From: an archaeon | Lineage (GTDB): Archaea > Nanobdellota > Nanobdellia > Pacearchaeales > GW2011-AR1 | DNA: 32,222 nucleotides | Reading direction: 5' to 3' | Assembly: GCA_030639065.1 (NCBI GenBank) | Contig: DAOWDJ010000015.1 | Span: forward strand, 1-32,222 | In this document: positions 1 to 32,222 of the stretch, piece after piece | Numbering within the stretch: position 1 is the first letter of the stretch | Layout: each line of letters opens with the position of its first letter | Notes under the pieces: generated by a model | What the model saw: the letters and a program-made list of their open reading frames with translations, nothing else | The model's database searches: none | What the model was told of the DNA's origin: nothing | Program-made: the position numbers and the translations under genes

Positions 1-132
1 AATAGTTTCAATATGACAAAACTTGTTTGATACTTTTTTAAAGTATCTCTTAATATTTTTTGGATATATCTTTGTTTTCATAATTATTTTAAGAAAAAAC
101 TGTATATAACTAGTACGTGAAACGTAATGAAA

Positions 133-948
133 CTAGTTCAGGGAAATTTTTTTTTCGTTTCCGTAGCTTTTTCTTTTTATCAAGTTTTTTTCTGCTAAAC
201 TTCGAAGTTTTCTACTTAGTCTTACTTTTGGAATCCCTAATTCTTTTACTAGCTCTTTTGTCCAAGAAGATTTCTCTTTTTTTGATAATAGATATTCTAT
301 AATCTTTTTCTCGTCGCCAAATAAGTTTTTTGTTACACTAACTTTTTTTAAATTTTTAAATTTTTGTTTTGCTTTATTTTGTTTTTTCTTGATTAGATTT
401 ATCTTTTTCTTAAATCTTTTCTGCTGGAAGTATAAAACAATTGCTATAATAATTAACAATGTTCCAACTATAATATAATAAGAAAAGTTTGACGTTGGAA
501 TTCCTTTGTAAAAGATTATAATCTCGCCCTCGCTAAAATCTTTCCATTCGAAGATTATGTTTTTCCCATTTGTTGAAACACTATAATCTTTTGGGAATAT
601 TAAATTATCGGATAAAATATGGTTTTTAGGAAGATAGACTTGAATATTTGAATTTGAATTTGATGGCCTTGGTAGAACAAAAAGATGTTCGTCTCCAGTT
701 TCTCTAATATAATCTTTTGTAATAAATTTGATAGTAGCTTGATCTGTAATTAATCTATTATTAGATAATATATATTTCTCGGTAGATTCTAATACTGAAT
801 AACTTTCAGGTAAAATAATTATTTCTTCCCTATCTGCTTCAATCTCGACTAAGACTTTCTCCCCAACTATTGTATAAGTTATATCTGTCGCAGAAACAAA
901 ACTAATAAAAAACACCGCTAATAGCAAAAATTGACATAACCCCCTCAT
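133..948 (-). CDS. Membrane-anchored protein with N-terminal signal/TM, central TM and C-terminal winged-helix (MarR/HTH-like) domain
   Basis: ORF with hydrophobic N-terminus, second TM (YYIIVGTLLIIIAIVLYF), Lys-rich linker, C-terminal wHTH-like 'EKKIIEYLLSKKEKSSWTKELVKELGIPKVRLSRKLRSLAEKNLIKRKSYGNEKKI'. Confidence 0.7.
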   Translation of the reverse strand: MRGLCQFLLLAVFFISFVSATDITYTIVGEKVLVEIEADREEIIILPESYSVLESTEKYILSNNRLITDQATIKFITKDYIRETGDEHLFVLPRPSNSNSNIQVYLPKNHILSDNLIFPKDYSVSTNGKNIIFEWKDFSEGEIIIFYKGIPTSNFSYYIIVGTLLIIIAIVLYFQQKRFKKKINLIKKKQNKAKQKFKNLKKVSVTKNLFGDEKKIIEYLLSKKEKSSWTKELVKELGIPKVRLSRKLRSLAEKNLIKRKSYGNEKKISLN

Positions 949-987
949 GAGAAATAATAGTTATTTTACTATTTAAACTTGGTGAAA

Positions 988-1647
988 TTAAACCGAATAT
1001 TCAAAAACTTTGTCGTAGGGAATAAACCATTTTGTGGCGGTTTTTCTAGAAGTTTTTTCCATAATTTTTCTAAATAACCTAATGGAATTTCCGTGTGCAG
1101 AAATTGCAACATTAACTTTATTTTTTCTCATATATTTTTTTAAATATTTAATGAAACTCCCCACCCTTTTTTCAACATCAGCGAAAGATTCTCCGTTTGG
1201 CGCTGCAACATTATATCCCCTATGAATTGCCTTGTATTCTTCTTTTCCAAGAAACTTTTCTACTTTGACTTTTAATTTTGGTTCAAGATTTTCAATTGCG
1301 TCGCCATGGATTCTCAAATTATAACTCCTTTCTCCAATTTTGTTAATAAATTGTTCATGAGTTGTACCTTCTAATTTTCCATAACTTCGCTCAATCATTC
1401 TATTATCTTCTAGAATGGTCTTACATTCAGGATGGAATTTTAAAGAAGGTTTTAGGGTATTTTTGGATCTTGACAGTCTGGTTTGAATTGCTACTTCAAA
1501 TTTTTTAGTTTTTAGTTTTTTAGCAATAATCTCTGCATGTCTCCTTCCTTCTGCTGTTAATCTTGCTTCCATCTGTCCAGTAAATCTTCCATCTCTGTTA
1601 AATGTAGTTTTTCCGTGTCTAAATAAATAAATCTTGTACCTCTTCAT
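988..1647 (-). CDS. Histidine phosphatase / phosphoglycerate mutase-like protein
   Basis: N-terminal 'YLFRHGKTTFNRDGRFTGQ' RHG motif and C-terminal 'ISAHGNSIR'. Confidence 0.9.
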   Translation of the reverse strand: MKRYKIYLFRHGKTTFNRDGRFTGQMEARLTAEGRRHAEIIAKKLKTKKFEVAIQTRLSRSKNTLKPSLKFHPECKTILEDNRMIERSYGKLEGTTHEQFINKIGERSYNLRIHGDAIENLEPKLKVKVEKFLGKEEYKAIHRGYNVAAPNGESFADVEKRVGSFIKYLKKYMRKNKVNVAISAHGNSIRLFRKIMEKTSRKTATKWFIPYDKVFEYSV

Positions 1648-1707
1648 ATTATAATTAGAATTAACTGGTATAAAAAGATTTTTATAGCTTAAATCTTTTT
1701 ATTATAC

Positions 1708-2028
1708 ATGATAGCTAATTGGGTGATAATAGGCATGTGTGTTCTTATAGGATTGTTTCTCTTAAAGATGGAGCATCACACTAGAAAGATTAAGGTTATT
1801 AGTGTAATTATAATTGGCTTTATACTTTATTTTTCAATAGTTGGAATGTTTACATCTGAACAAGTTGATCTTAGTTCTTCACGAGGGGTAGTTAATGCAG
1901 TCTATCTTTATTTTGGATGGATTGGTCAAACTGCAACAAATCTTTGGGATATTGGTACGAATACCGTAGATTTGGTTGGGAATGCTATAAAGATTAATAA
2001 TAGTGATGAGAGTTTTAAAAAGAGATAA
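1708..2028 (+). CDS. Small membrane protein of unknown function
   Basis: 106-aa ORF with at least two hydrophobic segments. Confidence 0.6.
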   Translation: MIANWVIIGMCVLIGLFLLKMEHHTRKIKVISVIIIGFILYFSIVGMFTSEQVDLSSSRGVVNAVYLYFGWIGQTATNLWDIGTNTVDLVGNAIKINNSDESFKKR

Positions 2029-2032
2029 GCTA

Positions 2033-3217
2033 TCAGGTGTTGGATATATTATCTAATTTTCTTTTTAGAAAAGGGTAAATGCTTAATAAAATAACCAACA
2101 TGCAGATACCTAAAATCAAAAAACCTAAACGAAAAGAGATTGTCATAATAAACCCTATAGCGAATGCAGCTCCTGATTGGAATAATGCCAATATTTGCTG
2201 TTTAATCGAAAGCATGGTGGCTTTGTATCTTTTATTTATTAAGAAATTATTAAGATAATATTCTTGGATTATTGGATATCGACCAAAATAATATCCACTT
2301 GATATAGCAATCATTAGACCAATAATATATGGATTGCTTAACTGTGAAATTATTATAATTAGTCCTGAAAAGAAGAATGCCTCATAAAGTAATAATGTTT
2401 GTAATTTTATCTTTTTTAATAATTTTAAATTGTGTCCAACAATAAACCATATCACTCTTGATAATGCCATTATAGAACCAATAAAAATAATTGGGAATCC
2501 TAAGGATTGTACGAAAGGTCCCCTGAAAGGAGAGCTTGCCATGAAGAGTCCTCCAAGAATTCCAAGAAATAATGATGTAGTATAAAACCCAATTCCTTTA
2601 AATCTTTTTAACTGTGATAATATTTTTTCTCCTTCTTCGTCTTCTGCGTTATATTTCATTTTAGGAGAATGTAGGGAAAATGCTACAAAAATACCAATCA
2701 CGTCAAAGATTAAATATATTTTAATAGGCATAATTAATGAAATTTTTGTTAACAGTGGTAATAATAGAATCATTCCCGCAGCAACTAATGAAACTTTCGC
2801 GCTAATCTTGCCACTAATTTCTCCGTATTCTTTTTCTTTTTTTAATCCAATAAGTGTGTTATGTAAAAACGCCCCTGCTGTTCCAGATGTAAATGCAAAA
2901 CCTAAAGAAATAAAAGTTGAGCCTAAAATAAAATATGGAACTGAGTTGCCAAAGATGAAAAATAAAGTCGATGCTAGCATAAAAAACTTTGTTAAAATTA
3001 GAGTTTTCTTATGTCCAAATTTGTCTGAAAAATAGCCTGAAGGAATTTCTAGAAGAAATCCTACAAACCAGCCAATTCCAACAAATAATCCTATTTGTTG
3101 GGCAGTAGTATTGGGAAGTGTTAAAAAATAAATGGAGAGAATAGGAATATAATTTCTTCTATTAGTTAATATGAATAAAAAATATTTCCAAATATTTGAT
3201 TTTAATTCCTTTTGCAT
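2033..3217 (-). CDS. MFS transporter
   Basis: About 12 TM segments; 'GYFSDKFGHKKTLILTKFFMLAS' matches the MFS loop 2-3 motif. Confidence 0.85.
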   Translation of the reverse strand: MQKELKSNIWKYFLFILTNRRNYIPILSIYFLTLPNTTAQQIGLFVGIGWFVGFLLEIPSGYFSDKFGHKKTLILTKFFMLASTLFFIFGNSVPYFILGSTFISLGFAFTSGTAGAFLHNTLIGLKKEKEYGEISGKISAKVSLVAAGMILLLPLLTKISLIMPIKIYLIFDVIGIFVAFSLHSPKMKYNAEDEEGEKILSQLKRFKGIGFYTTSLFLGILGGLFMASSPFRGPFVQSLGFPIIFIGSIMALSRVIWFIVGHNLKLLKKIKLQTLLLYEAFFFSGLIIIISQLSNPYIIGLMIAISSGYYFGRYPIIQEYYLNNFLINKRYKATMLSIKQQILALFQSGAAFAIGFIMTISFRLGFLILGICMLVILLSIYPFLKRKLDNISNT

Positions 3218-3264
3218 AATGGTAATAATTTTTAGTAATTTATAACCTTATTGGGGAAATTAGA

Positions 3265-3385
3265 AAGCCACATCTAGGGATCTACTCACAAAATACACTT
3301 CGAAAAAATATCTAAAAAATTAATTTTTCTCGAGGTGTTTTGCTCGCCCGGGACTGTCCCGAGTTTGAAGCCACATCTGGGGATC
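3265..3385 (-). repeat. tRNA-Thr 3'-end direct repeat pair (3265-3282 and 3368-3385) bracketing a hairpin element
   Basis: aagccacatctagggatc vs aagccacatctggggatc, 17/18 identical, 103 bp apart; intervening inverted repeat at 3285-3345. Confidence 0.85.
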
Positions 3386-3443
3386 AAACCCAGGACCTCG
3401 TCATTACCAATGACGCGCTCTATCAAAACTGAGCTAATGCGGC
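3369..3443 (-). tRNA. tRNA-Thr(GGT)
   Basis: Manual cloverleaf on minus strand: acceptor GCCGCAT/ATGTGGC, D-arm GCTC-AGTTTTGATA-GAGC, anticodon arm CGTCA-TTGGTAA-TGACG, T-arm CTGGG-TTTGATC-CCCAG, discriminator T; no encoded CCA. Confidence 0.93.
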
Positions 3444-3492
3444 ATATTTTTTTATCTCCCCGTAAATTTATAAATGCTACCATCACACTTAA

Positions 3493-3975
3493 ATGATGGA
3501 AAATGATGAGTTTGATTTAGAATCGGCATACAACAAATTAAAGACGGAATATGATTTACCTGAATTTGAAAAAATATCTGAAGATTTTGATGTTGAAAAA
3601 AACATAGACAAAGAACCTGTTTTTTTAATGAGAGACATTCGACGAATTATTGTAGAAAAAACTTCTGCATACCTCCAATTATTTGAAACTTTAATTAATC
3701 CAAATTCTCCACCTATGTTTGTGTTTTCAATTTTAAGAAATGTATCCACGGAAGACAAAGATACTATAAAAGAAATTTATAAAATACTGTCTAGAATACA
3801 GATTGAGGCTATGAAGCTAGACATTATCTATAAGGAAGATGCTGAGGCGAAATTTATTGTTGAGACTTTTAATGTGTGGCAAAAATCAAAACTTACAATT
3901 TACAAACTTATAGAAAAATTTGAGATGAATTTTGAAAGCGATGATACCTCAAAGAAACGAAGTTATTTTGCCTGA
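3493..3975 (+). CDS. Conserved-looking hypothetical protein
   Basis: 160-aa acidic helical ORF; convergent with pheT, 3' ends overlap by 13 nt. Confidence 0.65.
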   Translation: MMENDEFDLESAYNKLKTEYDLPEFEKISEDFDVEKNIDKEPVFLMRDIRRIIVEKTSAYLQLFETLINPNSPPMFVFSILRNVSTEDKDTIKEIYKILSRIQIEAMKLDIIYKEDAEAKFIVETFNVWQKSKLTIYKLIEKFEMNFESDDTSKKRSYFA

Positions 3976-5624
3976 TTTAAAAAATCTGTTTCAATTTCTA
4001 GTGCTACCATTGGCATTTTTATTTTCCAATTTTTTAAAACTCTTGGTGCAACTTCCCCTATAAAACCAATATCTTTATCATTAACTATAATCTTCCCGCA
4101 TCTTCCAATAATGTAATTTGAATTTTCTACCGCTTCTATAGAATATTTTGTATTTAACATCTTAAATAAATAATCTAATATCTGTTTTAATTCTGTAAAA
4201 TTAACTTTTTCGTCGATTAGAGAGATGGCCAACCTCTCATTTTCATGTACCCCAACTTCCGAATCTTCAGATAAATCTCTAGAGAAAACTTGTCCCATTT
4301 CAAAAATCTTTTGTGGATAGGCTGCGTCTGAGTTTTCTGATGATATTTGTAGTAAGTTGGTTAGTATGTCCATCCTCAAAATGTTTCTTTCTGTTTTTGA
4401 TTCTTCAACCTCTATAAAATCATTAAAATCATAGTGCATCTTTTTTATGTTTTTCTTTGTGGTTAGATGAAATGAAGATGTTTCCAATAGTCCAAGTCCA
4501 GCTAAAATGTTTCCTATTAATCTTTTTGTTTTATCTACTGGATCTTCGTGAGCGATTGTTGAGATGTCTGGAATTTCTGGTACAAAATTTTCATAGCCAT
4601 ATGCGATTGCGACTTCCTCTGCTAAATCAATCCAATGTAATATGTCTGATCTGTAAGCTGGAATTAGGGCTATCGATTTTCCTTTTTTATTTTCATAACC
4701 AATGCCCATCTGTGCTAAATAATTTTTAATATCCTTTTCGTTCAAATCTATTCCAAGTGTTTTCTCTATATTTTTGATACTAAATGCCAATCTTTCTGTC
4801 GACATATCTGGCGAAATAAAACTTCCATCTTTTCCGTCTTTAATATTCATTGCATAAACTTTTCCTCCCATCTCTGAGATTGAAGCTACAATAATGTTTA
4901 AACATTTTTTTAAATACACCAAATTGTGTCCTGAACATTCAATAAATACCTCTTTAGTATTACAACTAATTCGTCCGGTCTTCTCTGAATTGATAATTGG
5001 CGGCATACTTAACACTTCATTATCAGCGTCGATAAAAACGGGAAATATCCCTTCGTCTTTAAGTAAATCTCCATATTCTCTACCTGCTGGATGTCCTCGC
5101 AAGATTTGTCTACCGGTCATTTCTCTTGTAGATTCCAGAGGTTTAAACTTGATATTGTCTGGATTCCTACCGACAAATCTTATAGGTAATTTAATTTTAT
5201 CTAGTGGGTAAATTCCGATAGCTATCTTCTTACGCTTCCTCCCAATTGAATTATGGAGTTTTTCTTGAACATCAACAATTTCTTTAATTTTCTCATCATT
5301 AAATTTTAACCCTTTAATAATTGTGCAAACCGTATGCGGACGCACAGCTTTTACTGATTTATCTATAATCACAGCATAATTTTTTTCTGGTTTATTTATT
5401 CTGAATTCTGCTATTCTCGTTCTTTTGTTAAATTGATTAACTGCTCTTGCAAAATTTCCCATTGATAATAAATCTGGTCTATTTGGAAAAACCTCTACCG
5501 AAACTTCAGAATCTGTCACTTCTTCAATTGGGGTTCCCATATCAGTTATTTTTTTTTCTAACTCTGCCGTAATCTTCCCTATTTTTTTCTCAAGTTCTTT
5601 TCTATTTAGTGTTAGTATTGTCAT
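3963..5624 (-). CDS. pheT: Phenylalanyl-tRNA synthetase beta subunit, archaeal type
   Basis: 'DSEVSVEVFPNRPDLLSMGNFARAV', B3/4- and B5-like segments, 'PAYRSDILHWIDLAEEVAIAYGYENF'; directly follows pheS. Confidence 0.95.
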   Translation of the reverse strand: MTILTLNRKELEKKIGKITAELEKKITDMGTPIEEVTDSEVSVEVFPNRPDLLSMGNFARAVNQFNKRTRIAEFRINKPEKNYAVIIDKSVKAVRPHTVCTIIKGLKFNDEKIKEIVDVQEKLHNSIGRKRKKIAIGIYPLDKIKLPIRFVGRNPDNIKFKPLESTREMTGRQILRGHPAGREYGDLLKDEGIFPVFIDADNEVLSMPPIINSEKTGRISCNTKEVFIECSGHNLVYLKKCLNIIVASISEMGGKVYAMNIKDGKDGSFISPDMSTERLAFSIKNIEKTLGIDLNEKDIKNYLAQMGIGYENKKGKSIALIPAYRSDILHWIDLAEEVAIAYGYENFVPEIPDISTIAHEDPVDKTKRLIGNILAGLGLLETSSFHLTTKKNIKKMHYDFNDFIEVEESKTERNILRMDILTNLLQISSENSDAAYPQKIFEMGQVFSRDLSEDSEVGVHENERLAISLIDEKVNFTELKQILDYLFKMLNTKYSIEAVENSNYIIGRCGKIIVNDKDIGFIGEVAPRVLKNWKIKMPMVALEIETDFLNQAK

Positions 5625-7172
5625 TTATTTTCTCCAGAATTTCATCTCTCTCAATTTATTTAAATCGTTTTTATATACTTCTCGTAAATCATTAATTTCG
5701 AAAAACTCTGTGATAATTCTGTCAAAACCCTGTCCCCATGCTAGGACGGGAATATGTTTTCCAAACATCGGAATTGTAACTTCTGGTCTAAACATCCCAG
5801 CGCCACCGAGCTCAACCCATTTCTTATGAACCGGGTGAAAAATATCTATTTCTAGTGATGGCTCTGTATATGCAAAATATGCCGGCCTGATTCTAATCTT
5901 TTCGAATCCCATCTTCTTATAAAACTGAGTTAGGTATCCAAGTAGTTGTCTGAAATTTGCATTCTCGTCAATTACTATTCCTTCAGTTTGATTAAATTCA
6001 AATCCGTGTGACCAATCAACTGTCTCGTTTCTAAAACATTTCCCGAGGGCAAAATATTTTGCGGGGAATTCTTTTGATTTTCCTATTTCCTGAAGTTTTC
6101 TAACAGAGAGAGAAGTTGTATGAGTTCTAAGTAATACTCTTTTCGCATCTTCCTCCTCCCATTTATATTGCCATCCTTTGCTCTCGTCGATTCCCCCTTC
6201 ATGCGCTCTTTGAACATTAAACAACACACAATTTTCTTTTTTCTTACATCGAGCTGGCAACTTTCCCATCATTCCTTTCAGATAAAAAGTATCCTGCATT
6301 TCTCGAACAGGATGATCTTGCGCTGTAAATAAACTATCAAAAACCCAAAATCCAGTTTCTACGATATTCCCTGTCATTTCTTTAAATCCCATTTCCAACC
6401 AGATTGATTTTGCATAATCTTTTGCTTGATTTACAAAATGTCTTTTCCCTCCATACACCCTTGGAGCTGGTGATGTTAAATCATATCTACGAAATTTTTT
6501 CCCTTTCCAAGAATTTTGTTTTAAAATTTTAGAAATGAAAGCTGCGTGTGAATTTTTATTTATATTCATTCCAACAATCTTCTTACCTAATTCTGTTAGC
6601 TTAATTTTTATTGTTTTTTGCTCTTCTACCTCAATAATATCTTTTCGTTTTTTTAAGTTCTCAAATGCTAATTTGTCTAAGTCGATAATCGATTCTAAGT
6701 CCATCGGCAACTTCTCTAGAAAGATTTCTTCAATCATCTTATTTGTTATTTCTTCCGATTTTGCGTTTAAATTAATTTTTCCTTGCCTAATCTCAACTAA
6801 TGCTTTTTTCTTTAGTGTCCCTAGCGCAATTTTGGCTTCATTATCATTTAGATTGCAAACATTTTTAATTTCCCCAATTGGAATTATTTTTTTTTCAGCC
6901 AATTTATTCAGTAATGTTCGCTCGGGTAATTCTTTCTTTAGATAATTAATTCCCAGGATTCCTAAAATAACAACTTTTTTTTCTGAAGATTCTTGTTCAA
7001 CTAACTTTTTATTTTTCAAAAATCCCGTGGCTCTCAAAATTGTGGTTTTATCTAAATTTATTTTGTCTGAAAAATCTTTGATGTCTGAAAAATCTTCGTT
7101 TAATTTTGGGAGAACTTCCCTTTCCATAGGGGATAGGGATTCAATAATTAATTCTTCGTCCATAATAATCAA
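5625..7172 (-). CDS. pheS: Phenylalanyl-tRNA synthetase alpha subunit
   Basis: N-terminal wHTH repeats; class II motifs 'FWVFDSLFTAQDHPVREMQDTFYL', 'GKCFRNETVDWSHGFEFNQTEG', 'LAWGQGFDRI'. Confidence 0.95.
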   Translation of the reverse strand: MIIMDEELIIESLSPMEREVLPKLNEDFSDIKDFSDKINLDKTTILRATGFLKNKKLVEQESSEKKVVILGILGINYLKKELPERTLLNKLAEKKIIPIGEIKNVCNLNDNEAKIALGTLKKKALVEIRQGKINLNAKSEEITNKMIEEIFLEKLPMDLESIIDLDKLAFENLKKRKDIIEVEEQKTIKIKLTELGKKIVGMNINKNSHAAFISKILKQNSWKGKKFRRYDLTSPAPRVYGGKRHFVNQAKDYAKSIWLEMGFKEMTGNIVETGFWVFDSLFTAQDHPVREMQDTFYLKGMMGKLPARCKKKENCVLFNVQRAHEGGIDESKGWQYKWEEEDAKRVLLRTHTTSLSVRKLQEIGKSKEFPAKYFALGKCFRNETVDWSHGFEFNQTEGIVIDENANFRQLLGYLTQFYKKMGFEKIRIRPAYFAYTEPSLEIDIFHPVHKKWVELGGAGMFRPEVTIPMFGKHIPVLAWGQGFDRIITEFFEINDLREVYKNDLNKLREMKFWRK

Positions 7173-7201
7173 TAACTTAGAGCTTTTTAAGTTTTAGTAA
7201 A

Positions 7202-7810
7202 TTACAAAATTTTCAAGGCCAAAAGAATACCAATTATAATTATTATCACTCCACCAATTCTCTCTGGGTGTTTGAAACTTTTCAATCTATCGGAAAGAGA
7301 ATGAGCAATTATCAATGAAACAAATGTCGCAATCATAACACCACTACAAATAGCTATCCATGAACCTTTTACCATTATCAAATTTGAATAGGCGAGAATA
7401 TCATCAATTCCCGTCGCGAAAAAAAGTATCATTCCAATTCCAACAAATTTCAAGTTACCTATTCTTGTCAAAGGTTCTTTATCTATATGTTTCTTCATTC
7501 TTGTGAAATGTATTTTCTTCTGATGTTGCGTCCCCTTCCCGTGAGTAAAAGATAATAATCCAAGCGTGATCAGAACTGCGCCGCTTATCAAATGCCTAGA
7601 AGGGATTGCTTCCATTAACGACCCGGCTAGGACTGCGATTGTTAGCGCAATGATTGTTCCTATAATTATCCCTAAAGAAATTAATCTTTTGTGATCTTTT
7701 TTCCTGTTGTCTAAATATGAACCAGCATAAGCCACTGTGTCGTCGATTCCTGTCGCGAAAAATGCAACAAACCCAATAACTAAAAGTATAAACGTACCTA
7801 TCAACTCCAT
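7202..7810 (-). CDS. CadD/TerC-like integral membrane transporter with two 'FFATGIDD' repeats
   Basis: Internal duplication: 'VAFFATGIDDTVAYAG' and 'ILFFATGIDDILAYSN'; multiple TM segments. Confidence 0.65.
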   Translation of the reverse strand: MELIGTFILLVIGFVAFFATGIDDTVAYAGSYLDNRKKDHKRLISLGIIIGTIIALTIAVLAGSLMEAIPSRHLISGAVLITLGLLSFTHGKGTQHQKKIHFTRMKKHIDKEPLTRIGNLKFVGIGMILFFATGIDDILAYSNLIMVKGSWIAICSGVMIATFVSLIIAHSLSDRLKSFKHPERIGGVIIIIIGILLALKIL

Positions 7811-7840
7811 ACAAAATGAAAAGCTATTTTCTTTTTAAAT

Positions 7841-8401
7841 TTATGTTTTTATAACCTTACTAACTTGCTGACTAGACATTCCTAAGCTTGCGCCAAATGA
7901 CACTCTACTTTTCTCATCTATAATATTATTTTTATTATTCGCTAAACTTACAATTTTAATATCACATTTAGCTTTTCTGCAAATTTTTACATTTTGAATT
8001 AACCTTTCTAATCTTCTAACCTTTTCTACGCTAGTTAGTTTAGCAATATCGGACATGCTAATAATGATTGTAATGTTTCGCTTGGCTGCCTCTTTGGCAA
8101 CGACATGATTAATGCCCGAATCTCTCTGTTTTAAATTATTATTCTTTGGCTTAATCTCTGGAGAAACTAAATAATTAATTCGTAAAGTTTCAATTGCTCT
8201 ACGATTAAATGCATCGTCCCCACCTTCTATGGCAATTTTTTTCCCAGAACCTTTTAGGGATTCTATAATTCTTCTAGCTTCTTTTTCAGATGAACTAATT
8301 AAAAATCCATCACACTCTTTATCCTTGGAAACCTCTGCTTTAGATTTCACCTTCTTTAAGAAAATTGAATCTTTAGTTCGAAATAAGTTTATGTCTTTCA
8401 T
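7841..8401 (-). CDS. rnp3: Ribonuclease P protein component 3 (Rpp30-like)
   Basis: 'RDSGINHVVAKEAAKRNITIIISMSDI' and 'VSFGASLGMSSQQVSKV' are typical of archaeal p30. Confidence 0.8.
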   Translation of the reverse strand: MKDINLFRTKDSIFLKKVKSKAEVSKDKECDGFLISSSEKEARRIIESLKGSGKKIAIEGGDDAFNRRAIETLRINYLVSPEIKPKNNNLKQRDSGINHVVAKEAAKRNITIIISMSDIAKLTSVEKVRRLERLIQNVKICRKAKCDIKIVSLANNKNNIIDEKSRVSFGASLGMSSQQVSKVIKT

Positions 8402-9078
8402 TCACTGATTAAAGTTCCTATAAACTTTTTGTTTTTTAAGATTTTATCAATTGCCCCAAGTGACCCTACAAGATAAGTTGTAATTTTTTTATCTTGAATT
8501 GTCTTTGCTGCGGACTGGTCCAAAACAAAATGCTGCCCCGCTTTATATTTTACTTTTTTGGCAATTTCAATAAAATCTTTCCATGTTATTTTAGAGATAA
8601 ATTTTGCTTTTTTATTTTTAGTAGGATCTGAACTATAAAGTCCCTTAACATTCGTTAAATTGATAAATGGACATTGTAAGTATGATGCAATTTTTGCGGC
8701 GGTTCCATCTGAGGTATTTTTTCGACGATACCTTAATGCTCCACAGAAAACAACTCTATTTTTTGCCAATAAGTTTTTAACTTTTTTCATATTGGTAGGA
8801 ATCTCTTCGTTTGTAATTTTGCCAAAAAACCTTGCCATAAATTCAGCGTGTAATCTTGTAATAGCAATACCTTCCTTTGATTGTGCCTTTGTTTTTTTTC
8901 CTAATTTCTTTAAGGCTAAAATATATTTTCTAGCTGTTGAACCCCCTCCTGTTACTACTACAAATCTCTGTGATTTATGTGAACTAATTAATTGTTTAAA
9001 TTTTAATAAAAATTTATCGTCAACTTCTCCTGGAATAATTCTAGAGCCACCAAGACTAATCACCCATGTGTTTTTCAT
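8398..9078 (-). CDS. pyrH: UMP kinase, archaeal type
   Basis: 'WVISLGGSRIIPGEVD', 'VVVTGGGSTARKYI', 'TSDGTAAKIASYL', 'NVKGLYSSDPTKNKKAKFI'. Confidence 0.92.
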   Translation of the reverse strand: MKNTWVISLGGSRIIPGEVDDKFLLKFKQLISSHKSQRFVVVTGGGSTARKYILALKKLGKKTKAQSKEGIAITRLHAEFMARFFGKITNEEIPTNMKKVKNLLAKNRVVFCGALRYRRKNTSDGTAAKIASYLQCPFINLTNVKGLYSSDPTKNKKAKFISKITWKDFIEIAKKVKYKAGQHFVLDQSAAKTIQDKKITTYLVGSLGAIDKILKNKKFIGTLISE

Positions 9079-9116
9079 ATATCGAAGAGAAGAATATGGC
9101 TTATATATATTGCGGA

Positions 9117-9398
9117 TTAACAGACTGTAAATAATTTATTATCGTGTACGTCGAATATCTTTAAACGAACTCCGGAATCTAGCCAACCGTGTGCGTAATT
9201 TAAAGCTGCAAAAGCATTTACCCAATCATCTTTGCTTTTAAAATGATGAGCATCTGAAACATAATTCTCAACCATGTCAATGATTTCTTTTGATTCTGTT
9301 TCTTTCCCTTTAATAATATTTTTTTTTACTTCAACCAACGCCTTTTCTGTTAGGTTAAAATATTTCTCTAATTTTGCTGAACTAATTTTATTATCCAT
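9117..9398 (-). CDS. DUF357-family protein
   Basis: 'MVENYVSDAHHFKSKDDWVNAFAALNYAHGWLDSGVRLKIFDV' resembles archaeal DUF357. Confidence 0.75.
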   Translation of the reverse strand: MDNKISSAKLEKYFNLTEKALVEVKKNIIKGKETESKEIIDMVENYVSDAHHFKSKDDWVNAFAALNYAHGWLDSGVRLKIFDVHDNKLFTVC

Positions 9399-9404
9399 GT
9401 TAAT

Positions 9405-10103
9405 CTATTTTATAGTTCCCATATTAGGTGCTGCATGTGTTGCCTGTTTTTTAATTATAAATCTTGAGCCAATCATCTCGGAAATCACTGCATTAATTGA
9501 AAAATTATCAACGGCTGCCCGGAATACCCCTTCGAGTAGTGGGATGTGGACAGCGTCGGAAACTTTATCTAATATTTCTTTAATATCTTTATCACTTAGT
9601 ACAATCCTTGTTAGCTGCTTCTGCCCGATACGGATAACCATTATCGGTTTTCCTACGCCCTGACATTCGATTACAGATATTGATGGATCATTCAATAGTG
9701 GGGTAATCTTACCATAACCTTGACTTGGTCCTGCCTGTGTTCCTGGCGGCGCTGCTGGCGGTACGATTTGAGGAGCCGGAGTTACTCTTTGGGGAATAAG
9801 AGTGGTTTTTTGAGGAATCGATGAAGGTAATGGGGGGCGTGTAATCTTAGGTTTAATCGTAGCCATTTTTGGAATGATTTCTTTTTTATCCATTATTGAC
9901 TGGGTGCTATTAATTGGAGCTCCTCTTCTCTCTCCCAATGATGCATGCATAACTTTTCTAGAAACTTTTGGGACTAAATCTGAATGAATAATTTGCTTGT
10001 TTTCATAATTAAAATTTTTTGCACGAATGTTTTGAATGATTGCAAATACAAATTTTTGAATAAAGGGTTCCTCCGCTATACTAGAAATTGCTTTAGAATT
10101 CAT
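9405..10103 (-). CDS. Hypothetical protein with Pro-rich central linker
   Basis: 232-aa ORF, Pro/Gln-rich middle, folded-looking C-terminal half; overlaps the upstream gene by 4 nt. Confidence 0.65.
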   Translation of the reverse strand: MNSKAISSIAEEPFIQKFVFAIIQNIRAKNFNYENKQIIHSDLVPKVSRKVMHASLGERRGAPINSTQSIMDKKEIIPKMATIKPKITRPPLPSSIPQKTTLIPQRVTPAPQIVPPAAPPGTQAGPSQGYGKITPLLNDPSISVIECQGVGKPIMVIRIGQKQLTRIVLSDKDIKEILDKVSDAVHIPLLEGVFRAAVDNFSINAVISEMIGSRFIIKKQATHAAPNMGTIK

Positions 10104-10558
10104 ATCCTTGGAAGTGGCCTTGGATTAGCATGAGGCATCTCTACTTTGGCTTGCATCATTTGTGGTTCCTCAACTCGTCCTCTTAATCTTCCTTCCATCA
10201 AAATTAGACCTTTTGCTATAGTTTTATTTTGATCTAGTAATGAATCAATTTTGTTCAACATATCTTTGTCGTTGCTTTTTCCCCCAGTAATAAAACCTTT
10301 TGCCGCTTCCTCAAAAACTTGTAATAATTTATTGATATTATCTGAAAGCCCTCCAAATTTAACCGACATGTTTGTCATAGCGTGCTGTAACCCAACAAAG
10401 TTTTCAATTAGAAGTTCTTCTCTTTCTTTTGCGGTCATCTTTTTTTCTTTTGGTTTTTTTGTAGTATGCTTTGGGGCATGCTCTTTTGCTGTGGAGGTTT
10501 TTGATTTATCCTCAACAACAGCCTTTGTCGTTGTTGTTTTTGCCACATGTTTTACCAT
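10100..10558 (-). CDS. Hypothetical protein, basic N-terminus and coiled-coil region
   Basis: 152-aa ORF, translationally coupled to the downstream ORF (4-nt overlap). Confidence 0.65.
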   Translation of the reverse strand: MVKHVAKTTTTKAVVEDKSKTSTAKEHAPKHTTKKPKEKKMTAKEREELLIENFVGLQHAMTNMSVKFGGLSDNINKLLQVFEEAAKGFITGGKSNDKDMLNKIDSLLDQNKTIAKGLILMEGRLRGRVEEPQMMQAKVEMPHANPRPLPRI

Positions 10559-10599
10559 GTTAGAGCTAAGATAAACTTATTTATAAAAGTATTGGGGAT

Positions 10600-10734
10600 A
10601 TGGGCGCGGCAGGAATCGCCTTCGTGTCACAAGGACACTCGGAACGGAAATTAAAATTTCCTAAAGAAAAAGCTAGTTTGTAATTTTCCTTAAACCCCAA
10701 GGGGTTCGATTAAGGATGGGCGCGGCAGGAATCG
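10600..10734 (-). repeat. tRNA-Trp 3'-end direct repeat pair (10600-10618 and 10716-10734) bracketing structured DNA
   Basis: atgggcgcggcaggaatcg present identically (19/19) at both positions, 116 bp apart. Confidence 0.92.
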
Positions 10735-10803
10735 AACCCACTTCTTCCGGGGTCTCCGAGTAAATTTTTGGAGCCGGACATTCTACCACTATACTACGCA
10801 CCC
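10717..10803 (-). tRNA. tRNA-Trp(CCA) with a putative ~16-nt intron at 37/38
   Basis: Acceptor GGGTGCG/CGCGCCC, anticodon stem TCCGG/CCGGA enclosing CTCCAAAAATTTACTCGGAGACC (23 nt), T-arm GTGGG-TTCGATT-CCTGC, discriminator A; CTCC/GGAG could form the central BHB helix. D-stem has an A12-A23 mismatch. Confidence 0.8.
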
Positions 10804-11267
10804 ACATTATGCACTTCCCTATGACAATTAGCGCATAATAATATACATTTCTTCACTTCTTTTAAAGCCTTCTCTTTTGATTTATTCTTAATGATATGAG
10901 CAATATTATCTTCCTTATCCCCCAAGTGATGAAACTCCAGTGCAGATACACATTTGTTATAACCGCATCTAGAACATTTCCCGCCTAGGACATTTATCAA
11001 ATCAATTTTTATTTTCTTTAGCCGTTTTATTTTGGTGTTGTAAATTTCTACCCTATTTTTTTCATAATACCGTTTATCAACAATATTTCTATGTTCTTTA
11101 TTTTTAGGTTTATTGGCTGGTGCTTGGCCTCTTGATAGCCCAAGTCTTGCAGCCTTCTGTTTTATGGAACGAACACTTCTGTTTAAATAAGCTCCAAGTT
11201 CTTCTAGGCTATTATAGGAATTATAATTTTTCTTTAATTCTTCCACATCCTTACTTGTCCATTCCAT
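10794..11267 (-). CDS. HNH endonuclease-like protein with N-terminal SANT/HTH-like segment
   Basis: 'GGKCSRCGYNKCVSALEFHHLGDKE...CILLCANCHREVH' HNH with zinc Cys pairs; N-terminal 'MEWTSKDVEELKKNYNSYNSLEELGAYLNRSVRSIKQKAARLGLSR'. Confidence 0.88.
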   Translation of the reverse strand: MEWTSKDVEELKKNYNSYNSLEELGAYLNRSVRSIKQKAARLGLSRGQAPANKPKNKEHRNIVDKRYYEKNRVEIYNTKIKRLKKIKIDLINVLGGKCSRCGYNKCVSALEFHHLGDKEDNIAHIIKNKSKEKALKEVKKCILLCANCHREVHNVGA

Positions 11268-11335
11268 ATTATCTATTAAGAAATAAGTTATTTAAATGCT
11301 CGTACCCTTAGGAAAGTTATGGAGCCAATCAAAAA

Positions 11336-12010
11336 TCAAGCTAGCTTTTTCATCTCTTCTATCTCTGTTGAGGAAATTGCTGCACCTTTAAATTTAACTC
11401 CATAGAGTAATGCGTCTAAAAGATCTTTGCTTTTTTTAATAGAAATTAAATTTTTCTTATATGCTATGAATAGTAATTCAGCAGATCTAATAAATTTGAA
11501 TTTCTTTACTTTACTTAGCAATGATAATTCGGCATCTAGGGATGTGTGCAACTTTTTTTCCATCATTTTTTCTAAATCTTGTGGAGCCTCGGTTAACATT
11601 CTTGTAGTTCTTTCGTCAATAACAATAACATTATCAACTCCACACAAATTTGAAAATGCGAGACAAGAAGCTTCTCCTTCGTGAATAATTTTTATTTTCT
11701 CTCCTGTCTGCGTTGTCCTTAAAACTCCGTTTGTTGTTTTTAGAATTTGTTTAATTTCTATATCTAATTTTTGATTTGGTATGATCTCAGTTGATAATTT
11801 AAAAATACCTCTTTCAATCATATCGTTGACCTGAATTGCCTCTAATTTAAATTTTTTAATCTTCATCGGCCTATCAACAACCTCGTTTCTAACATATGGC
11901 GTTAAAATAAATTCTCCATCGAAGACTCCTTTTAATTTTTCTATAATTGGTAGCATTCCGTTCATCGTCAGAGAAATTATTGGACCAGCGTCGAAGATTA
12001 GGTATTTCAT
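11336..12010 (-). CDS. PIN-domain-like nuclease
   Basis: 'YLIFDAGPIISLTMNGML' and 'HEGEASCLAFSNLCGVDNVIVIDERTTRML' resemble PIN acidic motifs. Confidence 0.65.
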   Translation of the reverse strand: MKYLIFDAGPIISLTMNGMLPIIEKLKGVFDGEFILTPYVRNEVVDRPMKIKKFKLEAIQVNDMIERGIFKLSTEIIPNQKLDIEIKQILKTTNGVLRTTQTGEKIKIIHEGEASCLAFSNLCGVDNVIVIDERTTRMLTEAPQDLEKMMEKKLHTSLDAELSLLSKVKKFKFIRSAELLFIAYKKNLISIKKSKDLLDALLYGVKFKGAAISSTEIEEMKKLA

Positions 12011-12567
12011 CCAAATATCTCCTCTACTATTTTAATCCTTTTTGCAACTGGCATACTAATTGCAAATTTTGAATCTCCAATTGATGACTGCCCAATATAT
12101 GATGCTAAATCCCAAAGACTGACTCCGAGTAATTTTGCTGTTTGTTCTGATGATAAACCGTGCTCGTATAATCTAAACGCTTTATTGATTTCGGCTTTTC
12201 GAAAAATATCTTTAATATATCTTCCCAAATCTCCAGAAATTTTATTTAGTGAATTTCGAATTCTTCCTAGATAGATTCTTGCATTTTCTATGTTGTTTTT
12301 TTCTAATGCACTGATTGTTAATTTTAAATTCTTAATAACCGCATTGTAAAAATCTGGCCACTCTTCCATTTCTCTATAGTGACTTCGTTCTGAAATTTTT
12401 CCTAGAGAATATACTAGAACTGCAACAATAATATTATCCCCATCCTGTGAAATCGCTGCTGAGTGTACTGTTTGTTTTGATAGTGTTTTTAGCTCGTCTG
12501 TTTTATCCTCTTTAATCAAACGCAATGTTTCCCGTAAAATTCGTAAAATATTATCAATCTCTTTCAT
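12007..12567 (-). CDS. Hypothetical protein with C-terminal HTH-like segment
   Basis: 186 aa; 'AFRLYEHGLSSEQTAKLLGVSLWDLASYIG'; overlaps the PIN gene by 4 nt. Confidence 0.65.
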   Translation of the reverse strand: MKEIDNILRILRETLRLIKEDKTDELKTLSKQTVHSAAISQDGDNIIVAVLVYSLGKISERSHYREMEEWPDFYNAVIKNLKLTISALEKNNIENARIYLGRIRNSLNKISGDLGRYIKDIFRKAEINKAFRLYEHGLSSEQTAKLLGVSLWDLASYIGQSSIGDSKFAISMPVAKRIKIVEEIFG

Positions 12568-12617
12568 ATTTAGTCAAATAACTAAACTTATATAAATCTT
12601 CCTTAACTTTTAATAAG

Positions 12618-13001
12618 ATGGAAATATTGCTCGATACGAATTTTATTTTGACGTGTGCTAAGCAGAAAATAGATTTTGCTAGTCTTGCTGATAATATTAT
12701 TGATGAGGAAATAAATTGGATCATTCCACAGGATGTTTTGAATGAGTTAGGTGCCTTAAAAGATAGGGTTGGAATGAAGACCAAAGATAGAGATGCGGCA
12801 AAATTGGGCTTTGAAACAATACAAGATTTAGATGCTCAAATTGTTCAATTACCCGGTAAAAATCCGAATGTTGACATAAAAATCGTGAGTTATATTACGG
12901 ATAAAAATATAGTTCTAGCTAGTATGGATAAGAATTTGAAGTCCCGGATTAATAATAAAATCTTAACGATTCGTGGGAAAAATGACTTGGAATTGGTTTA
13001 A
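12618..13001 (+). CDS. PIN-domain nuclease (Fcf1/Utp24/VapC-like)
   Basis: 'MEILLDTNFILTCAKQKIDF', 'DRDAAKLGFETI', 'YITDKNIVLASMDKNLKSRI'. Confidence 0.8.
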   Translation: MEILLDTNFILTCAKQKIDFASLADNIIDEEINWIIPQDVLNELGALKDRVGMKTKDRDAAKLGFETIQDLDAQIVQLPGKNPNVDIKIVSYITDKNIVLASMDKNLKSRINNKILTIRGKNDLELV

Positions 13002-13037
13002 CACAACCTTTTTAAATCAAATTTTTCTCACTAGAAT

Positions 13038-13640
13038 ATGTTCTATGAAATTTTAGTAACAGATCACGTAAGAGTAGAGCCAAATAAATTTGGAATGAAT
13101 ACCGATGAGGCTGTGCGAGTGCAATTGGAAGAGTCTTATTCTGGGTTTCAGGATAAAGATATTGGAACTGTAGTCGCGGTTCTTGAGGTTCTCGACGTTA
13201 AAGAGGGAATCATAATTCCTGGTGACGGTGCTGCATATTATGAATCTACTTTTAAAATAATTGTTTTTAGACCAGAATTACAAGAATTAATTTATGGAAC
13301 AATCGAAGAAATTACGAATTTTGGAGCATTTATGAGCATGGGTCCAATTCGTGGAATGATTCATATTTCTCAAACTATGGATGATTTTGTGTCATTTTCG
13401 GACTCTGGAGTCCTTACAGGAAAAGATGGAAAGAAAAATCTAGTTCAGGGGGATAAATGTATCGCGCGAATTGTTGCGATTTCTTATAAGGGTGAGGAAC
13501 CTAAAATTGGTTTAACTATGAGACAACCTGGATTGGGTAAATTGGATTGGGTAAAGGCAGAAAAAGAAAGAAATGACAAACAAACTGAACAGGCTGCGGC
13601 AATTGAAGCTAAGGCTGCTAAAAAGGAGAAAAAGAAATAA
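13038..13640 (+). CDS. rpo7: DNA-directed RNA polymerase subunit Rpo7/E' with S1 domain
   Basis: 'GDGAAYYESTFKIIVFRPELQELIYGTIEEITNFGAFMSMGPIRGMIHISQ'. Confidence 0.93.
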   Translation: MFYEILVTDHVRVEPNKFGMNTDEAVRVQLEESYSGFQDKDIGTVVAVLEVLDVKEGIIIPGDGAAYYESTFKIIVFRPELQELIYGTIEEITNFGAFMSMGPIRGMIHISQTMDDFVSFSDSGVLTGKDGKKNLVQGDKCIARIVAISYKGEEPKIGLTMRQPGLGKLDWVKAEKERNDKQTEQAAAIEAKAAKKEKKK

Positions 13641-13831
13641 TGGTAGCAAAAGAAAAATCTTGTTTGAATTGTAAAAAAATTTATTTTGGAGATAAATGTC
13701 CTAATTGTGGAGAGACTCCGGCAAGTGAATCTTTTAAAGGACGAGTCCATATCTTCGATGCGAAGAAATCCGAAATAGCAGATAATATGAAAATAAATAG
13801 TGAAGGCGAATTCGCAATTAAATCGAAATAA
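13640..13831 (+). CDS. spt4: Transcription elongation factor Spt4 / RpoE''
   Basis: Short zinc-ribbon protein 'CLNCKKIYFGDKCPNCGE' directly following rpo7. Confidence 0.9.
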   Translation: MVAKEKSCLNCKKIYFGDKCPNCGETPASESFKGRVHIFDAKKSEIADNMKINSEGEFAIKSK

Positions 13832-14283
13832 TGGAAAGTAAAATAATCAAACAGGAAAAGAACTCTTTTTTGGAGAGAGAAGAAATTGTTTTGGAAATTA
13901 AAAATGATGTTACACCTACCTACGAAGAAGTTAAAACTGAGCTTGGCAAGGATGCAGAATTGACAGTAATAAAAAGAATTAATACAAATTTTGGAAGACG
14001 AATTTTTAGTGTAGATTTGGTTGTATACGATAATATTGAAGCGTTAAAAAAGATCGAGACAATTCCACAAAAAGTTCGAAAAAAAATAGAAGTTGATAAG
14101 AAGGCGAAAGATGAAGCTGATAAGAAGGTTGCTGAAGAAGCCAAGAAAGCTGAGGCTGAGGCAAAAGTTACTGAGGAGCCAAAAGTTGAAGAAGTAAAAC
14201 CTGCCGAGGACATTAAAGAAGGGACTAAAACTGAGGAAGTTAAAGAAGAGACTAAAACTGAGGAGAAAATAGAAAATGATTAA
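13831..14283 (+). CDS. rps24e: Ribosomal protein S24e with long charged C-terminal extension
   Basis: 'NSFLEREEIVLEIKNDVTPTYEEVKTELGK...VIKRINTNFGRRIFSVDLVVYDN', followed by a ~60-aa Glu/Lys tail; rpo7-spt4-rps24e-rps27ae order. Confidence 0.9.
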   Translation: MESKIIKQEKNSFLEREEIVLEIKNDVTPTYEEVKTELGKDAELTVIKRINTNFGRRIFSVDLVVYDNIEALKKIETIPQKVRKKIEVDKKAKDEADKKVAEEAKKAEAEAKVTEEPKVEEVKPAEDIKEGTKTEEVKEETKTEEKIEND

Positions 14284-14509
14284 GTCGAAAATTAAGGGGA
14301 AGAAAAAGCATACTAATAAGCCAACTTCTGTGAAATATAAAAAGTATACTGTCGAGGGTGATAAGATTATTAAGAAGGCGCGAAGTTGTCCAAGATGCGG
14401 ACCTGGAATTTTTTTATCTGTCGGGAAAGGCCGAGCGTATTGTGGACGATGTCATTTTACTGAGTTTGAGAAAAAAGAAGTTGAGTTGAAATTGGAAAGT
14501 GCTGAGTAG
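14276..14509 (+). CDS. rps27ae: Ribosomal protein S27ae
   Basis: 'CPRCGPGIFLSVGKGRAYCGRCHFTEF' zinc ribbon. Confidence 0.93.
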   Translation: MIKSKIKGKKKHTNKPTSVKYKKYTVEGDKIIKKARSCPRCGPGIFLSVGKGRAYCGRCHFTEFEKKEVELKLESAE

Positions 14510-14559
14510 ATTGAGAAGTAGTTTTAAAAGTTTATTAAGTTTGATTTGGTTGTTGTTTT

Positions 14560-14769
14560 ATGAAAAAATGGTATACTAGTCTATGGTTTCTTGGTTTACT
14601 GGGAGGTTTAGCATATCTTAGTGATGTGGCTAAAATACCTATAGGAATGATTATATTTGGTATTTCGATTTTGATTCTTGGATTTATAAGATGGAGAGAC
14701 AAACCTAAAGTAAAATGGGAAAAATCCCCAGGTATAATAAAATCCTTTATTTCTGTGATGAAAGAATAA
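14560..14769 (+). CDS. Small membrane protein
   Basis: 69 aa with two hydrophobic segments; the overlapping antisense ORF looks spurious. Confidence 0.55.
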   Translation: MKKWYTSLWFLGLLGGLAYLSDVAKIPIGMIIFGISILILGFIRWRDKPKVKWEKSPGIIKSFISVMKE

Positions 14770-14846
14770 TTCTTCACTGCCCTAAACTTCAATAGTTTAT
14801 CTTGAGTCTTACATGATTTGAATTATATAGCAGAGATTATTCATCG

Positions 14847-14931
14847 GGGTTTCAAATTTTCGGAGAAAATTATCAAACCCTAGGAGATGCAGTAAAGCGC
14901 TAAAATAGATGCCTTACCGCTCTCTCCTGGG
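14847..14931. other. Two adjacent strong inverted repeats (possible structured RNA or palindromic element)
   Basis: GGGTTT..AATTTTC/GAAAATT..AAACCC (14847-14880), then CCCTAGGAGA..GCAGTAAAGC/GCCTTACCGC..TCTCCTGGG (14878-14931). Confidence 0.7.
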
Positions 14932-15051
14932 GAAAAAGAGGTGATAGTATAACTAATCAGTAATACTTTTTAAAGCTTTCGGTCTGTTGTAATTGGTCAG
15001 TGACACTATGCTATAGAAAATCTTTATTAACTTAAATTATTTTTTAGAGAA

Positions 15052-15837
15052 ATGGAAAAAGGTGATAAAATTAATCAGGATCAATTCTTTAATTTAATTT
15101 CTAGTGAGGAACTGGGTTGGCAGACTATACTTTACGATCTTATTAAAACCGAGCAGTTAGATCCTTGGGATATTAATCTAGGAGTTTTGGCTGATAGATA
15201 TATTGAGGTAATTCAACAGATGGAAGATGCGGATTTTTTTGTTTCGTCTAAAATATTGCTTGCTTGCTCTATCCTCTTACGACTTAAATCTGAGATATTA
15301 ATTAATTCGTATATTCAGGATTTGAATAATGCACTTTACGGGGAGAAGGAAGATAAAAAATATGAAATTGAAAGAATTATGATTGATGAAGATGATTTGC
15401 CGGTTCTGGTTCCGCGAACGCCGATGGCGCGTCATAAGAAGGTAACGTTGAAGGAGTTGATGAATGCTCTTGATTCGGCGATTAATACTGAGAGTCGTCG
15501 TATTAAAAAAGAAATTAAGGGACGTCAAGCAGAAAAATCCATATTGACTGTTATGCCAAAAGGTAATTTTGTTCCATTAAAAGTGAGGATTAAAAGTATT
15601 TTCGGCATTGTCAAAAACCATATTGAAAATAATAATTCTCATATAAAATTCTCGTATCTTGCTCCGACAAAAGAAGAAAAACTTGCATCTTTCGTCCCAA
15701 TGTTGCATCTTTCAAATAATAGTGAAATTTTCCTAAGGCAACCTATCCATTTTGAGGATATACATATAGCTTTGAAGATTCACGATGACGAACGTAGAGA
15801 ATTTGAAAAAGAATTAGGGTTTATAGAAGAAGAATAG
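15052..15837 (+). CDS. scpA: Segregation and condensation protein A (ScpA-like)
   Basis: 'LIKTEQLDPWDINLGVLADRYIEVIQQ...ILLACSILLRLKSEILI'. Confidence 0.85.
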   Translation: MEKGDKINQDQFFNLISSEELGWQTILYDLIKTEQLDPWDINLGVLADRYIEVIQQMEDADFFVSSKILLACSILLRLKSEILINSYIQDLNNALYGEKEDKKYEIERIMIDEDDLPVLVPRTPMARHKKVTLKELMNALDSAINTESRRIKKEIKGRQAEKSILTVMPKGNFVPLKVRIKSIFGIVKNHIENNNSHIKFSYLAPTKEEKLASFVPMLHLSNNSEIFLRQPIHFEDIHIALKIHDDERREFEKELGFIEEE

Positions 15838-15935
15838 TCCTCTTTAATATTCAATCTACCCCCTATATATTTTTAAATAAAAAACTTCTTTGGTTTAGAT
15901 GAATTATTTGAAAGGAGGTTTATGAAAAAGAGAAA

Positions 15936-17015
15936 ATGCCATTAGATTTTGCAAAAGAAGCAATTCAAAACGTAGAAGCTAACTCTATTAATTTTGATGA
16001 TTTGAAAGCTGGAAAAGCTAACATCAAAGTTTTCGGATGCGGTGGATGTGGATGTAACATGGCGACCTGGCTTTTCAATAAGGGTATTAATGGTGCTACC
16101 ATTTATGGTATCAACACCGACGCACTCCATTTGTCTATCACAAAATCCGACGAGAAAATTCTTATTGGTAGGGAACTGACACGTGGTTTAGGGTGTGGGG
16201 GTTATCCTAAGAGGGGAAGAGAAGCTGCCAAAGAATCTCTTACTGACCTGAAAAAAGCTGTTTCGAATTCGGATATGGTTTTTGTTCTGGCTGGTTTGGG
16301 AGGTGGATCCGGAACGGGTTCAATTCCGGTAGTTGCTCAATTAGCTAAGGAAGCTGGAGCGGTAGTAATCGCAGTTGTTACAATGCCTTTCGAGGCAGAA
16401 AAAGCAAGAATTGATAAGGCAGAGTTCGGTCTTCAAGAACTTCGAGAAGCTGTCGATACAGTGATTGTATTAGATAATAATCGATTAGTCGACATCGCTG
16501 GTCAGTTACCAATGGAGCAAGCTTTCGCAGTCGCAAACGAATTAGTTTCCACGATGATTAAGGGAATTGTTGAAACAATTACATTACCGTCGTTAATCAA
16601 TCTAGACTATGCAGATGTTTCTTCAATTATGAAGAACGGTGACGTAGCGGTGATTGGTATTGGTGAAGACAATTCAAACGCGCGAGTGGATGCGGCAGTA
16701 CAGCAAGCTTTGACTCATCCGTTATTGGATGTAGATTATCGAGGAGCAACCGGTGCATTGGTTCATATTACGTGTGGTCCTGATTTAAAACTTGAAGAAT
16801 TTGATACTATTGGACGTCTTGTAACAGAAAACTTGTCACCAGAAGCACAGGTTATTATAGGAGCAAGAGTCAATAAAGAATTCCAGGGAAGAGTAAGAGT
16901 CATTACAATAATGACGGGAGTTAAATCTCCTTACATCTTAGGGAAAAATTCTAGTACTTTTGATAACGACGATACAATTAGCGCCAACGAACTCGGCTTA
17001 GACGATTTAAGTTAA
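15936..17015 (+). CDS. ftsZ: Cell division protein FtsZ
   Basis: 'VFGCGGCGCNMATWL', 'INTDALHL', 'VFVLAGLGGGSGTGSIPVVAQLAKEAGA', 'VITIMTG'. Confidence 0.95.
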   Translation: MPLDFAKEAIQNVEANSINFDDLKAGKANIKVFGCGGCGCNMATWLFNKGINGATIYGINTDALHLSITKSDEKILIGRELTRGLGCGGYPKRGREAAKESLTDLKKAVSNSDMVFVLAGLGGGSGTGSIPVVAQLAKEAGAVVIAVVTMPFEAEKARIDKAEFGLQELREAVDTVIVLDNNRLVDIAGQLPMEQAFAVANELVSTMIKGIVETITLPSLINLDYADVSSIMKNGDVAVIGIGEDNSNARVDAAVQQALTHPLLDVDYRGATGALVHITCGPDLKLEEFDTIGRLVTENLSPEAQVIIGARVNKEFQGRVRVITIMTGVKSPYILGKNSSTFDNDDTISANELGLDDLS

Positions 17016-17046
17016 AAACAAAACCAATTTTTTATTTTATTTTATT

Positions 17047-17071
17047 TTCTCGCTTCTTATTGAGGCGAGAA
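17047..17071. terminator. Inverted repeat between the convergent ftsZ and nitroreductase genes, putative terminator
   Basis: ttctcgc-ttcttattgag-gcgagaa, preceded by T-rich tracts. Confidence 0.5.
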
Positions 17072-17083
17072 TCAAATTATTTT

Positions 17084-17650
17084 TTAGTGAACACTTCTGC
17101 TGACTTTGACTTCTTCGATCATCTTCTTGTTTTCAAATTTATCAAAGTAAATAATATTATCTAACCCCTTCTTTCGTTTTGCTTTAGCTTTAATTTTTGT
17201 TTCTTTTCCAATTGGGAAAAGTGCTTCTACATGTAGTCCTTCAGGAATATCTAAAGTTCTTTTGACTTGTTCGTCATAAAAATATCCTATCCAGGTCGTT
17301 ACTAATTTTTGTTCTGTTAATGCTAGTAAAAAGTTTTGAATTGCGGCTCCTGCTTGCTGGGCACAATAACGAACGCCTCGCTTGTCGTAATCTCTTATTA
17401 AATTTGAATCATCCGAAACAGCCACGACAACATATTGAGCTTTTCCTACAAAACCCTGCTGAGAGGCAGCTGCTAATTTTTCTATCTTCTTTTCATCTGA
17501 AACTAAAATAAATTTTGTCACAAATTGATTTCCTGCGCTTGGGGCAAATCTAGCTGCATCAATAGCTCGAATAATTTTTCGCCAATCTGGTTTTTTTAAA
17601 TCAAATTTTTTTACACTCTTTCTTTGTTCAATCGCATCTTTTAATTGCAT
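17084..17650 (-). CDS. Nitroreductase-family protein
   Basis: 'QRKSVKKFDLKKPDWRKIIRAIDAARFAPSAGNQF', 'QQAGAAIQNFLLALTEQKLVTTWIGYF'. Confidence 0.92.
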   Translation of the reverse strand: MQLKDAIEQRKSVKKFDLKKPDWRKIIRAIDAARFAPSAGNQFVTKFILVSDEKKIEKLAAASQQGFVGKAQYVVVAVSDDSNLIRDYDKRGVRYCAQQAGAAIQNFLLALTEQKLVTTWIGYFYDEQVKRTLDIPEGLHVEALFPIGKETKIKAKAKRKKGLDNIIYFDKFENKKMIEEVKVSRSVH

Positions 17651-17707
17651 AAAATAATATAGGATAAGAAGTTTATAAATTATCTGGAAGTTATTTTATT
17701 TAAAATT

Positions 17708-18655
17708 TTATTTTATTGTTTTTAAAATCTTTCTAATATCTGATGCTCTTCCACTATACCCTCTAGATAATCTATCTCTCTTTGTCCTAAATGGCTGCAA
17801 TTCTTCTTTAAATTTTTCATAATTATTTAAAACCTCCATAATTTCCCTTCTCAACTGGTCCTCATACTTCTTAGAATTTATTTTTTCAGGATCAATTTCT
17901 ATAATTCTATTTCTAAAAAAATCAGCATCTTCAACTGGAAGATCGCTCAACAATATCGTTCCAGATGCAGGAATTTCATAGAACTTTTTTAAAGGTAATC
18001 TCCAATGACTTGATCCACCTGTAGCTATTTTTGCCTGATTTAATAAATTCGAATAATCTTCTTCACAATTATTTTCTTTTCCTGGAAAATATCCTGGATG
18101 TTTTTGCTGATGAATATTTAAGCCTTCCTTGATACCAATCTTCGGCAAAACTTCAGCCAACCAATTTCTCACAGGATAAACCCATGGTTCATGAGTTCTA
18201 GTTGCACCACTCATTAAAATATCTATTTTTCTTTCTAAGCCATCATCTTGGAAAATTTCATCATTATAGCTAATAGCAGAAGGATAAAGATTAGAAATTT
18301 CCGCATATGGCTCTAGAAACCTAGGATTGAAAGTGACCGTATGATTAATCCCATTATCTAAAATATACTTTTTCTTTTTATCAACAGCCCAAGGAATCCA
18401 GTGATCTTGGAGAAATTCTACGACAGGAATATTGCAATTCGTTAAGCTTCCTTCTAGTTGATGAAAATGCTCGTCAGGTATTAAAACATGTGTAAATTCC
18501 CCCCTTTCGATATATTCATTTAATTCAGCTATATCCTTTGGAGATTGGGTTACCTCGTCAGAAACAGCATGCAATGTGGATACAAAATGTCTATCCATCA
18601 TGTCATCTAATTTAGAGAGATTTGCATAACCTAAAATTTTTAAATCTTTTTCCAC
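17708..18655 (-). CDS. Glycosyltransferase-like protein (CgeB/GT1-like)
   Basis: 'IDILMSGATRTHEPWVYPVRNWL', 'KFYEIPASGTILLSDLPVEDADFF'. Confidence 0.7.
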   Translation of the reverse strand: MEKDLKILGYANLSKLDDMMDRHFVSTLHAVSDEVTQSPKDIAELNEYIERGEFTHVLIPDEHFHQLEGSLTNCNIPVVEFLQDHWIPWAVDKKKKYILDNGINHTVTFNPRFLEPYAEISNLYPSAISYNDEIFQDDGLERKIDILMSGATRTHEPWVYPVRNWLAEVLPKIGIKEGLNIHQQKHPGYFPGKENNCEEDYSNLLNQAKIATGGSSHWRLPLKKFYEIPASGTILLSDLPVEDADFFRNRIIEIDPEKINSKKYEDQLRREIMEVLNNYEKFKEELQPFRTKRDRLSRGYSGRASDIRKILKTIK

Positions 18656-18669
18656 GCCAAGCCGTCTCC

Positions 18670-19587
18670 TTAATCTCTACGAGAAACAGGTCTTACTCCC
18701 CAAACATTTTCAAAATGATCTGTGCTCTCTTTTATCGTTTTAACTTTTCTTCTTATTGCTTCATAGTCTTTAAATTCTTCAGTTGTAGGATGATCATGGG
18801 TAATGAGACATTCTGGTTCAAAAATTATTTTTGCTAAAGGCTTATTTTCTCCATTCATCAATTCTGTTAATGAAATCCATCCTTCTTGGCCTCCTCTTAA
18901 CTCGCTCCAATACTCAAATGATTCTTTTGTCAAACCTAAAGTTTTTAATGAAAGACTAAAATCCTCCCAACCTATTTTATGTCCTTCATCATATCCTCCG
19001 ACTTTCTTAATAAATTCTGGAGTTTTTGCACTTGTTCCTAATATAACATCTGATTCTAATCTAGAAATTCCACTTCTTTTTTGAGGGCTTCCTTCTCCTG
19101 GCACTTCATATTCTAATTTTAACTTCTTATTTTTAGAATCAATCATAAAACCCATGTTGGCATTATAAAACGGACTTCCATCTGGCTGAATTAATTTGGG
19201 ACAAACCACCTGTGCCCCCTCCTCTCGAATAGCACTAGTTATTGCTTCATCATACCCTTTGTGAACTAAGCAATCATTATCTAAACTTAAAACCCAATTC
19301 AAATCATCTCCGTATTTAGACATTGCATATTCTATGATTTTGTTTCTTCCTTTAGAAACCCCCAAATTCACATCACTTGTTAAAACAGTAACTCTCTCTG
19401 AATATTGTGACTTTAAATCATTTAAATATTCTAAAGTTCTATCTTTAGACCCATTATCTAGAAAAATCATCTTTACATCCTCGTGACTATTTTTTATAAT
19501 TGAATTAACAGCTCTCTCTGTCAAAGAAAGTCTATCAAGAGTTAGTATGCTTACTATGTCTTGTTTTGGCGTATAATCTTTTTCCAT
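18670..19587 (-). CDS. Family 2 glycosyltransferase
   Basis: 'IVSILTLDRLSLTERAVNSIIKNSHEDVKMIFLDNGSKDRTLEYL', 'SLDNDCLV'. Confidence 0.9.
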   Translation of the reverse strand: MEKDYTPKQDIVSILTLDRLSLTERAVNSIIKNSHEDVKMIFLDNGSKDRTLEYLNDLKSQYSERVTVLTSDVNLGVSKGRNKIIEYAMSKYGDDLNWVLSLDNDCLVHKGYDEAITSAIREEGAQVVCPKLIQPDGSPFYNANMGFMIDSKNKKLKLEYEVPGEGSPQKRSGISRLESDVILGTSAKTPEFIKKVGGYDEGHKIGWEDFSLSLKTLGLTKESFEYWSELRGGQEGWISLTELMNGENKPLAKIIFEPECLITHDHPTTEEFKDYEAIRRKVKTIKESTDHFENVWGVRPVSRRD

Positions 19588-19721
19588 TTTTTTTCGTTTT
19601 TAAATCTTACTAATTTATAGCACAACTATTATAAATATCTATCGGTTTATTTATAAGTCTTGTGTTCAATTATATAATAACAACACCGTTTTTGATGAAA
19701 TAAAGTTTTTGAACATATTTA

Positions 19722-19958
19722 ATCACAAAATGCATTTCACAAAACTATAGAATTTAGATTGTTTTTTCTCGAAGCGTTTTGCTCACACCGACCATCTGCG
19801 GTTTGATGTCCTAAAAACAACGCTTTTGAGAGGACTCTACTCAAACTTCACTCTGAAATTTTTCTAATCACTTCGTTGAGAAAAATTCGAGCAAAGGTTT
19901 TCGCCTCCGACTTGTCTGCGGTTCGACGTCCTAGAAAGCTACGCTTTTGAGAGGACTC
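19722..19958 (-). repeat. Two tandem tRNA-Asn 3'-end-anchored hairpin units
   Basis: Direct repeat acgcttttgagaggactc at 19820-19837 and 19941-19958 (18/18); each copy is followed on the minus strand by an inverted T-arm-like segment and a hairpin. Confidence 0.9.
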
Positions 19959-20014
19959 GAACCTCCGACATCACGGTTAACAGCCGTGCGCTCTACCTAC
20001 TGAGCTACAAAAGC
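19942..20014 (-). tRNA. tRNA-Asn(GTT)
   Basis: Acceptor GCTTTTG/CAAAAGC, D-arm GCTC-AGTAGGTA-GAGC, anticodon arm CACGG-CTGTTAA-CCGTG, T-loop TTCGAGT, discriminator G. Confidence 0.96.
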
Positions 20015-20076
20015 ATAATCAATTATCAAAAATTGGATATATAAAACTAACGATTAAGGCATAAATATATTCTATC

Positions 20077-20421
20077 TTATTTAAAATCTTGAACAATTTC
20101 TAAGAGATTCTTTTTTTCGCTTGATGTTATTTCAAATTTTTTAGAAAACTTTTTGAATCCTCTAGATGAAAACTCTTCATCTATATTTGGACATCTAGCA
20201 GAATACTCTATCATATCTATCCTAGTACTCCCACATACTGAAACTTGTTTCTTTTTATGAAAAATATAAATTTCGTCTACACTATCATATTCCCCACTAG
20301 ACATCATATGTTCTCCAATACCTTTAGCAACCTCTAAGTAGCCTTTTTTTGCCCTCTCTGTGAAGACATTTCTTGTCTTATCATCTTTTGGTAAATCAAA
20401 TTCTATTCCCATCTTTACCAT
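20077..20421 (-). CDS. Hypothetical protein
   Basis: 114-aa ORF, no family recognised. Confidence 0.55.
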   Translation of the reverse strand: MVKMGIEFDLPKDDKTRNVFTERAKKGYLEVAKGIGEHMMSSGEYDSVDEIYIFHKKKQVSVCGSTRIDMIEYSARCPNIDEEFSSRGFKKFSKKFEITSSEKKNLLEIVQDFK

Positions 20422-20455
20422 TTTGGAATTACAACAGACTATATAAATTTATCTA

Positions 20456-20992
20456 TTAATTATCCAGCTCCTCTTCTATCCCTTTCTTTAGGCCGAGGTC
20501 ATCTCTCTCGAATTTACGTTTTGAGATATTTTGCTTTTCTAAATATGCAAAAACATTCCCGTGTTTTGCTCCTTGAATTAGTGATTCGATTCCCTGCATA
20601 ACCGCATCCAAATGATCGGCATCTACAATTACACCGACAGTATTTCCTTGAATTACAATTTCTGATCCGGTTAAGTTTTGAATTGTTTTCCGGGCTTTTC
20701 CCCCAGTTCCAATTAATCTTGCACGTACATCTTTTAAATTTTTCCGATGTGTGTGCTCTTTAACCTCTATAAATTCTAAAAGAAAATTATCGCTCATTAA
20801 CAATAATGCATCGTCGATATTAAACCCAAAATCTACTGCTCTTATTACTTTTTCAACTAAATATTCGTTTAATTCGCTTCCCTTAATGGAGATATTGCCC
20901 TTCCCAAACCCGATTTTGACTTTTACTTTATTTTCAATTACAGGCACAGCTTTCTTAATCTTATTCATGTTTGTAACTATGACATTTCTCAT
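20456..20992 (-). CDS. KH-domain RNA-binding protein (Dim2/Pno1-like)
   Basis: 'RNLKDVRARLIGTGGKARKTIQNLTGSEIVIQGNTVGVIVDADHLDAVMQGIESLIQGAKHGNVFAYLE'. Confidence 0.9.
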   Translation of the reverse strand: MRNVIVTNMNKIKKAVPVIENKVKVKIGFGKGNISIKGSELNEYLVEKVIRAVDFGFNIDDALLLMSDNFLLEFIEVKEHTHRKNLKDVRARLIGTGGKARKTIQNLTGSEIVIQGNTVGVIVDADHLDAVMQGIESLIQGAKHGNVFAYLEKQNISKRKFERDDLGLKKGIEEELDN

Positions 20993-21099
20993 AACGTATG
21001 AAAAGAACAGAAGTTTATAAAATTTGGGGACTCCTTGAATTTTGTGTATAATCCGCTAATAATAAACTTTTTATACCAAATTCTCGCTAAATTACTAAT

Positions 21100-21171
21100 G
21101 ACGGTTGTAGTTCAATGGTAGAATGTACGGTTGTGGTCCGTGAGACGCGAGTTCGATTCTCGCCTTCCGTC
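21100..21171 (+). tRNA. tRNA-His(GTG)
   Basis: Extra G-1 opposite C73, D-arm GTTC-AATGGTA-GAAT, anticodon arm TACGG-TTGTGGT-CCGTG, T-arm GCGAG-TTCGATT-CTCGC; acceptor has two adjacent T-T mismatches. Confidence 0.92.
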
Positions 21172-21331
21172 TATTTTCTTTTTTCTTCTGTGATTTTAAC
21201 AGAAAAATAACCCTTATGTACGCTAGTACACTACGGAACATTTTTCAATGAAAATCTCTCGAATTAAAAAGAAAATGTTAGCTTTTGTTATTTTTAGGAA
21301 ATGATATAAAGGCTTTTTTGCTTATTCTGTA

Positions 21332-22495
21332 ATGAGAACACAAACAGTGAAAGGTTTCCAGGATTTTACAAATAAGGAAGCTTTGAAACGAATGAAGATG
21401 AGAAAGATTATCCAAAGACAGTTTGAACTTTATGGTTTTGAACCTGCGGAGACTCCAACGATTGAGTTTGAAGAATTTGTAAAAGGGGCCAATCCTAATG
21501 ACGAGGCTGTACGCGATGTATTCCAGTTGGAAGATAGGGGAAGGCGAGAGTTGGCGTTGAGGTATGAGTTTACTTTTCAATTAAAGAGAATTGCGAAGAA
21601 TCAAAAATTGCCGTATAAAAGATATCAGATTGGGAAAGTTTTTCGGGATGAGCCAATAAGAAAAGGGAGACTAAGAGAATTTGTTCAGTGTGATGCTGAT
21701 ATTATTGGGAGTTCCATGAAGGATGAAGCTGAATGTTTGAAACTTGGAAAGAATATTTTTGAAGAGTTGGGATTGCCAGTAAAAATTTATGTTAATAATA
21801 GAAAATTGATAAATGAAATTTTGACTTCGGAGAGTATTAAAGAAAAAGATAGAGAGCAAATTGTTAGAGAACTTGATAAATTAGACAAGTTGTCGAAAAA
21901 AGAAGTTGCAGATAATTTGAAAAAACTTGGAGCAGAGAAACTGTTGAAGATTTTTACTGGAGATGAGAAGAGTTTTGAGAAATATAATTTCTATAAGGAA
22001 ATTAAGGAATTAAAAAAAATGTGTAAAATTTATGGATTTAAAGTTGAATTCAGACCGTTTTTAGCGAGAGGACTTTCATATTATAACGGGACTGTTTTTG
22101 AAATCTGGTCAAAGAATTTAAATGTCTCTCTTTGTGGAGGTGGAAGTTATCTTATTGATGATATTCAATCTACGGGAATTTCTTTCGGACTAGAACCAAT
22201 ATCTTTATTGTCAAAAATCAAAGGTAATACAACTAAAATCCAAATTATTTCAATTGGCGAAGACGGGGATGCAATTAGATTGGCTGAGAAATTGAGGGAT
22301 AATGATATTTCAGTTAGTCTTTTATTAGATAAGTCAATTGGAAAGGCAATGGATTATGCAAATTCGAAAGGAATTGAAAAAGTGATTTTTGTTGGAAAAG
22401 AAGAGGTTGCGAAAAAGAAATTTAAGGTTAAGGATATGAAAAGTGGGAAAGAGGAATTTATTTCTGCAGAAAAAATCTTGGTTAATATTAAGTAG
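21332..22495 (+). CDS. hisS: Histidyl-tRNA synthetase
   Basis: 'VKGFQDFTNKEALKR', 'LALRYEFTFQLKRIAKN', 'KRYQIGKVFRDEPIRKGRLREFVQCDADIIG', 'ARGLSYYNGTVFEIW'. Confidence 0.95.
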   Translation: MRTQTVKGFQDFTNKEALKRMKMRKIIQRQFELYGFEPAETPTIEFEEFVKGANPNDEAVRDVFQLEDRGRRELALRYEFTFQLKRIAKNQKLPYKRYQIGKVFRDEPIRKGRLREFVQCDADIIGSSMKDEAECLKLGKNIFEELGLPVKIYVNNRKLINEILTSESIKEKDREQIVRELDKLDKLSKKEVADNLKKLGAEKLLKIFTGDEKSFEKYNFYKEIKELKKMCKIYGFKVEFRPFLARGLSYYNGTVFEIWSKNLNVSLCGGGSYLIDDIQSTGISFGLEPISLLSKIKGNTTKIQIISIGEDGDAIRLAEKLRDNDISVSLLLDKSIGKAMDYANSKGIEKVIFVGKEEVAKKKFKVKDMKSGKEEFISAEKILVNIK

Positions 22496-22496
22496 A

Positions 22497-23510
22497 CTAT
22501 TTGTTTTCTAAGAATTCTCGAATGTTCTGTTTAAACCTGTCTAAATCTTCTGCAAGAATCATTCCGCCAGCTGCTCGTACATGCCCACCTGCTGAACTAT
22601 CTTTTAATCCTAATGTTCCTTTCTTCAATAAATCTATCGCATTTATTTCCTTAAAGGCATTTCTTGCTGAAAGAGAAATCTGTTTTCCATTTTCTTTTGG
22701 TGAGGCAAAAATATATACTTCGTCTACATTTTTATGAGAAATTATTCCGGTTACAGCTCCCTTAACTGAAAGTTTTGGTTTGAAGTAATAAAAATTAACA
22801 TCTCCTAATTTTTCTTTATTCTTCTCATATCTTTCCACAAATTCTTGTATTTCGTCCTCTATTTTATCTGCATATACCCTTAGAGATGCAACGTCTTCTA
22901 ATGATTTTAATTCTTCTAATAATTTGAATGTCTTATTGGGATCTTTATCGAGATAATTTATTGTGTTTGAAACTACACTTGAGATATTTTTTTTAAAATC
23001 ATCTAAAGAAATATTGAGTTTATCTAAATGAGAATTTATGTAATCCTGATTCTCCTGATACAAATCTCCAGCGTCGGTAATTGTCCCAATTAATGCCAAG
23101 AAGGGTTTCAATCCTGTTAGCTCCCCTGCTGTTCTCGATGAAGGAATATATTTTCCATCGTCTGTAATAAATGTTAAAATATTTTTAGGGAAAACTCCTT
23201 TTTCAGGGTGATGATCGAGGTATAAAACTTGCTTATTTGAAATAATGTTAAGTTCCTCTGCTACAACTTCAGAAGTTATATCAGTTAGAATAATTTTATT
23301 AAATTTTTCTAAACCAAAATCTTTTATTTTGGATTTATTAAGCACATAAGTAAATTCCTCAACCTTTGCACCTTTTTGTTTACACCAGTCGTAATATAAA
23401 ATCCCGGAGCAAAAGCCGTCTCCGTCGTCATGGTGAATAATTGCAACATTGTCCTCGTTGTCTATATCATCTAAAAATTCTTTTGCTTCTTGAAATGTTA
23501 TTTTTGGCAT
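22497..23510 (-). CDS. DHH-family phosphoesterase (RecJ-like, DHHA1)
   Basis: 'VAIIHHDDGDGFCSGIL', 'VLYLDHHPEKG', 'SSAGGHVRAAGGMI'. Confidence 0.92.
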   Translation of the reverse strand: MPKITFQEAKEFLDDIDNEDNVAIIHHDDGDGFCSGILYYDWCKQKGAKVEEFTYVLNKSKIKDFGLEKFNKIILTDITSEVVAEELNIISNKQVLYLDHHPEKGVFPKNILTFITDDGKYIPSSRTAGELTGLKPFLALIGTITDAGDLYQENQDYINSHLDKLNISLDDFKKNISSVVSNTINYLDKDPNKTFKLLEELKSLEDVASLRVYADKIEDEIQEFVERYEKNKEKLGDVNFYYFKPKLSVKGAVTGIISHKNVDEVYIFASPKENGKQISLSARNAFKEINAIDLLKKGTLGLKDSSAGGHVRAAGGMILAEDLDRFKQNIREFLENK

Positions 23511-23511
23511 A

Positions 23512-23838
23512 TTAGTTTTTTAGTGCAACATATTTTAATTTTATCTTTTTTATTGTGGTTTTGGAAAGTAATAAAGATTGCTGTTCTATATCTCTTATGT
23601 TGCCAGATTCTAGGAGATAGATTAATTTAAACTTTGTTCCAAATTTTTTATCTGGTTTTCCGTCGCCATTTTCATCAAGAACATCTAGCAGTTCAGCATC
23701 ATACCAAAGCCATGCTGTAGGAATTAGAGTTGCTAGTGAGATTTTATTTCTTTTAAAGACCCTTTCTACTTCTGTAGTTGTATGGATTTCGGTTTGAAAT
23801 TTTTTGAAATTTAACTCTCCAATTTTTTTAGTTTTCAT
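23512..23838 (-). CDS. Hypothetical protein with 'DENGDGKPDKKFG' motif
   Basis: 108-aa ORF between gatA and the DHH gene in a tightly packed cluster; EF-hand-like loop. Confidence 0.6.
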   Translation of the reverse strand: MKTKKIGELNFKKFQTEIHTTTEVERVFKRNKISLATLIPTAWLWYDAELLDVLDENGDGKPDKKFGTKFKLIYLLESGNIRDIEQQSLLLSKTTIKKIKLKYVALKN

Positions 23839-25166
23839 TCAAAATCCTTTGCTAATTTAAAAATTAATTCTTCTTGGAAATGTGGTGCTAAAATCTGAAG
23901 TCCTACATCTTTTTCTTTTATTTTTCCTACAGGAATTGAAATTGCGGGGATTCCTGCTATCGAGGCTGGTGTTGTAAATAAGTCATAATTATACATGTCC
24001 TTAATTGGAATAGATTCGCCAATTTTGTGAGGAAGTTTGGGTACGGTTGGAAGAATTATTGCATCGACTTCTTGAAATATCTTTTCAAACTGCTGTTTGA
24101 TAAAATTCCTTGCCTTTAATGCTTCATGGTAGTATTTCCCTTCGTGTTCTGCTTTTGTTATTTCAGAGCCTCCAATGATTCTCCTAATGACTTCTGGACC
24201 AGCTGTTTCTTCAATTTTTTTCCCGAATCTCCGTCCATCAAATTTCCGTGTTGTCGAAAAAAATTCGGTATAAACAATTATGTAATAGGTCTGAATTGCA
24301 ATATCTAGTGGCAAGTTTATCTTCTTAATTTTCCAATTATTTTTTTTCGCGATTTCATCTGTTTTGGTTTTAATTAATTCTGTAATTTCTTTCGAGCAAA
24401 AATCATGAACATTTACTAACCCTATTGCCCTTTTTTTTGATAGCTTATTTTTTGTGGTATCTTTGGTAGTTTGATCGAAATTATCTTGTCCCTTAATTAC
24501 ATTAAATATTAATTTTGCATCTTCTGAAGAATGTGTTAATGGACCGATGCAATCGAACGACATCGCCATATCGATTAGTCCGTATCGCGAGACTGCTCCG
24601 TAAGTCGGTTTTAGTCCGACTATCCCACAATGTGATGCTGGATTTCTAATTGAACCACCCGTATCTGAACCTAGTGAGAAGTCACATAATCCTGCTGCTA
24701 CCGAAGCTGCTGCACCAGAAGATGAACCTCCTGGAATTAACTCTGGGTTTTTAGGATTTTTTGTAGGACCGAACGCCGATGTTTCTCCTGAGGCCCCACA
24801 GGCAAATTCATCCATGTTTAGCATCCCTAAAAGAATCGCGTCTTCGGCTAAAAGTTTGTTTACAACCGTTGCATTATAAGGCGAAACGTAACCTTCTAAG
24901 ACTTTTGAACCGCAATTTGTTTCCATCCCCTTCGCTGATATATTTGATTTTATAGCGAAACATAATCCTGCTAATTTTCCTGCTTTATTTTCCTTAATTC
25001 TTTTATCTATCTTTTTTGCTTGTTCAATTGCATCTTCGTTTAGAGATAAAAAAATATTCAGATCTTTTGTTTTTGGAGTCGCGATTTCTTTTGAGAAATT
25101 CATTACATTTTTTAGTGCTGAAAGTTTTCCTTCTTTGATTTGTTTGAGTTTATGTTTTAATGTCAT
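23835..25166 (-). CDS. gatA: Asp/Glu-tRNA amidotransferase subunit A
   Basis: Amidase signature 'PGGSSSGAAASVAAGLCDFSLGSDTGGSIRNPASHCGIVGLKPTYGAVSRYGLI'. Confidence 0.95.
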   Translation of the reverse strand: MTLKHKLKQIKEGKLSALKNVMNFSKEIATPKTKDLNIFLSLNEDAIEQAKKIDKRIKENKAGKLAGLCFAIKSNISAKGMETNCGSKVLEGYVSPYNATVVNKLLAEDAILLGMLNMDEFACGASGETSAFGPTKNPKNPELIPGGSSSGAAASVAAGLCDFSLGSDTGGSIRNPASHCGIVGLKPTYGAVSRYGLIDMAMSFDCIGPLTHSSEDAKLIFNVIKGQDNFDQTTKDTTKNKLSKKRAIGLVNVHDFCSKEITELIKTKTDEIAKKNNWKIKKINLPLDIAIQTYYIIVYTEFFSTTRKFDGRRFGKKIEETAGPEVIRRIIGGSEITKAEHEGKYYHEALKARNFIKQQFEKIFQEVDAIILPTVPKLPHKIGESIPIKDMYNYDLFTTPASIAGIPAISIPVGKIKEKDVGLQILAPHFQEELIFKLAKDFE

Positions 25167-25167
25167 T

Positions 25168-25587
25168 TTATTTTATATCTCCTTTTTCGATTAAGAATTG
25201 TGTGTAGGGAGAAACTTTGTGTTTCCATTTGTCTATGTCTTTCAAGTCAAGCCAAATTATTTCCTTTGTTTCATCCGTAGTCTTTATCTTTCCTTTATTT
25301 TTTAGTTTTGCCAAATAGCTTGTAAGAATTATCGCCATTTTTTCTTTTGTGTGAGGGTTCTCCCATAATACCTTTGGGCTAAGTGGCTTCATGATATCTA
25401 TTTCTCCATTAATTTCCTCTTTTACTTCTCTTTTGCATGCTCCCTCCAAATTTTCCTTTTCTTCTAAGGTTCCTCCAGGAAGTTTATAAAATTCATCATC
25501 TCCTTCTTTAACTGTCAACAATTTTCCGTTCTCGATTATTATTGGACCCGAGACAACGATATATTTTCCTTCCATTATTTTTTCCAA
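25168..25587 (-). CDS. NUDIX hydrolase
   Basis: 'GGTLEEKENLEGACKREVKEEING' Nudix box. Confidence 0.93.
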   Translation of the reverse strand: MEKIMEGKYIVVSGPIIIENGKLLTVKEGDDEFYKLPGGTLEEKENLEGACKREVKEEINGEIDIMKPLSPKVLWENPHTKEKMAIILTSYLAKLKNKGKIKTTDETKEIIWLDLKDIDKWKHKVSPYTQFLIEKGDIK

Positions 25588-25835
25588 GCCCCCTTTTCAG
25601 CTATTATAAAATCGTCTTCAACAAAAGGCGCATTCAAAAGCGTCAAGTCTCTAAAATCTGGGTCAGTATTCCATCCATCTCCTTCTTCTCTGACTCCTTC
25701 TCCATTTTCAAAATGTGCTTCTGTAGTTTTTATTTTGGATAACTTAGATGAAAATTCGTTCAAGAGGTTTTTAGATTCTTTTCTAATTTTTTCTTTTTCT
25801 TTCTCGCTGACTTCGTGCCAAAGTGAATTACTCAT
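25575..25835 (-). CDS. gatC: Probable Asp/Glu-tRNA amidotransferase subunit C
   Basis: 86 aa; C-terminus 'LTLLNAPFVEDDFIIAEKGAWKK' resembles GatC; clustered with gatA. Confidence 0.65.
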   Translation of the reverse strand: MSNSLWHEVSEKEKEKIRKESKNLLNEFSSKLSKIKTTEAHFENGEGVREEGDGWNTDPDFRDLTLLNAPFVEDDFIIAEKGAWKK

Positions 25836-25920
25836 ACTAAAAATAGTTCGATAAGGTTTATAAAATTGATGATATAGTTTTTGTAGTAAAGTTTAAAAGA
25901 TTTATATCTCATTATCGCAC

Positions 25921-26355
25921 ATGATTAATTTTAATGAAAGATTTGAAAAAACTAGAAAGACAGTAATTCCTACCAATTGTATAGGTAGTGCCCTTTATTA
26001 TTCTGGTAAAAGAGATATCGATAGATTTTGCCCAAGTGATCATTTTTATCCTAAGTATTTTAATGATTTAGTGAAGATTGAAGATTTTGAAAAGGGATGT
26101 TTTGTTGCTTGGGAGTCTAGAAGAAAAGAATCCGGGAAAGATCCATTTCCTTGGTCTAAAGTAAACGAGGAAGAAAGATATTTGCATCATTTAGCCGTAG
26201 TTTCTTCTATTAATCCTCCAGCTTTAATTCATCGTCCAGGTGCCTGGGTTGAAGATTTCGGTAACGCTTATGCAAAAAGAGGGTCACTGGAAGATGTTGA
26301 TAAAGGATACCACGGAGAAGATGTAGGGCTTGTTCTTTATAATTGGAAAAAATAA
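25921..26355 (+). CDS. Hypothetical protein, possible Cys/His peptidase-like fold
   Basis: 'TNCIGSALYYSG' and 'YLHHLAVVSSINPPALIHRPG' are reminiscent of papain-like/NlpC Cys-His arrangement; weak. Confidence 0.55.
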   Translation: MINFNERFEKTRKTVIPTNCIGSALYYSGKRDIDRFCPSDHFYPKYFNDLVKIEDFEKGCFVAWESRRKESGKDPFPWSKVNEEERYLHHLAVVSSINPPALIHRPGAWVEDFGNAYAKRGSLEDVDKGYHGEDVGLVLYNWKK

Positions 26356-26416
26356 TTTATTTTCATTTAATTATTATGATACTATAAGCTTATAAAATTG
26401 GGGTTGTTATGTTTAT

Positions 26417-26767
26417 ATGGAAGAGTGCGTGTTTTGTAAGATTATTGTGGGAGAGATACCAAGCGAGAAGGTTTTTGAGAATGATAGTTTTATTGTGATT
26501 TTGGATATTAATCCAATTTCGGAAGGACATGTGTTGATTATCCCCAAGGAACATTATGAAACTATTTTAGATATGCCAGATGAATTGGGAACTGCACTTG
26601 TTGGCTTGGTTAAAAAAATTGGTGGAGATTGGATCAGCCAAAAGAATAGCAACGGATTTAATTTAATTCAAAGTAATTTTAAAGCGGCACAACAAGAAAT
26701 TCCACATTTGCATTTTCATATTATACCAAGAAGTGAGGATGATGGTTTAAAGTTGAAATTTAAATAA
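26417..26767 (+). CDS. HIT-family protein
   Basis: 'CVFCKIIVGEIPSEKVFEND', 'HLHFHIIPR' histidine triad. Confidence 0.95.
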   Translation: MEECVFCKIIVGEIPSEKVFENDSFIVILDINPISEGHVLIIPKEHYETILDMPDELGTALVGLVKKIGGDWISQKNSNGFNLIQSNFKAAQQEIPHLHFHIIPRSEDDGLKLKFK

Positions 26768-26828
26768 ACAATAGAATTTAAATAGGTGAATGGTTAATAA
26801 AATGAATAAAAAGAGGAGGATATTCAAA

Positions 26829-26933
26829 ATGAAAAAGTTTTTTCAAAAATTGTTCGGGAAAAAAGAAGAAGTGGAAGCAGAAGCAGAGATAAAAGAAGAA
26901 GTGGTAGAAGTGAAAGCAAAGAAAAAGAAGTGA
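26829..26933 (+). CDS. 34-aa charged small protein (MKKFFQKLFGKKEEVEAEAEIKEEVVEVKAKKKK), absent from the supplied ORF track
   Basis: Strong Shine-Dalgarno AGGAGGA 7-8 nt upstream of the ATG; alternating charge pattern. Confidence 0.6.
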   Translation: MKKFFQKLFGKKEEVEAEAEIKEEVVEVKAKKKK

Positions 26934-27051
26934 GGCTATATTGAGTAGCTTCAATAAAAAGAGATTATTATATTTTTTTTTAGAGGATAGTTTTAGGTAG
27001 GAGTAATGTGTGATGTTTGGAAATAAATTTAAAAATTTATTGAGATAAGTT

Positions 27052-28449
27052 TTACTTTTTAGAAGTAGTTTTTTCTTGTTTGGGTAAATCCAATTTGATG
27101 TGAATATCTTTGAGTTGTTTGTCAGAAACTGAACTTGGCGCATCCGTCATTAGATCCCGAGCTTCTTTGTTTTTTGGAAACGCAATTGTTTCTCGAATTG
27201 ATTCTGCATTTAATACGGCTTGTACTAATCTATCTAGTCCCCATGCAATTCCACCATGAGGTGGTGCTCCAAATTTCAAAGCATCTAGTAAGAATCCGAA
27301 TTTATCTTTCTGTTCTTTTTCGTCAATTCCTAGAACTTCGAAAACTTTTGCCTGAATATCTGCTTCATGGATTCTAATTGATCCTCCTCCTATCTCTGTT
27401 CCATTCAATACAATATCGTATGCTATAGCTTTAGCAGTTTGTGGATTTTTGGTAAAACTTTCCATTTCTGGGTGTGTAAAAGGATGGTGAACCGCTGTAT
27501 ATTTCCCGTGCTCTTTTGAATATTCAAACGATGGAAAATCTGTCACCCAGCAAAATGCATATTCATTAGGATTATTTTTATCTTTTCTTAAATCCGGTCT
27601 ATCAATTCCATATTTTTTCATAGATTCATCGTAGGTTATTCTTTGAAATGGTGTTTTTATATCCACATTTAAAATTTCTTTCCATATTTTTTGAAGTAAT
27701 TTTTCTGTTAAATTAATTACATCGTCTTGTGAAACAAAAGACATCTCAATATCTAGTTGTGTAAATTCTGGTTGTCTATCGCTTCGAAGATCCTCATCTC
27801 TCATGCATCGTGCAATTTGAAAATATTTTTCAAAGCCTGCAACCATCAGAAGTTGTTTAAATAATTGGGGAGATTGTGGAAGCGCAAAGAATTTTCCTGG
27901 TTGTGTTCTTGAAGGAACTACATAATCTCGTGCTCCTTCTGGAGTTGATTTGGCAAGCATCGGAGTTTCGAATTCGTTAAACCCTTCTTCAAATAAAAAA
28001 TCTCTAATTAGCTTAATTATTTTTCCTCTGAGAAGTAAATTCTTTTGCATCAATGGTCTTCGAAGATCTAGGTATCTATATTTTAATCTAATGTCTTCCC
28101 CAACTTCTTCGTTATCAATATCGAATGGAAGCACTGGACATCTTGTGTATATCTCTAATTCTTCGATTTTAATTTCAACATTTCCTGCAGGAGAATTTTT
28201 ATTTTGTGTCCCCTCCGGCCTAGGTTTTACTTCTCCCTTAATTCTAATACAGGATTCTTTGGAAAGAGATTTTGCGATTTTGAAATTGATTTCATCTTTT
28301 GCTGTTGTAATTGTCTGAACTGTGCCGGTGATGTCTCTAGCCTCTATGAAAATTAATTTCCCGTGTTCCCTGATTGTATCTACCCACCCTTTGATATCAA
28401 CGTTCTTTCCTTCCATCGAGGATAAATCTTTAATCATAATTCTTCCCAT
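27052..28449 (-). CDS. aspS: Aspartyl-tRNA synthetase, bacterial-type core
   Basis: 'YRYLDLRRPLMQKNLLLRGKIIKLIRDFLFEEGFNEFETPMLAKSTPEGARDYVVPSR', 'RDEDLRSDRQPEFTQLDIEMSFV', 'GIAWGLDRLV'. Confidence 0.95.
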   Translation of the reverse strand: MGRIMIKDLSSMEGKNVDIKGWVDTIREHGKLIFIEARDITGTVQTITTAKDEINFKIAKSLSKESCIRIKGEVKPRPEGTQNKNSPAGNVEIKIEELEIYTRCPVLPFDIDNEEVGEDIRLKYRYLDLRRPLMQKNLLLRGKIIKLIRDFLFEEGFNEFETPMLAKSTPEGARDYVVPSRTQPGKFFALPQSPQLFKQLLMVAGFEKYFQIARCMRDEDLRSDRQPEFTQLDIEMSFVSQDDVINLTEKLLQKIWKEILNVDIKTPFQRITYDESMKKYGIDRPDLRKDKNNPNEYAFCWVTDFPSFEYSKEHGKYTAVHHPFTHPEMESFTKNPQTAKAIAYDIVLNGTEIGGGSIRIHEADIQAKVFEVLGIDEKEQKDKFGFLLDALKFGAPPHGGIAWGLDRLVQAVLNAESIRETIAFPKNKEARDLMTDAPSSVSDKQLKDIHIKLDLPKQEKTTSKK

Positions 28450-28522
28450 TCCTTTTTATATAAATCCTGCTTTAAAAGAATTGCGGGGATAGTTTTTTAA
28501 ATTAAATTTTGTTGTTTTTCTT

Positions 28523-28756
28523 ATGGATGCCAATGATTTAGAAAGTGCGATTAACTCTGCAAAAAAGTCAAACGATGTAAATGAGAAGATTGAATCATCT
28601 GAAATGTCTAGTGATCAAGAAATTGGTTTTCACAAGGGTGCATTAAATACGCTTATTGCCGAGAGAACCGAATTGGTTAAAATTATAGGAAATATAGAGG
28701 GGATCATGCAGGCACATATTAAAAGATTGAAAGATCTGGGAGTGGATATAAAATGA
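28523..28756 (+). CDS. Hypothetical small coiled-coil protein
   Basis: 77-aa ORF, helical; overlaps the next small ORF through ATGA. Confidence 0.55.
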   Translation: MDANDLESAINSAKKSNDVNEKIESSEMSSDQEIGFHKGALNTLIAERTELVKIIGNIEGIMQAHIKRLKDLGVDIK

Positions 28757-28914
28757 ATGTAAAAAAAAGATGTGTAATTATTTCTGGACTTGGTGCTGGT
28801 ACTGGTGGTGCATTGGGTGCCGTTAGTGGTTCAAATAGTTGGATCGTTGTAACTATCGTTTCTGCTGTATTTGCAGTTTTGATGGCTTGGGGATTTGATG
28901 GAATAGTTAAGTAA
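28753..28914 (+). CDS. 53-aa Gly-rich small membrane protein (MNVKKRCVIISGLGAGTGGALGAVSGSNSWIVVTIVSAVFAVLMAWGFDGIVK), absent from the ORF track
   Basis: ATGA overlap with the preceding ORF suggests translational coupling; one or two hydrophobic helices. Confidence 0.55.
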   Translation: MNVKKRCVIISGLGAGTGGALGAVSGSNSWIVVTIVSAVFAVLMAWGFDGIVK

Positions 28915-28937
28915 AAGAATAAATAGGCTGCAACTGT

Positions 28938-29882
28938 TTGATTAAGATGATAGGAAAAATAATTTTGGTGATATTTATGTTGATTTTATTAGCATTTTCT
29001 TTAATGTTTATGTATCAAAATATCCCGCAGGACCCTATTGAAATGAAAATGGATCGTATTTTTCCTGAACAGATTACCATTATTCCTTATGGAACTACTC
29101 CCGTGTTTGTTGAAAATTTGAGATTTAACCATAATAATATTTCTTATTTTATAGAGAAAGAATGTGCTGGCGTCAGGGAAGATGCGATGCTAGAGGCATT
29201 TAATATTTTTGAAAATAAAATGGATCTGATATCGTTTTATGAAGTTAAAAATAAAACTGAAGCGGATATCAACGTCGGATGTTCGGATAATTATATCGAG
29301 CTTGGTGAAAATTTGTTTGTGGCTGGAGAGGGTGGTCCTTCGAGGATAGTCAATACTAGTATATTTAAATTAATTGAAAAAGGAAAAATTTCTTTATACA
29401 ATGATCCACAATGTAATTACCCTGTTGTTGAATTGCATGAGCTGTTACATGTTTTTGGATTTGATCATTCGGATAACCCCAAGAGTATCATGTATAATAT
29501 GTCAAAATGTGATCAGAGAATCACTAGTGACATGATCGAATTGATTGATAAGTTATATTCTATTGAACCGTTGGCAGATGCCTTAATAAGTGAGCTAACG
29601 GCTGTTAAGAAAGGAAAGTACTTAGATTTTAATATTACTATTTTAAATGAAGGGCTTGTTGGAATTGATGCGATTAATTTGGCTATTATGGTAGGGGATA
29701 AGGAAGTTTATTTGGTTGATTTAGATGAACTTGGTGTTGGATATGGCCGAACGCTAAAGGTAACTAATGTTAAGTTGCTATCGAGAAATGTGGAAAAAGT
29801 AGATTTTGTTTTGGATCCTGAAAATATTATTAGAGAAATTAATGAAGAAAATAATTTTATACAAATGAGCGTTTCGGTTTAA
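28938..29882 (+). CDS. Membrane-anchored zinc metalloprotease (metzincin-like) with C-terminal CARDB-like domain
   Basis: N-terminal TM, 'VELHELLHVFGFDHSDNPKSIMYNMSKC', C-terminal beta-rich 'ISELTAVKKGKYLDFNITILNEG...EINEENNFI'. Confidence 0.8.
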   Translation: MIKMIGKIILVIFMLILLAFSLMFMYQNIPQDPIEMKMDRIFPEQITIIPYGTTPVFVENLRFNHNNISYFIEKECAGVREDAMLEAFNIFENKMDLISFYEVKNKTEADINVGCSDNYIELGENLFVAGEGGPSRIVNTSIFKLIEKGKISLYNDPQCNYPVVELHELLHVFGFDHSDNPKSIMYNMSKCDQRITSDMIELIDKLYSIEPLADALISELTAVKKGKYLDFNITILNEGLVGIDAINLAIMVGDKEVYLVDLDELGVGYGRTLKVTNVKLLSRNVEKVDFVLDPENIIREINEENNFIQMSVSV

Positions 29883-29916
29883 TAAAATTTAAAAGGTTGT
29901 TCTGGATAAAATATTA

Positions 29917-31803
29917 ATGGAAATTGAGGAATTAAAAAGAGATGACTCTCTAGACTATGTTAAAATTTTGAGGGCATTAATGGAATTGCCATTTCAGGTC
30001 GGGAGAAATCTGTTGGTAGATTTTCTAAATGGAGATTATGGGAATAAATCAGTTACAAAAAATAGACTAGATGAGTTAGATAATTTTGGGAAACTACTTT
30101 GGGGCAAAGACAAAATATTCAGAAAGATAGATGAATTGGTGACTAATGGGTTTATTGAGTTGGTGACTAGCGACTATAATAAATTTGTAAAGGTTTTATC
30201 GTTGACAATTAGGGGCCGAAACGAAATCGTGAACCCGACTTTATCTGAAAAAAAACTGGCAAACAAAATTGAATTTAAAAAAACAGAGATTAGCAATGAA
30301 GATCGTAAAAGGTTTGAGGGACTAAATGGGTTCTTGGACCATTTTAATGATGAGCAAAAAAAGGCAGTTATTTCGGAAAATTCAAATATACTTTGTGTTG
30401 CTGGTGCAGGATCTGGAAAGACTATGGTTTTAACTAAGAGAATTGAATTTTTAGTAAAATATAAGGGGGTTGATGTCTCCAAAATTTTAGCTATTACATT
30501 TACTAGAAAGGCTAGGCAGGAAATGGAAAAGCGGCTTCTTGAGCTGGGTATTAAGGGTGTTGTAATTCATACTTTTAATTCGTTTTGTGAAAGAATTTTA
30601 AGAATACACGGGGCTGAAATTTATGGCCGAACGATTCGAGTACAAGGATATGGGGATAAAATTCTCGCGATAAATATGGCTTTAGCGTCGATGGGTTTAA
30701 ACATAGAGGAGGTTGTGAGTAATTATTTTACATCGTCTCAGAAAAAATTTAAAAATAAAGGTCAGCTTACAAACAGTTTTATGAATGATTGTTTTTCGGT
30801 AATGGATTATTTTAAAGTAACTGGAGATGAGTACGATTTCAGTAGGAATGTCGACGAGAAAGAAAAAGATAATGCTCGGAGAATTTATCAGATTACTCAA
30901 TATCTAAAAGAGCATATGAAAACGCAAGGGCTTAGAGACTACACTGATCAAATTATTGATACGATTAAATTTTTCAAAGCTAGTCCCAATAGCATACCTT
31001 CGTTCGATCATGTTCTAGTTGATGAATATCAAGATGTAAACGCTATGCAAATTGAGCTGATTGAATTATTAGCTTCTCCAAACTTGTTTGTCGTCGGAGA
31101 TCCTCGACAGTCCATTTTCGGATGGAGAGGTTCTGATATAGGTTATATTTTGGATTTTGAAAAAACTCATACTAATGTTGACTTAATTCATCTAACTAAA
31201 AATTATCGGAGCGCTAAGGAGATTGTTAAGTTTATGAACCATTCGATCAGTGATATGGGTTTGCCTGATTTGGAACATCATAATGAATTTAGAAATGTTG
31301 AAATTAGGATTTTGGATTTTGAGGGTGAGAAAGCTGAGCAGGAGTTTGTTATAGGGAATATTCTTAATTCAGATGTAGCGAACGAGGATATTTTTGTTTT
31401 GGCTAGAACGAATAGGCAGCTAATGGAATTGTCGCAATCTATGAATGCAAGAGGGATTCCTCATCTTGTGAGGGCAGATATGGGAGTTGGAAAAGGTGAT
31501 AATGAGGGAATCAAAGAAGGAAAAGTTACGCTTGCTAGTGTTCATGCAATTAAAGGATTAGAGACAAAAAAAGTTTTTGTAATTGGAGCTAATGAACAGA
31601 ATTTTCCTTGTAAGGCAAGTGACCATCCTGCAATTGAAATGATAAAAGATGATGATTATAATAAAGAAGAAGAAGAAAGACGATTATTTTACGTGGCAAT
31701 TTCGAGGGCAAAAGAAATTCTGTATGTAACTTATTCCGGGAAGAAACCGACTCATTTTATCAGTGACGAAATGAAACAGATGAATGTCGGCGCTACAAGA
31801 TAG
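29917..31803 (+). CDS. UvrD/PcrA-like SF1 helicase with N-terminal winged-helix (RQC-like) domain
   Basis: 'LCVAGAGSGKTMVLTKRI', 'DHVLVDEYQDVNAMQ', 'VVGDPRQSIFGWRGSD', 'VTLASVHAIKGLETKKVFVIG'; N-terminal ~120 aa extension. Confidence 0.93.
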   Translation: MEIEELKRDDSLDYVKILRALMELPFQVGRNLLVDFLNGDYGNKSVTKNRLDELDNFGKLLWGKDKIFRKIDELVTNGFIELVTSDYNKFVKVLSLTIRGRNEIVNPTLSEKKLANKIEFKKTEISNEDRKRFEGLNGFLDHFNDEQKKAVISENSNILCVAGAGSGKTMVLTKRIEFLVKYKGVDVSKILAITFTRKARQEMEKRLLELGIKGVVIHTFNSFCERILRIHGAEIYGRTIRVQGYGDKILAINMALASMGLNIEEVVSNYFTSSQKKFKNKGQLTNSFMNDCFSVMDYFKVTGDEYDFSRNVDEKEKDNARRIYQITQYLKEHMKTQGLRDYTDQIIDTIKFFKASPNSIPSFDHVLVDEYQDVNAMQIELIELLASPNLFVVGDPRQSIFGWRGSDIGYILDFEKTHTNVDLIHLTKNYRSAKEIVKFMNHSISDMGLPDLEHHNEFRNVEIRILDFEGEKAEQEFVIGNILNSDVANEDIFVLARTNRQLMELSQSMNARGIPHLVRADMGVGKGDNEGIKEGKVTLASVHAIKGLETKKVFVIGANEQNFPCKASDHPAIEMIKDDDYNKEEEERRLFYVAISRAKEILYVTYSGKKPTHFISDEMKQMNVGATR

Positions 31804-31807
31804 ATTT

Positions 31808-31848
31808 ATGAGTGATGCCATTTAGGGGGTTCAAATCATGAGTGAGGC
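31808..31848 (-). repeat. Short tRNA-Ile 3'-end-anchored direct and inverted repeats
   Basis: atgagtgatgc (31808-31818) vs atgagtgaggc (31838-31848); inverted T-arm ggttcaaatc at 31828-31837 vs gatttgaacc in the tRNA (31855-31864). Confidence 0.65.
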
Positions 31849-31916
31849 TGGTAGGATTTGAACCTACGACCCCCGCCTTATCAGAGCGATGCGCTACCTG
31901 ACTGCGCCACAGCCTC
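31843..31916 (-). tRNA. tRNA-Ile(GAT)
   Basis: Acceptor GAGGCTG/CAGCCTC, D-arm GCGC-AGTCAGGTA-GCGC, anticodon loop CTGATAA, T-arm GTAGG-TTCAAAT-CCTAC, discriminator A. Confidence 0.93.
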
Positions 31917-31991
31917 ATGTAATTAGTCAAGAAAATTTCGATTTATAAAACTAATGATTAACTTTAAAAACCAATTTTTAATGAATATAAT

Positions 31992-32222
31992 ATGGGAGTT
32001 ACAAAATATCTTAGGGCAGCGTGGAAGAATCCGGATGTGAAGTTACTTAGGGCGAGAATGATTGAGTGGCGGAGAGCTGGTGCGATTACTCGGGTTGATA
32101 AGCCGTTGAGGTTGGATAGGGCACGATCTTTGGGTTATAAAGCAAAGAAAGGAGTGGTTGTTGTCAGAGTTAAAATAAAACGGGGTGGACATAAAAGGTC
32201 GCGTCCGAATAAAGCGAGGAGG
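31992..32222 (+). CDS. rpl15e: Ribosomal protein L15e, truncated by window end
   Basis: Translation [77 protein letters not shown]. Confidence 0.93.

Follow-up and report, generated by a model that had tools for sequence, protein, structure and literature searches.

tRNA genes are classic landing sites of prokaryotic mobile DNA, and each integrase known to us uses one or a few tRNAs and brings kilobases of cargo. Elements moved by tRNA-targeting tyrosine integrases (archaeal Int elements and Islander-type islands) enter the T-loop or anticodon loop, keep an intact gene and displace a 3′-end fragment, with an identity block running from the loop to the gene end; the 3′ ends of protein genes are also used. 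Archaeal tyrosine recombinases have been reported to cut at the borders of tRNA loops, where the stems supply palindromic arms (PMC8371274). Known archaeal examples of tRNA gene fragments that arose by integration of mobile elements flank ~9–23 kb of DNA (PMC9897764). The feature described here is like the tyrosine-integrase elements in all of the above respects of target and outcome, but it consists of a ~110-nt unit without a gene, places one core on many isotypes, and carries inverted and direct copies of the T-stem that derive from the target. The unit is too short to hold an integrase gene, and only one segment flanked by the core, in genome G014, has one. Taken together, our observations describe a real and unusual feature, apparently a miniature, non-autonomous integrative element at the T-arms of tRNAs in one archaeal genus (Pacearchaeota). 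No description of such units was found in the open literature searched.

The window, by which we mean the whole 32,222-nt stretch of contig DAOWDJ010000015.1 that was analysed, had been annotated initially as carrying two tandem units of the same architecture at a tRNA-Asn gene, each with an 18-nt core that is followed on the minus strand by an inverted T-arm-like stretch and then by a hairpin. The sequence bears out this tandem structure (Table 1). Specifically, the 18-nt core claimed for both places is an exact repeat (19820–19837 and 19941–19958), the next 23 nt recur at 87%, and the spacing is 120–121 nt. These 18 nt form the 3′ terminus of tRNA-Asn (19958–19941), which makes the second copy a duplicate of that terminus. 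A complete unit consists, in order, of the intact tRNA, L′ (the inverted 5′ half of the T-arm), L (a direct copy of the 5′ side of the T-stem), the core hairpin X, and R (a copy of the tRNA 3′ end). At tRNA-Asn a spacer of ~15 nt separates the gene from L′ of unit 1. The two units have diverged from each other, as had also been proposed: unit 2 is the more diverged, and no R copy was recognised after it. Its hairpin (minus strand, 19785–19723) is similar by eye to the one behind tRNA-Thr in the same window. Misassembly is an unlikely source of this pattern, since the same unit grammar is present in metagenome-assembled genomes (MAGs) of several independent projects and, at tRNA-Asn itself, in G001, G003 and G012.

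Table 1. Coordinates of the units, their adjacent tRNAs and the X-bounded element of G014 (positions refer to the window unless a contig is named)
Feature	Position	Strand	Details
Intact tRNA-Asn (GTT)	19941..20015	(-)	ARAGORN and Rfam, 73.2 bits
T-stem 5′ segment L inside intact tRNA-Asn	19969-19962	(-)	
Block R inside intact tRNA-Asn	19958-19942	(-)	T-loop to 3′ end
L′ of unit 1	19914..19926	(-)	Inverted T-arm 5′ half, TCGAACCGCAGAC, 11/13 to reverse complement
L of unit 1	19904..19911	(-)	Direct copy of variable loop and T-stem 5′ side, GTCGGAGG, 8/8
Core hairpin X of unit 1	19838..19903	(-)	Dispersed element, 66 nt; covariance model R1, 94.1 bits
R copy of unit 1	19821..19837	(-)	Duplicated tRNA-Asn 3′ end, GAGTCCTCTCAAAAGCG, exact
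L′ of unit 2	19794..19806	(-)	TCAAACCGCAGAT; from sequence
Decayed L (GTCGGTG) and related hairpin of unit 2	19723..19792	(-)	TGAGCAAAACGC...GCATTTTGTGA; from sequence
Intact tRNA-Thr (GGT)	3369..3443	(-)	
Unit of the same kind behind tRNA-Thr	3266..3368	(-)	L′ 3368-3356, L 3354-3347, hairpin 3346-3283, R copy 3282-3266 (15/16)
Apparently intron-bearing tRNA-Trp	10717..10803	(-)	Rfam, 46.7 bits; missed by ARAGORN
Unit with different core behind apparent tRNA-Trp	10601..10716	(-)	Palindrome TCGAACCCCTTGGGGTTTA (10709-10691), insert to 10618, R copy 10617-10601 (16/16)
X-bounded 4.9-kb element of G014	L039 (G014:C24, JAHJSH010000025.1), 1-5031		5.0-kb contig; X at both ends

With respect to the architecture that the two units share, the tandem structure stands, but it is not specific to tRNA-Asn; the hairpin at this locus belongs to a dispersed family of mobile hairpins. 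When this segment of the window was searched in relatives, the hairpin part recurred in the same genome and across the genus, each time in foreign surroundings. A covariance model of X gave 58 matches in 13 of the 16 genomes of the genus; when 200 genomes of the order were searched with it, the only finds outside the genus were weak relatives in two other genera. An exact core pattern, searched in 85,462 species genomes, was confined to MAGs that come from several projects and bear the label Pacearchaeota, Nanoarchaeota or ‘archaeon’; viral contigs gave no match to it.

X itself is a ~60-nt non-coding hairpin, which in the aligned copies has the common core CGAAAATCTTTGCTCGAATTTTTC-loop-GAAAAATTTTAGAGTGAAGTTTGAGTA and a helix of 16–18 pairs with a 2-nt bulge. 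Three G–U or U–G pairs of this helix are kept in 20–22 of 22 sequences, and since these wobble pairs become A–C mismatches on the opposite strand, the structure is strand specific. The initial annotation was right that the G–U pairs of the unit 1 hairpin fit minus-strand RNA only; folded as such, this hairpin is more stable than shuffled sequences (z = −3.0). The count of compensatory changes that the annotation had suggested likewise came out in favour of a conserved structure once many copies were aligned: 30 cells are changed on both sides, whereas shuffles gave 12.4 such cells and slid controls no more than 7, and the covariation score is 0.201, with a maximum of 0.077 for the slid controls. 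Since the sequences tested had also supplied the structure, the slid control carries some bias; the shuffle control ignores relatedness. Changes on both sides affect 5 of the 18 pairs, mostly at the two helix ends.

The position of X is tied to tRNA genes, and its flanks are tied to the particular tRNA beside it. Of 63 X copies in the genus and family, 48 have a tRNA within 400 nt, and those on the same strand mostly start 17–35 nt after the intact gene. The usual site of X is the T-loop of an additional, incomplete copy of the adjacent tRNA; positions in an anticodon loop (tRNA-Tyr and tRNA-Arg) or antisense to the tRNA (G015 and G008) are less frequent. L matches the adjacent tRNA at 6.94 of 8 positions (4.72 for other isotypes), R at 12.43 of 14 (6.89) and L′ at 9.34 of 13 (7.36), values that none of 2000 permutations reached. 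L′ often pairs by eye with L, with a purine–purine mismatch at a similar place. The duplicated block starts at T-loop position 55–57 in 24 of 31 copies, typically ends 0–3 nt past the gene and has a median length of 20 nt. The grammar is also found at the 3′ end of a protein gene in G005, a putative YchF-like GTPase judged from the gene’s own sequence, where it forms an exact tandem duplicate. Exact tandem duplications occur at G012:C2:275236-275394 and G005:C16:8130-8304.

When all core types are counted, R copies (at least 14/16 matches within 250 nt of the tRNA) follow 10 of 28 tRNAs in the genome of the window and 13 of 36 in G015, or about one-third. By the same measure none of the 34 tRNAs in a control genome from another family of the order (G039) has one, and none of 1261 shuffled R queries over the two genomes reached 14/16. 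These partial copies beside an intact tRNA are like the fragments left by integration of mobile elements (PMC9897764), but they lie mostly 50–160 nt from the gene and concern about a third of all tRNA genes in two genomes. This cautions that many of the tRNA 3′-end fragments in such genomes do not stem from large integrated elements.

The relationships among X copies indicate movement between tRNAs. X is 94% identical between tRNA-Leu of G011 and the tRNA-Phe and tRNA-Asn of G000, and 93% identical to the copy at tRNA-Thr of G003, while the flanks follow the local tRNA in each case. With cores up to 94% identical across tRNAs and species and flanks that are local, it follows that X moves and that the flanks derive from the target. 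By our own reading of the printed list, the nearest neighbour of X sits at a different isotype in about 26 of 35 cases; some copies were inherited in place, as seven nearest neighbours share the isotype and belong to another genome. Nearest neighbours show a weak tendency to share a genome, which was reached by 68 of 1000 shuffles. At tRNA-Phe, about eight species have an insertion with a 3′-end copy, with several different cores, and G003, G004, G013 and G015 have none. The G004 locus represents an empty site, because the downstream gene is orthologous (45% amino-acid identity). The unit is thus a member of a mobile hairpin family dispersed beside many tRNAs, flanked each time by copies of the T-arm and 3′ end of that tRNA.

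We favour, on balance, the explanation that the units are a payload-free, miniature, non-coding integrative element, inserted in tRNA T-loops, that a tyrosine recombinase probably moves in trans. The sequences show insertion beside a tRNA that stays intact, with its 3′ end (T-loop position ~57 to 0–3 nt past the gene) present a second time beyond X, flanks specific to the target, and spread between tRNAs; we infer site-specific recombination at the T-loop as the mechanism. R would be the attachment identity block of the recombinase, the T-stem arms L and R may form its core-binding palindrome, and the strand-asymmetric hairpin X, with its conserved G–U pairs and 2-nt bulge, could serve as a recognition structure. 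Given that such recombinases cut at tRNA loop borders and that their elements restore the gene 3′ end, the unit R-s-L′-L-X can be understood as a cassette that carries no payload and has its own end at X|R, and it is this cassette that would be mobilised in trans. The shared architecture at tRNA-Asn is probably the footprint of T-loop insertion twice in succession, and the outer of the two insertions would be the older. Like MITEs and other non-autonomous mini-elements, the unit is short, non-coding, palindromic and dispersed and carries no enzyme; unlike them, it lacks a short target-site duplication of fixed length on its flanks and is directed to a particular place in the structure of tRNAs. 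No autonomous parent sharing the ends of the mini-unit was found. Several observations count against this explanation: no recombinase is tied to X itself, ~110 nt is very small for a circular intermediate, and a standard integrase reaction does not account for the inverted copy L′. The system is of interest because one ~60-nt hairpin stands beside at least a dozen tRNA isotypes in a reduced DPANN genus, with the local T-arm copied around it and the gene unharmed. It thereby offers a natural data set on recognition of the T-loop as an attachment site independent of sequence, and on how a DNA element could gain a target-matched arm.

In terms of the enzyme, tyrosine recombinases are encoded in 15 of the 16 genus genomes, and one family of ~410 aa is found in 12 of them, often right behind tRNA-Asp, tRNA-Tyr, tRNA-Glu or tRNA-Gly. 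Its location directly after tRNAs in several of these genomes speaks for the mini-element explanation, as do the X sites of G014 that bound an element encoding such a recombinase. A candidate role for this family in moving X is unsupported. The arms beside R in its common elements (P′ TACCTTCTTGGC..., P ...GCCAAGAGTGGATGGTC) are unlike the mini-unit ends, for which reason we make no claim that X is moved by it; at most of its insertions, moreover, a strong match to X is missing. The family was also not found in G000, G006, G010 and G013, which incomplete assemblies explain in part; these absences and the differing arms weigh against the mini-element explanation as well. In several species of the genus a ~410-aa recombinase lies directly behind tRNA-Asp (L135:718-1941 and homologues), in some with an arm like TACCTTCTTGGC after the tRNA.

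A rather unlikely alternative is that each unit is the scar of a larger tyrosine-recombinase element whose payload was removed by recombination between flanking repeats, as in solo LTRs, so that the unit itself would be immobile. The common integrases do use the same tRNA 3′-end targets, and genome G014 supplies an element of the required form, in which identical 141-nt repeats containing X, shared by three contigs, flank 4.9 kb of DNA; homologous recombination between such identical repeats would leave a single unit beside the tRNA. This element encodes a tyrosine recombinase of the ~410-aa family (with an in-frame stop), a reverse transcriptase like those of diversity-generating retroelements (DGRs) and a putative DGR target or variable protein. 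It is possibly circular, and the assembly is compatible with other contig orders too. Against the scar explanation, the 6–20 kb around the integrase elements at tRNA-Asp, Tyr, Glu and Gly contain no strong match to X. Moreover, X stands on many isotypes with almost no full-length partners, which argues that the small unit itself moves. A large payload between R copies near integrases was also considered, but no R copies were detected at up to 2 mismatches in the stretches examined.

We assign a low probability to replication slippage or template switching at palindromic T-arms, by which partial tRNA copies and hairpins would accumulate locally with no mobile element. The L′–L palindromes, the exact tandem duplications in G012 and G005 and the other hairpin types in the same slot do resemble slippage products, but such a process fits poorly with the same X core beside different tRNAs in different species with tRNA-specific flanks, and with the fixed boundary of the duplicated block in the T-loop.

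An integron-like Pacearchaeota system is similarly unlikely. Here a tyrosine recombinase would use X as single-strand hairpin sites to capture DNA at tRNA T-arms, with the T-arm as attI, X as attC, the empty 110-nt units as gene-less cassettes and G014 as a loaded array with a diversity-generating retroelement. attC core boxes have the form GTTRRRY/RYYYAAC and by inspection are not seen in the consensus of 22 X copies. X shares with attC sites, including those of archaeal integrons (PMC9668308), an imperfect hairpin with a variable terminal loop, unpaired bases and strand asymmetry. As in integrons, the X sites of G014 separate larger gene-bearing segments, X recurring where an adjoining 4.4-kb segment (next contig) ends. 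Unlike attC, X has no IntI shown with it, and its sites sit singly in tRNA T-loops.

It is very unlikely that X is a functional RNA or a processing or termination structure in the 3′ trailer of tRNA transcripts. The conserved single-strand structure, compensatory changes and G–U pairs would suit such a role, but copies also lie antisense to the tRNA, inside anticodon loops or at a protein gene, presence at the same tRNA differs between species, and an Rfam scan returned tRNAs and weak chance matches with no family matching X. An archaeal tRNA intron of the bulge–helix–bulge (BHB) type was likewise rejected, the adjacent tRNA being intact and most inserted copies lacking the 5′ half by inspection.

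Casposon duplications are 14–15 bp long, whereas Y1 elements are not known to produce any. Mobilisation by a Cas1 (casposon-like or MICE), Y1 HUH (IS200/IS605-type) or reverse-transcriptase system, each capable of small tRNA-linked insertions, is highly improbable: the target duplication at the tRNA 3′ end resembles casposon targets, the hairpin ends resemble IS200/IS605 elements, and one X-flanked element carries a reverse transcriptase, but Cas1, Y1 transposase and reverse transcriptase are found in only 1, 6 and 2 of the 16 genus genomes, all three are absent from G015 with its 11 X copies, Y1 is also not found in G008 or G000, and the block here has a median of 20 nt.

Several further features were seen in and beyond the window. 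A second hairpin family (GAGTGTCCTTGTGACACGAAGGC) fills the same slot behind other tRNAs, namely at 10618–10716 of the window, near the core at 5707 of L043 and near 11900 of L031. On the plus strand at 31642–31742 the window has a weak Rfam match, below the gathering score, to the C. difficile sRNA n00280; the match lies in a helicase gene (reading frame 29917–31803). A related core is repeated in tandem behind tRNA-Arg in a different genus of the family (L097, G126:C15, 1054–1290). Finally, in the 3′ flank of tRNA-Asn of G032, from another genus (L013), a different hairpin (AGGTCGAGCTTCAGTGCTTTGGTGAGGCC, with variants) is present three times between the tRNA and its 3′-end copy.
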